Source of the DNA: Bacteroidales bacterium
Lineage (GTDB): Bacteria > Bacteroidota > Bacteroidia > Bacteroidales > Paludibacteraceae
Length of the DNA stretch: 64,000 bases
Direction of reading: 5' to 3'
NCBI GenBank assembly: GCA_022784645.1
Contig: JALFZG010000053.1
Coordinates: forward strand, 1-64,000
Below are positions 1-64,000 of the stretch, in pieces. Position numbers and translations under genes: made by a program. The notes beneath the pieces are model-generated. The model saw nothing but the letters and a program-made list of their open reading frames with translations. It had not been told where the DNA came from and ran no database searches. Positions within the stretch are counted from its first letter, which is position 1. Every line of letters begins with the position of its first letter.

Positions 1-140
1 ATCTGTGAGTTACCGCCCGTAATCTCAGACTGTACGGTCGGGAACGAATATACATAACCATCGAGCACAACAGCTACAGACTTACCAATATTCTCCTTGG
101 TAATGCGAGCCCAGGTCTTAGCGCCCTCAGCGTTCATTGA
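1..140 (-). pseudogene. secD: Fragment of SecD/SecDF protein translocase, cut at an abrupt junction
   Basis: Reverse complement reads [47 protein letters not shown], matching the conserved SecD 'MNAEGA..W...T..N.GK..A.VLDG.VYS.P' region; the frame hits a stop (TAG, plus 141-143) immediately at the junction. Confidence 0.8.
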
Positions 141-1321
141 CTACCTACACGGCCGAGTTTGAGGGTAAGAAAGTGACTGTCTCTACTGCTGTTGGTTCTA
201 ATGGTGGCGGTTCTGTTAGTGATGGTGGAGCATACGACTGTAATTCTAGCATTACCCTTAAGGCTACTCCCGATGCATGTCATCAATTTAAGCAATGGAG
301 TGTGACCCAAAATGGCCAAACAAGTACAATCACGCCTAATGGCACCACTTGCCAAACGGATCCCACGACCGGTATCAATACTTTAACGGTTACCGTTGAT
401 GGCCCTGCTACCTACACGGCCGAGTTTGAGAAGAAGCAAGTTACTATCACTGGCATCGTATCAGGATGCTCGGGCAACGATGACTGCGGTACGATAGTGG
501 GCGCAAATCAAGACTATCCCTGTGGGGAGCCTGTTACCCTTACGGCCGTAGCGAGAGGGTGCTACGACTTCTCCCATTGGGCTGATGATAATAGCAATAC
601 GAATCCACGCGAGTTTGATGCTCCTGCTGAAAATGCAACCTATGAAGCTGTGTTTGTACAGAAAGACCCCTTCTATATTACGGTAGCTGTGGATCAAGAT
701 AATCATGGTGAGGTATATATCGAGACCGGAGCAGAAAACCCATTGGAAAATCCAGTAACCGAAAAGCAGTTTTATTGCGATGAAGGTTTTGCGGTTTTGG
801 TTGCCGTTCCGTATGAATGTTCTACTTTCAAAGAATGGCATGACTCGAAGGGGAAGATTTACCGCCCGGGTACAGGAACAGGTTCAGGAACAACATGCGT
901 AACGAATGCTGATGGCTCCAATACGCTTACTGTTCCGCTGGAAGGTGCAGAGACTTATACAGCCGTTTTCACCGGAACTACGTATAAGATTGAGGCCTCT
1001 ATTCAAGAAGGAAGTAAAGATTTAGGAACAATCACGATTATTAAGGATGACAATTTCTGCCAAGATCCTTTTTATTATACCCTCCGAGCAGAACCTGATG
1101 GCTGTGCAACATTCGTAAAATGGATAAATACTGAAACTCATGAAGAGTTTGTTCCCGGCGATTCTCACGACTGGAGTATTGATGCCGAAAACGGGAAATA
1201 TGATCTTATTATCCATCAGCCAGCATCTGCCACTTACGAAGCGGTATTCGAAGAAAAAGACCCTGTGAAAGTAACTGTTTATACTGCGGATTCCGATAAA
1301 GGAACCGTTTCTATTGAATAA
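137..1321 (+). CDS. InlB B-repeat (Listeria-Bacteroides type) protein, 5' truncated by junction; about 4 repeats ending in a partial repeat
   Basis: Repeated ...VT(V/I)...GxxxC..(V/I)TL.A.P...C..F..W...(T)YTAEFE/YEAVF units; no signal peptide; only a TTG start right after the junction. Confidence 0.75.
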
Positions 1322-1358
1322 CTAAGCAACCATAATATTAACTCTAAATAATAAAAAA

Positions 1359-2060
1359 ATGAAAAAGTTTTTATCTGTAGTTTTCATGGCTCTTTGCGGC
1401 ATTACCGCAATCCATGCTCAAGATCAAGATCCGGCCACTGTAACGCCGACCCTTCAAGGTCAGCGGGATAATGTTGCTTGCGGTACGACGGTAACCATGC
1501 AAGCAACTCCAAAACCCAACTATCATTTCTTCAAATGGGTAAAGCAAGATGCTAATGGCACTGAAAACATTGATGTTAATAGTTCTTCTTATAATTGTAC
1601 AACTGACGCAACAACAGGAGTAAACACGTTAACAGTTACCTTGACTGGTGACATGATTGATGCTGCACAGAATAATATCCTTACGTTCACCGCATATTTT
1701 GAGGAGAACGACAAGTTTACTATTGGTGCTATGGTTGTAGATGAGACGGGTACACCTGGAGCATGGGGTACAGTATCAGGTACCGGCTCTGGTTATACTG
1801 GTGATGTGATTACGCTTGTTCCCAGCAGTGAAAATAATCCGTGCTATGAGTTTGACCATTGGGAAACTAGTAATGGTGTACCTGTGGATCCTGCTAATAT
1901 GCAAGGCCTTGTTCTGGAGGGCAATAATCTTAAGGTTACGGTTGGAACTGCTGATGCAACTTATAAGGCTGTCTTCAAGCAGAAGAAGGTTACTATCAAG
2001 GTTATGACTGCTGATCAAGATAAGGGTACCGTTAGTATTATTTCTCCTTCTGCCAACTAA
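1359..2060 (+). CDS. Secreted InlB B-repeat protein with signal peptide, ends mid-repeat
   Basis: MKKFLSVVFMALCGITAIHAQ signal peptide; repeats with YHFFKWV/YEFDHWE and FTAYFEE/YKAVFKQKK; terminates after ...KVMTADQDKGTVSIISPSAN. Confidence 0.8.
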   Translation: MKKFLSVVFMALCGITAIHAQDQDPATVTPTLQGQRDNVACGTTVTMQATPKPNYHFFKWVKQDANGTENIDVNSSSYNCTTDATTGVNTLTVTLTGDMIDAAQNNILTFTAYFEENDKFTIGAMVVDETGTPGAWGTVSGTGSGYTGDVITLVPSSENNPCYEFDHWETSNGVPVDPANMQGLVLEGNNLKVTVGTADATYKAVFKQKKVTIKVMTADQDKGTVSIISPSAN

Positions 2061-2165
2061 TTAATCATTCAGCTATTTCATTTGTACTAAACGGCTTCTG
2101 CCAATATTGATGATTCTCAAAGGGGAACGGCTTCGGCTGTTCCCCAGTGAGAATTGAGTCAGTAT

Positions 2166-2999
2166 ATGCGCAAATCCTTACGTTACATATTACTTCTTGT
2201 TTATTCGTTTGCTTCGATTGGCTCGATGCACGCGAATCAGCAGACTGTGGTCAATTGTGGCGATTGGGTAACGATTAAAGCGACCCCATTCGAAGGCTAT
2301 CAGTTTGAGCACTGGTCCGATGATGACCTCAATGCAGAGCGCACGATTCAAGTGTTTGAAGACGTAACGTACATCGCTTATTTCTCAAGAAAATGTGAGG
2401 AATACGCAAATTGGCCAGTGGTGGCGCTATACGATTGGTTGATGATGCTCAACGTGAAGTATATCAACGATTCGTTGGGTTACTATTTCGGGCCAGAACA
2501 AGTGACATGGTATCAAGTAGTAGGCGAGCCGGATGATCTATCTAATCCTGACAGCTGGAACGATATACCTATAATCAATGGCTCCTATTATCTCACCTTA
2601 GGGCAGAATCTGACAGGCACAGGCGATTATTATGCTTTAATCGATGTATCATCGAATTCATCTGGGCACCTGTGCTCGGGCTATATGTGTTCGGAGCTTA
2701 TCAGCTATTCCTCCAGCTCGATGACAACGGGGGATAATGGTATGAATGCACCGAGTAGGGCGCCCAAGCTGATGCCGTCGGTGGCTAAGAATGGCGAAGT
2801 GATTCGCTTGACTAACCTCGAGGTGAACGAGCTTACAGATATCACGATTTACGACCCCAACGGTCGCAGAGTTAGCATGATGCAGACCGAAGGCGAGCAT
2901 ACGGTAGTGATCGATACCGACTTCATGCCCGGATGCTACCTCGTAAAAGTCGATTCGCCTTCCGGACATTTCTCTCTTAAATTTATTCTCTCAAGATAA
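2166..2999 (+). CDS. Secreted protein with one partial B-repeat and a C-terminal type IX secretion sorting domain-like tail
   Basis: MRKSLRYILLLVYSFASIGSMHA signal peptide; VTIKATPFEGYQFEHWSDD...YIAYFSRK repeat; C-term ITIYDPNGRRVSMMQTEGEHTVVIDTDFMPGCYLVKVDSPSGHFSLKFILSR resembles Por-secretion tails. ATG at 2166 preferred over the TTG at 2154. Confidence 0.75.
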   Translation: MRKSLRYILLLVYSFASIGSMHANQQTVVNCGDWVTIKATPFEGYQFEHWSDDDLNAERTIQVFEDVTYIAYFSRKCEEYANWPVVALYDWLMMLNVKYINDSLGYYFGPEQVTWYQVVGEPDDLSNPDSWNDIPIINGSYYLTLGQNLTGTGDYYALIDVSSNSSGHLCSGYMCSELISYSSSSMTTGDNGMNAPSRAPKLMPSVAKNGEVIRLTNLEVNELTDITIYDPNGRRVSMMQTEGEHTVVIDTDFMPGCYLVKVDSPSGHFSLKFILSR

Positions 3000-3919
3000 T
3001 GCGCAGGTGGTTTTTTCTTTTCATTGTATGGTTTACGGTTGCCCTCTCGGCAATCGCGCAATCATCGCGCATATCTTTTATTGCCAAGGGCGGTATGACC
3101 TCTTACATGCCCTATAAAGACCTTATCGAGCCCGCGCCATTAGGTGAGCATTTTGGATTAGAGGGAAGCTACACGTTTATGTGGCCATTGCCCTATAGAA
3201 ACGAAGTGGGCATCCGCTTTGGCTTGCACATAGCGTATGGATCACCGAACATGCGTATCCCCGAATCGTTTGCGCCCTATCAATACACCAATGTGGATTA
3301 CTTGGGCAATCAGATTGATTATACCATTCATGTGAATCGCGCTAAGCAGGAGATTCAGCAGTTTCAGGTAGGCGTTCCCATTATGGCTGCAGGCGTGAGC
3401 AACCGCATCTTCTGGTCGGCTGGATTCCGGGTGATGTTTCCTTTTGCCCTCCAATATGAGCAAACGCTCGATGCGGATATATCGGCTTTCTATCCGGAGT
3501 TTGGAGTAGAAGTGCCCAATGAATTGGTAACGGGTAAACTCAACGAAAACAAACATTTCCGCGGCAAAACGACTTTGCCTAAGATGTATCTTCAAGTGGG
3601 TGGCGAGGCAAGTTATCGTCTCTACTATAAGCGTCCACGAACGATTTTTCAGCCTTCACAAGCTGTATATTTAGGCGTTTTTGCCTATTTCACCATAGCC
3701 TCTTCGGCTATGAATACCAATCCCGAAGACTATCTCGTATTGGTCAAACCAATCGAGAAGGAACCTCCTGCCGAGGTGGTGGTGAAGCCGCTCAATGAGG
3801 TGCTATCGCCTAAGTTGTTTCCGTTTGAGATTGGGTTGACGGCTTCATTCGACATTACGTATTCTCACCGATACAATTCTATTCGTCATCACTCCCGCCA
3901 TATCTTGTTCCGCCCCTAA
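2999..3919 (+). CDS. Predicted outer-membrane beta-barrel protein
   Basis: Signal peptide MRRWFFLFIVWFTVALSAIAQ, alternating aromatic strands; start overlaps upstream stop (TAATG). Confidence 0.55.
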   Translation: MRRWFFLFIVWFTVALSAIAQSSRISFIAKGGMTSYMPYKDLIEPAPLGEHFGLEGSYTFMWPLPYRNEVGIRFGLHIAYGSPNMRIPESFAPYQYTNVDYLGNQIDYTIHVNRAKQEIQQFQVGVPIMAAGVSNRIFWSAGFRVMFPFALQYEQTLDADISAFYPEFGVEVPNELVTGKLNENKHFRGKTTLPKMYLQVGGEASYRLYYKRPRTIFQPSQAVYLGVFAYFTIASSAMNTNPEDYLVLVKPIEKEPPAEVVVKPLNEVLSPKLFPFEIGLTASFDITYSHRYNSIRHHSRHILFRP

Positions 3920-5350
3920 TCAGCGCGCGGATTCATCCTGCGGGAACTCATCGGAGAGGAAGCGCTCATTGGCTGCGAGCAGCTGCTGCTGGCTCAAGTG
4001 CATCTGCTGGAAAGCCCGCATCTGGCGCATCAGTAAGACAGCCGCCAGCATCGATGCACATGCATCGGCGATGGGCCATGCCCACCATACGCCATCCAGC
4101 CCCCATACGCCATCGCCCACGGGGATAAGCGGCAAGAGCATGCAGAGGGGCACCAAGATTAGCACCTGTCTGCTCAGCGAGAGGAAAATGGCTTTCTTAG
4201 CCATACCCAAGGCCGTGAAGAGGTTGGTGACGACCGCCTGAAAACCTACCACGAAAAACGCGCACACGATAATCCTCAAAGCATACGAAGATGCCTCTAT
4301 CAGCTCCTCATCGTGCGTGAAGAGTTGCACTACCAATTGCGGACATATCTCGCCGAGAAGCGTGACCACCGTTGTGATGATAGAAGCAGCATAAGCCGTG
4401 AGCTGGAATACGCGTTTCACCCTATCCATCTGTCGCGCTCCATAATTATAGCTCGCGATAGGTTGCATGCCCTGGTTCAAGCCCATCACGATCATGAAGA
4501 ACACAAACACCAACCTATTGACCACCCCAAAAGAGGCAATCGCCAAGTCGCCACCATAGCGCTTGAGTTGGTTATTCAAAATCACCATTACGAAACAGCT
4601 GGCCAGGTTCATCAGAAACGGCGAGAGACCGATAGAGAGCATGGTGAAGGTGAGCGAGCGGTCGAGCGACCATATCCCCTTCTGGAAATGGATGGGTTCT
4701 TTCGTATTGAAAAACACGGTCACCTGCCATACGATAGCTGTACATTGGCTCAATACGGTAGCCAATGCAGCCCCCCGCACGCCCATATCCAAGCCGAAGA
4801 TGAAGATCGGGTCGAGCACCATATTGATTACCACCGCAAGGATGGTGGCCGTCATGGATTTCATGGGGTGACCGGTGGAGCGGAGCATGTTGTTGAGCCC
4901 GAAATAGATATGGGTGGTCACGTTGCCGTAGAGGATAATCGCCATGTAATCATGAGCGAAAGGGAGGGTGTCAGCCGAGGCGCCAAACGCGCAGAGAATG
5001 GGGTCGAGAAACAGGAGCCCCACAACCATCACGAGCACACCGAGAAGGAGGTTGAGCATGATCACGTTGCCCAAGATCTTATTCGACGAAAGGAGGTCTT
5101 TCTCTCCTAATTTAATCGCGATGAGCGTGCCCGCGCCCACGCCCACGAGCGAGCCGAAAGCCGCACAGATATCCATCAGCGGTTTGGCGATGGTGAGGCC
5201 TGACAACGCAAGTGCCCCGACCCCATGGCCGATGTAAATCGAGTCAACGATATTATAAATCGAAGACGCGGTCATGGCGATGATGGCCGGCAACGCATAC
5301 TTGAAGAGGAGCGTACGAATACGCTCAGTGCCTAATTCAGAGTGAGTCAT
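3920..5350 (-). CDS. MATE family efflux transporter
   Basis: MTHSELGTERIRTLLFKYALPAIIAMTASSIYNIVDSIYIGHGVGALALSGLTIAKPL... typical MATE N-terminus; 12-TM pattern. Confidence 0.9.
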   Translation of the reverse strand: MTHSELGTERIRTLLFKYALPAIIAMTASSIYNIVDSIYIGHGVGALALSGLTIAKPLMDICAAFGSLVGVGAGTLIAIKLGEKDLLSSNKILGNVIMLNLLLGVLVMVVGLLFLDPILCAFGASADTLPFAHDYMAIILYGNVTTHIYFGLNNMLRSTGHPMKSMTATILAVVINMVLDPIFIFGLDMGVRGAALATVLSQCTAIVWQVTVFFNTKEPIHFQKGIWSLDRSLTFTMLSIGLSPFLMNLASCFVMVILNNQLKRYGGDLAIASFGVVNRLVFVFFMIVMGLNQGMQPIASYNYGARQMDRVKRVFQLTAYAASIITTVVTLLGEICPQLVVQLFTHDEELIEASSYALRIIVCAFFVVGFQAVVTNLFTALGMAKKAIFLSLSRQVLILVPLCMLLPLIPVGDGVWGLDGVWWAWPIADACASMLAAVLLMRQMRAFQQMHLSQQQLLAANERFLSDEFPQDESAR

Positions 5351-5521
5351 AGTGTAGAGGCGCTCGGAGAGCGCAGGGATTGTTGGCTGCGGCTATCGCA
5401 TCTGGGATCTCATACCATCCCTCTACCGTAAAGAGCCGGAAGACCGAGTATATACTATTGAGGGGCGTAGAGAAAAAGTCTGCGGAGGTAGGTCATGCTA
5501 TATTTTTATTCTTTAAACGAA

Positions 5522-5552
5522 AAACCAGCCGACTGTCATGGTCAGCTGGTTT
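5522..5552 (-). terminator. Intrinsic terminator downstream of rpsO
   Basis: AAACCAGC...GCTGGTTT stem with inner GAC/GTC; T-rich run follows on minus strand. Confidence 0.7.
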
Positions 5553-5576
5553 GTGAAAGGATAGAAAGCGTTCGGC

Positions 5577-5846
5577 TTACTTACGGATACCAAGAGCCTT
5601 GATGAGCGCACGATAACGCTCGATATCCTGCTCTTTGAGGTAGTCAAGCATCGAACGACGCTTACCAACCAATGCAGAGAGGGCACGAGCAGTACCTACA
5701 TCCTTGTGGTTGTTCTTCATGTGCTCGGTAAGATGTTTAATGCGGAAAGTAAAGAGGGCTACCTGGCTCTCTACTGAGCCGGTGTTCTTGGCGTCACCGC
5801 CGAACTGAGCAAAAATCTCAGCTTTCTTTTCAGAAGTCAAATACAT
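5577..5846 (-). CDS. rpsO: 30S ribosomal protein S15
   Basis: MYLTSEKKAEIFAQFGGDAKNTGSVESQVALFTFRIKHLTEHMKNNHKDVGTARALSALVGKRRSMLDYL. Confidence 0.98.
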   Translation of the reverse strand: MYLTSEKKAEIFAQFGGDAKNTGSVESQVALFTFRIKHLTEHMKNNHKDVGTARALSALVGKRRSMLDYLKEQDIERYRALIKALGIRK

Positions 5847-6021
5847 AATGTAGTATAAAAATAAGTTAAACGATCACTGCTTTGCAAGATTTAGCATGCA
5901 AACAAAGCAGCATTTATTGCCGATTGGTGAGCTGCCTACGGCAGGCAAGCGCACAAATCAGCTGCAAAATTACTGCTTTTTCTTGAAATGACCAAATTTT
6001 TTCAGAAAAAAGCGCCTATTT

Positions 6022-6053
6022 TTTGCATATTTGGAAAATAAAGTGTATCTTTG
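6022..6053 (+). promoter_or_regulatory. Bacteroidetes-type promoter (TTTG-N20-TATCTTTG)
   Basis: TTTG 6022-6025 and TATCTTTG 6046-6053; implies the ORF-track TTG start at 6051 is wrong. Confidence 0.7.
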
Positions 6054-6077
6054 CAGCAGTTTTTCAGCCATATCAGT

Positions 6078-7085
6078 ATGTCTGCTGTGTATGCATACGA
6101 TAAGCTCTATTCGCGATGCAGGCCGCTGGCAGATTGGATCATTCGTCATTCCTTCCGGCAACTGCGCTACATAGGGCTGGAGCGCATTCCTCAAGATGGC
6201 GCCATCATCTTCGCGCCAAATCACTGCAATGCGCTATGCGATGCATTGGCCGTATTGGTGATGGATAAGAACCCGAAAGTGTTTGCCGCAAGGGCAGATA
6301 TCTTTCGCAACAAACGGCAAGCCGCTCTGCTCCATTGGCTGAAGATAATCCCCATTCGGCGGATACGTGATGGAATAGATGAGGTGCGCAAAAACGACGA
6401 GACGATAGCACTGGCGGTAGAAACGCTTCAGCATGGCGTAGGTTTCTGCATGATGCCCGAAGGCACGCACCGCACCAAGCACTCGCTTCTGCCGCTCTCC
6501 AAGGGCATTTTCCGCATCGCCCTACAAGCTGCGGATGCGATGGATAAACCCGTGTATATCGTGCCTGTAGGGCTCGAATATGCCGATTATTTCCGGCTGT
6601 GGGACGCGCTGACGGTGCAGATTGGCGAACCGATAGACGTGAATGTTTTTCGTGAGCAACGCGCCTCGTTGGATCGGCCACAGTTGCTGCTCGCGCTCCG
6701 CGAAGAGCTCACGCTCCGTATGCGAAAAACCATTCTCTGGGTACCAGACGATGAACACTATGAAGAAAACTACCGCAAGCTGCTGATGGATCCGCCATCC
6801 CCTTATGCTGAGCTGCGGTCGACTACGTTTCCGAAAGGGTGGATCCGCTTGTTTCTGCTGCTTAGTTTGCCCCTTTTCCTGCTCTCTGCAACGCTCTCTC
6901 TGCCGATTTGGCTTACGCAATGGGCAGCATGCCGCAAGGTGAAAGACAAGGCTTTCTTGAACTCCGTAAGGATAGTCATCAACGTGCTGCTGATGCCGCT
7001 CTTCTTGATGCTCCCATGGCCTTTCTGGGCCTTCACGCAGGAGTGGCTGTTCCAGAGGCGGTGCTGCCGGGGCTTGGGGCGATAA
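6078..7085 (+). CDS. 1-acyl-sn-glycerol-3-phosphate acyltransferase family protein (PlsC-like)
   Basis: APNHCNALCD (NHxxxxD) and PEGTHR motifs; start moved to ATG 6078 because the upstream TTG lies within the -7 box. Confidence 0.8.
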   Translation: MSAVYAYDKLYSRCRPLADWIIRHSFRQLRYIGLERIPQDGAIIFAPNHCNALCDALAVLVMDKNPKVFAARADIFRNKRQAALLHWLKIIPIRRIRDGIDEVRKNDETIALAVETLQHGVGFCMMPEGTHRTKHSLLPLSKGIFRIALQAADAMDKPVYIVPVGLEYADYFRLWDALTVQIGEPIDVNVFREQRASLDRPQLLLALREELTLRMRKTILWVPDDEHYEENYRKLLMDPPSPYAELRSTTFPKGWIRLFLLLSLPLFLLSATLSLPIWLTQWAACRKVKDKAFLNSVRIVINVLLMPLFLMLPWPFWAFTQEWLFQRRCCRGLGR

Positions 7086-7376
7086 GGGATGGAGGCGCGT
7101 CCCACGCGCCCCTTATATAAACGCTCACGGTGGTTTCAGGGCCGGAGGCCGTTCCATTAGCGCTTCGCGGCTGGTTCTATATAGTTCCAAGCCCCTTCGG
7201 GGCGGGTATTGTTCGTTGGTAGCTCGGGATAGCTCCCTATATTATCTGCGTTCAACTGCCTCCGGCAGCAATCAATTGGAGCAAAGCTCCAACAATCAAT
7301 CAAGCTCTGCTTGACAATCAACCGGCCTTTGGCCGACAATCAATAGGAGCTCTGCTCCCAATCGGCCTTTGGCCGC
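7083..7376 (+). repeat. Array of about 10 triloop mini-hairpins with recurring CAATCAA spacer
   Basis: GGCGCGT-CCC-ACGCGCC, GGCC-GGA-GGCC, GCCCC-TTC-GGGGC, CTGCC-TCC-GGCAG, TTGGAGC-AAA-GCTCCAA, TCAAGC-TCT-GCTTGA, CGGCC-TTT-GGCCG, GGAGC-TCT-GCTCC, CGGCC-TTT-GGCCG. Confidence 0.8.
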
Positions 7377-7396
7377 TATGTTTAACCTTAACTAAA

Positions 7397-8590
7397 ATGA
7401 TTATGATTCAAGTGTATTTTGTACTGGCAATGTATGTGTTGATGCCAGTGGTTATTATCCAAATTTTCAAGCGCTGGACATGGGCGCAAAAGATTGGTAC
7501 GGTACTGATGGCGTATGCTGTTGGTTTTATATTGGCGTTTTCGGGCGCCTGTTCGTTTGAGATGTATTCGCCAGCGGAGCAAACGCTGAGCAGGATGCAG
7601 CAGTTGCTGATGAGCGTGAGTGTGTCGCTTGCCATTCCGCTGATGCTATTCAACTGCGATTTTCAGTTGTGGGCAAAGTCGCTTCCAAAGACGCTTTGGG
7701 CCTTGGTAGGTGGTGTGCTGGCGGTAGTTATTGCGGTGGTGAGCGGCTATTGGGTGTTTCAGTTTACGGACATCCCCGAGTTGGACAAAGTGGCAGTCAT
7801 GCTTACGGGAATCTATACGGGCGGCACGATGAACTTCAACGCTTTGGGGTCAGCCCTCGGTGTGGATAAATCGGTGATGGCTATCGTGCTTGCGTTTCAG
7901 ATGCTGATCACCACTCCGTATATCGTGTTTGTGCTCGCGGGCGGCTATAAGGTGTATAGGGTTGTACTGCCGTATGACGATGGTATCAGCATCAGCGAGA
8001 GCATTCACCGAAATGGCAAACGTGCTACCGAAGTGGAGCGATACGACGGCATGATGCGCAAGCGCAATTTCTGGAGCATGATGCAGGCATTGTTGCTGAG
8101 CGTGCTTTTTCTGCTTGCGGGAGTGGGACTATCGATTTGGATAACGGGCACCATCAGCGAGATGGTGGTGATTCTCACGATTACGGCATTGGGCATTATT
8201 GCTTCGTTTTTCAAACCCGTTAGGCAACTGAGAAAAACGTTTGAGTTAGGGATGTTCTTCATCTTGGTGTTCTCGGTGATAGTCGCCTCGATGTTTGATT
8301 ACCGCAGCGTGAACGCGGGCTCGATGATGATTGGCGCGTTTGTAGCCTGGATAATCGGCGTGAGCACCTTGCTGCATTTGGGTTTCTGCCGTATGGGCAA
8401 AGTGAGCGGCGACCTCTTTACGATCAGTCAGGTGGGGCTCTTGTGCTCGCCTCCGTTTGTGCCTACCGTAGTAGGGGCTATGGGCAACAGGAAAGTGCTG
8501 ATTTCTGGCATGGTGGTAGGGCTGATGGGCTATGCCATCGGTACGTATCTTGGTATTGGTATCTACTATTTGTTTGACCTGCTGTTCTGA
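7397..8590 (+). CDS. DUF819 family membrane protein
   Basis: Polytopic; LTGIYTGGTMNFNALGSALGVDKSVMAIVLAFQMLITTPYIVFVL characteristic of the family. Confidence 0.75.
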   Translation: MIMIQVYFVLAMYVLMPVVIIQIFKRWTWAQKIGTVLMAYAVGFILAFSGACSFEMYSPAEQTLSRMQQLLMSVSVSLAIPLMLFNCDFQLWAKSLPKTLWALVGGVLAVVIAVVSGYWVFQFTDIPELDKVAVMLTGIYTGGTMNFNALGSALGVDKSVMAIVLAFQMLITTPYIVFVLAGGYKVYRVVLPYDDGISISESIHRNGKRATEVERYDGMMRKRNFWSMMQALLLSVLFLLAGVGLSIWITGTISEMVVILTITALGIIASFFKPVRQLRKTFELGMFFILVFSVIVASMFDYRSVNAGSMMIGAFVAWIIGVSTLLHLGFCRMGKVSGDLFTISQVGLLCSPPFVPTVVGAMGNRKVLISGMVVGLMGYAIGTYLGIGIYYLFDLLF

Positions 8591-8595
8591 CTCGT

Positions 8596-10095
8596 ATGAA
8601 ACGCTTTTTCCTATCTCTTGCTGTGCTTCTGCCTATGCTGAGCACGGCAAGAGTGCAGCCTGATGTGGCTGCTGATTCGATAGCTCAGACGCAGAAAGAG
8701 GGTTGGAACATAGGCGTTCTGCCTTCTATCGCCTACGATGCTGACTGTGGTTTTCAGGGCGGTTTGTTGGCCAATCTCTATGATTACGGCAGCGGTGAGC
8801 AATATCCGGAGTATATCCATTCGCTATATTTTGAGGCGGCTTATACGACCAAGCATACGGGCATTTTTCGCTTTAACTACGATTCGAAATACGTGATTCC
8901 TAACCATCGTCTGACGATTGACCTCGCATATCTTCGTGATGCGCTCTGTGATTTTTATGGATTCAATGGCTATCAGGCTGTGTATCAACCGCTTTTCCAC
9001 CATTCGGCTTATATGAAGAATGCGGCAGGCGATAAGGTGTATGACCCGCAGAAAATGGATATAGCGGCTTACCGGACGCGCGCTTTCTATAAGTTCAAGC
9101 GCGATTTGGTGCGGGCAGCCATCGATTGGGAAGGCCCTATTCGGCGCCATTGGCATTGGAACGTAGGCATTGGTTTGCTAGGCTATATGTGCGATACGGT
9201 GCACACGGCTATGCTCAACCGCGGGAAAGAGGGCGACCGTCGATTGCCACCTCAGGAAGGGCTGTATGAGAAGTACCGAAAATGGGGCATTTTGTCAGCT
9301 GAGGAGGTGCGAGGAGGTTGGCATCCATATCTCAGGGTGGGTGGCTCGTTTGATTCGCGCGACCAGCGACAAGGCCCCAACAGCGGCATCTATGCCGATG
9401 TGTTTCTTACGTATTCGGCCGCTTTTAATGCTGGATTTGGGCAACAAGCCGATGCGGGCTACAATCATCTGAGGCTGAACGCCACCTTCCGGCATTACGT
9501 GCAGCTTTACCCCAAATGGGTAGTGCTGGCGTATCGGATAGGTGTGCAAAACACGATAGCTGGCAAGAGTCCGTTTTATCAAAACACGTATCTGAATACG
9601 CTGTTCATGCAACGCGTGATTTACGAGGGATTGGGTGGTGGCAATTCCATCAGAGGGGTGCTCCGCAACCGTGTTCTTGCGAATGGAGTAGGCTTTGCCA
9701 ATATCGAACTGCGCTGTAAGATTGTGCCGTTTGATATCGGAAGGCAACATTTCTATATCGGCTTGAATCCGTTTGTGGACATGGGTATGGTCTTGCAGCC
9801 GTACGACATGGATGCGCTGGTGAGGCAGCATACGGATGGCCGCTATCAGACGGTGGCGGAAGCCGTAAGGGCGAGTGGCGAGGAGCCAGATGATTTCTTC
9901 CGTTTGGATGCGAATAGGCAGTCGCTTTCGCCCAAAAGCAAGGATGTTTTTCGCCCGCATCTCTCCGCTGGCATAGGACTGAAGATTGTGATGAATGAAA
10001 ACTTCTGTGTTTCGGCGGATTGGGCGAAAGCCCTGCATGCCCAAGATGGCGCCTCCTGGACCAATTTCTACGTGAAAATGGGGTATTTGTTCTGA
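8596..10095 (+). CDS. BamA/TamA (surface antigen)-like outer membrane protein
   Basis: Signal peptide; C-terminal barrel GGNSIRGVLRNRVLANGVGFANIELRCKIV...FVDMGMV...SAGIGLKIVMNENFCVSADWAKAL...FYVKMGYLF. Confidence 0.7.
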   Translation: MKRFFLSLAVLLPMLSTARVQPDVAADSIAQTQKEGWNIGVLPSIAYDADCGFQGGLLANLYDYGSGEQYPEYIHSLYFEAAYTTKHTGIFRFNYDSKYVIPNHRLTIDLAYLRDALCDFYGFNGYQAVYQPLFHHSAYMKNAAGDKVYDPQKMDIAAYRTRAFYKFKRDLVRAAIDWEGPIRRHWHWNVGIGLLGYMCDTVHTAMLNRGKEGDRRLPPQEGLYEKYRKWGILSAEEVRGGWHPYLRVGGSFDSRDQRQGPNSGIYADVFLTYSAAFNAGFGQQADAGYNHLRLNATFRHYVQLYPKWVVLAYRIGVQNTIAGKSPFYQNTYLNTLFMQRVIYEGLGGGNSIRGVLRNRVLANGVGFANIELRCKIVPFDIGRQHFYIGLNPFVDMGMVLQPYDMDALVRQHTDGRYQTVAEAVRASGEEPDDFFRLDANRQSLSPKSKDVFRPHLSAGIGLKIVMNENFCVSADWAKALHAQDGASWTNFYVKMGYLF

Positions 10096-10140
10096 GGATT
10101 GCTCGGCTATGTATGGAACGTATGGCATACATGAACACCT

Positions 10141-10182
10141 CGCTATCGGCCACAAAGCATAGGCTGCGTGCAGCCGATAGCG
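10141..10182. terminator. Hairpin downstream of the BamA-like gene
   Basis: CGCTATCGGC (10141-10150) / GCCGATAGCG (10173-10182), with alternative GGCTGC-GT-GCAGCC. Confidence 0.5.
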
Positions 10183-10256
10183 ATTGTTCAAGAGCAATTG
10201 TGCTCCGTGGTTCAACTAATAATTTTGTTTAATTTTGAATAATTTTGTTCTTTTAT

Positions 10257-10287
10257 TTTGTTATTTGAAAAAATCTTCGTACCTTTG
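10257..10287 (+). promoter_or_regulatory. Promoter (TTTG-N19-TACCTTTG)
   Basis: TTTG 10257-10260; TACCTTTG 10280-10287. Confidence 0.65.
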
Positions 10288-10316
10288 TATCGTTTTTACG
10301 GAAGGATTTGGCTTTT

Positions 10317-10404
10317 CTTAGTTCATCCTTAGTTCATCCTTAGTCCAGTATTAGTTAATTAACTAACAATTAACTAAGGATGACTTATAATTGACTTATA
10401 ACTG
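10317..10404 (+). repeat. Eight 11-nt units in the predicted 5'UTR
   Basis: CTTAGTTCATC|CTTAGTTCATC|CTTAGTCCAGT|ATTAGTTAATT|AACTAACAATT|AACTAAGGATG|ACTTATAATTG|ACTTATAACTG. Confidence 0.75.
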
Positions 10405-10425
10405 ACCGCTTGTAGGCAAGCAAAA

Positions 10426-11424
10426 ATGATTCATATCTACTCCGACATAGACCGCATCGAGGCAGCGGCATGGCGTGCGCTGGAAGCTTCTGAGACAGCT
10501 AATTGGTTTCAGACTCGTGAGGCGTATGCTTTCTATTCGGCAGTGCCGGAAGAGATGCAGCCTTTCTGCTTTGCAGCCGAGGAGGATAGTAGGTTGGTAG
10601 GCGTCATGCAAGGCTATCTGACGCAAACGGGCAGTAGGTTGAAGCAGTGGTTCACGAGGCGAGCCATCATCGTGGGTGGCCCGATGCTGAGCGATACCAT
10701 CTCCGATGCGGCCTTGGAGCAACTGCTCCTTACCGCAAGGCGGCAACTGAGCAGCCAAGCTATCTATATCGAAACGCGCAACTTCAACGATTACAGCCGT
10801 TGGCGGCCGGTGTTTGAGCGCTGCGGCTTTGCGTATCAGCCGCATCTGAATTTTCATGTAGATACCTCCTCGGCTGAGCAGATGGAAGCCCTCATCAGTA
10901 AGAGCCGGAAGCGCGATATCAAAACCTCGCTTCGCGATGGCGCTACATTGGTGGAGCAGCCTACGTTGGAGCAGGTTCATGCTTTCTACGCCATTCTGCA
11001 GCAGCTTTACCGAACCAAGGTTAAGACTCCGCTGCCATCGTGGCGTTTTTTTGAAATGCTTTATCAACAACCCCATGCGCAATTTTTGTTGGTGGCTTTT
11101 GAGGAACAAATCATCGGAGGTACGGCTTGCGTTTGTTTGCCCGGAAAGGCTGTATATGAATGGTATGTATGTGGTAAAGATGGCCGTTATGAGCATATTT
11201 TTCCCTCCAGTTTAGCTACCTATTCAGGCATGCGCTATGCTGCAGATAATGGCTATCCGCGGTTCGATATGATGGGCGCAGGTAAGCCGAATGAAACCTA
11301 CGGAGTGCGCGATTTTAAGGCTCGCTTTGGAGGTAAAGAGGTGGAGCACGGACGCTTCCTGCATGTATGCAAACCGCTGCTATATGCAATTGGTGTATGT
11401 GGTGTAAAATGGATAAAAAGATAA
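10426..11424 (+). CDS. GNAT/FemAB-like acyl- or aminoacyltransferase
   Basis: ISKSRKRDIKTSLRDGATLVEQPTLEQV..FYAILQQLYRTKVKTPLPSWRFFEMLY...FDMMGAGKPNETYGVRDFKARFGGKEVEHGRF resembles FemAB/Acetyltransf_6 proteins. Confidence 0.7.
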   Translation: MIHIYSDIDRIEAAAWRALEASETANWFQTREAYAFYSAVPEEMQPFCFAAEEDSRLVGVMQGYLTQTGSRLKQWFTRRAIIVGGPMLSDTISDAALEQLLLTARRQLSSQAIYIETRNFNDYSRWRPVFERCGFAYQPHLNFHVDTSSAEQMEALISKSRKRDIKTSLRDGATLVEQPTLEQVHAFYAILQQLYRTKVKTPLPSWRFFEMLYQQPHAQFLLVAFEEQIIGGTACVCLPGKAVYEWYVCGKDGRYEHIFPSSLATYSGMRYAADNGYPRFDMMGAGKPNETYGVRDFKARFGGKEVEHGRFLHVCKPLLYAIGVCGVKWIKR

Positions 11425-11426
11425 GT

Positions 11427-12605
11427 ATGAAGAAGATACTGTTTATGATCAGCCATCCCGCGCATTTCCATTTATTCAGATACACTATCCTGAATTTGCG
11501 GCAGCATGGACATGAATTGGTAATAGTTATCCGTCCGAAAGATGTTTTGGAGCAACTCTGTATTGATGCAGGTTTCAGTTATATCAAGGTGAAAGACCGT
11601 CCAGACAAAGGAGGGCTGATCCGTCTTGCGTTTGGATTGATGGAGAAAGTCGTTGAGGTGATGCGGATTGCTCGCAAAACAAAACCAGATCTGCTTATGG
11701 GGTCGGATGGAGTATTGGCTTACGTGGGCTCGCTATTGCGCATTCCTTCGTTCGTTTGCGATGAAGACGATGCGGAGGCAACGCCCCTTTTCGCAAAGCT
11801 GTTTTACCCTTTCTTTACCGCTTTGATAGAGCCGGACTGCACGAGCGCAGGTAAGTGGAATAAGAAGAAAATCGGCTATCCTTCGTATCATGAACTCAGC
11901 TATCTGCATCCGCATCAGTTTAAGCCCGATAAGCAGGTGGTGGCCAAATACGGCATTGATCCCGAGAGCCCGTATTTCGTGATTCGGTTCGTGAAACTCT
12001 CTGCTCATCATGATGTGGGCGTACATGGCATAAGTACGGAAGTGGCGCAACGGGTGATAGAGATGCTGAAACCTTATGGCCGCATTTATATCACTAGCGA
12101 GCGTCCCTTGGAGCCATCTTTGGAACCCTACCGCATTCGCATCAGTCCGCTCGATATGCACCATGTGATGGCGTTTGCATCGCTCTATATCGGTGATAGT
12201 CAGACGATGGCCGCTGAGGCAGGAGTTATGGGTGTGCCATTTGTGAGGTTGAATGATTTTGTAGGCCGATTGTCGTATCTCCACGAACTGGAGGTACCTA
12301 CGGATTATATGCCACGGAGCAATGGGTTTGTGCCAACGGTAGATCCGCATGTGCCCGAAGAGAAGCATTACTGCTTAGGCTACGGCCATAAGTCGGCCGA
12401 CATAGAGGGCTTCTATCAGTCAGTAGAGAAATGGCTAGCGATGCCCAATAGAACGGTCGTTTGTCATGAGCGTATGCAGCGCATGCTTGTAGAAAAAATC
12501 GATTTGGCTCAGTTCCTCACTTGGTTCATAGAGCACTACCCGCAGTCGGCAGAAGAGGCCAAAGGCCGCGATGCCCATGACCCATTCTGGGACGCATTCA
12601 GATAG
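11427..12605 (+). CDS. DUF354 domain-containing protein (glycosyltransferase-like)
   Basis: MKKILFMISHPAHFHLFRYTILNLRQHGHELVIVIRPKDVLEQLC; start chosen just after the upstream stop at 11424. Confidence 0.75.
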   Translation: MKKILFMISHPAHFHLFRYTILNLRQHGHELVIVIRPKDVLEQLCIDAGFSYIKVKDRPDKGGLIRLAFGLMEKVVEVMRIARKTKPDLLMGSDGVLAYVGSLLRIPSFVCDEDDAEATPLFAKLFYPFFTALIEPDCTSAGKWNKKKIGYPSYHELSYLHPHQFKPDKQVVAKYGIDPESPYFVIRFVKLSAHHDVGVHGISTEVAQRVIEMLKPYGRIYITSERPLEPSLEPYRIRISPLDMHHVMAFASLYIGDSQTMAAEAGVMGVPFVRLNDFVGRLSYLHELEVPTDYMPRSNGFVPTVDPHVPEEKHYCLGYGHKSADIEGFYQSVEKWLAMPNRTVVCHERMQRMLVEKIDLAQFLTWFIEHYPQSAEEAKGRDAHDPFWDAFR

Positions 12606-12643
12606 TTCCCATTTTTTTGACCCCACTTATTTCTAAATATCCT

Positions 12644-13774
12644 ATGCAGATTACGTTGATAGCGGGTGCCCGACCCAATTTCATGAAGATAGCGCCGATT
12701 ATTCATGCTATCCAAGCCGCCGAGGCGGTAGGGAGGAATGTGCATTATCGACTGGTGCATACCGGTCAGCATTACGATAAGAACATGTCTGATACGTTTT
12801 TTGAAGAGTTGGCTATTCCAGCACCCGATATCAATTTAGGTTGCGGTGGGGGTACGCAGGCGGAGCTGACGGCACACATCATGATGGCGTTTGAAAAAGA
12901 ACTGATGGCGCATCCTGCAGACTTGGTGATGGTAGTAGGCGATGTGACTTCCACGATGGCTTGCGCTATCGTGGCCAAGAAACTGCATACGCAAGTGGCG
13001 CACGTAGAAGCAGGCATCCGCAGTTGGGATCTCACTATGCCTGAGGAGATCAATAGAATGGTCACCGATACGTTGACCGACTGGTTCTTTACAACGAGCG
13101 AGGTGGCTAATCAGAATCTGAGGAACTTAGGCATAAGCGAGCAGAAGATCCACTTTGTGGGTAACGTGATGATTGATACACTACTCGCCAATCGGTCGCG
13201 CTTGCGCAAGCCTGCCGTATTTGATGCGATAGGGTTGCAAGCGGGGCAATACGTGGTACTGACGCTTCATCGGCCGCAAAACGTAGATGAAGCCGCCCAC
13301 CTCCGCTTATTGATGGAAGTCATCATCCAGAACGTGCAGGATGAACCCATCATTTTCCCGATTCATCCGCGTACAGCTAAACTGTTCTATGGCTTATGGG
13401 GGACTGCTACCGATTCGGCAGAGGAAAACCGCAAAGCCCTCCAAGCGCGCTTCCCGAACTTGTATATCCTCGACCCAATGGGCTATTTAGAGTTTAATTA
13501 TCTGGTAGCCAACAGCCGGGTTGTGATTACCGACTCGGGCGGCATAACCGAAGAGACTACGGTATTGGGAGTACCTTGCATCACGCTTCGCGACACTACC
13601 GAGCGACCGGAAACCTGCACGATGGGTACGAATGAGCTCATTGGAACTAATCCCTCTGCTATCCCGCCTACGCTTGAGAAACTCTATTCCGGACAATGGA
13701 AAGAAGGGCGCATTCCCGCGCTATGGGATGGACATGCTGCGGAGCGGATAGTAGAAATATTGTGCAGGCAATAA
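12644..13774 (+). CDS. wecB: UDP-N-acetylglucosamine 2-epimerase (non-hydrolysing)
   Basis: MQITLIAGARPNFMKIAPIIHAI...HTGQHYDKNMSDTFFEEL...TLHRPQNVD...TDSGGITEETTVLGVPCITLRDTTERPET. Confidence 0.92.
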   Translation: MQITLIAGARPNFMKIAPIIHAIQAAEAVGRNVHYRLVHTGQHYDKNMSDTFFEELAIPAPDINLGCGGGTQAELTAHIMMAFEKELMAHPADLVMVVGDVTSTMACAIVAKKLHTQVAHVEAGIRSWDLTMPEEINRMVTDTLTDWFFTTSEVANQNLRNLGISEQKIHFVGNVMIDTLLANRSRLRKPAVFDAIGLQAGQYVVLTLHRPQNVDEAAHLRLLMEVIIQNVQDEPIIFPIHPRTAKLFYGLWGTATDSAEENRKALQARFPNLYILDPMGYLEFNYLVANSRVVITDSGGITEETTVLGVPCITLRDTTERPETCTMGTNELIGTNPSAIPPTLEKLYSGQWKEGRIPALWDGHAAERIVEILCRQ

Positions 13775-13842
13775 GGTCTGAATAATCATGCAATGCTATA
13801 AACAAATTGCATAGCGGTTTTCGTTTTTCTTTCTAAAAATAC

Positions 13843-13876
13843 TCTTATTTTGCTATGCGGGGATAGCAAAAATAAG
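13843..13876 (+). terminator. Hairpin downstream of wecB
   Basis: CTTATTTTGCTAT GCGGGG ATAGCAAAAATAAG. Confidence 0.55.
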
Positions 13877-13937
13877 AAATATCGCATTTTTTTGAAAATA
13901 CTACGCCGAAAATTATGCATAAATGAATAAAAAGTAG

Positions 13938-13945
13938 TAATTTTG
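13938..13945 (+). promoter_or_regulatory. -7 element TAATTTTG
   Basis: TAATTTTGCACCA followed by a CAATTC-GGA-GAATTG hairpin at the predicted 5' end; -33 unclear. Confidence 0.5.
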
Positions 13946-14035
13946 CACCACAATTCGGAGAATTGAGCTTAGGAGGATGTCTTCTGGGTATCAACCGAAT
14001 GATAAAGGTATTAATCTATTTTATTTTTTATTGTT

Positions 14036-14233
14036 ATGAACGCAGCACTTATCGGTGAGAATGCTGGTCTTATCTGGAATGCTCTTCAGGAAGGCGCACT
14101 CTCTCTCAAAGCTCTTAAGAAAGCTACCAAACTGAAAGAAGCTGATCTCAACCTCGCTCTTGGTTGGCTCGCTCGCGAGAACAAGATTTATTTTGAAGAG
14201 GCTGAGAAGGATACCATGGTTGGTCTCCTCTAA
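14036..14233 (+). CDS. Small winged helix-turn-helix protein (DUF2582 family)
   Basis: MNAALIGENAGLIWNALQEGALSLKALKKATKLKEADLNLALGWLARENKIYFEE. Confidence 0.8.
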   Translation: MNAALIGENAGLIWNALQEGALSLKALKKATKLKEADLNLALGWLARENKIYFEEAEKDTMVGLL

Positions 14234-14278
14234 TTTCTTTTGAAAAATCTCAATCGCTCTCGATTATGAACAAAAAAA

Positions 14279-14309
14279 GGCCCAGGACAATGTCCCGGGC
14301 GTTTTTTTT
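14279..14309 (+). terminator. Strong intrinsic terminator
   Basis: GCCCAGGACAATGTCCCGGGC then GTTTTTTTT. Confidence 0.9.
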
Positions 14310-14356
14310 GTATTGGAGTAAAAGATGGACAAACAACTGCCACCTTGACTTATTGA

Positions 14357-14593
14357 TTAAGCCTTGTGCTCTTCTACATACTTAACTGCCTCACCTACGG
14401 TAGAGATTTTGCCAGTATCCTCATCGGGGATTTCAATGCCAAACTCTTTCTCAAATTCCATAATGAGGTCAACCGTGTCAAGAGAATCTGCGTTGAGGTC
14501 AGAAATGAAATTTGCATCCATCGTAACCTTAGCCTCGTCAACACCAAGTTTGTCAACGATAATCTCTTTTACTTTCTGTTCAATTTCAGTCAT
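14357..14593 (-). CDS. acpP: Acyl carrier protein
   Basis: [62 protein letters not shown] motif. Confidence 0.98.
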
Positions 14594-14787
14594 AATAGTA
14601 ATATTTTTTATAGTTAATATCTTCCGATTCGTAGTCGGTTTTCAAGAGCACAATTTGCACCCCTAATTGAAATCTTCTGCAAAGTAACAACTTTTTTCTG
14701 AAATATGCAAGTTTTTGCCCCTAAAAATGCCTTTTTTGCCGTTTTTTCAACATTTTTAACCTATTTTTGGTTTTTTAGGGCATTTTT

Positions 14788-16230
14788 TTAACCCTTCTTT
14801 TTGATGAGGCAGCAGAGTCCGATAATGGTGAAAAATGCGTTCAGAAGCAGGCGTTCGTGAGAGAACTGATAGCCTCCGAACCATGCTTGCGAGTTGAAGT
14901 CAAGAATGAAGGTGAGGATGGGTGATAGTACGCAAACGAGCGGCACCCACTTATCACGCACCTGCTTCTTGGTGAAGATTCCGAAGAAGAAAAGGCCGAG
15001 TAGCGGACCATACGTATAGGATGCCACCTTATAGACGGTCTGAATTACCGAATCGTTGTTGAGCAGATATACGATATAGATGAGTGCTGCCATCAGAATT
15101 GCCATTCCTACGTGTACGCGCGTGCGCGTTTTTTTAATGGTGTCTTCCGATGCCGTCTGCTGGCTCTTGCCGAGGATATCGATGGTGAAACTGGTGGTGA
15201 GGGCTGTAAGGGCACTGCCTGCGGCCGCATTGCCTGCGGCGATGAAGCCAATCACGAAGATGATACCTACTATTGCAGGGAAATAACCGCCGGTAGCAAT
15301 GGCCGGGAAGACGTCGTCGCCCGTGAGTCCTTCAAGCGAGATGCCCGACTGAGCGGCATACGTATAGAGCAGGTACCCGAGAAGGAGGAAGAGGTAGATC
15401 ACGCTCATCTGCACGATTGCACCCACTACGATATTCTTTTGCGAATCGCGGTAGTTCTTGCAGGAGAGCGTACGTTGCATCATGTCTTGATCCAAACCCG
15501 TAGTAGCAATCAATACGAAAACACCGGCCAAGAACTGTTTCCAGAAATAGCGTCCATCGTTGACGTCATCAAAGAAGAACATTCGCGTCATCTCCGATTC
15601 GCCATAGCCACTCAAGCTCACGCCGGAGCGCATGATAAACACGATGCATAGGATGATGGAGAGCAGGAGACAGGTCGTTTTCAGCAAGTCGGTCCACACG
15701 ATGGATTTTACGCCTCCGCGGAAGGTGGTAAGATATACGACAGCCATCACGAGAAGCACATTTGCCCAAAACGGGATGTGCATAGGGCTGAATACGAGCA
15801 GTTGCAGCACTGTGCATACGATGAACAAGCGTACGGCTGCACCTGTGGATTTGCTCAAGAAGAAGAACCAAGCCCCCGTGCGGTAGGATTTTACGCCGAA
15901 GCGCTGATCCAGATACTCGTAGATGGAAGTTAGGTTCATCTTATAGTAGAGCGGGATAAGCACGAAGGCTACAATGAGTTGGCCTACCGTAAAGCCGAGA
16001 ACCATCTGCATATAGCTCATGCCCGCACCGGCTACCATTCCCGGTACACTGATAAACGTTACGGCACTGATGGGAGCACCGATAGTGGACATCGTTACGA
16101 GCAGCCAGTTGGAGCTGCGGTTGCCAGAGAAGAAACCGGCGTTGTCGGCCTTTCGGCCCGCTGCATAGCTTACCCCAAAGAGCAAGGCAAAATAGCAGAT
16201 GATAGTGATGAGAATGATCGTTGCGTTCAT
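14788..16230 (-). CDS. Sodium:solute symporter family protein
   Basis: SYAAGRKADNAGFFSGNRSSNWLLVTMSTIGAPISAVTFISVPGMV...SSS-family TM pattern. Confidence 0.88.
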   Translation of the reverse strand: MNATIILITIICYFALLFGVSYAAGRKADNAGFFSGNRSSNWLLVTMSTIGAPISAVTFISVPGMVAGAGMSYMQMVLGFTVGQLIVAFVLIPLYYKMNLTSIYEYLDQRFGVKSYRTGAWFFFLSKSTGAAVRLFIVCTVLQLLVFSPMHIPFWANVLLVMAVVYLTTFRGGVKSIVWTDLLKTTCLLLSIILCIVFIMRSGVSLSGYGESEMTRMFFFDDVNDGRYFWKQFLAGVFVLIATTGLDQDMMQRTLSCKNYRDSQKNIVVGAIVQMSVIYLFLLLGYLLYTYAAQSGISLEGLTGDDVFPAIATGGYFPAIVGIIFVIGFIAAGNAAAGSALTALTTSFTIDILGKSQQTASEDTIKKTRTRVHVGMAILMAALIYIVYLLNNDSVIQTVYKVASYTYGPLLGLFFFGIFTKKQVRDKWVPLVCVLSPILTFILDFNSQAWFGGYQFSHERLLLNAFFTIIGLCCLIKKKG

Positions 16231-16309
16231 ATTGTTTTTTCATTAATATGGGACTTTTATGATCCCCATTTGATTAACCGATACTTACTGAGAGATGAAG
16301 AGATCGTAG

Positions 16310-17509
16310 TTACTCCTCGTAGAGCAGGTAGGGCTTGCGCTGGAGGCGGAAAGCCTCTACGTCCTGTGCCCATGTTGCGCGAATCTCTTCGGCTGACTTG
16401 CCTTGGATGATCATCTTGCGAACGTATGATACGCCAATGAGTTTCTCAAAGAAAGCCGAGAAGAACCAATTGTCCAATGCCATTTGCTGGTAGGCATCAA
16501 TGAGATAAGAGAGGTCGATACCCTTCTGCATCGCCTGCTCTTCCGTGAGGTTAGAGAGGTCAGTGCCGAAGCATTTGCGGTCTTGCTGCGGAGGAGTAAG
16601 GGCTGCGGGGCAACTCTTGGGCGTAAAGGTGGCAGGTTGGGTATTGCGTTCGCGGAATGCTTTTCCTTTCTGCATGTGCGGATGACCATATTGGAGAAAT
16701 GGCTTGTCCGTACCGCGACCGAGCGACACGGGGGTTGCCTCAAAATAGCAGGTGCTCGGGTAGAGGTAGATGGCGAGCATGTTTTGCAAGTTGGGTGAAG
16801 GGGCTATGGGTAGGCGGTAACGCGTTTGGTGCGTATAGTTGGCGCAAGGCACAACCGTGAGTGGACAGAAAGCGTTGTTATCAAGCCAATGTTCGCCATT
16901 CACCATCAGCGCCAGTTCGCCCAAGGTCATGCCGTGAACCACAGGTATGGGCAGCCAACCTACGCCTGACTTGTATTTCATGTCGAGAATTGGGCCATCT
17001 ACATAGAAGCCGTTGGGATTGGGACGGTCGAGGATAATCATCAGCTTATTGTATTCCGCGCAAGCCTGCATCAAGCGGCACATGGTGATATAGTAGGTGT
17101 AAAAACGAAGTCCTACATCCTGAATATCTACAATGAGCACATCAAACTGGCGCATGGCTTCGTCGGATGGGCGCATGCGCTTGCCGTCGTAAAGCGAGAG
17201 GATTGGCACTCCGGTCTTTTCGTCTACCGAGTCGCCCACTTTATCGCCCGCACCGGCCGAGCCCCGAAAACCATGTTCGGGGGAGAAAATGGCCGTCACG
17301 TGCATGCCGGCTTCAATAAGGCGGTCAAGAGTATGAATGCCGCCTGCTACCCCCGTATGGTTGCTCAGGAGGGCAACGTTTTTACCCTGAATCAAGGGGA
17401 AATAGACATCGGTTCGTTCGGCTCCCAAAATAACCTCTCCTTGGTTTGCGTGAATGGCAGGTAGGGAAAGCATAAAGAGTAAAAATGCAATTAATAAACG
17501 TTTTGTCAT
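16310..17509 (-). CDS. DUF1343 family protein (NamZ-like exo-beta-N-acetylmuramidase)
   Basis: GKNVALLSNHTGVAGGIHTLDRL...FSPEHGFRGSAGAGDKVGDSVDEKTGVPILSLYDGKRMRPSDEAMRQFDVLIVDIQDVGLRFYTYYITM; start at MTKRLLIAF with signal peptide. Confidence 0.85.
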   Translation of the reverse strand: MTKRLLIAFLLFMLSLPAIHANQGEVILGAERTDVYFPLIQGKNVALLSNHTGVAGGIHTLDRLIEAGMHVTAIFSPEHGFRGSAGAGDKVGDSVDEKTGVPILSLYDGKRMRPSDEAMRQFDVLIVDIQDVGLRFYTYYITMCRLMQACAEYNKLMIILDRPNPNGFYVDGPILDMKYKSGVGWLPIPVVHGMTLGELALMVNGEHWLDNNAFCPLTVVPCANYTHQTRYRLPIAPSPNLQNMLAIYLYPSTCYFEATPVSLGRGTDKPFLQYGHPHMQKGKAFRERNTQPATFTPKSCPAALTPPQQDRKCFGTDLSNLTEEQAMQKGIDLSYLIDAYQQMALDNWFFSAFFEKLIGVSYVRKMIIQGKSAEEIRATWAQDVEAFRLQRKPYLLYEE

Positions 17510-17599
17510 GGCGCTATAGATTTTGATGAATAGTATGTTTGAGGATAGAATGGCGTAGAATCTACCCAAATTCGTTTGAATATGCAGAACGGCGCTGGC

Positions 17600-18289
17600 T
17601 TACGCAAGGCCGTTCTCTTCGAGCAGGTCAGGCCTGCGATTGCGCGTGTGGTTGACGGCCTCTTCGTAGAGCCACTCCTCTATTTTGCGCTGGTTGCCCG
17701 AGAGGAGAATTTCCGGCACTTTCCAGCCCTTGTAGTCGGCCGGACGCGTATAGACTCCGGGCTCGAGTAAGCCGTCTTGAAACGAGTCATTGAGCGCTGA
17801 CTCCACATCGCCGATGGCTCCCGGAAGCAGCCTAACGATGGCATCGGTCATCATGGCAGCGGGCATCTCGCCACCCGTGAGCACAAAATCACCAATCGTA
17901 TATTCTTTGGTGATGAGGTGGTCTCTTACGCGTTGATCGACTCCTTTGTAATGCCCGCAGAGGATGATGATATTTTCTTTGAGCGAGAGCATATTTGCCT
18001 CTTTCTGGGTAAAACGTTGCCCATCGGGGGCCGTGAAGATAATCTCATCGTAATGCCGCTCGGAGCACAACTTGGAGATACACTCGTCGATGGGCTGACA
18101 TTGGAGTACCATGCCCGCACCAAAACCAAACGCATAATCATCGATTTTGCGGTGCTTATCGTGGGTATAATCGCGCAAGTTATGGACATAAACCTCTACG
18201 AGGCCTTTGTCTTTGGCGCGCTTAATGATGGAGTGGTTGAGCGGACTTTCGAGCAGTTCCGGCACAGCCGAAATAATATCTATTCTCAT
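17600..18289 (-). CDS. trmD: tRNA (guanine-N1)-methyltransferase
   Basis: [29 protein letters not shown]...YGFGAGMV-type...[25 protein letters not shown]. Confidence 0.97.
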
Positions 18290-18354
18290 GTGGGATAATC
18301 AAACGAGGTACACCGTTTATTTATAAAGCAAATACATTCCTGACGATGAGGCTG

Positions 18355-18597
18355 TTAAGGAACGGGGTCGTAACCCGAGCCGCCCCATGGATGGCATCTG
18401 CAAATGCGCTTAATGCCCAGCCAACCGCCCTTGAAGATGCCGTATTTCAGTACGGCCTCCACCATGTATTGCGAGCAGGTAGGGGTGAATCGGCAGGAGG
18501 GTGGCGTAAGGGGAGAGATGCAGGCCCGGTAGAAATATACAGGGAGCAATGCAGCCTTCCTCAGGAGAATTGTGAGCGTGGTTTTATTCGTTTTCAT
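18355..18597 (-). CDS. yidD: Membrane protein insertion efficiency factor YidD
   Basis: [70 protein letters not shown]. Confidence 0.97.
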
Positions 18598-18971
18598 TCC
18601 TGCAATTGCTTCAGTATTTTCTGTATGGCTTTCTGCATGGCTGCAGTAATGTCAGCCTGCGAACGCTGCTCCTTATCTATATAATTAAACGCAATCTGCA
18701 TGCTGCAGTTGTGCTCAAAGCAATAGTCTGTCAGGGGCTGCTTGCTGAGGCGATAGGCTTCGCGCATGAGCCGCCTCATGTGATTGCGATCCACTGCGTG
18801 CTTGAAGAGCGACTTGGGTGCCCAAATGAGTACGCGTGGCGGTGCGGCTGATTCCTGAACGCACATGTAGTTCACCCGCATCGGAAAAGCTACGAAGCGC
18901 TTGCTGCCCTTATAGAGAGCAGCTATGCGGAGTTGTCCGCACAGTTTTTCCGATTTAGGGAACGTATGCAT
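18594..18971 (-). CDS. rnpA: Ribonuclease P protein component
   Basis: [10 protein letters not shown]...VNYMC...[23 protein letters not shown]; overlaps yidD as is typical. Confidence 0.93.
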
Positions 18972-19711
18972 TATTTATGTGCCTTAAGATATTTGTCGAG
19001 CGCTGTCGTGATAGAAGTGCATTCTGGCGTGGGGGCAGCAATAGCAGCTTCCCAACCGAGCTCCTCAATAGCTTTCTTTGTGGCGGCACCAAAGCAGGCA
19101 ATGGCTCTGCCGTCAGAAAGATAATCAGGGCAGTTCTGCTTGAGGGCTTGAACGCCGGTGGGCGTAAACAGCACCACGATATCGTATGATTGCAGTTCTT
19201 CAGCTGGAATCTCCTGCGGAACGGTGCGATACATCACGGCCGTATCCACCTTAATACCGTGAGAAGCAAACATATTGACGACCGCATCGTTGTGTACATC
19301 GGAGCAAATCATCAGGTACTTTTCCTGTGGACGGCGGAGCATTGCCGGTACCACATCGTCGAACTTGTTGTTTTCACCGAAGAAAACACGACGCTTGCGG
19401 TATTGAATATATTTCTGCAAATAAACGCCCACCTGCTCTGAAATGCAATAATAATGCATTCCCTCGGGGATATTCACGCGCAGTTCTTCCGCCAAGTGGA
19501 AGAAATGGTCGATACTTCCGCGCGATGAGAACAGGATGGCTGTGTAGTCCAGCAAGTTGATGTGTTGAGCTCGAAACTCTTTCGGGCTGAGCCCCTCAAC
19601 TTTGATGAGCTGACGGAAATCCACCTGAACGCCGTATTCGCGCTCCATGTCAAAATAAGGCGATTTTTCCGTAGCAGGACGGGGCTGAGAAACTAAGATT
19701 TTCTTAATCAT
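18971..19711 (-). CDS. hemD: Uroporphyrinogen-III synthase
   Basis: KKILVSQPRPATEKSPYFDMEREYGVQVDFRQLIKVEG...AILFSSRGSIDHFF...VVLFTPTGVQAL. Confidence 0.9.
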   Translation of the reverse strand: MIKKILVSQPRPATEKSPYFDMEREYGVQVDFRQLIKVEGLSPKEFRAQHINLLDYTAILFSSRGSIDHFFHLAEELRVNIPEGMHYYCISEQVGVYLQKYIQYRKRRVFFGENNKFDDVVPAMLRRPQEKYLMICSDVHNDAVVNMFASHGIKVDTAVMYRTVPQEIPAEELQSYDIVVLFTPTGVQALKQNCPDYLSDGRAIACFGAATKKAIEELGWEAAIAAPTPECTSITTALDKYLKAHK

Positions 19712-19730
19712 ATACGTGTAATTTGTTAGT

Positions 19731-20387
19731 CTACTGTAAGAGATGGGCTGCGGCTATAAGCATGCCGGCCGGCACAATCTCAGTGGTTGTAAAATAAAGA
19801 AAAATAAAGAGAGCAGAAGCAAAGCTCATTCTGAAGCATGCAATCTGCTTATAGATTACCATTATGCTATAGGCTGCGAGCATGCCGATAAACGTATATC
19901 GGACGAGTGTCTCCGGCAATTCTGGCGCAAACAAAGCGCAGAGTAGAACCGGCCAGGCAAAAAGCGTGAGACAGTCAGAGAGGTAACGATAATGGCGGAC
20001 GTAGGTGTCGGTTTCGTTTTTCTGAAAAAACGTAAACTTCACCAATCCCTGCATTAGGTACTTGACCAATACGAATACTGCTGCCAACCCTGAATAGATG
20101 GCGAACTGCGAGAAAGGAAACGAGCCATTGGGCGCAAATAGCCATTGCAGGCAGAGCCCCAAAATCAGTATGCCCACGAAAACGAGTACCCAACGCGGGC
20201 GATAGTCGTTGCCCGAGCCAGCGAAGATGGAGTCGCGTTCTTTGGTGGAGAAGAGGCTGCCCAATGCGCGGTAGTAGTGCCCGGGCTGCATCGCATCGAC
20301 CAGCGCAAGGCCGATGAGCGTGAGCAACATCAGCCAAGCTACCCAACCTTGGGATCCCGAAGTCAGTATGCGGGGAATGGTTTCCAT
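19731..20387 (-). CDS. DUF4271 domain-containing membrane protein
   Basis: Position next to hemD-rnpA-yidD as in other Bacteroidetes; FFQKNETDTYVRHYRYLSDCLTLFAWPVLL. Confidence 0.8.
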   Translation of the reverse strand: METIPRILTSGSQGWVAWLMLLTLIGLALVDAMQPGHYYRALGSLFSTKERDSIFAGSGNDYRPRWVLVFVGILILGLCLQWLFAPNGSFPFSQFAIYSGLAAVFVLVKYLMQGLVKFTFFQKNETDTYVRHYRYLSDCLTLFAWPVLLCALFAPELPETLVRYTFIGMLAAYSIMVIYKQIACFRMSFASALFIFLYFTTTEIVPAGMLIAAAHLLQ

Positions 20388-20438
20388 TTCTCTTTGTTAG
20401 TAATCGTTTGTTTGCTTTTGTTGGTTATGCGTATGGTT

Positions 20439-21038
20439 TTAAATATGCGTATGCTTCTGCGCAACGTCGATGGACCACCCATCCTGTTCGGCAATAGCCG
20501 GGAGTACTTCTTCGGGAGTGGAGACCACTCTGAACATCTTATCAAACACGGGCGACATGAATTTTTCGTCCATGAAGCGATGCAGCAGTTGGATAAGACC
20601 ATCGTAATAACCGTCAGTGTTCACAAATACGATGGGCTGAGATAGTTGCCCGAGCTGCTTAAGTGAGAGCACTTCTGAAATCTCATCCAGGGTTCCGATA
20701 CCGCCGGGGAGCGCTACGAGTGCATCGGCTCGCTGCCAAATGGTGGTCTTGCGTTCGGCCATGTCTTTGGTGATTACCAGTTCCGTACACTGAGGATGGT
20801 GCCACTGGAGCGATACCATAAATTCAGGGATAACACCGGTCATCTTGCCGCCAAGGCGAACCATCGTATCGGCCAACTTACCCATCAGGCCCATTTTGCC
20901 GGCACCAAAAATGAGTTCGATATTGTTTTCTGCAAAAATTTCAGCAAGGCGTTCGGCTGCCGAGAAGTAATTGGGGGCTATCTTAGTGGAAGAAGCGCAA
21001 TAAACGGCAATTTTCTGAATTTTGGGTGTTTGAGGCAT
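20439..21038 (-). CDS. TIGR00730/LOG family Rossmann-fold protein
   Basis: IAVYCASSTKIAPNYFSAAERLAEIFAENNIELIFGAGKMGLMGKLADTM...ALPGGIGTLDEISEVLSLKQLG. Confidence 0.93.
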   Translation of the reverse strand: MPQTPKIQKIAVYCASSTKIAPNYFSAAERLAEIFAENNIELIFGAGKMGLMGKLADTMVRLGGKMTGVIPEFMVSLQWHHPQCTELVITKDMAERKTTIWQRADALVALPGGIGTLDEISEVLSLKQLGQLSQPIVFVNTDGYYDGLIQLLHRFMDEKFMSPVFDKMFRVVSTPEEVLPAIAEQDGWSIDVAQKHTHI

Positions 21039-21060
21039 AATTTTTTTTTAAATATATTTA

Positions 21061-21139
21061 AAATCGACTGCAAAATTACATAAAATTCTTGATATATTTG
21101 GTAGTTTTAAAAAAAAAATGTAATTTTGCAGGTCGATTT
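21061..21139. promoter_or_regulatory. Divergent, near mirror-image promoters
   Basis: AAATCGA-CTGCAAAATTACAT (21061-21081) versus ATGTAATTTTGCAGGTCGATTT (21118-21139); plus-strand -33 TTTG at 21097-21100 with 20 nt spacing. Confidence 0.65.
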
Positions 21140-21190
21140 GGAAAAGTTTTGTGAATTTTAAACTGAAATCAATCAAAAAGTCACCTATTT

Positions 21191-22327
21191 ATGGCAGTTG
21201 AAATCCGCGAGGTGAATGGAAAAAAGGAGATGAAAATCTTCATCCAGTTTGCCAATAAATTGTATAAGGGTAATCCGTATTATTGCCCGACGCTCGACTT
21301 CGATGAGCTCAACACGTTGACCAAAGGTAAGAATCCGGCATTGAATTTTTGCGACTATGCACTGTTTCTTGCATGGCGCGATGGTGAATGTGTAGGTCGC
21401 GTAGCGGCAATGATCAATCCGATAGCAAACGAGAAGTGGAACTGTAAGAAAGTGCGCTTTGGTTGGTTTGATTTTATCGACGATGAAGAAATCAGCCGTG
21501 CTCTCTTGGATAAGGTCGTAGAGTGGGGTAAGGCTCGAGGGATGGATACCCTCAATGGCCCTGTTGGCTTTACGGACTTTGATAAAGAAGGCTTGCTGAT
21601 TCGCGGCTTTGAGGAACTTTCGCCTATGGCGGTACTCTATAACTATCCGTATTATGAGAAGCATATCGTAAACTACGGATTGGAGAAAGAGGCCGATTGG
21701 ATGGAATATCGCGTGTTTGTGCCCGATGAGTTGCCTGAGCGGTGGACGCGTGTAGCCGAGGTTGCAGCGAAGCGCTCAAAGCTTCACAACGTGAAGTGCC
21801 ATAGCGTGAAAGAGCTGAATCAGCGTTATCCGAATTTGGAGTATTTCCATTTGATGTCAGAATGTTACTCCATTTTGTATAATTATCAGCCGCCTACCAT
21901 CGAGCAGATGCAGTATGTTGCCAATTTTTATTTCGGCATCTTGAACTTCGATTTTGTATCTCTGGTGGAGAACGAGAAAAATGAGATTGTAGCGTTGGGT
22001 TTGGGCATGCCCGACCTTACGAAAGCCTTTCAGCATTGCGCCAATGGAAGTTTGTTCCCATTCGGTTGGTACCATATGCTTAAAGCGCTGAAAGCCAAGA
22101 AGATAGACATCATCGACGAGCTGATTATCTGCGTTCGTCCCGATTATCAGGATTCCGGTGCGGTGGCCCTCATTTTCAATGAGCAGTTCCCATACTACAA
22201 GAAGTATGGCGTAAAGCATCTGGAGACCACGTCTATTCTGGAAACGAATCATAAGAATGCTGCGAACTTCACGTGTTTTGAGCATATTCAGCATAAGCAA
22301 CGTCGCGCATACGCAAAGCTAATATAA
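21191..22327 (+). CDS. GNAT-like N-acetyltransferase family protein
   Basis: FIQFANKLYKGNPYYCPTLDFDELNTLTKGKNPAL..CDYALFLAWRDGECVGRVAAMINPIANE....GPVGFTDFDKEGLLIRGFEEL. Confidence 0.8.
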   Translation: MAVEIREVNGKKEMKIFIQFANKLYKGNPYYCPTLDFDELNTLTKGKNPALNFCDYALFLAWRDGECVGRVAAMINPIANEKWNCKKVRFGWFDFIDDEEISRALLDKVVEWGKARGMDTLNGPVGFTDFDKEGLLIRGFEELSPMAVLYNYPYYEKHIVNYGLEKEADWMEYRVFVPDELPERWTRVAEVAAKRSKLHNVKCHSVKELNQRYPNLEYFHLMSECYSILYNYQPPTIEQMQYVANFYFGILNFDFVSLVENEKNEIVALGLGMPDLTKAFQHCANGSLFPFGWYHMLKALKAKKIDIIDELIICVRPDYQDSGAVALIFNEQFPYYKKYGVKHLETTSILETNHKNAANFTCFEHIQHKQRRAYAKLI

Positions 22328-22358
22328 TGGTGTGTAAACCAAAGTAATTCTATTTGAG

Positions 22359-22378
22359 AGTGGGATTTTTTCCCCACT
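22359..22378 (+). terminator. Hairpin terminator
   Basis: AGTGGG ATTTTTTC CCCACT. Confidence 0.5.
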
Positions 22379-22392
22379 GTAAGTCAAACATT

Positions 22393-22466
22393 GGCTCCGT
22401 AGTTCAGTTGTATAGAATGTCAGATTCCGGTTCTGAAGATCGTGGGTTAGAGTCCCACCGGGGTCA
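22393..22466 (+). tRNA. tRNA-Arg (anticodon CCG), atypical D/T loops
   Basis: GGCTCCG acceptor/CGGGGTC; anticodon stem TCAGA-TTCCGGT-TCTGA; T-arm GTGGG-TTAGAGT-CCCAC; no encoded CCA. Confidence 0.88.
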
Positions 22467-22472
22467 CAAAAG

Positions 22473-22496
22473 CGCCTGCAGACCCCTCTGCAGGCG
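22473..22496 (+). terminator. Terminator-like hairpin after the tRNA
   Basis: CGCCTGCAGA CCCC TCTGCAGGCG followed by TTTG. Confidence 0.7.
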
Positions 22497-22520
22497 TTTG
22501 TGCATAAAATAATATCGGTT

Positions 22521-24206
22521 ATGTCAAACCATACGTATAGAATTGGTGTGATTGGTTTGCCGCAGAGCGGTAAATCATCCATTACTCGCCGACTGCAGGA
22601 GATGGCCGACGAGGCTGGTAAGAAGATGGCGTTTATCGAGTCGCATGACTTAGATGAACTCCACGGACATAGTTTTGATGTGGTGCTGCAGGTAGTGGAT
22701 TCCACTCGATTGGAAGAGAGTTTGATGCTTACGCCGCATATTGTGGACGAAAAGGAGAAGATCGTATTGGCGCTCAGCCGCTACGACCTTTTGCTCGACT
22801 CTGACCATAGTTTGCAAATTGGTAAGTTTAGCGAGTTGCTTGGTGTACCGGTAACCCGCGTTTCCATCAGCCATAACTATGGCTTAGAAGAGTTGCTCGA
22901 GTCGGTAGATAAGGTGGCGCATCAGGAGGCTTCCAATGCCCACCCCGTTTACCATGCTTGGGAGCAGAAAGATGAAGAGGCGTATATGGGCTATGTACAT
23001 GGTGTGCTGACCCAAACGCTCAACCATGGTCATCACGATAAGAAGACCCGCATTGAGATCATCGACGATATCCTTACTTCACCCATTTCCGGCTCCATCA
23101 TATTAGCCATCATTTTGGGTGTTACGTTTGAATGCACTTTCCTCTTGGGCGGTCCGCTGCAGGACTGGCTGCAGATGGGCGTTGATGCGCTCTATGAACT
23201 GGTGCAGACGCATATGGCTCCCGGTTGGCTGCAGAGTTTGCTGGGCGATGGTATCATCATCGGTGTAGGCAGTCTGCTTACTGCATTGCCCAATATCATC
23301 ATACTCTTCTTTTTTCTCAGTATCATGGAAGATACAGGTTATATGGCGCGTGTGGCCTTCTTGACCGACGGACTGATGCACCGGCTCGGCTTACATGGTC
23401 GCTCGTTTATCCCGATGCTGATGGGCTTTGACTGCAACGTGCCCGCCATCATGGCTGCCAAGGATATTCCCGACCCCAAAGAGCGCGCCCTCACGATGCT
23501 GATGGTTCCGTTCATGAGTTGCTCGGCACGACTGCCGGTGTATGTGCTGTTTATCTCCATCTTCTTTGCCGATCATAAAGCACTGGTGCTTATGTCGCTG
23601 TACCTGCTCGGTATCCTTTGTAGCTTCGCCTTCGCGCTCATCATGAAGCATACGCGCTGGTTCCGCAAACCGGAGGTGGATATGGTGAACGAGTTGCCGG
23701 ATTTCCATCTGCCTTCGGCTAAGAGTATCTTGGGCCATATATGGTACCGCGTGAGTGATTTCCTGCATAAGATTTCTACGATTGTGCTTTTTGCGAGCAT
23801 CATCATCTGGGCGCTGGAGTATTTCCCATCTGGTGACTTGCAGATGCTGGAGGAATCGTGGTTGGCGGCTATCGGGCAATGGATTGAACCGGTGATGCGT
23901 CCGCTCGGCTTTGATTGGAAACTGTCGGTTTGCCTGATGACCGGCCTGCCCGCCAAGGAGGCGATAGGTAGCACGTTTGCTATGCTGTATGGCGCCAATT
24001 CAGCGGCTGCGGCTATGAGCCTGACGCCCGTAAGCGCATATGCCTTCTTGGTGTTCACACTGCTGTATTTCCCCTGCGTGGCAACCATAGCCACCATCCG
24101 CCGAGAGCTCAATTGGAAGTGGGCTACGTTTACGGTAGTCAACTCCGTAGTGCTCGCTTGGGTAATGGCATTCGTAGTGAACTTAATTGGAAATATGATT
24201 ATGTAG
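22521..24206 (+). CDS. feoB: FeoB-type ferrous iron transporter with reduced G domain
   Basis: MGFDCNVPAIMAAKDIPDPKERALTMLMVPFMSCSARLPVYVLFISIFF; G1 GLPQSGKSS present, canonical DxxG and NKxD not found. Confidence 0.85.
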   Translation: MSNHTYRIGVIGLPQSGKSSITRRLQEMADEAGKKMAFIESHDLDELHGHSFDVVLQVVDSTRLEESLMLTPHIVDEKEKIVLALSRYDLLLDSDHSLQIGKFSELLGVPVTRVSISHNYGLEELLESVDKVAHQEASNAHPVYHAWEQKDEEAYMGYVHGVLTQTLNHGHHDKKTRIEIIDDILTSPISGSIILAIILGVTFECTFLLGGPLQDWLQMGVDALYELVQTHMAPGWLQSLLGDGIIIGVGSLLTALPNIIILFFFLSIMEDTGYMARVAFLTDGLMHRLGLHGRSFIPMLMGFDCNVPAIMAAKDIPDPKERALTMLMVPFMSCSARLPVYVLFISIFFADHKALVLMSLYLLGILCSFAFALIMKHTRWFRKPEVDMVNELPDFHLPSAKSILGHIWYRVSDFLHKISTIVLFASIIIWALEYFPSGDLQMLEESWLAAIGQWIEPVMRPLGFDWKLSVCLMTGLPAKEAIGSTFAMLYGANSAAAAMSLTPVSAYAFLVFTLLYFPCVATIATIRRELNWKWATFTVVNSVVLAWVMAFVVNLIGNMIM

Positions 24207-24222
24207 CTCGTAAAAAACGCCT

Positions 24223-24411
24223 ATGCAGAAAGTAATTACTATCATAATCGTCATTCTGGCGGTCATAGGCATGATTTTTGTTGTGCAAAAACAGCGCAAT
24301 GAGAAATGCATCGGGGGCAAGCCTGGAGAAGGTTGCCCCGGTTGTGCTTTGCGCGACCAATGCAATAAAAAGGTGGGAATTAAGACTTCTCAACCGAAGA
24401 AAGATGATTAG
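24223..24411 (+). CDS. FeoB-associated Cys-rich membrane protein
   Basis: Single TM then CIGGKPGEGCPGCALRDQC. Confidence 0.8.
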   Translation: MQKVITIIIVILAVIGMIFVVQKQRNEKCIGGKPGEGCPGCALRDQCNKKVGIKTSQPKKDD

Positions 24412-24832
24412 AAAAGCGATACATATTGGTTTGGCAATGCTGCTTAGCTCGTTCTTCCTGATTGCAGGAACGGGTTACTTATCCGTGCATTATTGCTGCG
24501 ATGTGTGTCGTGAAGCAGGTATAGAGCACGTGATGGAGGAGTCTTGCGAGGCAATCCATCATCATACCGAGCATCATCATACCGGCTGCTGCCACCACGA
24601 AAACGAGTGTAGTGTGCAGTACTTGCAGGTGAGTCAGTTTATGCAGAGTGCACAAATGCATGCACCTCACGCACAAGAGATGCAGTTGATGAATCCGGCC
24701 CTGCCTACTATGGAGTGCTGCGAGCATCTGCACGCGCATTGTGTGCCTGCTTTTATGATGATTGTTCCTCCACCTCCTTTGGTGGTAAATGGGCAGATGG
24801 TCTTGCGGGATGTCTGCTGCTGGATTTGTTAG
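24404..24832 (+). CDS. Secreted His/Cys-rich protein, probably metal related
   Basis: MIRKAIHIGLAMLLSSFFLIAGTGYLSVHYCCDVCREAG...HHHTEHHHTGCCHHENEC; overlaps the upstream gene; start moved from 24278 to ATG 24404. Confidence 0.7.
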   Translation: MIRKAIHIGLAMLLSSFFLIAGTGYLSVHYCCDVCREAGIEHVMEESCEAIHHHTEHHHTGCCHHENECSVQYLQVSQFMQSAQMHAPHAQEMQLMNPALPTMECCEHLHAHCVPAFMMIVPPPPLVVNGQMVLRDVCCWIC

Positions 24833-24926
24833 GATACTGCGTTTGCGGCTGTTAGTGAGAACGGCCGCCAGAAACGTATGTATAACCTATGGTGGGTTAT
24901 GAATAACCTACCCAAATTCAGTCATT

Positions 24927-27344
24927 ATGAAAAAAATCATTTTTATTTTTCTCTTTATTTTTTCCGTATGCGCGAGTCAGGCCGCTCGCGTAAGCGGTAT
25001 TGTGCTCTCCGATGATGGGCAGGTGCTGATTGGCGCAAACGTGTATTGGGCCAACACAGGCAATGGCACAATCACAGACTTGGATGGCCGCTTCAGTTTG
25101 CAAACCATCAGCGAAACGAATAAGCTCGTGTGCTCGTATATGGGTTATCACAACGATACGACTATCGTTCACGGCAAAGGCGAACTGACCATCGTGCTGG
25201 TGAGTGACCTGATTCTGGATGAAGTGACCATCACAGAGCGCAAGTTGGGCGTTATCAAGTCGCGCGTATCAGCTTTCGATACGCAAACGCTGGATGGCGC
25301 TGAGCTCTGCAAGGCGGCTTGCTGCAACCTCTCCGAAGCTTTTGAAACCAACGCCTCAGTGGATGTGGCTTATTCGGATGCAGCTACGGGTGCCAAGACT
25401 ATTAAGATGCTCGGCTTGAGCGGCACCTATGTGCAGCTGCTGCATGAGAACACCCCCGGCATCCGAGGCTTGGGACAGTCGTTCGGAATGGAGTATATCC
25501 CTGGCCCTTGGATGAGCAGTATCCAAGTGAGCAAAGGTACCTCGTCGGTAATCAACGGCTATGAGGCTACTACCGGCCAAATCAACGTGGAGTTCTTAAA
25601 GCCGCAGACGCAAGACCCTATCTCTGTAAATGCGATGATCAACTCAGAGCTCCATGCCGAGCTCAATGTGGAGGGTGGATGGCAAATCCCGCTCAGGGAG
25701 CACGAGCATGAGGAAGAAGAACACGAGCACGGTGACCATTGCCATCATAAGAAACTGCATACTGGCATCTTAGCCCATTGGCAGCAAGGCTTTATGCAAA
25801 TGGATGAGAACCACGATACGTTCTACGAAATGCCGAAATCTACCAATATCAACCTCGCCAACCGCTGGGTTTATACCGATGGCAAATATACGTTTCAGGC
25901 ATTCGTTCGCGGCTTGTATGATCGTCGCATCGGTGGCCAGACGACTACTCGCGACTCGCTCGATGAGAGTGGCTCCTTAGTAAGCAAACTGCCAATTGAT
26001 AACCCCTATAAAATCGACCTCAACACCTGGCGAATAGATGGCTACATGAAGAACGGCTATATCTTCAACGAAGAAACGGGTTCGAGCTTGGGCATTATCG
26101 CTGCGGCTTCGTATCATAATCAAGCGAACCGGTATGGTCTTCGCGAGTGGAACGCCAATCAGACCAACGCTTATCTGAATGCGCTGACACAGTTCAATTT
26201 CGAGGGTTCTCCGCGATTGGAGATGGATAACGACCACCGCCTAACGGTAGGATTGAGTGTGAACTACGATGGCTATCGCGAGCAACTACTCCTGCCCTTG
26301 CAAGTGGCCGACACTACGCTTGACCGGTGGGAGTTGACGCCCGGTATCTTTGCCGAATACAACCTCAAGTTAGAGGACAAACTGTCGCTTGTGGCGGGCT
26401 TACGAATGGACTATAGCACGATGTATGGCGTTTTCTTTACGCCTCGCGTAAACGTGCGCTACTCGCCATGGGAGTGGTGGACGATCCGAGCCAGTGCCGG
26501 TATGGGATACCGCAGCCCGAATGCCATTGCTGACAATGCGTATATGTTGCCCTCGAGCCGAACGATTGTGCTCCAGAGTGCGCCAGAGCAGGAGCGGGCG
26601 GTCAATGCAGGCGTCAGCACCACCTTCTATATTCCCATGGGTAGCCGCGAACTGCAGCTCTCGGGCGAATATTACTATACAGGTTTCCAAAACTGCTTAG
26701 TAGCTGATATGGACCAATCCACCGATGCCGTTTACCTCTATAACCTCTCCGATATCCGCACTCTCTACAAGCGCAAGGCAGAGAGTTATGCGCAGACGAT
26801 GCAGGTAGAGGCTACGATGGAGATTCTCCGCGGTTGGACGCTTACGGCTGCTTTCCGCTATACCGATGTGAAGCAGACGACCTTGCGTTATGCGCTCAAC
26901 GATAAGGGTGAGAACGTGCTTACGCCTTCGCTTCGCCAGAAGCCCCTCACCAATACGTTTAAGGGAATCATCACCACCAGTTATCAGACGCCGCTCAAGA
27001 AATGGCAGTTCGACTTCACCGCGCAGTTCAATGGTGGTGGCCGCATGCCCGATGGCTTCAATGCGTATTTCCTCAATGACCTCCAATCTACGCAGTATGT
27101 GGAGAAAAACGGCAGTCTGTATTACAAATGGTATCCGCAACTGATGGCGCAAATTACCAAATATTGGCGCACTTGCAGCTTGTATGTAGGTGCTGAGAAT
27201 ATGACCAATTTCCGCCAAGAGAACCCCGTGATTGGTGCAGATGCACCATATGAAGCGGGTTTTGATGCTTCGATGGCATGGGGCCCCATCACAGGATGGA
27301 AAGTGTATGCCGGTTTCCGATGGTCGCTCGGCAAGGAAGAGTAA
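24927..27344 (+). CDS. TonB-dependent receptor with carboxypeptidase-regulatory N-domain and His-rich extracellular stretch
   Basis: SGIVLSDDGQVLIGANVYWANTGNGTITDLDGRFSL...TATGAKTIKMLGLSGTYVQLLHENTPGIRGL plug; EHEHEEEEHEHGDHCHHKK. Confidence 0.9.
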   Translation: MKKIIFIFLFIFSVCASQAARVSGIVLSDDGQVLIGANVYWANTGNGTITDLDGRFSLQTISETNKLVCSYMGYHNDTTIVHGKGELTIVLVSDLILDEVTITERKLGVIKSRVSAFDTQTLDGAELCKAACCNLSEAFETNASVDVAYSDAATGAKTIKMLGLSGTYVQLLHENTPGIRGLGQSFGMEYIPGPWMSSIQVSKGTSSVINGYEATTGQINVEFLKPQTQDPISVNAMINSELHAELNVEGGWQIPLREHEHEEEEHEHGDHCHHKKLHTGILAHWQQGFMQMDENHDTFYEMPKSTNINLANRWVYTDGKYTFQAFVRGLYDRRIGGQTTTRDSLDESGSLVSKLPIDNPYKIDLNTWRIDGYMKNGYIFNEETGSSLGIIAAASYHNQANRYGLREWNANQTNAYLNALTQFNFEGSPRLEMDNDHRLTVGLSVNYDGYREQLLLPLQVADTTLDRWELTPGIFAEYNLKLEDKLSLVAGLRMDYSTMYGVFFTPRVNVRYSPWEWWTIRASAGMGYRSPNAIADNAYMLPSSRTIVLQSAPEQERAVNAGVSTTFYIPMGSRELQLSGEYYYTGFQNCLVADMDQSTDAVYLYNLSDIRTLYKRKAESYAQTMQVEATMEILRGWTLTAAFRYTDVKQTTLRYALNDKGENVLTPSLRQKPLTNTFKGIITTSYQTPLKKWQFDFTAQFNGGGRMPDGFNAYFLNDLQSTQYVEKNGSLYYKWYPQLMAQITKYWRTCSLYVGAENMTNFRQENPVIGADAPYEAGFDASMAWGPITGWKVYAGFRWSLGKEE

Positions 27345-27413
27345 TATATGAATTCGGGTTCTATCAATTCTATTGGTAAAGGATTGGTAGGCCCTACCTA
27401 AATAAGTACCGAA

Positions 27414-27737
27414 ATGAAAAAAATGATGATGGCATTGGTGCTCTGCCTTATGAGCATCTCTGTGGCTTTTGCGAAAGGAGAAAAGCAGGTTGTAGTATTC
27501 GACGTGGACCTTCATTGCCAGGGTTGCGTAACGAAGATTGAGAAGAACATCGCATTCGAGAAAGGGGTAAAAGACCTGCAATGCGACCTCAAAGAGCATA
27601 CCGTAAAGGTGGTTTTCCTATCGGATAAGACCGATATCAAGACTCTCCAAACGGCTTTTGCGAAATTGGGTAAAACGGCTATTGTAAACAAAGACCTCAC
27701 GGCAAAAGCTCAACAAGCAGCGACTAAGAAAAAGTAA
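27414..27737 (+). CDS. Secreted heavy-metal-associated (HMA) domain protein
   Basis: Signal peptide + VVFDVDLHCQGCVTKIEKNIAFEKGVKDLQCDLKEHTVKV (CxxC). Confidence 0.85.
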   Translation: MKKMMMALVLCLMSISVAFAKGEKQVVVFDVDLHCQGCVTKIEKNIAFEKGVKDLQCDLKEHTVKVVFLSDKTDIKTLQTAFAKLGKTAIVNKDLTAKAQQAATKKK

Positions 27738-27839
27738 TGACACGGGTTTCTATAAGTTCAAAAAATCTTGCGAACGCTATTTATAGAACCCTCCATATCG
27801 ATAAAAAAACGGGTAAAACAGCACTTTTGTCCGTTTTTT

Positions 27840-27871
27840 TTTGGCTATTCCAAAAATTGTTTGTACCTTTG
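27840..27871 (+). promoter_or_regulatory. Promoter of tRNA-Leu (TTTG-N20-TACCTTTG)
   Basis: TTTG 27840-27843; TACCTTTG 27864-27871. Confidence 0.65.
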
Positions 27872-27897
27872 CAGTCGCTTTCTGCCGAAAGCTATGG

Positions 27898-27983
27898 GCC
27901 GCCATGGTGGAATAGGTAGACACGAGGGACTTAAAATCCCTTGCCCAGTGATGGGCGTGCCGGTTCGACCCCGGCTGGCGGTA
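27898..27983 (+). tRNA. tRNA-Leu (anticodon TAA), class II
   Basis: GCCGCCA/TGGCGGT acceptor; AGGGA-CTTAAAA-TCCCT anticodon arm; variable arm TGCCCAGTGATGGGCG; GCCGG-TTCGACC-CCGGC T arm. Confidence 0.93.
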
Positions 27984-27989
27984 CCTCAT

Positions 27990-28022
27990 TGCAGCTCCTC
28001 AATCAAGGGGGCTGCATTTTTT
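27990..28022 (+). terminator. Intrinsic terminator of tRNA-Leu
   Basis: TGCAGCTCC ... GGGGGCTGCA TTTTTT. Confidence 0.85.
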
Positions 28023-28277
28023 GTATGCTCCCGAAAGAACCTTGTACCATATTTCTTTCCCTCCATGTCCACCTGAATAGAAATCTGCGAGTGTGCGGGG
28101 ACAAGAGGGTTAGGATTAAACCTCGCAGGGGTGAATAAAATGATAAAGAACAAGATAGACTTGTTTTGAGTTTATATTTTTATGAACAAAATTATCAAAA
28201 TTTTACAAAATTATTTCTCGTTGTCTGGAATAAAGAATAATCTTGTTTAATCTTGAGAATCTTGTTATTTAAAAGAA

Positions 28278-28329
28278 CAACGGCCTTCGGCCTATTATCA
28301 AAATTTTTCAACGGCCTTAGGCCTATTAT
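28278..28329. repeat. Two copies of a 21-bp hairpin unit CAACGGCCTTMGGCCTATTAT
   Basis: 28278-28298 and 28309-28329, differing at the loop base. Confidence 0.85.
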
Positions 28330-28474
28330 TTTTTTCTGCAACCATCAGGAACGCTCCTTGGCGCTTGGAACTATTGGGATGCCCGCAGGGCTATTTTGTA
28401 TTGTTTGTTGGCAGGAGATAATATCTCCGTCTTCACTCATCCTCCGGCCCTGGACCGCCTTCAGGGCTCATTGC

Positions 28475-28540
28475 GGCTATTCGTGTGCGCGTGTGCGGTG
28501 ATAATGCGATGAGTGTGCTATGAGAGTGCGATGCGTTTCA
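28475..28540 (-). repeat. Six 11-nt units (minus strand: TGAAACGCATC|GCACTCTCATA|GCACACTCATC|GCATTATCACC|GCACACGCGCA|CACGAATAGCC)
   Basis: GATG/TATG/GATG/GGTG occur at exactly 11-nt spacing on plus (28530, 28519, 28508, 28497). Confidence 0.65.
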
Positions 28541-28671
28541 TTGGGGCCCCCAGAGAGCTATGCTCGAATGGGGAGAGGAGGAGATGCGGAGCGCTGCAGT
28601 CTCTGACCCGGGAAGAGACTTTCGTTAGCGAAGCCATCTCCGACGATTCGTGCCTCATCTGATTGCGAGTG

Positions 28672-28704
28672 CAAAGATACGACGAACATTTTGGGTTTTG
28701 CAAA
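28672..28704 (-). promoter_or_regulatory. Minus-strand promoter with no obvious downstream gene
   Basis: Minus strand TTTG (28704-28701) - 21 nt - TATCTTTG (28679-28672). Confidence 0.6.
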
Positions 28705-28770
28705 TTTTTTTCGAAAAAAATGAAAAAAAGTGAAAAAAAACTTATTTACCTACGTTAAAAACGAGGATGA

Positions 28771-28914
28771 ATTGCATGAATTGCAGAATTGCACATAATT
28801 GTCGGCGAGTATAGGTAAAAAAAAATGTCAATATATATATAATATTATATATTATATATATATTGGCCAAAATACCCAGCCTGCATGAATGTGCAATTCT
28901 GCAATTCATGCAAT
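28771..28914. repeat. Nested inverted repeat element
   Basis: 26-bp perfect arms ATTGCATGAATTGCAGAATTGCACAT (28771-28796) / 28889-28914; inner 15-bp perfect arms CAATATATATATAAT (28829-28843 / 28851-28865). Confidence 0.9.
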
Positions 28915-28948
28915 CCATGGTTAGATTTTTGCATTTATGGAGCCTCTC

Positions 28949-29968
28949 TTATGGTTGCTTCAGCGAGCGGGCGAGGGAGGGAGAAATGCTGTTTTCGTAA
29001 GATTGGCACACGTCTTGTGCAAAGCGCTTGCCCATTTCAATGCAGGTTGCCCAATCGTTTTCTGTCAGTTCGGAAATTTTTAACCCATTTCTGACGAAAC
29101 CGTATAGAAAGCCAGCATTGAAATTATCACCGGCCCCTACCGTGCTCACGGTGGGGATTTTGTTTACGGCAAACGTACGAAGGAACTGAGGCGTACAAAG
29201 GTAAACAGCCCCACTCCCGGTAGTGCATATAAACCATTGACAATAGTGGCGAATGAGGTTATGATACAGCCTGCATACTGCCTGTTCTACAATGGTTGCA
29301 TCGGTGCTCCCCAAGTCAGAGATTCGGAGCGTTTTTGCAAGCTGTTGCCCATTCTCCTGCTGCCATAGCGGACATTCTGCTGAGCCGAAAAGCGTAAGCA
29401 GATCTTCGGTAGAGGCGCGTACAATAGAAGAGAGCGCCAGGTTCTCCATGATGGCATCATACACTTTGGGCAAGTCGGCTATATGCGGTTTGCGGAAATT
29501 GATATCGTAATAGAGCGTGGCTCCGGCATCATGTGCCTCCTGGAGCATCGTTTTTACGGCCGGCCGGATGGCCGGATTGATGGAGAAAAAGGAGCCAAAC
29601 AACACGGCATCATCCGGTTGGCAATTCAGCGTACGCGCCTCTGTGCGCACGCTCGCGTGATCCTTATAAAACGCGTATTGAGCATCGTTTTGCTGATTCA
29701 GGAAAGCCAGCGACAGATGCGATTTCATTCCCTGTTGCCGGCTTACAAACGCATCGCTCACGCCATTATCACGCAAGTATTGGCAGGTGATATCACCGAT
29801 ATGGTCGTCGCCCGTTTCGGTCACGATGCAGCAATCCATTCCCGCTCTGCCGAGCGAGATGATGGAATTAAACGTGCTGCCTCCGGGAATGGCGGCTTGC
29901 GGCTGGTCGTTTTTGAAAAGGATATCCAGCACGGTCTCCCCGATGCCAAAAATGCGTGCCATTTGCAA
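28949..29968 (-). CDS. PfkB family carbohydrate kinase
   Basis: ARIFGIGETVLDILFKN...PGGSTFNSIISLGRAG...STVGAGDNFNAGFLYGF. Confidence 0.9.
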   Translation of the reverse strand: MQMARIFGIGETVLDILFKNDQPQAAIPGGSTFNSIISLGRAGMDCCIVTETGDDHIGDITCQYLRDNGVSDAFVSRQQGMKSHLSLAFLNQQNDAQYAFYKDHASVRTEARTLNCQPDDAVLFGSFFSINPAIRPAVKTMLQEAHDAGATLYYDINFRKPHIADLPKVYDAIMENLALSSIVRASTEDLLTLFGSAECPLWQQENGQQLAKTLRISDLGSTDATIVEQAVCRLYHNLIRHYCQWFICTTGSGAVYLCTPQFLRTFAVNKIPTVSTVGAGDNFNAGFLYGFVRNGLKISELTENDWATCIEMGKRFAQDVCQSYENSISPSLARSLKQP

Positions 29969-29981
29969 ATGAAGCGGGTGG

Positions 29982-30959
29982 TTAGTTCAAGTTCTCGATA
30001 ATGGCTTCCTCTATTTCTGCACCACGCAAGCCGCGGGCGAGGATAGTGCCATCGCCTGAAATCAAGAGGATTACAGGAATGCCAGAGATGCCGTATGCGT
30101 CTGAACCAATCCGTTGTGCATTGATGATTTGCGGATATCTGATGCCTAAGGCTTCAATCGCTTTGAGCGTAGCTTCCGGTTCATCCCATGTAGCTACACC
30201 TACTACCTCTACGCCCTGGTCTTTGTAGCGCTCATATACTTCCTTCAAATAAGGGATTTCTTCTCTGCACGGACGGCACCATGACGCCCAAAAATCTACG
30301 ATTGTGAGTTTTCTGCCATTCCCCACATAGTCGCTCAGGCGCTGCGTCTTTCCCTCATAAGGAACTTCGATATCTATAAACGGATGGCCTACTGAGGAAT
30401 TTACTTGAACGCGCCAAGTCTCTGCCTCTTGCTTCATAAATGCCGTGTTCTTTACAATCTCCGAAGCACTCTCATACAATGCCAACGCGTCTTCTGCTTG
30501 CATATCATAGCCCATATAATACAGAATCACAGCCCCCATCAGATCTTCTTTGTGTTCGGCATACGCTTCTTTCATCATCAAATCGTAGGCGTCGAACGTT
30601 TCCTGTTCTTCGAGCATCATGAGAAACTCTGAGAGCTCCTGCGCGAGCGGTGTTCCGGTCAGATGATCAGTTGACATATCCAAATGGAGTTCACCCGTTT
30701 CGGCAAATATATATTCGCGCATGCGGATGCTCGGGATAGAAAGGTTATATACCTCGTTTGGATTCAAATCGCGGAGTTCCATGCGGAAACATCCGTTTTC
30801 AATAAGCACGGAATCAATAATCTCATTGCTTCCCAATACAGAGAGGTAAGCATACCCTTCTGCTTCGGCATTGCCATCGGCGGTGATTACTAAAGACGGA
30901 GCTTTCGTGCAGGCAACCATGCTGATTGTTGCGAGCAATATTACGACTAACTTTTTCAT
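29982..30959 (-). CDS. TlpA-like thiol-disulfide oxidoreductase lipoprotein
   Basis: MKKLVVILLATISMVAC lipobox; FWASWCRPCREEIPYLKEVY; start moved from 31058. Confidence 0.88.
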   Translation of the reverse strand: MKKLVVILLATISMVACTKAPSLVITADGNAEAEGYAYLSVLGSNEIIDSVLIENGCFRMELRDLNPNEVYNLSIPSIRMREYIFAETGELHLDMSTDHLTGTPLAQELSEFLMMLEEQETFDAYDLMMKEAYAEHKEDLMGAVILYYMGYDMQAEDALALYESASEIVKNTAFMKQEAETWRVQVNSSVGHPFIDIEVPYEGKTQRLSDYVGNGRKLTIVDFWASWCRPCREEIPYLKEVYERYKDQGVEVVGVATWDEPEATLKAIEALGIRYPQIINAQRIGSDAYGISGIPVILLISGDGTILARGLRGAEIEEAIIENLN

Positions 30960-31055
30960 GATAAATAGTTTTTTTTTGTGCAGTAGGGCCTTTTTAGCCC
31001 CCACTATTATGCTTATTATTTTGTATTTCCTACAGTTTGAAACGAATTGATGCTG

Positions 31056-31087
31056 CAAAATTACGCAAAAAAAATAATATATCCAAA
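31056..31087 (-). promoter_or_regulatory. Promoter of the TlpA-like gene
   Basis: Minus: TTTG (31087-31084) - 20 nt - TAATTTTG (31063-31056). Confidence 0.65.
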
Positions 31088-31400
31088 AAAAAATGAAAGA
31101 AAATGCAAAAAATCTTTATTCGTGGTTTTTTATGCAGATAGGCGGTTTTTTGCCGGATTGCAAGTTGGCAAAATATAAATTGCAAAATGGAAATATATAA
31201 GAAATGTTGCAAAATAGTAGAATTTCTACATATTTTTACGTAAAATTGCACATTTTTACTATTTTCAGGCTGATTCTTAAGGCGAATTGAAATTTTGTAA
31301 AAAGCCCGACGGCAATGCGATTTTCCGAAATGCCAAAACAAAATCCGCGAGTAGGAACTCAAAATTGCGCGAATAGGACATGTTTTTTCAGAGAAAGCAG

Positions 31401-31516
31401 TAATTTTGCAGCGTCTTAGAAATAAGACACTTACTACTACTAATTTACTACTACTTACTACTACATTACTAACTACTATTAATGGAACTCCCGCGACCGA
31501 GAAGGCCGCGGGAGTT
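31401..31516 (+). ncRNA. Candidate small transcript: -7 element, TTACTACTAC-rich leader, GC-rich hairpin
   Basis: TAATTTTG 31401-31408; TTACTACTAC repeats from 31431; AACTCCCGCG/CGCGGGAGTT stem 31486-31516; no sizeable ORF. Confidence 0.35.
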
Positions 31517-31606
31517 TCGTTGTGGGGATACCGTCCGTAAACCCGTATGTTGGTGGTAGGTGTCGCTCATGCAATCACTTGATATGACTTACCGCATCTA
31601 CGCACA

Positions 31607-31640
31607 CCAGTAATAATCTTAATCATATCATTATTACTGG
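31607..31640. terminator. 11-bp stem hairpin CCAGTAATAAT...ATTATTACTGG
   Basis: Perfect stem, T-tract shortly after on plus (AAGTTTTTTT). Confidence 0.55.
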
Positions 31641-31781
31641 CACTGATAAGTTTTTTTAGATACAAATCGCGATTAAATACCATAATCTCAGCGTTTTTTT
31701 GTGTATTTCCACACTTTTACGCTGTCTCCTTTCGTCCACTATACCTATTCAGCGTAATGTATATCGAAAACTTCTCTCAGA

Positions 31782-33917
31782 TTATAGATAGTCGCCGCGC
31801 AGACGTTTGGGTAGTTGGGCGTGAATGGCAAATAATTCGGGATTGCTGCGAATATAGCGTGCTACTATTTGGAGGATATCTTCTCCCCATGCCTCGTATT
31901 TCTTCTTGCCAAACTTAGGAATCTTCATCAGCTCGGTTTTCCTGAGCGGCAGTCGTTTGCAAATTTCGATGATATGTGTCTTGGTTGCGATGCTCCAGGG
32001 CTCGATGTCGGCCTCTGTGGCAATCTGCTTTCTTCTGGCCATGAGCATTCTGAAGAGTGTAGGATTCGGAATATCTTCCTCGGTTGTTTGCTCAGGGTTG
32101 GCAGAAATATACACCTTGGGAATGGTGAAGTGCTGTCGCTCTTTCTGATAATTGCGGATGGATGGTTCTTTGGCCATGCGTTGCATCAAATAGAGCAACC
32201 GTGAGAGGTCGGTATAGAGCACGTTAATCGCTTCCTCAAATTCCGTTCGCGATTCTTTATTTTCGGTTGTGCAGGGTGAGTGTCGCAGTTTGTCAATCAG
32301 TTCGCCTACCTTGGGCGCAAAATAATCCGAGGCGGCTTTCACTCTTGCAGGCAATGATTTATCTTGGGGCAACGCCTGCCCTTGCGATTCGGCATAGATA
32401 ATCTGACGAAGTTGATTCTGAAATGTCTCCGCTATTACTTGCAGCCCTTCCAATCCACCTTTTATTTGCAGGAGGAAATCAGCAGTGGGCGCTGAATAGG
32501 CAGCCTCTTTAGAGCTGATGGCGCGGAGTTGGTCGGCTCGGCGAATGTGGTCGCGGAAATCGAAGATCGACGTAAGAATCTGCGTCAGGTAATCGGTTTG
32601 GGCGGTTGGCAATGCCTTCTCTACTGCAGGCTGTTCGGGTTGTGTCTCCACATAATGCAGCACTTCTTGCGCGTTAGAGAGCGCGTGCTCCGGAATACGG
32701 CTGAGCAGGATGATGCCTTCGAGCGTTCGGCAGCGAGAGAGCGCAACATACACTTGTCCGGCAGCAAACGCATCGGCTGCATCGATCACCACGTTGTCAA
32801 ACGTCAACCCCTGCGACTTATGTATCGTGATAGCCCATGCCAATCGTAGGGGCATCTGCGTAAACGACCCTACGCGAACGGCATTCACTGTCTCGACCGT
32901 GTTGCCTGCCTCATAGCGCAGATTCTGCCATTCTTCGGGCGTTACTTCTATCGTCTGATCTTCGCATGCTACGGTGATGCAATCCTCATCCAAGGCGGTC
33001 ACTATGCCCAATTTGCCATTGTAATAGCGCTTTTCTGGCGAACTGTCGTTTTTAACGAACATCACCCGTGCCCCCACTTTGAGTGTCAATTCCGCATCGT
33101 TGGGAAACATTGACTCGGGGAATGTGCCCTCTATCGAGGCTTGGTAAGTACGGGCTTCCGAAGGCAATTTGGCAAGGCCGCGTTCGTTGATTTGGTCCAC
33201 TTTCTGATTGTGAGTGGAGAGGATAATATGAAAATCGTCTTCGGTTTGTACGTAATCGGGCTGATATCGCGTGTTGAGCAGGTTGCGCGAAGCCGCCGAG
33301 AGCTGATTATTGCGCACCTGATTGAGGATATCGATAAATTGCTGATTGTCTTGGCGGAAGATATGGTCGAGCTCGATATACACGGGCGCTATCTCCTGAA
33401 ACACACGCGCTTGGAAGAAATATGGCCCCTGATAATACTCCCGGAGGATATCCCACTCCTGCTGCCGAGCTACTGGCGAGAGTTGAAAAAGGTCGCCAAT
33501 AAAGAGCATCTGCACTCCGCCAAAAGGCGTATTGCGGTGGCGGTAATGACGGAGAATGGCATCAATGGCATCGAGCAAATCGGCTCGCACCATGGAAATC
33601 TCGTCAATCACGAGCAGCTCCAGATTGCGAAGCACTTGAATTTTCTGCTTGCGCATCTGCATCTCTTGAAACAGCGCGCGTCGTGCTTCTTGCGTAGGGA
33701 GAAAGAGCTGGGGCGGAATCTGAAAAAAAGAATGGATAGTCGCTCCACCTGCATTGATTGCCGCTACACCAGTAGGCGCCACTACGGCCATCTGCTTGAG
33801 TGATTCATCATGGAGATTACGCAAGAACGTGGTTTTGCCTGTGCCGGCTTTGCCGGTGAGAAAAACGCAACGAGAGGTGTAGCGTACGTAAGAAGATGCG
33901 AGTTGATAATTATCCAT
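31782..33917 (-). CDS. Pif1-like AAA/UvrD-type helicase with C-terminal HTH-like domain
   Basis: CVFLTGKAGTGKTTFLRNL...VVAPTGVAAINAGGATIHSFFQIPP...LVIDEISMVRADLLDAID...ITIHKSQGLTFDNVVID. Confidence 0.92.
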   Translation of the reverse strand: MDNYQLASSYVRYTSRCVFLTGKAGTGKTTFLRNLHDESLKQMAVVAPTGVAAINAGGATIHSFFQIPPQLFLPTQEARRALFQEMQMRKQKIQVLRNLELLVIDEISMVRADLLDAIDAILRHYRHRNTPFGGVQMLFIGDLFQLSPVARQQEWDILREYYQGPYFFQARVFQEIAPVYIELDHIFRQDNQQFIDILNQVRNNQLSAASRNLLNTRYQPDYVQTEDDFHIILSTHNQKVDQINERGLAKLPSEARTYQASIEGTFPESMFPNDAELTLKVGARVMFVKNDSSPEKRYYNGKLGIVTALDEDCITVACEDQTIEVTPEEWQNLRYEAGNTVETVNAVRVGSFTQMPLRLAWAITIHKSQGLTFDNVVIDAADAFAAGQVYVALSRCRTLEGIILLSRIPEHALSNAQEVLHYVETQPEQPAVEKALPTAQTDYLTQILTSIFDFRDHIRRADQLRAISSKEAAYSAPTADFLLQIKGGLEGLQVIAETFQNQLRQIIYAESQGQALPQDKSLPARVKAASDYFAPKVGELIDKLRHSPCTTENKESRTEFEEAINVLYTDLSRLLYLMQRMAKEPSIRNYQKERQHFTIPKVYISANPEQTTEEDIPNPTLFRMLMARRKQIATEADIEPWSIATKTHIIEICKRLPLRKTELMKIPKFGKKKYEAWGEDILQIVARYIRSNPELFAIHAQLPKRLRGDYL

Positions 33918-33920
33918 ATC

Positions 33921-35267
33921 TTACAATATTGTATGTTGTTTAGAGAATGCCATTTTCGGCCACCTTGCCGTAAGATAGATGGTGCGCACGAGCAGGTGCA
34001 TGAAATAGCCGAGATAGAGCGCTTGAATGCCGATAAGGGTATAGCTGCTAATGTAGGAAGCAACGAATGCTGCGGCAGCCCAAAGCATGCAGTTGCGCAC
34101 CGATAAGCCGTCGGTGGCGCCAATATAAACGCCATCCCACATAAACGCGAGGGCCGAAACCAAGGGCATCAGCGCGAGCCATATATAATAAGGTGTAGCC
34201 GCATGGCGGAGAGCTGCATCGGTGGTCATCATGCCTACCAACCAGTCGGCACCGCCATAGTAGAAAGCCGAAAACAGCAATCCGATGCCTATTGCCCAAA
34301 CAAACAGCACGCCTACCACCTTATCCACCTCTGCGTTTCTCGACCAACCGCCCTCTTGCTTGGCGCCCAACTTGCCGGCCAACGCCTCGCCTGCATACGC
34401 AAAGCCATCGATGAAATAGGAGAAGAGCATGAAGAATTTCATGAGAATATTGCTCACCGCCAACTCTTCATCTCCATACAAAGAAGCGATATACGTATAG
34501 CCTACATACACCACCATGAATCCGAGCGAGCGCTCAAAAAGGCGGATGTTGAGGGCAAAAAACGAGCGGTTGGGGAGGTAGTCTTTGAGTTTGCTCCATG
34601 CCGTTTGCGCGAGTAGCTTGCGGTACTTTATCGCGAGGATGAGCCCAGCCGTAAGCAGGCCGGTATATTGAGCAATCAGCGTACCCAATGCCACACCTTT
34701 GATGGGGTTGTCGGCAAGATAAAGCACAGCAAGTAATGAAGCCACCATATTCACTACATTGACCACGATATCCGTAATCATCGGCGCTACGGTATTTTGC
34801 ATACCGATGAACCACCCTTTAAGTGCCATGAGTGCGAGGGTAGCGGGCGCAGCCCAAATACGCACATAGAAATAGTCTCGCGCAAAGGCCGCCACCTCAT
34901 CGGAGCATGGCACACACCATAGCACGATGGTTACAAACAGCCATTGCAATAACCAGATGCCGGCTGCTGCTATGAAAGCAGTAAGGACCGACTGCCTGAG
35001 TAGTCGTACGGTTTCCTCGTGGTCGCCTCGTCCGACAGCTTGAGCGGTGAGCCCCGAAGTACCCACGCGCAAGAAACCGAAGTTCCAATACAGCAGGTCA
35101 AAGAGCATGGTGCCGATGGCTATTCCGCCCACAGCTGCTGCATCGGATATATGTCCGAGGATGGCTACGTCCACTATCCCCACGAGCGGGATGGTGATAT
35201 TAGCCAAAATGCTCGGTACCGCCAATTGCAGCACCGAGCGATTATATGAAGCGTATTGAGATATCAT
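33921..35267 (-). CDS. MATE family efflux transporter (DinF-like)
   Basis: LAVPSILANITIPLVGIVDVAILGHISDAAAVGGIAIGTMLFDLLYWNFGFLRVGTSGLTAQAVG. Confidence 0.92.
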   Translation of the reverse strand: MISQYASYNRSVLQLAVPSILANITIPLVGIVDVAILGHISDAAAVGGIAIGTMLFDLLYWNFGFLRVGTSGLTAQAVGRGDHEETVRLLRQSVLTAFIAAAGIWLLQWLFVTIVLWCVPCSDEVAAFARDYFYVRIWAAPATLALMALKGWFIGMQNTVAPMITDIVVNVVNMVASLLAVLYLADNPIKGVALGTLIAQYTGLLTAGLILAIKYRKLLAQTAWSKLKDYLPNRSFFALNIRLFERSLGFMVVYVGYTYIASLYGDEELAVSNILMKFFMLFSYFIDGFAYAGEALAGKLGAKQEGGWSRNAEVDKVVGVLFVWAIGIGLLFSAFYYGGADWLVGMMTTDAALRHAATPYYIWLALMPLVSALAFMWDGVYIGATDGLSVRNCMLWAAAAFVASYISSYTLIGIQALYLGYFMHLLVRTIYLTARWPKMAFSKQHTIL

Positions 35268-37024
35268 TACAGACCGAGGTCCTTCTTGATAAGCGCTACG
35301 ATAGCGTCTGCCTTGGCGTTGAACGGATCGTAGTCAGCTGCACCGGTGAAGCCTTCTACCGGCACCTCGATGTAGAACTTAATCTTAGGCTCGGTGCCCG
35401 ACGGACGAACCGATACCTTCAAGCCGCTCTCGGTAAACCACTGCAGCACGTTGGAAGTAGCCGGCATCTGAAGCGGTTTCTCGCCTTCGGCCGTGATCTG
35501 ACGGAGCGTCTGATAATCCTTGATGAGCACCACCTTGGAGCCTGCAATCTGCTTGGGAGCATGCTCGCGGAAGTTCTTCATCATTGCCTGAATCTCCTCT
35601 GCGCCACTCTTGCCCGGACGAACCACATTGATGGTCGTTTCCTTCTGGAAACCATACTCCTTATATATATTCATAAGGAGCTCATAGAGCGTCATGCCGT
35701 TCTCCTTAGCGTAAGCAGCAATCTCGCAGATGAGGCAGATAGATGCTGGTGAATCCTTGTCGCGCACTTTGTCAAACGGCAGGAAACCAAACGACTCCTC
35801 GCCGCCGCCGATATAGTTCATCTTGCCTTCTTCCTCGCGAATGCGGTAAGCAATCCACTTGAAGCCAGTGTATTCGTCGAAGAGGGTAACGTTGTTTTTC
35901 TTGGCAATCTTAGCAATAAGCTCGCTCGTTACGATGGTCTTTACGAGGAAGTCGTTGTCTTTGAGTTGCCCCAATTTCTTCTTGTTGGCAATGATATACC
36001 AAGAGAACATCATAGCGGTCTGATTACCGTTGATGATTACCCATTCGCCCTTGTCGTTGCGGCATACGATAGCCAGACGGTCAGCGTCGGGGTCGGATGC
36101 AATCACGAGGTCGGCATTGAGGCGGGTGCCGAGGTTCATACCCATCGTCATCGCTTCGGAATTCTCCGGGTTAGGCGAAACGACTGTCGGGAAATTGCCA
36201 TCGATAACCATCTGCTCGGGTACTACGTGGATATTCTGGAAGCCCCAGCTGCGGAGTGCTTCGGGAATGATCACGCGACCGGTGCCGTGGAGCGGGGTGT
36301 AAACGATATTCAGGTCGGCCTGCTTCTTGATGACTTCTTCGTCAATCATCACCGTCTTCACTGCTTGCAGATAATCCCAGTCCATCTCACCGCCGATGGT
36401 GATGATGAGTTCGGGGTTCTGACCGAACTTCACGTCAGCCATCTGCACTTTGTTCACCTCGTTGATGATGCCGGTGTCGTGCGGAGAGAGCACCTGACTG
36501 CCGTCTTCCCAATATGCTTTGTAGCCGTTGTATTCTTTGGGGTTATGCGATGCGGTCACGTTTACGCCACCCTGCGCTTTGAGCTGACGGATAGCAAACG
36601 ACACCTCAGGCGTAGGACGAAGGCTCTCGAAGAGATAAACCTTGATGCCGTTGGAGGCAAACACATCAGCTACGGTCTCAGCAAACAAACGGCCGTTGTT
36701 GCGGCAGTCATGACCAACCACTACTGCCACCTGGTCGTTTTGCAGGTTCTCGAAACCACCCTCGCGCTGCACTTTCAGCAGGTAGTTGGCAAACCCTTGC
36801 GTGGCCATGGCTACTACGTATTTGTTCATTCTGTTGGTACCCACGCCCATGATTCCGCGGAGGCCACCCGTTCCAAATTCAAGATCGCGATAGAAAGCCT
36901 CTACGAGCGGAGTCTTGTCGTCTGCTTCCATCATTGCTTTTACCTCTGCCTGCGTCTGAGCATCGTAGAGGTCGCCAAGCCAAAGTTGCGCTTTCGCCAT
37001 TACGGCATCTAATTCATTGTTCAT
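35267..37024 (-). CDS. Phospho-sugar mutase (phosphoglucomutase/phosphomannomutase)
   Basis: FGTGGLRGIMGVGTNRMNKYVVAMATQGFANYL...GGVNVTASHNPKEYNGYKAYW...ASDPDADRLAI; start at MNNELDAVM. Confidence 0.93.
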   Translation of the reverse strand: MNNELDAVMAKAQLWLGDLYDAQTQAEVKAMMEADDKTPLVEAFYRDLEFGTGGLRGIMGVGTNRMNKYVVAMATQGFANYLLKVQREGGFENLQNDQVAVVVGHDCRNNGRLFAETVADVFASNGIKVYLFESLRPTPEVSFAIRQLKAQGGVNVTASHNPKEYNGYKAYWEDGSQVLSPHDTGIINEVNKVQMADVKFGQNPELIITIGGEMDWDYLQAVKTVMIDEEVIKKQADLNIVYTPLHGTGRVIIPEALRSWGFQNIHVVPEQMVIDGNFPTVVSPNPENSEAMTMGMNLGTRLNADLVIASDPDADRLAIVCRNDKGEWVIINGNQTAMMFSWYIIANKKKLGQLKDNDFLVKTIVTSELIAKIAKKNNVTLFDEYTGFKWIAYRIREEEGKMNYIGGGEESFGFLPFDKVRDKDSPASICLICEIAAYAKENGMTLYELLMNIYKEYGFQKETTINVVRPGKSGAEEIQAMMKNFREHAPKQIAGSKVVLIKDYQTLRQITAEGEKPLQMPATSNVLQWFTESGLKVSVRPSGTEPKIKFYIEVPVEGFTGAADYDPFNAKADAIVALIKKDLGL

Positions 37025-37065
37025 GATAGTATAGTTTTTGAGATTAATGATTTTCAAATGGTCTG

Positions 37066-37097
37066 CAAAATTACAAAATAATTTTGGAATATGCAAA
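37066..37097 (-). promoter_or_regulatory. Promoter of the phospho-sugar mutase
   Basis: Minus: TTTG (37097-37094) - 20 nt - TAATTTTG (37073-37066). Confidence 0.65.
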
Positions 37098-37119
37098 AAA
37101 AAGTGCAATTTTTCTGAGA

Positions 37120-38592
37120 TTACTGCTGATAGTCGCCCTCGTCGTACTTCTGGAAGAGGAAATCGTTGTAGGGATAACGCTGAATATGTATCTCTTTGAC
37201 GCGCTCATAGATGAGTGCTCGGAGCGCCTCCACGTTCTCTTTCTGCTTAGCAGAAATGAAGATGCAATCGCGGCCCATCTTAGCCATCCACGTGCGCTCC
37301 AACTCTTCGAGCGAGTAGTTTTCTCGCCGCATGGGCGTGAGGTCGTCTTCGGCTTTGGGGGTGTACGTAAACGCGTCTATCTTATTGAAAACGAGGATTT
37401 CCGGCTTCGGCTCTTGATACGTGTGCACCTTGTATTTTTTGGTGTCGGCATTGGGGTCGTAGCCTGTGGGTTCGGCCTCTTTCTCTTTCTTCGAAACGGT
37501 CGTTTCTACGTCGCAAATCTCCTGAATAGTTTGCTCCACCACGTGGTATTGTTCCTCGAAATTGGAGTGGGAGATATCCACTACGTGGATAAGCAGGTCG
37601 GCTTCTCGCACTTCATCGAGGGTTGATTTAAAAGACTCCACGAGGTTGTGAGGCAGCTTGCGGATGAAGCCTACGGTATCGGATAAGAGAAACGGCAGGT
37701 TCTCTACCGTCACTTTCCGAACGGTAGTGTCGAGGGTAGCGAAGAGCTTGTTTTCTGCAAACACATCGGATTTGGAGAGGAGGTTCATCATCGTGGATTT
37801 GCCCACATTGGTGTAGCCCACGAGTGCTACCCGCACCATCTTCCCGCGGTTCTGCCGCTGGGTAGTCATTTGCCGGTCGATACGCTTGATTTCTTCGCGG
37901 AGGAGCGCAATACGATTCTTGATGAGTCGTTTGTCGGCCTCTATCTGCGTCTCGCCCGTACCACGGTTGGTGCCCCCACCGCCTCGCTGACGGTCAAGGT
38001 GACTCCACATACGCGTCAAGCGCGGGAGCATATATTCGAGTCGAGCCATCTCCACCTGTGTCTTGGCCGAAGCTGTCTGCGCACGTTGCTCGAAAATCTG
38101 CAAGATAAGCATCGTTCGGTCGATGATCTGTACGCCCATCTCGCGCTCGATATTGCGAATCTGCCGAGGCGACAACTCATCATCGAAAATCACCACGTCG
38201 ATATACGGCATCCGTTCTTTCTCTTCCTCCGTCATCGAGTCGGCAGCAGCGCGCCCTTTGCGATGGAGCAAGGCCGCTTCTTCAGCGGAATGGGCACCCG
38301 CTTCGGCTGCTTCCTTAGCCGTAGCCGGCCGATACAAGCGGTTGCGCTCTTCTATCCATTGCTTGATTTCCTGCAGTTTGCCCTCGCCCACATACGTGTT
38401 CGAATTGGGCATATCCAACCGCTGCACAAACCGCTTCACAGGAATGATTTTGTTGGTATCAGAGAGAAACGCGAGTTCGTCGAGATACTCTTTCGTGCGC
38501 TCTTCCGGCTGCTGCGGAGTGATTACGCCTACAAGCACGGCATGCGCTTGGTAGGGCTTGATTTCTATGAGTTTATCTTTCTTTTCTGCCAT
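37120..38592 (-). CDS. hflX: GTPase HflX
   Basis: IFDDELSPRQIRNIEREMGVQIIDRTMLILQIFEQRAQTASAKTQVEMARLEYMLPRL...GGTNRGTGETQIEADKR...GYTNVGKSTMMN. Confidence 0.95.
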   Translation of the reverse strand: MAEKKDKLIEIKPYQAHAVLVGVITPQQPEERTKEYLDELAFLSDTNKIIPVKRFVQRLDMPNSNTYVGEGKLQEIKQWIEERNRLYRPATAKEAAEAGAHSAEEAALLHRKGRAAADSMTEEEKERMPYIDVVIFDDELSPRQIRNIEREMGVQIIDRTMLILQIFEQRAQTASAKTQVEMARLEYMLPRLTRMWSHLDRQRGGGGTNRGTGETQIEADKRLIKNRIALLREEIKRIDRQMTTQRQNRGKMVRVALVGYTNVGKSTMMNLLSKSDVFAENKLFATLDTTVRKVTVENLPFLLSDTVGFIRKLPHNLVESFKSTLDEVREADLLIHVVDISHSNFEEQYHVVEQTIQEICDVETTVSKKEKEAEPTGYDPNADTKKYKVHTYQEPKPEILVFNKIDAFTYTPKAEDDLTPMRRENYSLEELERTWMAKMGRDCIFISAKQKENVEALRALIYERVKEIHIQRYPYNDFLFQKYDEGDYQQ

Positions 38593-38638
38593 GTAATAAA
38601 TGTCTTTTATGTTGGGGAAAATGGTAAAAATCCCACCT

Positions 38639-41083
38639 TTAATGTGCGGTCAACCAGTTTTTGCCAACGCCACACTCCGCAATCAGCGGCACGCGCAACG
38701 TCATCACTTGCTCCATCGAGCCGACCACAATCTCGCGCAGGCGTTCCACCTCGTTTTCGGGGCAGTTAAAATTGAGTTCGTCGTGCACTTGCATGATCAT
38801 CTCCGCCTTGAGTCCGGCTTCCTCGATGCGTTGTGCAATCCTCACCATCGCCATCTTGATGATGTCGGCCGCCGTACCTTGGATGGGGGCGTTGACGGCA
38901 TTGCGCTCCGCAAACGAACGCACGGTGGCGTTGTGCGAATGGATATCGGGCAGGTATCGCTTGCGGCCGAAAGCCGTAATGGCATATCCCATCTCGCGCA
39001 CCCGCTGTTTTTGCTCCTCAATATATCGCGCTACGCCCGGGAAGGCTGCGAAGTAGTCGTCAATCAGCTGTTTGGCTTCCGTTCGCGGGCAGTCCAACTG
39101 CTGCGATAAACCAAAAGCAGAGATGCCGTAGATGATGCCGAAATTGGCTGTTTTGGCGCGCCGGCGTTGGTCTTTGCTCACCGCCTCTATGGGTATACCG
39201 AAGATTTTGGCAGCTGTAGCGGCATGGATATCCTGCCCCTCGCAGAAGGCTTGAATCATGTGTTCATCGCCGGAGAAATGCGCCATCAGTCGGAGCTCGA
39301 TCTGCGAATAATCGGCCGAGAGGAAAAGGCAACCGGGGTCGGGCACCACCGCCTCACGAATGAGCTTGCCTCGTTCGCTTCGGATGGGCAGATTCTGCAG
39401 GTTGGGGTTCGACGACGACAATCGTCCGGTAGCCGTTACCGCCTGATTATACGTGGTATGTATCTTGCCCGTTTGGGGGTTGATCAGGAGCGGAAGGGCG
39501 TCGATATACGTAGAAAGCAGTTTCTTCAGCTCGCGGTATTCGAGGATCATCCCTACGATGGGGTGTTTGCTTTTTAATGCAACGAGCACCTCCTCGGAGG
39601 TGACGTACTGCCCCGACTTCGTTTTCTTGGCTTTGGCATCGAGTTGGAGCACATCAAACAGCAGTTCGCCAATCTGCTTGGGCGAAGAAATATTGAGCGC
39701 CATTGCGCGTGCTTCACCCATCACCTTCGCTGCCTCCTGCTGGATAGCGCGTTCAATCTCGAGCAGTTCACCATGCATCTCGTTGGATGCTTTTTTGAGA
39801 ATGGCGGTATCAAAACGTACGCCACTCTGCTCCATCTTGCGCAGGATAGGTGCGAGCGGAAGCTCCACGTCGGTGTAGAGTTTATATAGCTCAGGCGACT
39901 GCTGCAGCTCGGCCGTCAGCTTCGGGAGCAGCTCCTCCGGCCCTACACGATAGATGCTGCAGAGGTAGTCGATATCGTGCGCCATCTCCGGCTGAAGCAG
40001 GTAATGCGCCAGCGTGATGGCTGTGGTTTCTTCTTCCGTCAGTTGGGGATTTTCTTCGTTGCCGAAAACGGCAGTTGCAGGAGCAAACGCACTATCGCCA
40101 AACAAATCCAACTGCCCGTCAGACGCTTTGGCTTTCTTGGCGGCTTTGCTCGTTTCTTCTGCCCGAACATTTCCTTGGGCGGCTTGTCCAACCACTTGTC
40201 CGGCTGACGGAGAGCCTGTCTTCTGCTCAAATTGTTTCAGCAAACTGCGGAATTCGAGCTCTGTGTAGATGGCTCTAAGTTGCTCTAAATCAGGCGCTTC
40301 GGCTATCAGCTCATTGGCGTCAAACGCAATCGGCACATCCTGCCTGATGGTAGCAAGGAACTTCGAAAAACGGATGTCCTCTGCCTGACTCTCCACTTTC
40401 TGCTTGAGCGCTCCTTTGAGTTCCTCGGTATGCGCCAGCAAGTTCTCGATATTGCCGAACTGCCGAATGAGCTGTACCGCAGTCTTCTCGCCCACGCCCT
40501 TGCAGCCGGGGATATTATCGGAGGCATCGCCCATCAGTCCGAGTAAGTCAATCACCTGCTCTGTGCGCTCGATACCGTATTTCTCGCACACCTCTGCCGG
40601 CCCCATCTCCTCGAACCCGCCCGTGTGGCGCGGACGATACATATGGGCATGCTCCGTCACCAGTTGGCCGTAGTCTTTGTCGGGAGTGGCCATCAGCACA
40701 TCAAACCCTTCCGCTTCGGCTTTGCGAGCCAACGTGCCAATCACATCATCGGCCTCAAAACCCGCCACTTCAAGCACGGGAATACGCATCGCTTGGAGGA
40801 TGGTTTTTATGATCGGTACAGCCTTGCGAATATCCTCGGGCGTCTCTTGGCGTTGCGCTTTGTAAGCCTCAAATGCTTCATGTCGAAACGTGCCGCCGTG
40901 GGGGTCGAACGCCACACCTATATGCGTGGGATTCACCTTTTTCTTAAGGTCTTCAAGCGTGATGCAGAAACCGTACACAGCCGACATGTTTTCGCCCTTC
41001 GAATTGATGCGAGGAGAGCGAATAAACGCGTAGTATGCACGGAAAATCATCGCGTAAGCGTCTATGAGTAGCAGTTTTTTCAT
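38639..41083 (-). CDS. polA: DNA polymerase I (5'-nuclease + polymerase; proofreading domain largely missing)
   Basis: LLLIDAYAMIFRAYYAFIRSPRINSKG...DASDNIPGCKGVGEKTA...SADYSQIELRLMAHFSGD...RRAKTANFGIIYGISAFGLSQQL...MQVHDELNF. Confidence 0.96.
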   Translation of the reverse strand: MKKLLLIDAYAMIFRAYYAFIRSPRINSKGENMSAVYGFCITLEDLKKKVNPTHIGVAFDPHGGTFRHEAFEAYKAQRQETPEDIRKAVPIIKTILQAMRIPVLEVAGFEADDVIGTLARKAEAEGFDVLMATPDKDYGQLVTEHAHMYRPRHTGGFEEMGPAEVCEKYGIERTEQVIDLLGLMGDASDNIPGCKGVGEKTAVQLIRQFGNIENLLAHTEELKGALKQKVESQAEDIRFSKFLATIRQDVPIAFDANELIAEAPDLEQLRAIYTELEFRSLLKQFEQKTGSPSAGQVVGQAAQGNVRAEETSKAAKKAKASDGQLDLFGDSAFAPATAVFGNEENPQLTEEETTAITLAHYLLQPEMAHDIDYLCSIYRVGPEELLPKLTAELQQSPELYKLYTDVELPLAPILRKMEQSGVRFDTAILKKASNEMHGELLEIERAIQQEAAKVMGEARAMALNISSPKQIGELLFDVLQLDAKAKKTKSGQYVTSEEVLVALKSKHPIVGMILEYRELKKLLSTYIDALPLLINPQTGKIHTTYNQAVTATGRLSSSNPNLQNLPIRSERGKLIREAVVPDPGCLFLSADYSQIELRLMAHFSGDEHMIQAFCEGQDIHAATAAKIFGIPIEAVSKDQRRRAKTANFGIIYGISAFGLSQQLDCPRTEAKQLIDDYFAAFPGVARYIEEQKQRVREMGYAITAFGRKRYLPDIHSHNATVRSFAERNAVNAPIQGTAADIIKMAMVRIAQRIEEAGLKAEMIMQVHDELNFNCPENEVERLREIVVGSMEQVMTLRVPLIAECGVGKNWLTAH

Positions 41084-41106
41084 TGGCGGTTATCCATTTT
41101 TCGCTG

Positions 41107-41184
41107 CAAAGATACATTTTTTTTTTCAATTGAGCAAAAAAAACGCCAATCTTTTTGATATTTTCAAAAAAAGTACTACCTTTG
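41107..41184. promoter_or_regulatory. Divergent promoters of polA (minus) and ung (plus)
   Basis: Plus TTTG 41154-41157 N19 TACCTTTG 41177-41184; minus TTTG 41138-41135 N20 TATCTTTG 41114-41107. Confidence 0.7.
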
Positions 41185-41306
41185 CGGCAATTTTTGAATT
41201 ATTTAGGTGGGTTAGCAAATTAGCTGTTTACCCACAATAATGAATAATTTTTCTTAAGTGGGAATTTTTAGAACCCACCTTTAGAACACAACCCAATTTA
41301 AATCCA

Positions 41307-42011
41307 ATGGAAGTTCGCATCGAAGAATCATGGCGCAAGGTGCTTCAGCCGGAGTTCGATAAGCCGTATTTTGAATTGCTCACTTCGTTTGTGCGCAAGG
41401 AGTATCAATCGAAGCAGGTTTTTCCGCCGGCTCCGCTCATTTTTAATGCGTTTGACAGTTGTCCGTTTGAGCAAGTCAAGGTGGTGATTATCGGTCAGGA
41501 TCCGTATCACGAGCCGGGGCAGGCGATGGGGCTCTCGTTTAGTGTGCCGGAGGGCGTACAGGTGCCACCTTCGCTCGCGAATATTTATAAGGAGATTCGG
41601 CGGGAAGAAGCAGCGGGCATGCTGCCGGCCGGTTGTCTGCAATCGCAGTTGCTGCCCAATGGGGCGCTATCGGGCGACCTTCGGCCGTGGGTTAGTCAAG
41701 GCGTTTTGCTGCTAAATGCCACCCTCACGGTGGAAGCACATCGAGCTGGAAGCCACCAAAACAAAGGCTGGGAAGAGCTCACAGATGCCGCCATCCGAGC
41801 TTTGAGCGAGAAGCGCGAACACCTTGTTTTTATGCTTTGGGGCAGTTATGCACAACGCAAAGGGGCTTGTATCGACCGCAGGAAACACCTCGTGCTCACC
41901 ACCTCCCATCCCAGCCCACTATCCGTTTATCGAGGCTTCGATGGTTGCGGACATTTCGCCCAAGCCAATCAATACCTCATCCGCCACCATTCCGCACCTA
42001 TCTGCTGGTAA
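41307..42011 (+). CDS. ung: Uracil-DNA glycosylase, family 1
   Basis: VIIGQDPYHEPGQAMGLSFSVP...GVLLLNATLTVEAHRAGSHQNKGWE...TSHPSPLSVYRGFDGCGHFAQAN. Confidence 0.95.
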   Translation: MEVRIEESWRKVLQPEFDKPYFELLTSFVRKEYQSKQVFPPAPLIFNAFDSCPFEQVKVVIIGQDPYHEPGQAMGLSFSVPEGVQVPPSLANIYKEIRREEAAGMLPAGCLQSQLLPNGALSGDLRPWVSQGVLLLNATLTVEAHRAGSHQNKGWEELTDAAIRALSEKREHLVFMLWGSYAQRKGACIDRRKHLVLTTSHPSPLSVYRGFDGCGHFAQANQYLIRHHSAPICW

Positions 42012-42016
42012 AAATT

Positions 42017-42159
42017 CTATGTTCAGCCTACACGCTGCATACGTTCATCTAGCTTGTATCTAGCTTGTATCTAGCTTGTATCTAGCTTGTTTGCAAGCAC
42101 GATGAAAGCTAGATACAAGCTAGGTGCACGTGCAATGCGTGGACAATGAAAGGACTGTC
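42017..42159. repeat. 11-nt tandem repeat array, core TAGCTTGTATC x3.7 with inverted copies downstream
   Basis: TAGCTTGTATC at 42050, 42061, 42072 exact, 42083 partial; ATACGTTCATC at 42039; inverted AGCTAGATACAAGCTAGG at 42108-42125. Confidence 0.85.
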
Positions 42160-42203
42160 CTGACTTCCGCAGCAGCGAGGAACTATTCGTTACGTTTGTA
42201 TAA

Positions 42204-42224
42204 GGCATTCGTGTGACGAATGCC
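42204..42224. repeat. Perfect triloop hairpin GGCATTCGT-GTG-ACGAATGCC
   Basis: 9-bp perfect stem. Confidence 0.85.
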
Positions 42225-42238
42225 CCCAGCAGCCCCCC

Positions 42239-42305
42239 CATCAGCGCCGCCCCTCTCTTCCCTGTAGCCCCCCTCATCAGCGCCGTCCCTCTCTTCCCTG
42301 TAGCC
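42239..42305. repeat. 36-bp tandem repeat, about 1.9 copies
   Basis: CATCAGCGCCGYCCCTCTCTTCCCTGTAGCC at 42239 and 42275. Confidence 0.9.
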
Positions 42306-42447
42306 ATCGTTCATCGCTCGTTCATCGCACTACCATCGCACCTGCATCATACGTTCATCGCCCGTACATTGCACTCTCATTACACATACAGCCTACGTAC
42401 AGCACACGTAGTTCGTACGTATTTTTACGTGTAAACTACGTGCGAAC
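42305..42447. repeat. Thirteen degenerate 11-nt units
   Basis: CATCGTTCATC|GCTCGTTCATC|GCACTACCATC|GCACCTGCATC|ATACGTTCATC|GCCCGTACATT|GCACTCTCATT|ACACATACAGC|CTACGTACAGC|ACACGTAGTTC|GTACGTATTTT|TACGTGTAAAC|TACGTGCGAAC. Confidence 0.8.
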
Positions 42448-42540
42448 AGTTTCCTCTGGAGTAGGTATTGGCTTTCCGCGTGCGCGCGTTTCCTTATATA
42501 TAATTAATAAAGAAAAAGTAAATATAATTAATTAAAGAAA

Positions 42541-43587
42541 AACCCGTTGGCGGAATTAAAGTAGCGCATGTTTAATTTGCCCAAGCGGTTTGTTGTTAAT
42601 AAAGTTTATATATTGTAGGATAGTTAATGCGCTGATTTTGCTGATAATACGAGCAAATAATCCTACTTGTTGTTTAGCATAATTGCGACAAAGCATAAAT
42701 TGGTCAACCATCTGTGAGAAAAGCGTTTCCACACGTTTCCTAGCCTTGGCAAAGGGAGCAAAAGTTGGTTTCCAATCCTTTTGATTCAATCGGTATGGCA
42801 CTTCCAATCGAATCTCGGATGTCTCGAACAAGTCCAGTTGTACGGACGCGCTCAAATATCCTTTATCCCCGAGGATGGTGCATCGGTGGTAGTCATATTT
42901 GATGTCTTGCAAGTAATGTATGTCATGCACACTTGCCTTTGACAAATCATATGAATGGATCACTCCGTGTAAGCCACATAGCGCGTGCAGTTTGTAACCG
43001 TAATAGTAACAATTTTGCGCTGCGCAATATCCGAGACTTGGAGCTTTAGCGAAGTCGTCTTTGCCTAATCGGCAACGCTTTGCACGGGCAATGCGACAAA
43101 CGGGCACCGGTTTTGAATCGACACAAAACACATCTTCTCCTGCATCAATCGCTTGAGCAATGTTCTTTCGTATTTGTTCGCATAAGTTGGCGGTGAACTT
43201 ACGACGATCATTGTACTGGCGACGAGAAATGAGGTTGGGGAAATCGGATTTGTACTCTTTGAGTAGAGCAAACAGATACGATTCACTATCCACACCAAAT
43301 TGCTCAGCAGTGAGACTAAGTGCGATAACTTCAAGGTCAGAAAAACGAGGAACGACACCTCTACGAGGCATATTTCCACGTTCATCTACCAAATTTTTGG
43401 AAAATTTCTTGCATATGTCAAAAATTTTTCCGAACTTTGCAGCCAAGTTGCGCATGACGATGATGTTTTAGTTGTTTAACTTTGTTGATTTTGACACTAC
43501 AAAGTTACTAAAAATCAGCGAATTGTGCAACTTTTTTGTTAAAAAATTTAATCAAAGAACACTTTTTTTTAATTCCGCCAACAGGTT
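42541..43587 (-). mobile_element. IS982-family insertion sequence
   Basis: Terminal inverted repeats AACC(C/T)GTTGGCGGAATTAAA at 42541-42560 and 43568-43587 flanking a transposase ORF. Confidence 0.85.
42556..43455 (-). CDS. IS982-family transposase
   Basis: FSDLEVIALSLTAEQFGVDSESYLFALL...VFCVDSKPVPVCRIARAKRC...KLHALCGLHGVIHSYDLSKASVHDIHYLQ...ILGDKGYLS...RKRVETLFSQM. Confidence 0.9.
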   Translation of the reverse strand: MRNLAAKFGKIFDICKKFSKNLVDERGNMPRRGVVPRFSDLEVIALSLTAEQFGVDSESYLFALLKEYKSDFPNLISRRQYNDRRKFTANLCEQIRKNIAQAIDAGEDVFCVDSKPVPVCRIARAKRCRLGKDDFAKAPSLGYCAAQNCYYYGYKLHALCGLHGVIHSYDLSKASVHDIHYLQDIKYDYHRCTILGDKGYLSASVQLDLFETSEIRLEVPYRLNQKDWKPTFAPFAKARKRVETLFSQMVDQFMLCRNYAKQQVGLFARIISKISALTILQYINFINNKPLGQIKHALL

Positions 43588-45123
43588 ATTGTATAGTATT
43601 TTGCCGAAATAGCGGAGGTCAGTAAGGTACATTCCTCGCTCTTCACAAGCCGTTAGATAGCGCATTTCAGAAGCCTCTATTTCGGGTAACGTCTTGGGCA
43701 TATCGGCATAGAAAGGCGGGAGCAAACCGGGCTTATGATGCAAGCGTTTTTCTTGCAACTCAGGACTGTAAAGTGAGAGATATTGCTTACTGATGGGGCG
43801 AACACCAACGAGTTTCATATCGCCTGCCAGCACATTAATTATCATCGGCCACTCATCGATGAAGTTCTTTCGCATGCATCGGCCGAGGGTCGTTATGCGG
43901 ATATCATGGCTGAATTTGCCGGACTCTTTAAGGCCATAGTGCTGGTAGATATACGCCTGCAAGTACTCCGAATATGGGTGCATGGTGCGGAATTTATATA
44001 CTTGAAACTCGCGTCCGTCTTTCCCTACCCTATTGAGTCGAATGAGCAAACCATAGAGCTTGGTGGCTACAGATTGCGGACGGAAACTCCTTCGGGCAAT
44101 CACATAGCGGAGGTCGCCCACTTTATGGTCATCTACAATTTCAAAACCGCAATAGCACAATCGTCCAAGCACCTCTGCACGAGAGAGAATGCGGTTTTTG
44201 CCCTCGGTAATATCAAAATACAAGCGAGAGGTCATCACCAAACGAGGGAAGACGCGTTTGTAAAGATATACAAACGCATAAACTATTCTATTGATTACGC
44301 GTGGATAGCGCTGGAGAATCTTCTTTTTGGTAGTGCTTTTAGGTTCAAAGCAGCATACAAACAGTCCATTGTCGGGCAGTTTATCATTAACCACACCAAA
44401 CATTTGATTGATACCTCGAATCTGATTGAGAGGCATAAAATTGACGATGGTATCCTGATTGTAATACTTGAGTTTCTTGAAGTTATAAATCTCTTGGGAA
44501 GCTAATGTGATGGTATTCGACGAAAAGAGGGAGATATGCTTTTCGAGATAAGCAAGTGCTTCAGGACCCGCTTCCTCTATGATGGACTCTCGAATTTCGT
44601 TTGCCCGCTCCTCTGAGGCAAATTCAGCAGGATGGAGCACCGATTGCGGACCACGTTCGGGCGCTCTCTCCACTTCCGGTTCAGCATAAGTAGCATATTG
44701 GTAAGCATGAGAGAGGATGATATAGACAAGGCAGGTGACGAGCATCACGAGCCAGATGGTAAGGAGCACAAAGATGGAGAAATTGTGGTCGGGCGAGATC
44801 AGATACATGTAGCAAAGCATGCAGCAGAACTGCATAACTGCCGCTGCTGCCAATCGAGCAAGCAATTCGCCCATTCGCATTTTCTTTACACGAATATAAC
44901 GATGCGTAAAATAGCTGATTATGAGCCATTCTGCACTAAAAACCAACGCAAAGATCCAATATTTGGTAAACGGTACTTGTGTTGACAAGGGAAACCACAT
45001 CAACACAACAAAGAAGCTGATTGCAAGCATAAGCATGTCAATCAGCAAGTATTGCCAAAACGGAACGTAAAAAAGTCGGAATTTATGGAATATCGTCATG
45101 TGCGTGCTTTTCCGGTCGCACAA
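43552..45123 (-). CDS. Exopolysaccharide/undecaprenyl-phosphate sugar transferase; 3' end overrun by the IS
   Basis: LIRLNRVGKDGREFQVYKFRTMHPYSEYLQAYIYQHYGLKESGKFSHDIRITTLGRCMRKNFIDEWPMIINVLAGDMKLVGVRPISKQYL. Confidence 0.88.
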   Translation of the reverse strand: MCDRKSTHMTIFHKFRLFYVPFWQYLLIDMLMLAISFFVVLMWFPLSTQVPFTKYWIFALVFSAEWLIISYFTHRYIRVKKMRMGELLARLAAAAVMQFCCMLCYMYLISPDHNFSIFVLLTIWLVMLVTCLVYIILSHAYQYATYAEPEVERAPERGPQSVLHPAEFASEERANEIRESIIEEAGPEALAYLEKHISLFSSNTITLASQEIYNFKKLKYYNQDTIVNFMPLNQIRGINQMFGVVNDKLPDNGLFVCCFEPKSTTKKKILQRYPRVINRIVYAFVYLYKRVFPRLVMTSRLYFDITEGKNRILSRAEVLGRLCYCGFEIVDDHKVGDLRYVIARRSFRPQSVATKLYGLLIRLNRVGKDGREFQVYKFRTMHPYSEYLQAYIYQHYGLKESGKFSHDIRITTLGRCMRKNFIDEWPMIINVLAGDMKLVGVRPISKQYLSLYSPELQEKRLHHKPGLLPPFYADMPKTLPEIEASEMRYLTACEERGMYLTDLRYFGKILYNNLLAELKKSVL

Positions 45124-45149
45124 AAGGAATGCGTTAGTAGTATGAAATA

Positions 45150-45185
45150 AACCACGGAGAGGCCCATCAGCCTCTCCACGTGGTT
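45150..45185 (-). terminator. Terminator downstream of the OmpH-like gene
   Basis: AACCACG-GAGAGGC-CCATCA-GCCTCTC-CACGTGGTT. Confidence 0.7.
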
Positions 45186-45190
45186 ATATA

Positions 45191-45784
45191 TTATTTGCTG
45201 TAACGAGCGTTGAGCCCCTCAATCACGTCATTGGTGATATCGAGCGCATCAGCAGCCATGAGGATATTATCTTTACCGGTATTGGAAAGAATCATCTGGA
45301 AACGGCCGTCAGCATTGTACTCTTTCAAGTAGTTAGTGAGCGAATCAGCGAGCTGGAGGTTGATATCCTGGAGTTCCATTGCGATATCTTGAGAGAGTTT
45401 AGCCTCAAGTTCCTGAAGTTCCTGCTGCTCTTTCTGAATCTTCATTGCTTCCTGCTCTGCACGTTCGCGGCTCAAGAATGCGTTGTTATCAAGCTTGCGC
45501 TGGAAATCAGCAGCCTTATTCTGGAGGTTGCGAGCGCGGGTATTGAGTTTGAGGCGAGCATCTTCCTGCTTGCTCATGATCTGATCGTTGGCCTCAATAG
45601 CGAACTGATAGTTCTCGAGGAGCGAATCGAGGTTGATGTAAGCAATAGGAAGTTCAGCAGCAACCGAGCCATCAGCAGCTGCAACAGGATGGTCGCAAGT
45701 GGGTTTACTGGTGAAATGAAGAACAAAAAGCGCAACTACTGCTACGCCAAGGATTGTTTCGATAATAAGATTTGTCTTGTTCAT
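45191..45784 (-). CDS. OmpH/Skp family periplasmic chaperone
   Basis: Signal anchor; IAYINLDSLLENYQFAIEANDQIMSKQEDARLKLNTRARNLQNKAADFQRKLDNNAFLSRERAEQEAMKIQKEQQELQELEAKLSQD. Confidence 0.85.
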   Translation of the reverse strand: MNKTNLIIETILGVAVVALFVLHFTSKPTCDHPVAAADGSVAAELPIAYINLDSLLENYQFAIEANDQIMSKQEDARLKLNTRARNLQNKAADFQRKLDNNAFLSRERAEQEAMKIQKEQQELQELEAKLSQDIAMELQDINLQLADSLTNYLKEYNADGRFQMILSNTGKDNILMAADALDITNDVIEGLNARYSK

Positions 45785-45797
45785 ATTTTTTTATTTA

Positions 45798-46010
45798 TTA
45801 TAGATTTTTCACATCAATCTTGTTTGCTTTTGGCCGACGAGCTTCTCTATCCTGACTCTGCACACACCCTATTCCGCGCTCTCGCATCGCCCGAGAATCA
45901 GAAATATGCATGGATTTGAAACGGCCGTTTTTCTTAAAGATCACTCTCACAGACAGGAGCACCATCGCTACGATGATGAGCGCAAGCGTTATGAGAAGTG
46001 TTGCAAACAT
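45798..46010 (-). CDS. Small membrane protein of Bacteroidales
   Basis: MFATLLITLALIIVAMVLLSVRVIFKKNGRFKSMHISDSRAMRERGIGCVQSQDREARR; single TM plus tail I recall as conserved. Confidence 0.65.
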   Translation of the reverse strand: MFATLLITLALIIVAMVLLSVRVIFKKNGRFKSMHISDSRAMRERGIGCVQSQDREARRPKANKIDVKNL

Positions 46011-46148
46011 TGTGCCGAATTTTCAGTTTCGGCTACAAAATTACTACTTTTATCTGATTTGTGCAAGTTTTTTGGTAGAATAATATTGAAATAGCACTTT
46101 TTCTTAAGAAAAAAGGCCTCAGATATTGCGTATTTCGGATATTTTATA

Positions 46149-46156
46149 TAATTTTG
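46149..46156 (+). promoter_or_regulatory. -7 element TAATTTTG upstream of bactofilin
   Basis: TAATTTTG 46149-46156, degenerate -33 ATTG 46125-46128. Confidence 0.5.
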
Positions 46157-46183
46157 CGCTCGCAAATTAAATTTCGCTTCATT

Positions 46184-46558
46184 ATGGCATCATTTCAAAA
46201 TCAGCAAAATCAGCAGGGCGCACTCTATAACGCCATTACAGCCGAGAGTAAGATCATCGGTACGATAGTAGCCAACAACGACATCCGCATAGATGGCACG
46301 GTGGAAGGCGATATCCAATGCCGCGGCAAAGTGGTAATTGGCGAGAAAGGGCTCGTTCACGGCAATATCCAATGTACGAATGCCGAAGTGCAAGGGCGTA
46401 TAGAGGGCAAAGTGGAAGCTTTGCAGACGCTTGCTTTGCGCGCATCGGCCAATATTCAGGGAGATGTGGTAACGCAATCGCTTATCGTAGAACCCAACGC
46501 AATCTTCTGTGGCACCTGCCAAATGGGCAAGAAGAATGCCGCTATTGAGCAGAAATAA
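46184..46558 (+). CDS. Bactofilin (polymer-forming cytoskeletal) family protein
   Basis: ITAESKIIGTIVANNDIRIDGTVEGDIQCRGKVVIGEKGLVHGNIQCTNAEVQGRIEGKVEALQTLALRASANIQGDVVTQSLIVEPNAIFCGTCQM. Confidence 0.9.
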   Translation: MASFQNQQNQQGALYNAITAESKIIGTIVANNDIRIDGTVEGDIQCRGKVVIGEKGLVHGNIQCTNAEVQGRIEGKVEALQTLALRASANIQGDVVTQSLIVEPNAIFCGTCQMGKKNAAIEQK

Positions 46559-46605
46559 CGATATTTTTATCGACACATAACTTAATCTATTAATCTATTT
46601 TTATC

Positions 46606-47850
46606 ATGGCAATTATCAAACCATTTGAGGGCGTTCGTCCTCCCAAAAATCTTGTTGACAAAGTATCGGCTCGTCCGTATGATGTGTTATCTTCAGAAGA
46701 AGCTCGCGAAGAAGCTGCCGGTCTTCCAATGTCGCTCTATCACATTAACCGCCCGGAGATTAACTTTGAGGTAGGCTGCGATGAGCATGACCCGCGCGTG
46801 TATCAGGCCGCTCATGACCAGTATGAACTATTTAAGAAAAATGGTTGGCTCGTACGCGATGCTGGCGAACATTATTACATTTATGCTCAAACGATGAACG
46901 GCAAAACGCAATATGGTTTGCTCGTTGCTGTACATGCTGATGATTATGAAAAAGGCGTTATTCTTCGCCATGAGCTTACCCGCCGAGACAAAGAAGACGA
47001 CCGCATGCGTCATGTAGAGGCTTGCAACGCCAATATCGGTCCGGCTTTCTTTGCTTATCCAGCTAATGCTGAGATGAAAGAGATTACCCGCAAGGCTGTA
47101 AGTGGCGAGCCGGAATATGATTTCGTATCGGCAGATGGCGTTCGTCATCAGATGTGGATCATCTCTGATAAGGCCGTAATGGATCGCATTACGGAGATTT
47201 TCAAGACCTTCCCGCACCTGTATATCGCAGATGGTCACCATCGTTCGGCAGCAGCAGTTCGCGTGGCTCAAGAGCGCAAGAAAGCCAATCCGAACCATAA
47301 GGGAGACGAAGAATACAATTATTTCCTTACGGCTTGCTTTGCAGCTGACGAATTGACCGTTTTGGACTATAATCGCGTTGTGAAAGACCTCAACGGCAAG
47401 ACCGCGGAGGAACTTTTGAAAGCACTCGAAGCTGACTTTACGGTAGAGGACATGGGCGAGGACTATTACAAGCCTGCCAAGCGCCATGAGTTCTCACTTT
47501 ATATCAACAAACATTGGTATCGCCTGACTACCAAAGCTGAGCATATCCACGAAGAAGACCCCATCGAGAGCCTCGATGTAGCTATTTCTTCTAAGCATAT
47601 TCTTGATAAGCAGTTTGGCATTACCGACCTCAGAGGCGATAAGCGCATTGATTTCATTGGTGGTATTCGCGGTCTTGAAGAGCTTAAGAAACTCGTAGAC
47701 AACGGAAGTGCTGCATGTGCTTTAGCGCTCTACCCCGTTTCGATGGAAGAGATTTTCCGAGTAGCAGACAGCGGCAACATCATGCCTCCTAAGGCTACTT
47801 GGTTTGAGCCAAAACTACGCTCTGGTGTAGTAATTCACGAACTCGACTAA
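46606..47850 (+). CDS. DUF1015 family protein
   Basis: MAIIKPFEGVRPPKNLVDKVSARPYDVLSSEEAREEA...LYIADGHHRSAAAVRVAQE. Confidence 0.92.
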   Translation: MAIIKPFEGVRPPKNLVDKVSARPYDVLSSEEAREEAAGLPMSLYHINRPEINFEVGCDEHDPRVYQAAHDQYELFKKNGWLVRDAGEHYYIYAQTMNGKTQYGLLVAVHADDYEKGVILRHELTRRDKEDDRMRHVEACNANIGPAFFAYPANAEMKEITRKAVSGEPEYDFVSADGVRHQMWIISDKAVMDRITEIFKTFPHLYIADGHHRSAAAVRVAQERKKANPNHKGDEEYNYFLTACFAADELTVLDYNRVVKDLNGKTAEELLKALEADFTVEDMGEDYYKPAKRHEFSLYINKHWYRLTTKAEHIHEEDPIESLDVAISSKHILDKQFGITDLRGDKRIDFIGGIRGLEELKKLVDNGSAACALALYPVSMEEIFRVADSGNIMPPKATWFEPKLRSGVVIHELD

Positions 47851-47851
47851 A

Positions 47852-50017
47852 ATGAATTTGACCCTTGATTTCAAACATATTGTAATCGTAATTCTGTGCG
47901 CGACGATGGCTTTGCTGTCGTCGTGCGCTATGTCTTCTCGTATTCAAAAAGCCGATAAGAAATATGCCATTGGCGAGTATTATGAGGCGGCTCAAGATTA
48001 TAGGAAGATCTACTCCAAAATACCTTCCAAAAATAAGCAACTCAAAGGTGAAATAGCCTTTAAGCAGGGTGAATGCTACCGGCATATCAATAGTCCTAAG
48101 GCCGTACAAGCATACGCGAATGCTATCCGAAACAAGTATTTTCTGCAAGACTCTATCGTATATTTGCGGCAAGCGCAAGTGCTTCATTATCAAGGCAAAT
48201 ATACCGATGCAATCAAAGGATACGACCTGTATCTACAATGGCAACCGGACTCGTATGAAGCACAGGCCGGACGCTTTGCGTGTCAGCAAATAGGCGAATG
48301 GAAAAACAATCCAACAAGATATAAGATTTCTCCTGCGAAGGAGTTTAATATTAAGAAATATTCCTCTTTCTCACCCTGTTTCGTTGGCGAAACGGCAGAT
48401 GCTTTGCTCTTTACGTCCAACCGAACCGTTCAGAAAAAGAAAGACAAAAAGAACAGTCCGGTTACGGGTGTGCCGATTTGTCAACTCTACTCTACCCGCA
48501 AAGATGCGGATGGCAAGTGGACCGATATTGAAATAGCAGAAGGACTCAATGATGGAGGAGAGGGCGAAGGCAATGCCGAAGCTGGAAGTAGTTCCGTGAG
48601 TTTAGATGGCGATGACAGTTCGAGCAATGGAGGAGGAAGTGGAAATATGGGCAACACAGGTGGCGAAGGTGGTGCGGGTCAAAAAGCCGCTACTTCAGCA
48701 GAGGTTGGCGTATGCTGCACTTCGGCTGACGGACGTACACTTTATTTCACTTGGTCAAAACCCATCAACGGTCAGGACCTTGGTGCAAAAATCTTCAGTT
48801 CTGCTCGTGCAAGTGGCACTTGGGGGGCTCCCCAAGAAGTGATTCTATTCAGAGACTCTACCATTTCCGTTGGTCACCCTGCTCTCAACCATGAAGGAGA
48901 CACCCTCTACTTTGCTTCTGATGCTCCCGGTGGATTGGGGGGCAAAGATATTTGGTTCTCTGTTTTGGATGGCAACAAATGGTCTTTCCCAGAAAACATG
49001 GGACCGCAAATCAACACTTCGGGCGATGAGATGTTTCCTACTGTAGCCCCTGATGGCAGTTTATACTTTGCTTCGAGCGGACATCCCGGTTATGGCGGAC
49101 TAGATATATATCATGCTATCAAAGATACGATGATTCTTCGTGACTCAACTTGGGTACAAGGTTATCAACTCTGGAACATGGGCTTCCCTATCAATTCTGC
49201 AGGGGATGATTTCGGTATCACGTTTGAGCCGGAAGGTACAGCCGGTTTCTTCTCATCAGACAGAGGTAGCCGCAAAGCCATTGACCAAATCTACCGATTT
49301 ATTTTACCCGAGTTGGTATTCCTTCTGGAAGGAACAATTACAGACCCCAATGGCGAACCGGTATCGGATGCCATCATCCGTTTGGTTGGCGATAATGGCA
49401 CCAACGTAAAGCTCCAGACTCGCCGAGATGGTACGTATCGTATTAAGCTCGACCCCAATGTGAATTACGCAATGCTCGCGTCCGCGCGCGGGTACTTAAA
49501 TAATAAGGAGGTGCTCCATACGCAGGGTCTCAAAGACAGTAAGACGTTTACGCAAAACTTTACGCTTACCTCATTGTCCAAACCCGTAAAGATGGAGAAT
49601 GTGTTCTACGAATTTGGTAAATGGACGCTCACTCCCACTTCTGCCGCATCACTCGATGCGCTCGTAAAACTGCTCAAAGACAATCCGAATATCACGATTG
49701 AACTCTCGGCCCATACGGACCTTGTTGGCAATGCTGAAGCCAACCGTATCCTATCGGAGAAGCGCGCACAATCATGCGTTGATTACCTCATCAAAGCTGG
49801 AATTCAAGCCGATCGTCTTACGCCAGTTGGCTATGGAAAGACGAAACCGGTTGTAGCAGACAAAGCGCTTAATAATCAGTATGATTTTATCCCTGTAGAT
49901 CAAGAACTCAACGAGGAATTTATTCTCTCACTTCCTAAGAATCAACAAGAAATATGCAATCAAATCAATCGTCGAACAGAGTTTAAAGTCTTGCGAACGA
50001 CCTATGGTTTGTATTAA
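47852..50017 (+). CDS. porE: PorE-like type IX secretion component (lipoprotein, TPR + PD40 propeller + regulatory domain + OmpA_C-like)
   Basis: LLSSCAMSSRIQKADKKYAIGEYYEAAQDYRKI..; SFSPCFVGETADALLFTSNR; LEGTITDPNGEPVSDAIIRLV; ELSAHTDLVGNAEANRILSEKRAQSCVDYLIKAGIQADRLTPVGYGKTKPV. Confidence 0.75.
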   Translation: MNLTLDFKHIVIVILCATMALLSSCAMSSRIQKADKKYAIGEYYEAAQDYRKIYSKIPSKNKQLKGEIAFKQGECYRHINSPKAVQAYANAIRNKYFLQDSIVYLRQAQVLHYQGKYTDAIKGYDLYLQWQPDSYEAQAGRFACQQIGEWKNNPTRYKISPAKEFNIKKYSSFSPCFVGETADALLFTSNRTVQKKKDKKNSPVTGVPICQLYSTRKDADGKWTDIEIAEGLNDGGEGEGNAEAGSSSVSLDGDDSSSNGGGSGNMGNTGGEGGAGQKAATSAEVGVCCTSADGRTLYFTWSKPINGQDLGAKIFSSARASGTWGAPQEVILFRDSTISVGHPALNHEGDTLYFASDAPGGLGGKDIWFSVLDGNKWSFPENMGPQINTSGDEMFPTVAPDGSLYFASSGHPGYGGLDIYHAIKDTMILRDSTWVQGYQLWNMGFPINSAGDDFGITFEPEGTAGFFSSDRGSRKAIDQIYRFILPELVFLLEGTITDPNGEPVSDAIIRLVGDNGTNVKLQTRRDGTYRIKLDPNVNYAMLASARGYLNNKEVLHTQGLKDSKTFTQNFTLTSLSKPVKMENVFYEFGKWTLTPTSAASLDALVKLLKDNPNITIELSAHTDLVGNAEANRILSEKRAQSCVDYLIKAGIQADRLTPVGYGKTKPVVADKALNNQYDFIPVDQELNEEFILSLPKNQQEICNQINRRTEFKVLRTTYGLY

Positions 50018-50032
50018 TAATACCCCATTCCA

Positions 50033-50827
50033 ATGAAGCAATATCTCGATTTATGCCGCCGAGTAATGACGGAAGGCAGTCTGAAAACAGATAGAACAGG
50101 CACGGGTACTCGTTCGGTTTTCGGCCATCAAATGCGCTTTGATTTATCAGAAGGATTCCCACTTCTGACTACCAAGAAACTGCATTTAAAGTCCATTATC
50201 TATGAATTGCTCTGGTTTCTTCAGGGCGATACGAATGTGCGCTATTTGCAGGAACATGGCGTAAGGATTTGGAATGAATGGGCAGACGAGAATGGTGATT
50301 TAGGTCCCGTTTATGGGCATCAATGGCGCTCATGGCCGGATTACAATGGCGGCACCATTGATCAGATTCAAATGATACTCGATCAGATCAAGCATACGCC
50401 CGATTCGCGAAGAATGCTTGTATCCGCATGGAATGTGGCAGAAGTCAATAAGATGGCTCTCCCACCCTGCCATTCGCTCTTTCAGTTTTATGTAGCCGAT
50501 GGCAAACTCTCTCTGCAACTATACCAGAGAAGTGCGGATATCTTTTTGGGCGTTCCATTTAATATCGCAAGTTATGCGCTCCTATTAATGATGGTTGCGC
50601 AAGTTACAGGATTGCAGCCGGGAGAGTTTATCCACACATTAGGTGATGCACATATTTACACGAACCACTTCGAGCAGGTAAATTTGCAACTCACGCGTGA
50701 GCCTCGTAAGTTGCCCACCATGCACTTGAATCCGGAAGTGAAGGACCTCTTCAGCTTCCAATACGAAGATTTCCAACTGGAGGGCTATGACCCGCATCCG
50801 CATATTGCAGGTGTAGTAGCCGTTTGA
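50033..50827 (+). CDS. thyA: Thymidylate synthase
   Basis: [38 protein letters not shown]...[13 protein letters not shown]. Confidence 0.98.
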
Positions 50828-50840
50828 TTACTTATAAAAT

Positions 50841-51335
50841 ATGATATCGATTATTGTAGCAATAAGTCAAGATAATGCTATCGGCAAACAAGGCAACTTG
50901 TTGTGTCATTTGCCGGCAGACCTAAAGCATTTTAAAGAGATAACGATGGGGAATCCTATTCTTATGGGCAAGAACACATGGTTGTCTCTTCCTCGTCGTC
51001 CACTTCCCGGAAGACGCAATATTGTCGTTACGCACCACCCCAATGCCAATGGACTTGAAGGAGCTGAAACTGTGGGCAGTATTGATGAAGCAATTTCATC
51101 AGTAGATACCAATGATGAATGCTTTGTAATTGGTGGTGGCATGATTTACAAACAATGTCTTCCGAAGGCTGACAAATTGTATATCACGGAAATACATGCC
51201 ACTTTCCCAGATGCGGATACGTTCTTCCCGACAATCGATCCTACTGAATGGGAACTGGTAGAGGAAGAAAGGTTTGAAGCCGATGAGAAGAACCCATACC
51301 CTTATAGTTTCAAAACATACCTCCGCAAGCAGTAA
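50841..51335 (+). CDS. folA: Dihydrofolate reductase
   Basis: MISIIVAISQDNAIGKQGNLLCHLPADLKHFKEITMGNPILMGKNTW. Confidence 0.97.
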   Translation: MISIIVAISQDNAIGKQGNLLCHLPADLKHFKEITMGNPILMGKNTWLSLPRRPLPGRRNIVVTHHPNANGLEGAETVGSIDEAISSVDTNDECFVIGGGMIYKQCLPKADKLYITEIHATFPDADTFFPTIDPTEWELVEEERFEADEKNPYPYSFKTYLRKQ

Positions 51336-51457
51336 CTCTTATACGAACTACTGCCTGCAGAGGCATATTGGGAATCAAATGGGTAATGAATCAAGCAACT
51401 GCTTTATATGATTTACAAAATCAATTGCCCATGAGATTATTACCCTTAGGATTGGAA

Positions 51458-51916
51458 TTAGCGAATCACTTCGAGAATCTGCTCAGCGTGGATTTTGGTT
51501 TTAATCTCCTTGGGAGTAAAGATTCGGGTGATTGCTCCCTCTTCATTTACCAAGTAAGTAGTGCGCAAAGTGCCGATGGTTCTGCGTCCACAAGCCACTT
51601 TCTCTCCCCAACTACCCAATTCTTGAAGCAAACGAGTGTCAGTATCAGCAATGAGCGGAAACTCCAATCCGTTGGTTTCAGCAAACTTCTGCTGAGAAGC
51701 CTGCTTATCCTTGCTCACACCAATAATCATATACCCTTCCGCTTCCAATTCTGCTTTATGCGCCTGAAGCGAACATGCCTCAGCCGTACAGCCGCTCGTA
51801 TTGGCCTTCGGATAAGTATAAAGAACCAATTTCTTTCCGCGATAATCGCTACTTTTGATTTCATTTCCGTGTTGGTCAATGCCTAACACTTCAGGAATTT
51901 TATCTCCTACTACCAT
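51458..51916 (-). CDS. bcp: Thioredoxin-dependent thiol peroxidase (BCP-type peroxiredoxin)
   Basis: YRGKKLVLYTYPKANTSGCTAEACSLQAHKAELEAEGYMIIGVSKD. Confidence 0.93.
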   Translation of the reverse strand: MVVGDKIPEVLGIDQHGNEIKSSDYRGKKLVLYTYPKANTSGCTAEACSLQAHKAELEAEGYMIIGVSKDKQASQQKFAETNGLEFPLIADTDTRLLQELGSWGEKVACGRRTIGTLRTTYLVNEEGAITRIFTPKEIKTKIHAEQILEVIR

Positions 51917-51979
51917 AGCATTAAGAATGATTTTCGTTTATAACTGTTAATAATTTTCAAAACCGTAATTAAACTATTC

Positions 51980-52957
51980 ATGAAAAGCACTTTACGTACC
52001 ATCCTTGCAGTAATATGCATCCTTTGGGGGATTCGGGGCAAAGCTCAGCAGCCGGCTCCGATACGGATTGTGGCGTATAATGTAGAGAATCTGTTTGATA
52101 CTAAAAACGACAGTTTGCGCAATGATGATGAATTTTTGCCCGATGGTACGTATCATTGGACGTACGGCCGGTATCTCACAAAACTGAGCCATATTGCACA
52201 AGTGATAGCCGCCATAGGCGAATGGACTCCTCCTGCCATCATAGGAATGGTAGAGGTAGAGACCGACAGCTGCTTGATTCAGCTCCAGAAATGGCATCTT
52301 GGCAAAAATTATCCGTATAAAAGTGTCTTAATAGAAGGCCCAGATAATCGTGGAATAGACCCTGGTTTGCTATACGATACTACTCGACTTCAACTTATTG
52401 ATTTTCAGTCAATATCAGTAGGAGATAGCAATGGCGAATGGCAATCAAGAGATATATTGCATTGCTCATTCGCAAAAATAGATGCTGCGGATACACTTGC
52501 TTCCGAAATATTGCATCTGCTATTATGCCATTTCCCCTCACAACGAGGAGGTGCAGCCCAATCTGCAGACAAACGCGAGATCGCTCAACAAGTACTATAC
52601 AGAACCGCAGACGCTATTCTGCAGACGGATTCTTCGGCCTTGATTCTCGCAATGGGCGACTTTAATTCTGAACCCCAAGACAACCTTGTTCCGCTGCTTC
52701 ATAATCTGATGATTCCCCTTGCAAAAGCAGATCGAGGAACATATAAGTTCCATGGAATATGGTCATGTCTGGATCAGTTTTATGCATCTGATGCTCTATT
52801 GCCACTATTGTCAGAACCGCATATTTTTGCACCCGATTGGTTGTTGGAAGAAGACCCAAAATACGTAGGGTCAAAGCCATTTCGCACATATATGGGGCCG
52901 CGATATAATGGTGGCTACTCTGACCATTTACCTATTTTCATTGATTTGAATTGGTAA
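51980..52957 (+). CDS. Secreted endonuclease/exonuclease/phosphatase family protein
   Basis: IRIVAYNVENLFDTKND...IIGMVEVE...ILAMGDFNSEP...GGYSDHLPIFIDL. Confidence 0.9.
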   Translation: MKSTLRTILAVICILWGIRGKAQQPAPIRIVAYNVENLFDTKNDSLRNDDEFLPDGTYHWTYGRYLTKLSHIAQVIAAIGEWTPPAIIGMVEVETDSCLIQLQKWHLGKNYPYKSVLIEGPDNRGIDPGLLYDTTRLQLIDFQSISVGDSNGEWQSRDILHCSFAKIDAADTLASEILHLLLCHFPSQRGGAAQSADKREIAQQVLYRTADAILQTDSSALILAMGDFNSEPQDNLVPLLHNLMIPLAKADRGTYKFHGIWSCLDQFYASDALLPLLSEPHIFAPDWLLEEDPKYVGSKPFRTYMGPRYNGGYSDHLPIFIDLNW

Positions 52958-52971
52958 AGCAAAAGGGCAGA

Positions 52972-53661
52972 TTACGCATCTTTTGCAAGCAATACTTCCA
53001 ATTCCTCAACAGAAGCACAAGTCTGCCAACCGAATTGGCTAGCTGCCAATCGATTGGATTCGATATCATCTATAAAGATTGTTTCTTCAGGCTTATATAC
53101 TTCTCCAACTGCCTCATAATCAGCTTCTATCTGCTTATTGGCCAACTCGAAAATACGGGGGTCGGGTTTGCCCAAATGTACGATATGCGAAGCAAAAGTG
53201 CGATCGAAATAGGTATCGAAATCTGGATATTCTGCATGAATATGGCGCCAATGCTCTTCGTTGTTATTACTGAGTGCATAGATGGGATAATGCAGATGCC
53301 ATTTCTTCAGCAACTGAAAGCGATAGGTAGGAATACCAGCATGCATAGCATCCCATGCATCGAATACATCATCAGAAGTAAAACCAGGTTTGGCCAACTT
53401 TAGAATGGCTTCAGCAAAATCATCCGAACTGATTAACCCAAGCTCATAGTCATGCATGATTGTAGATGTATTGGCAGCTACAGAAAGCGCCACTTGCAAT
53501 CTTTTGCTTTCGGCATTATCCATATCCGCAGCCTCTCCATTCGGCTGAAGCCCCAATGCAGCTATGTTGGGACCTAAAATGCGAGTAAACTTCTCAATGC
53601 ACAATGGGATATTGTGATCCATTATCACTCCTCCCAAATCAAATACAAGTGTACGAATCAT
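52972..53661 (-). CDS. HAD family hydrolase
   Basis: IRTLVFDLGGVIMDHN...IYALSNNNEEHW...GKPDPRIFELA...FIDDIESNRLAA. Confidence 0.92.
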   Translation of the reverse strand: MIRTLVFDLGGVIMDHNIPLCIEKFTRILGPNIAALGLQPNGEAADMDNAESKRLQVALSVAANTSTIMHDYELGLISSDDFAEAILKLAKPGFTSDDVFDAWDAMHAGIPTYRFQLLKKWHLHYPIYALSNNNEEHWRHIHAEYPDFDTYFDRTFASHIVHLGKPDPRIFELANKQIEADYEAVGEVYKPEETIFIDDIESNRLAASQFGWQTCASVEELEVLLAKDA

Positions 53662-53749
53662 GCGAGATATACGATTTTATCAATCATGAAAACAGTTTCT
53701 TTATTCGTGAAACAACAATCTTATCACCCAGACATAGGACTGAATGCGC

Positions 53750-54370
53750 TCATTTACAGAAAAAGTCTGCTAATTTCTTCATTGCTCGAGCACGATGTGA
53801 AATTGTATTCTTGTATTCTGTAGGCAATTGGGCAAACGTAAGTACTTGCCCCTCTGGACAAAATACAGGATCATATCCAAACCCATGTTCTCCCCTCTCC
53901 TCTTCTGAAATTTGACCCTCTACAGCACCAACGAACTGCTGCTTATGAGGAGCAGAGAGCGAATGAGGCTTATCCCAGAGAATGAGCGTTACTACGGTTC
54001 GAAATTCAGCAAATCGATCCGTTTTTCCTTTCATCAAGCGAAGTGTTTTAGCTCTATTATCCGCAGGATCACAATCTTCGCCAGCCCATCGAGCAGTATA
54101 TACTCCCGGCATCCAATCCAAACTACGAATACAAAGACCCGTATCGTCAGCAAAGCAACCTACGACATCATTCGGCATAGAGCATTGGTGAGCTTTATAC
54201 CACTCAAATACGTAATCCGCTTTTTGCATGGAATTGCCTTCAAGCGTATCAGCCGTTTCTGGAATATCTGCATGCAATCCGATTTCAGCAAGCGAAAGAA
54301 TTTCAAAGTCTGAGAGTATAGCACGAGCTTCCTCTAATTTATGAATGTTATTTGAAGCAAAAATGAGTTT
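53750..54370 (-). CDS. rdgB: Non-canonical purine NTP diphosphatase (RdgB/HAM1)
   Basis: MKLIFASNNIHKLEEARAIL...FADDTGLCIRSLDWMPGVYTARWAGEDCDPADNRAKTLRLM. Confidence 0.95.
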   Translation of the reverse strand, partial: KLIFASNNIHKLEEARAILSDFEILSLAEIGLHADIPETADTLEGNSMQKADYVFEWYKAHQCSMPNDVVGCFADDTGLCIRSLDWMPGVYTARWAGEDCDPADNRAKTLRLMKGKTDRFAEFRTVVTLILWDKPHSLSAPHKQQFVGAVEGQISEEERGEHGFGYDPVFCPEGQVLTFAQLPTEYKNTISHRARAMKKLADFFCK

Positions 54371-54383
54371 CATAATTTTGCTA

Positions 54384-55547
54384 TTATTTCTTAATATCAA
54401 TAAGTCCCAAACCCGGACGATTAGGAAGAATCAAGCGACCTTTCTCCAATCCAATGCCATCGTATAAATCATTAGATATGAGTAAGTTGCCATCCAAATC
54501 TGCAAAATCAACCAATGGTGACAACGAAGCAGCAGCTGTAACGGCACATGATGTTTCGGTCATACAACCGAGCATCAGATCCATACCTTCCGTACGTGCC
54601 CATGCCATCATCTTAAGGGCTTCTCGAATACCAGTAGATTTCATCAGTTTGATATTGATTCCATGGAAAGCACCTTTAATTTTCGGCAGATCTGCCATTC
54701 TTTGTATGGATTCATCGGCATAGATGGGCACAGGACTATGTTGTGTAAGCCAAGCAATATCATCGAGCTGAGTCTTTGGCATCGGTTGTTCTGCCATCTG
54801 TACGCCTTGCTCGTGCAACCAATGCAGTTTATCTAAGGCTTCCTGACGATCTGTCCATCCCTGATTAGCATCTACAACGAGCGGAAGATTGGTGATTTCG
54901 CGAATCGTACGAATCATTTCCTCATCACCCTTATATCCTACTTTCACCTTCAGCACATTGAATCGTTCTGCACATTCGAGCGTCTTTTGGCGAACAATCT
55001 CCGGAGTATCAATACCGATAGTATATGAAGTACTGGGAGTCTTTGCGGGATCTAACCCCAATAATTCATAAAGCGGACGACCACAAAGCTGACCGATAAG
55101 GTCGTGGAGCGCAATATCTATGGCAGCTTTGGCGGGCGTTTCGCCTGGGGCTACAGTATCTACATACGTAAGGATATCCTCTAGAAGGAATGGTGAGGAA
55201 AATTGCGAAAGATCCACCTTGCGGAGGAAAGCCATCGTTCCTTCCGTATTATATCCTAAATAAGGAGGAAGAGAGGCTTCTCCATGACCAGTATATCCCT
55301 CATAATCAATGAGAACCTGCACTGTAGGAGTTGTCTTGCGAGAGAAAGTAGCTACCGTAAATGTATGTGTAAGCTCCAACTCATAAGGGAAGAAACGAAG
55401 GTGCATTTTTCCGGATAGTCCATGCTTTACAGCTGGAGCAGATTGATGCACTTCTTCCTCAAAGCGAATAGAAGCTAATAAATCAGGAGCGAGGGCGACT
55501 GCGCCACCAAGGATTGCAGCTTTCTGCAAAAATTCTCTTCTTTCCAT
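54384..55547 (-). CDS. Dipeptide epimerase (enolase superfamily) with Tat-like signal
   Basis: MERREFLQKAAILGGAVALAP; VLKVKVGYKGDEEMIRTIREITNLPLVVDANQGWTDRQEAL...PIYADESI...GCMTETSCAVTAAASLS. Confidence 0.9.
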   Translation of the reverse strand: MERREFLQKAAILGGAVALAPDLLASIRFEEEVHQSAPAVKHGLSGKMHLRFFPYELELTHTFTVATFSRKTTPTVQVLIDYEGYTGHGEASLPPYLGYNTEGTMAFLRKVDLSQFSSPFLLEDILTYVDTVAPGETPAKAAIDIALHDLIGQLCGRPLYELLGLDPAKTPSTSYTIGIDTPEIVRQKTLECAERFNVLKVKVGYKGDEEMIRTIREITNLPLVVDANQGWTDRQEALDKLHWLHEQGVQMAEQPMPKTQLDDIAWLTQHSPVPIYADESIQRMADLPKIKGAFHGINIKLMKSTGIREALKMMAWARTEGMDLMLGCMTETSCAVTAAASLSPLVDFADLDGNLLISNDLYDGIGLEKGRLILPNRPGLGLIDIKK

Positions 55548-55640
55548 AATGTAAGAATTTATCAATTATTCATATTGTTTGTGTTCTTTGAAGTAAGTTC
55601 ATTATCGCTTTGCAGAAGACAAGCACTTTTTATGCAAAAA

Positions 55641-57491
55641 TTATATTTCGCTCAGTTCGAGCCAACGAAGTTCTTGCAAGTCCAGTTCGTCTTTTGCAGC
55701 CTCATATCTTTGAGAAGCCTCTGCTATCTGTTGGGGATCAGACAATCCTCCAGAAAGGGCCTCTTCAAGCGCTTTTATTTCTGCTTCGAGCTTCGGCATG
55801 GAGCACTCAAGTGCTTTGAGTTCTTGCTGCTCTTTGAAAGTTAGTTTGCGAGGTTTTTCTGTCAGACGAGGCTTAGCAGGAACGGATTTTTGGGGGATAG
55901 CAGTATTCATATTGGCCTTCTTGTCAGTATTTACTCCCTTCTGATTTACTGCTATTTGTCCATTATTGGCAGCCGCTTCTGATTCGCGGAATTGCGTATA
56001 GTTACCGGGAAAATCCTTGATAACCGCATTTCCTCTAAAAACGAGTAAATGATCTACCACTTTATCCGTAAAATAGCGATCGTGTGATACCACAATCAAG
56101 CAGCCCTTGAAACTACGGAGATAGTCTTCCAAGATATTGAGTGTAGGAATATCCAAATCGTTGGTTGGCTCATCCAAAATGAGAAAATTCGGATTTTTCA
56201 TCAGCACTCGGCATAGATTTAATCGTTGTTTCTCGCCTCCTGACAGTTTCTCTACATAATCATACTGCTGAGAAGGAGAAAACAAGAAATGCTGCAGAAA
56301 CTGCGAAGCCGAAAGATGTCGTCCACCTCCCATATCAATCTCTTCCGCCACATCTCGAATCACGTCTATCACTTTCATACCGTCCGAAAAAGGCAATCCT
56401 CTTTGTGAAAAATAACCAAACTGAATGGTTTGACCAATGTCAAACTGTCCACTATCGGGCTTCTCTTCGCCTAATAGCATTCGGAGGAAAGTGGTTTTTC
56501 CGGTTCCATTATTCCCTACTATACCCAATTTCTCAAATCGCGAGAAATTGTAATAGAAATCTTTCATTATCACGAGCGGCTCCATCCCCTCTCGCGTAAA
56601 TGATTTACATATATATTGTGCCTCAAATATTTTACTGCCTACGTATATCGAGCGATTCTCCAAGTGTACTTCTTTCTCCACAATCTGCTGAGAAGCACGG
56701 TCTTGCAGATCATAAAACGCATCTATTCGTGCTGAAGACTTATGACCTCGAGCCTGCGGCATACGCCTCATCCAATCGAGTTCCGTACGATACAGATTGC
56801 GCACTTTCTCCGTTTCTGCATTGAAATTATCAATTCTCTCCGCCCTTTTTTCCAGATAATATGAATAATTTCCACGATACGGAAAGAGTTGCTGCTGATC
56901 TATTTCAAGAATATCGGAGCACACGCGATCAAGGAAATAACGATCGTGAGTAACCATAAGCAGAGCCATTTGCGAATGCCGAAGAAAATCCTCCAACCAT
57001 TCCACCATTTCCAAATCAAGATGATTGGTAGGCTCATCAAGTATCAGCAGTTCGGGATTGGCTATCAATACATTAGCAAGTGCCACACGCTTCAGTTGCC
57101 CACCGGAAAGCGTTTCAACACGCTGGTCAAGATGGGTGATTTTGAGCTTACCAAGAATCTGCTTATAACGCGTTTCGTAGTCCCATGATCGCTCAAGTTC
57201 CGTTTCTTCTGGCGCATTCATCATACAAGCTTGCATAACAGTTAAGCCTTCAGAAAAGGAAGGTTGCTGACGCAAATACCCAACTTTGAGATCCTTGCGA
57301 AAAGTAACAGAACCAGCCTCGTAATCCTCTTCGCCTGCAATTATATTTAGAAGAGTAGTTTTACCTGCTCCATTTCTGGCAATAAGCGCAACCCGTTGCC
57401 CTTCAGCCACGCCAAAAGAGATGCTCTCAAAAAGCACCTTATCGCCGAAGCTTTTAGTTAGGTTTTCTACTTGAAGATATGGAACGGCCAT
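55641..57491 (-). CDS. ABC-F family ATPase (Uup-like)
   Basis: Two ATP-binding cassettes: GRNGAGKTTLLN-type (ARNGAGKTTLLNII) and GNNGTGKTTFLRML; LSGGQ twice; DEPTNHLDLEM, DEPTNDLDIPT. Confidence 0.95.
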   Translation of the reverse strand: MAVPYLQVENLTKSFGDKVLFESISFGVAEGQRVALIARNGAGKTTLLNIIAGEEDYEAGSVTFRKDLKVGYLRQQPSFSEGLTVMQACMMNAPEETELERSWDYETRYKQILGKLKITHLDQRVETLSGGQLKRVALANVLIANPELLILDEPTNHLDLEMVEWLEDFLRHSQMALLMVTHDRYFLDRVCSDILEIDQQQLFPYRGNYSYYLEKRAERIDNFNAETEKVRNLYRTELDWMRRMPQARGHKSSARIDAFYDLQDRASQQIVEKEVHLENRSIYVGSKIFEAQYICKSFTREGMEPLVIMKDFYYNFSRFEKLGIVGNNGTGKTTFLRMLLGEEKPDSGQFDIGQTIQFGYFSQRGLPFSDGMKVIDVIRDVAEEIDMGGGRHLSASQFLQHFLFSPSQQYDYVEKLSGGEKQRLNLCRVLMKNPNFLILDEPTNDLDIPTLNILEDYLRSFKGCLIVVSHDRYFTDKVVDHLLVFRGNAVIKDFPGNYTQFRESEAAANNGQIAVNQKGVNTDKKANMNTAIPQKSVPAKPRLTEKPRKLTFKEQQELKALECSMPKLEAEIKALEEALSGGLSDPQQIAEASQRYEAAKDELDLQELRWLELSEI

Positions 57492-57492
57492 A

Positions 57493-58272
57493 TTAGAAGA
57501 GTGACAATTGCTCTATTACAGGTGCATTTTTTTGTTTGGTCTTATCAGATTTGGCAGGTTTCACAGATTTTGTTTTAGCCAATTTGTCATCTTTGGGCGC
57601 GCGCAGTTTGGGAACATTGGATTTCTCTATTTGGCCAAAATATGAATTGAAGAATATCTCTCCATTAAAATGCCTTGGCATAGATGCTTTGGTAGCGCTG
57701 ATAACCACAGATTCCAGTTCGGGCAACTTGATTACTTCCGTTTCAACCAAGCCAGAACCATGCAGTTTTTTTGCTGCAAGATACCAAATGAAATTCTTTT
57801 CCTTGAGGCAATACGGCACCACTTCCATCGGATCTTTACCAAACTCTGACCGATAGGTTATCTGCAACGCAAGTTTATCTCGCATGGCTGAAAAGATCGC
57901 TGCTAAATGTTCTGAGCCATCATTTAGCGGCTCGAAGAGGATTCTCCTACGAATATCCGTTGTATTATCGAGCAATTGATTGGAAAATTCCAAACTCTTC
58001 AGAAGATGACTGCGGTAGCCATCTGAAGCCAAGTCGTCGAAATTCGAGATATAATACACATATCCGCCCGACAAATCGCAACCAATAATCAAGCCAAAAA
58101 TTTCTCGGATCGCTTCTTTATGACGATGAAACGATCGAAGAGGATAAGTAGCCTCGCGCTTTTCATTAAGTGAAGACTTTGCCCACCGGCGATCAATCTC
58201 AGCTTTTGTAATGCGTCCAGCCGAACGAATCGTATCGATTAGCCAAACATATTGCCCATATAAGTTAGCCAT
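57493..58272 (-). CDS. WYL domain-containing transcriptional regulator
   Basis: DTIRSAGRITKAEIDRRWAKSSLNEKREATYPLRSFHRHKEAIREIFGLIIGCDLSGGYVYYI; WYL-like C-domain; start moved to MANLYGQYV. Confidence 0.8.
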   Translation of the reverse strand: MANLYGQYVWLIDTIRSAGRITKAEIDRRWAKSSLNEKREATYPLRSFHRHKEAIREIFGLIIGCDLSGGYVYYISNFDDLASDGYRSHLLKSLEFSNQLLDNTTDIRRRILFEPLNDGSEHLAAIFSAMRDKLALQITYRSEFGKDPMEVVPYCLKEKNFIWYLAAKKLHGSGLVETEVIKLPELESVVISATKASMPRHFNGEIFFNSYFGQIEKSNVPKLRAPKDDKLAKTKSVKPAKSDKTKQKNAPVIEQLSLF

Positions 58273-58361
58273 AGGAGTTTGTTTTAATATCGCATGCAAA
58301 GGTAATAAAAATAATTGAGGTGTGCAAATTTTTGACAAAGAAAAAATAAAAAAAACAAAAA

Positions 58362-58392
58362 ATACCCTCCCGAGGCTATTTCGGGAAGGTAT
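58362..58392 (-). terminator. Terminator of the TPR gene
   Basis: ATACC-C-TCCCGA GGCTAT TCGGGA-A-GGTAT. Confidence 0.65.
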
Positions 58393-58395
58393 GTA

Positions 58396-60450
58396 TTATT
58401 TTTCAGACCAAGAACTTATCAGTTGGTCTTCCATCAGATAAACTTCATCTAGCCGAATCCCCTTCTCTACCAGTAATGGTCGATCTGGCCGAAATGCAGC
58501 CAAAAATTTCTTCAAATCAGCCATCTGCATCATCGCTCTTTTATATGATTGATATGCATCCATACGCTTATCCTGAATAAAATGGATATGCCCCATATTA
58601 ATCCAATCGTTTGCGTTGGTCATATTCGTTTCTTCAAGCCGTTTGAAATAGCGGATTGCAGCTTCGAAATCATCGCACACAAAAGCACACCATATTATTT
58701 CGTGCGCGATGGTAGCATTATTGGGTCTAAGAAAATCCAATTTATAGAGAATGGCTAAGGCCTCTGCGAAGAGCTCTAACCTTATTAATACATTGGCTTT
58801 CTCATAAAGATATGCCTGAGAATCGGGTTTAATTTGGAGCAATAATTCGCACATTTGAAGCGCATCATCGTAATCACCTATTGCGAAATAGCAATATTCC
58901 ATCTGGCGATATAGCCATTCGGAACTGCCCAGTTGCTGCATTTTTTTATATGCTTCAAAGGCTTTTTCATACTCACCAATCTTCTGCAAGCAAAGCCCAT
59001 AATGACCATATACTTCTGCACTTTGGAGCGTATCTGCAATTTGGGCATATATTTTGGCGGCCATTTCATACGCCCGACAATGCATCAAGCAAGATGCAAT
59101 AATTCTCTTATCTGCCGCAGACGTATAAAGCAATCTGAATACCGTAGAATCAGGCAACTGGGAGAGTGCTTCAAACGGATTTTGGATTTTCCAAGGATTC
59201 AAGCGGAAAAAACGATAGGCTTGGCGCACATAATCATTGCACAGAATTCGGCTACCAGTTTCTGCTTCCGAATCCTCAGCTTCATTGCCCGCTTGCTCCA
59301 TTAGTTCAGATACAGACTGTCCGTTGATAAACCCAATCCTGCTGAGGGTGGAGAGAAATGCGAACCGATCAGAATCACACAAGTCATTCATGTGGAGTAT
59401 ACGGAAAATGGGAATCTGCTTTCGCGCCTCTTCAGGCAAATAGTCGGGATCATACGGAAGCCACCATCTGAATGGTTCAGAGAAAAATGAAGAAGAATAC
59501 ATGTCTTTAAACATTGCAAAATGCGTATCGAGATGCTCTTCTGTCAGCCGAATCATTTCTTGCCTGTTTTCTTCTAATATCTCCTGGAAATCCTTATCCA
59601 AATGAGCCGAGAAATCATCTAATTCATCTTGCGAAATTTTTTCTGATTCCATGGTTTTGGGCATCAGCTTATTGATTAAAGGCGTCATACTTTTCTGGAG
59701 CGAATAAAACGCTTTGTTAGCCCAATCTACTCCAAGTGTACGTACAATGCATACCATGGCAGTTGTAGCAAAAACGCGTTGATCGTCAGAATCAAGCAAA
59801 TCTTGAACGGCAGCTACAATATCGGGGAAGAAACGTAACCTGTCGTCATACACCAAAAGCAGTAGCAGCACACTTACCCACGCACGTTCTCGGATAGGAA
59901 TGAGATAATGCTCTTCAGCAGCTTCTATCAATGCCAAAAAACCTTTCTCAGAAAACGAACGGAGAAGCGAAAGCGTAAGTCCGGAAATAGCCAAATACGC
60001 TTCAATCTCCATAGCCGGATCGGCAATCAATTTTCTAAAAAGCAATAAATGATCGTCATCGGGCTTAGAGAGCCACATAGTACGGAAGGTTGGATCTGCA
60101 TTATCCACACTCTCAGGGTCGGGATAAGTAGGGATAACGCAATTATCCGGACGCAACATCTCTCTAAATTCATAATCCGTATTATTCTGTAACCGATGAG
60201 CCAAATATACTTCATCCACCAACTCATATGTATCATGAATCATGGCATCAATCAGTTCCGAACGACGAGGATCATTGGTTCCTGAAAGAAAATAATCTAC
60301 CAAATACCGATAGTTTTGCTGAATAGATTGGAGCTGGTCTGCTAATAACGCATTCCCCGTTTCCATCACAACCGGACGGAGAATAGCCAATGCATGCCCC
60401 AGCATTCTGCTATGAAGCGATTTAGATATGACTTTATATAACTGCTGCAT
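58396..60450 (-). CDS. Tetratricopeptide repeat protein
   Basis: AEVYGHYGLCLQKIGEYEKAFEAYKKMQQLGSSEWLYRQMEYCYFAIGDYDDALQMCELLLQIKPDS TPR array. Confidence 0.8.
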   Translation of the reverse strand: MQQLYKVISKSLHSRMLGHALAILRPVVMETGNALLADQLQSIQQNYRYLVDYFLSGTNDPRRSELIDAMIHDTYELVDEVYLAHRLQNNTDYEFREMLRPDNCVIPTYPDPESVDNADPTFRTMWLSKPDDDHLLLFRKLIADPAMEIEAYLAISGLTLSLLRSFSEKGFLALIEAAEEHYLIPIRERAWVSVLLLLLVYDDRLRFFPDIVAAVQDLLDSDDQRVFATTAMVCIVRTLGVDWANKAFYSLQKSMTPLINKLMPKTMESEKISQDELDDFSAHLDKDFQEILEENRQEMIRLTEEHLDTHFAMFKDMYSSSFFSEPFRWWLPYDPDYLPEEARKQIPIFRILHMNDLCDSDRFAFLSTLSRIGFINGQSVSELMEQAGNEAEDSEAETGSRILCNDYVRQAYRFFRLNPWKIQNPFEALSQLPDSTVFRLLYTSAADKRIIASCLMHCRAYEMAAKIYAQIADTLQSAEVYGHYGLCLQKIGEYEKAFEAYKKMQQLGSSEWLYRQMEYCYFAIGDYDDALQMCELLLQIKPDSQAYLYEKANVLIRLELFAEALAILYKLDFLRPNNATIAHEIIWCAFVCDDFEAAIRYFKRLEETNMTNANDWINMGHIHFIQDKRMDAYQSYKRAMMQMADLKKFLAAFRPDRPLLVEKGIRLDEVYLMEDQLISSWSEK

Positions 60451-61403
60451 TAGAACTGCTTATCAATCAGATAGTTGTTTCGTTCAATAGAATTGCGGAT
60501 TATGAGTTCACCGAGGAATCCTGCAAGGAAAAGCATGCAACCGAGAATCATTGCCAAAATAGCTATATGGAACCAAGGGTTATTGGCAATAAGCATAGCT
60601 CTTACGCCCGAGCAAATAGCCCATAGTTTATATGCTGCAAGCCCAAAAACCACGAAGAAACCGATAACAAACGACAGCGAACCAATCAAGCCGAAGAAAT
60701 GCATCGGTTGCTTTCCGAACTTGAATAGGAACCACAATGTCATTAAATCGAGATATCCATTAACGAAACGATTAATGCCAAATTTTGACACACCGAACTC
60801 ACGCTTACGATGCTGCACTACTTTCTCACCAATGCGAGTAAAGCCAGCATTTTTAGCAAGATAAGGAATGTAGCGATGCATCTCACCAAAGACCTCAATA
60901 TTTTTCACTACCTCTTTTCTATAGGCTTTCAAACCGCAGTTCATATCGTGAAGTTTGATGCCTGTCACCCAACGAGCTGTAGCATTATACAGTTTTGACG
61001 GCAGATTCTTAGTAAGCGCATTGTCATAACGTTTCTGCTTCCATCCGCTTACCAAATCATAGCCATCTTCCATTACCATTCGATACAATTCCGGCACTTC
61101 ATCGGGAGAATCCTGCAAGTCTGCATCCATCGTAATGACCACATCGCCTTCTGCTGCCTTAAAGCCGCAATAGAGGGCTGCCGACTTGCCATAATTATGC
61201 CTAAACTCAATGGCATGAACCACTTCTGGAGCTTGCTTACGAAGCGTTTCAATCACTTTCCAAGAGTCATCCGTAGAACCATCATTCACAAAAATTACTT
61301 CGTGAGAGAAAGAATGTTCGTTCATTACCCGCTCAATCCACTCAAATAAATGTGGGAGCGATTCCGCTTCATTATACAGCGGTACAATAATAGATATATC
61401 CAT
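60450..61403 (-). CDS. Family 2 glycosyltransferase (polyprenyl-phosphate type, C-terminal TMs)
   Basis: MDISIIVPLYNEAESLPHLFEWIE...VIFVNDGSTDDSWKVIE...VVITMDADLQDSPDEVPELY. Confidence 0.93.
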   Translation of the reverse strand: MDISIIVPLYNEAESLPHLFEWIERVMNEHSFSHEVIFVNDGSTDDSWKVIETLRKQAPEVVHAIEFRHNYGKSAALYCGFKAAEGDVVITMDADLQDSPDEVPELYRMVMEDGYDLVSGWKQKRYDNALTKNLPSKLYNATARWVTGIKLHDMNCGLKAYRKEVVKNIEVFGEMHRYIPYLAKNAGFTRIGEKVVQHRKREFGVSKFGINRFVNGYLDLMTLWFLFKFGKQPMHFFGLIGSLSFVIGFFVVFGLAAYKLWAICSGVRAMLIANNPWFHIAILAMILGCMLFLAGFLGELIIRNSIERNNYLIDKQF

Positions 61404-61407
61404 ATTA

Positions 61408-61989
61408 TTAATCCTGATTTTCGTTATCTTTATTTCCAAAAGGGAAAATGAATCGCGCTTTAATGCGTTGCACCATAGGAGCCAAAATAAGTCCAGCGAT
61501 TGCACCTATAAACATATCAAACATACTGTAATAAACAGAGACACGAATAGGAGTAAGCAGGGAAGGCATCGTTTCTGCAAACGTATCCAGTAATACCTTA
61601 TCCATATCAGGCTGCTGGTTAACTGCTTCAGTAAGCATCTTCATTGTTGAATCAAACATGGCAGGCAAAAAGTCAGTATCCAACCACATCAAATATGCAA
61701 ACCGCAATATGGCTGCTATAATAGATGAGCATAAGAACAGCCAAAGAATATAAGAATAAGCTTGACTGAAACTAATAGTTCCACCACATTCAAACTGCTT
61801 ATAATGCTGTGCTGCACGATAGATGCCATATGCTACATAAAATGTTAGCAGCCAAGAGAGAAGCCACAAAGAGGGATGACGCAACTGCTGAGCGCTCACG
61901 ATAAAATTAATCGTGAACCAAACGCCCATTTCGAGCCCCATCAGCATGGCGTGATTAACTGGATTGGGTTTGTTTTGTAAAGATGACAT
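61408..61989 (-). CDS. DUF4199 domain-containing membrane protein
   Basis: Four-TM protein adjacent to GT2, as commonly seen in Bacteroidetes. Confidence 0.75.
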   Translation of the reverse strand: MSSLQNKPNPVNHAMLMGLEMGVWFTINFIVSAQQLRHPSLWLLSWLLTFYVAYGIYRAAQHYKQFECGGTISFSQAYSYILWLFLCSSIIAAILRFAYLMWLDTDFLPAMFDSTMKMLTEAVNQQPDMDKVLLDTFAETMPSLLTPIRVSVYYSMFDMFIGAIAGLILAPMVQRIKARFIFPFGNKDNENQD

Positions 61990-62181
61990 ACGTATTATGT
62001 ATTTAGATTACAAAAATCCGAAAATTACTCAAATCGTATGCAAAGATACGCATTTTTTTGCAATTGAACAAATGAAAAGTGCGATTTTGTTGAAAAAATT
62101 TGGATATATGGAAAAAAAGCATTATTTTTGCATCAAATTTCAAGGCATCGCAATTTAGGTATTAGGTAAGCGACTGTTTTT

Positions 62182-62886
62182 ATGATAAAAATCGACCCCG
62201 AATTTGAGCAGAAGCGACTTTGGGAAATGAACGAAGTTTGGAACGTTCTAACCTTCGAAGAAAAAGAGTTCATCACCCGAAATGTAGAAATCTGCCAATA
62301 TAAAAAGAATCAAGTCATTCACCACGAAGGTGACGTTCCAACGCATGTAATGATGCTTGGTGATGGTAAACTTCGTGTGTATAAGGAAGGCGTAGGGAAT
62401 AAGCAGCAAATAATCCGCATGCTTAAGCCTTATGATTTGTTTGCTTATAGAGCTGTTATTGCTGGCGAAACCTACAATACAGCCGTAAGTGCTTTTGAGC
62501 AATCAGTAGTTTATAAAGTTCCCAAAGATATTTTCCTTGATCTCATCAAGAACAATCATCATTTTTGCTATTTGTTTATGATAGAGATGGCTAAGGACTT
62601 GGGTAAATCGGATGCAAAAGTAGTTAATCTCACCCAAAAGCATATCCGCGGTCGATTGGCAGAAGCATTATTAACGCTCAAGCAGGAATACGGACTTGAC
62701 GAAGATGGCGCCACTATTTCTATGTATATGGGACGAGAAGACTTGGCTAATCTCTCCAACATGACCACTTCCAATGCGATCCGCACGTTATCTCAATTTG
62801 CACAAGACGGCATCATCTCCCTCGATGGAAGAAAGATTAAAATATTGGACGAAGAGATGCTGATTAAGATTAGCAAACTCGGCTAA
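62182..62886 (+). CDS. Crp/Fnr family transcriptional regulator
   Basis: cNMP-binding-like GDGKLRVYKEGVGNKQQIIRMLKPYDLF; HTH MYMGREDLANLSNMTTSNAIRTLSQFAQDGII. Confidence 0.92.
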   Translation: MIKIDPEFEQKRLWEMNEVWNVLTFEEKEFITRNVEICQYKKNQVIHHEGDVPTHVMMLGDGKLRVYKEGVGNKQQIIRMLKPYDLFAYRAVIAGETYNTAVSAFEQSVVYKVPKDIFLDLIKNNHHFCYLFMIEMAKDLGKSDAKVVNLTQKHIRGRLAEALLTLKQEYGLDEDGATISMYMGREDLANLSNMTTSNAIRTLSQFAQDGIISLDGRKIKILDEEMLIKISKLG

Positions 62887-62986
62887 TACTACATAAAATT
62901 AAATATTTATAGCATTCGCACTATAAAAATGTTCCTTCATACTGACAGATAAGCATTAGATATATTGCTACTCGTTATCAAAAATT

Positions 62987-63016
62987 AGTGAGGCTTCCCG
63001 ATTGGGAAGCCTCACT
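62987..63016 (-). terminator. Terminator of infB
   Basis: AGTGAGGCTTCCC GATT GGGAAGCCTCACT; T-run on minus side. Confidence 0.85.
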
Positions 63017-63036
63017 ACATATAAATCCTCTCCAGA

Positions 63037-64000
63037 TTACAACTCTTTCTTCACTTCAATCGTTTCAAACGATTCTATGATATCATGCTCGAGCAAATCG
63101 TTGAAAGAGCGGATATTCAGACCGCATTCCTGATTGGTAGCCATTTCCTTGACATCGTCTTTCTCATGCTTAAGCGAAGCCAATTCGCCTGTAAAGATTA
63201 CGATACCATCTCGAATAACGCGCACCTTGTTGCCTCGCTTAATCTTACCTTCGCGTACCACACAGCCGGCAATCGTACCCACTTTAGAGATTCGGAACGT
63301 TTGGAGCACTTCGAGCGTACCTGTAACTTCCTCCTTCGTCTCGGGAGCAAGCATACCTTCCATAGCCGATTTCACTTCTTCGATAGCATCGTAGATAATC
63401 GAGTAGATGCGAATATCCACCTCTTCGTTTTCGGCCATACGCTTAGCACTGGCAGTCGGACGCACATTGAAACCAATGATGATAGCATCTGAAGCAGCAG
63501 CCAACATCACATCGGAATCCGAAATGGCACCTACAGCCTTGTGAATCACATTCACCTGAATATTCTCAGTAGAGAGCTTAATCATAGAGTCTGCAATTGC
63601 CTCGGTAGAACCATCCACATCGGCCTTGATAATAAGGTTGAGTTCTTTGAAATCACCAATAGCCAAACGGCGACCAATCTCCTCAAGACCCACATGTTTC
63701 TTAGTGCGGATAGCCTGCTCACGTTGTAATTGCTCGCGCTTATTGGCAATCTCACGTGCTTCTTGCTCAGTAGCCATTACATTGAATTCATCACCAGCTT
63801 GAGGTGCACCATTCAAGCCAAGAATAACGGCTGGTTCACCCGGGAGAGCTTCTTTGATGCGCTGGTTACGCTCATTGAACATCGCCTTAATGCGGCCATG
63901 AGAGGTACCGGCCAAAACTATATCGCCCATGTGGAGTGTACCATCAGATACAAGAACAGTAGCTACATATCCCCTACCCTTATCAAGTGAAGATTCAATA
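63037..64000 (-). CDS. infB: Translation initiation factor IF-2, C-terminal part (runs off the window)
   Basis: [72 protein letters not shown]...; the ORF-track M at 63930 is internal. Confidence 0.97.

Follow-up and report, generated by a model that had tools for sequence, protein, structure and literature searches.

Results

Several dispersed repeat families make up the plsC–DUF819 gap

The window analyzed here is a stretch of 64,000 nucleotides (64 kb) from a Bacteroidales genome of 2.29 Mb in 90 contigs (designated G000). The locus of interest lies between genes for a PlsC-like acyltransferase and a DUF819 membrane protein which, like a neighboring gene for an Omp85-superfamily protein, are encoded on the plus strand. 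Its features are as follows.

6051..7085, plus strand: gene for a PlsC-like acyltransferase, 5' of the array (Pfam PF01553, E 4e-17)
7094..7123, plus strand: hairpin GGCGCGT-CCC-ACGCGCC (7094-7110) followed by CTTATATAAACG; a third hairpin family
7140..7189, plus strand: GTTCCA-family piece comprising GGCC-GGA-GGCC, GTTCCA (7151-7156), GCGCTTCGCGG and GTTCCA (7184-7189); dozens of dispersed copies match
7191..7203, plus strand: hairpin GCCCC-TTC-GGGGC (C-GAA-G on the other strand)
7206..7251, plus strand: dispersed module TATTGTTCGTTGGTAGCTCGGGATAGCTCCCTATATTATCTGCGTT (TATTGTTCGTTGG...TATTATC), with ten further own-genome copies of 85-91% identity
7256..7375, plus strand: CAATCAA-family array of six triloop hairpins, CTGCC-TCC-GGCAG (7256-7268), TTGGAGC-AAA-GCTCCAA (7276-7292), TCAAGC-TCT-GCTTGA (7300-7314), CGGCC-TTT-GGCCG (7323-7335), GGAGC-TCT-GCTCC (7346-7358) and CGGCC-TTT-GGCCG (7363-7375)
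7397..8590, plus strand: DUF819 membrane protein gene, 21 nt past the array (Pfam PF05684, E 7e-29)

The six hairpins of the CAATCAA array are all those quoted in an earlier note on this DNA, and its estimate of about ten stems is fair when the hairpins at 7094-7110 and 7191-7203, the short stem GGCC-GGA-GGCC (7140-7150) and an imperfect GCGC-TTC-GCGG (7160-7170) are included. That note had described one array filling the gap; the hairpins are real, but the locus combines at least three dispersed repeat families. The gap sequence returns 62 matches in its own genome, in separate modules; copies related to the hairpin piece at 7094-7123 are found at G000:C51:1561, C49:30144 and C76:32558, and five of the 19 CAATCAA matches in the 64-kb window fall at 7269-7343.

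The interval 7083-7376 contains eight nonoverlapping perfect triloop hairpins with stems of at least 5 bp, which cover 114 of its 294 bases, as compared with 0.32 on average and at most 3 across 2000 dinucleotide shuffles. The segment 7256-7375 alone holds six (mean 0.15, maximum 3 in 5000 shuffles), and no 294-base stretch elsewhere in the 64-kb window carries more than three triloop hairpins. The density is thus far above the shuffled background, and many other copies exist (see below), so that neither of the two outcomes named in the earlier note as refuting its claim is borne out. RNA folding gives a z-score of −3.3. No real T run marks an intrinsic terminator in the gap, where a loose rule lists two weak plus-strand sites with the tails GGGTATTGTT and CTATGTTTAA. 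Rfam finds no family in the gap, two tRNAs being its sole matches in the window at the gathering score.

Two other parts of the window also carry palindromes. Positions 28310-28640, near a tRNA, form a second hairpin-rich stretch that includes AACGGCCTTAGGCCTATTATT and, separately, the TATTGTTTGTTGGCAGGAGATAATATCTCC module; the AACGGCCTTAGGCCTATTATT family has the form ACAACG-hairpin-TATTAT, and other copies carry changed loops. An AT-rich palindrome with 17-bp arms, CAATATATATATAATAT-TAT-ATATTATATATATATTG, lies at 28829-28865.

The GTTCCA family has a fixed spacer and interchangeable hairpins

De novo detection of hairpin clusters is too weak outside of enriched stretches, and background clusters of three also occur in relatives; we therefore used spacer patterns to search for further arrays. 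Tandem pairs of the form CGTTCCAN{12,18}CGTTCCA number 63 in the own genome, compared with 0 for the reversed control pattern, and the GTTCCA family, with a fixed spacer and hairpins of 10-18 nt, is the largest of the dispersed families represented at the locus. The CAATCAA-spacer family occupies five places in this genome, the others being at C51:3967, C59:2939, C82:3483 and C82:5564. Among GTTCCA intervals of 10-18 nt (n = 282), perfect triloop stems of 4 bp or more are present in 62%, vs 2.6% after letter shuffling; the stems include GCGC, GCCC, GGCC, AGCC, AGAGCC, AGCCC and GAGCC, the loops include TTC, TGC, GGA, AAA, GAT and AGA, and some intervals are bare spacers, e.g., GTTCCAGATG.

Within the genome, these hairpins conform to the earlier proposal that the stem varies while complementarity is kept: in the 4-bp class (n = 125), the third pair is C-G in 58, G-C in 57 and unpaired in 10. 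This variation is not unlimited, since about a dozen stem words recur, and units are thus copied as well as altered. The short inverted duplication put forward as one possible origin of the stems is not demonstrated, no loop inversions being evident in the GTTCCA family. The NNN that precedes each hairpin is linked to its own hairpin with a z of 24 and to the previous hairpin with a z of 6, so that the copied unit is NNN-hairpin-GTTCCA. Read on one strand, each unit consists of 5'-TGGAAC, a 4- to 7-bp stem, a mostly GNA triloop closed by C-G and a 3-nt tail, and units are arranged head to tail with a single spacer orientation; in the sister CAATCAA family, the constant part is TTGATTG.

The loops carry a signature of their own. 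The loop-closing pair is C-G in 201 of 205 GTTCCA hairpins, and 164 of 204 (80%) have C-GNA-G on one strand, vs 106 of 858 background hairpins in the same genome (12%); these loop and stem statistics are not independent, as copies share ancestry, and when each distinct stem plus loop is counted once, 19 of 34 have GNA. Of the 164 GNA loops, 142 are read on the TGGAAC strand and 22 on the GTTCCA one. Short G-C stems capped by a GNA loop are described as extraordinarily stable DNA mini-hairpins, with GCGAAGC melting near 78 °C (PMC4686876); this heptamer occurs in the commonest unit, GCGC-TTC-GCGC, whose opposite strand is GCGC-GAA-GCGC. A nearest-neighbor DNA energy model, in which GNA is not rewarded, assigns both strands equal energy, so the stability argument depends on the published melting data. 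The C-GNA-G bias is the hallmark of mini-hairpins that are very stable in single-stranded DNA. Most CAATCAA units of the window have other loops, which confines this clue to the GTTCCA family.

Arrays tend to follow stop codons in the sense orientation

Among the sampled stretches, GTTCCA arrays are sense with respect to the upstream gene in 23 cases vs 6 in G000 and in 14 vs 4 in the sister genome. An array starts no more than 40 nt from the upstream stop codon in 13 of 32 cases, where ≈3.9 are expected from uniform placement, whereas a downstream start on the same strand is that close in 0 of 25; these position counts are approximate, given simple ORF calls and the many sister-genome loci that share one repeated context at the ends of contigs. 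The stop codon even falls inside the first unit of several arrays (GTAGCCCTTCGGGC and GCGC-TAA-AGCGC), which suggests array growth into the ends of genes. Several arrays lie beside a small multicopy gene starting MAKKDKKVNAWQIIVAVFQALAALFGSLKKS, often at contig ends (L182 and L187). Furthermore, a repeated element of ≈700 nt often precedes GTTCCA arrays (L003, L005, L007, L008 and L043); it has GTGAACTTTGTGAAC or GTTACAAACGTTACA repeats and a ACATTTTAGAGTAAGG leader, and some copies adjoin an apparent DprA-like gene fragment.

Hairpins turn over faster than the flanking genes

The sister genome, CAMGMU01 (G448), harbors both the GTTCCA and CAATCAA families, and its adjacent plsC and DUF819 genes share ≈94% coding DNA identity with those of the window. 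Its intervening gap measures 293 nt and keeps both ends: the opening hairpin and the final three CAATCAA units are retained, with TAT replacing TCT in one loop. The middle, by contrast, is wholly different and lacks the GTTCCA piece of 7140-7189. The same gene pair is adjacent in G383, from the same genus, and in G420, from the same family, where the genes lie 46 and 57 nt apart, respectively; these short, hairpin-free gaps indicate that the array was inserted or grew in its own lineage.

Orthologous arrays at other sites likewise differ by whole hairpins between the two species. On contig C39, a TGGAAC array is present in both genomes, and its hairpins differ unit by unit, with a 134-nt extension in one; the C32 array behaves likewise. 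At one orthologous position, GCGC-GAA-GCGC faces GCCC-GAA-GGGC. The CAATCAA array of C59 is kept between the sisters with one loop and one stem change. Hairpins are therefore exchanged for different self-complementary ones much faster than the flanking genes change. None of the compared arrays showed the cleanly bounded insertion of one unit. Many apparent orthologous arrays matching L111 proved to be copies of a repeated element rather than orthologues and were set aside. Separately, short insertions between the sister genomes at L121:6142-6218, L194:7568-7765 and L267 near 14000 are bounded by GGTGGGTTCTAAAAATT...AATTTTTAGAACCCACC and resemble a small inverted-repeat element (MITE).

Two common units of the GTTCCA family, searched against 84,980 species genomes, gave 26 loci in one MAG, CAMGMU01, plus one contig assigned to Clostridia (CAMGPO01, L126), which shares 98.5% identity along 2.9 kb with a contig of CAMGMU01, probably through misbinning. 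A GTTCCA triple searched in 393 Bacteroidales genomes found, beyond the own genome, just unrelated tandem repeats. A pattern scan of IMG/VR gave 0 matches, one tested array had no match in plasmids and the window locus none in phages. A literature search of open-license papers found no description of the GTTCCA family. We conclude that this is a large, previously unlisted, REP-like and lineage-specific repeat family of two sister Bacteroidales species.

Discussion

The reading that we favor, with a probability of roughly 0.6, is that the locus represents one member of a dispersed, modular family of lineage-specific, REP-like mini-palindromes, a family that is renewed through single-stranded DNA hairpins and persists as 3'-UTR or intercistronic rows. 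We infer that the units are nonautonomous and would amplify and turn over when a strand exposed by replication or repair folds into very stable mini-hairpins. Units could then be duplicated, deleted and swapped through slippage, template switching and exchange at identical spacers, such that arrays would expand and change their hairpins quickly, yet stay hairpin arrays. They may persist where they are least harmful or mildly beneficial, that is, after stop codons and between cotranscribed genes, and the transcribed rows would probably make 3'-to-5' mRNA decay slower or give neighboring genes, here plsC and DUF819, partial independence of each other.

Selection acting on RNA is a possible but unlikely explanation. 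Rows of hairpins after stop codons would on this account serve as barriers to mRNA decay or as intercistronic regulators, for which only the ability to form a hairpin matters and stems covary freely. The sense orientation and stop-codon abutment, the complementarity held across many stem words, the location inside a probable plsC–DUF819 transcript and the RNA fold z-score are all consistent with it. However, the two relatives do without any array between the same genes, the GNA signature is a stability rule of DNA and not of RNA, and avoidance of promoters and coding sequence would by itself also leave mainly 3'-UTR positions.

We find it improbable that these are true REP or REPIN elements mobilized by a Y1 HUH (RAYT/TnpA-REP) transposase that is now lost or diverged. 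The one-strand layout of a 5' unpaired tag, stem, small loop and 3-nt tail is REP-like (cf. PMC3733652), the own genome encodes one Y1_Tnp protein (PF01797, at G000:C8:40967), and Bacteroidetes Y1 genes flanked by atypical structures have been reported (PMC6006769). Yet this single Y1 gene has no array in its 2.3-kb locus, the array-rich sister genome has no Y1 gene at all, the GTAG or CGTC tag is lacking and the arrays run head to tail rather than as inverted pairs.

A similarly small probability attaches to template switching inside each hairpin as a process that both generates and keeps perfect stems with neither selection nor transposition, a mechanism for which RNA genes provide documented cases (PMC8794818). 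In its favor, half-way forms between the two frequent units GCGC-TTC-GCGC and GCCC-TTC-GGGC are rare, and the corresponding pair occupies the one orthologous position noted above. Against it, the hallmark loop inversions are not apparent, the orientation of loops relative to the spacer being constant, and the linked NNN shows copying of whole units. Finally, a chance or composition artifact has practically no standing, being contradicted by the shuffles, the empty control pattern, the genome-wide copies and the sister genome, with nothing found in its favor.

A bolder reading is rather unlikely. The arrays may represent a self-renewing class of bacterial repeat in which what is conserved is the spacer and the capacity to form a C-GNA-G DNA mini-hairpin, while the stem itself is rewritten again and again; such a class would spread by hairpin formation itself, through slippage and template switching on single-stranded DNA, without a dedicated transposase and would even provide new stop codons for genes that it reaches.

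These findings bear on the origin and spread of REP-like palindromes for which no transposase is evident. Dozens of arrays with turned-over units at ≈94% coding identity, a C-GNA-G signature, a sense bias and frequent stop abutment, all in two sister species, allow RNA selection, HUH transposition, slippage and template switching each to be tested in its own right. They also imply that one genome is insufficient for intergenic hairpins in such genomes to be called conserved regulators.

Comparison with known palindromic repeats

The arrays are REP-like and lie outside the described REP super-families, in view of their different tag, the lack of a partner gene, the head-to-tail order and the many stems per array. 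As in REPs and BIMEs, they consist of high-copy, extragenic short palindromes with small loops (REP stems are 5-13 bp), an unpaired tag at one foot, a 3-nt tail as in some REP families, complementary stem variants and a clustered arrangement (PMC3733652). The tag, however, is TGGAAC or TTGATTG here and GTAG or CGTC in REPs; the constant part is GTTCCA/TGGAAC or CAATCAA, and GTA before the stem is one of many triplets. Units are tandem and head to tail, whereas REPINs are inverted REP pairs, and have 4- to 7-bp stems with several stem words per array. No associated transposase was found, and the RAYT gene flanked by palindromes that typifies a REPtron has no counterpart, the PF01797 gene of G000 being unflanked and G448 having none.

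Ordinary GTTCCA tandem repeats of other Bacteroidales (e.g., G373 and G321) share the regular CGTTCCA spacing, but they consist of a 21-mer that hardly varies and has no changing hairpins. Template-switch-maintained RNA hairpins (PMC8794818) likewise show compensated stem changes with few half-way forms, whereas in our arrays loop inversions are not evident and units are also copied between loci. Finally, the repetitive hairpin elements (RHE) of sponge mtDNA (PMC2800124) and the palindromes of Volvox (PMC2670323), analogous repeats of organelle genomes, are also tiny intergenic hairpins with kept stems and free loops, high GC content in some and a lineage-specific spread; the arrays described here differ in residing on a bacterial chromosome and in having a fixed spacer, a GNA loop bias and a sense bias to genes.
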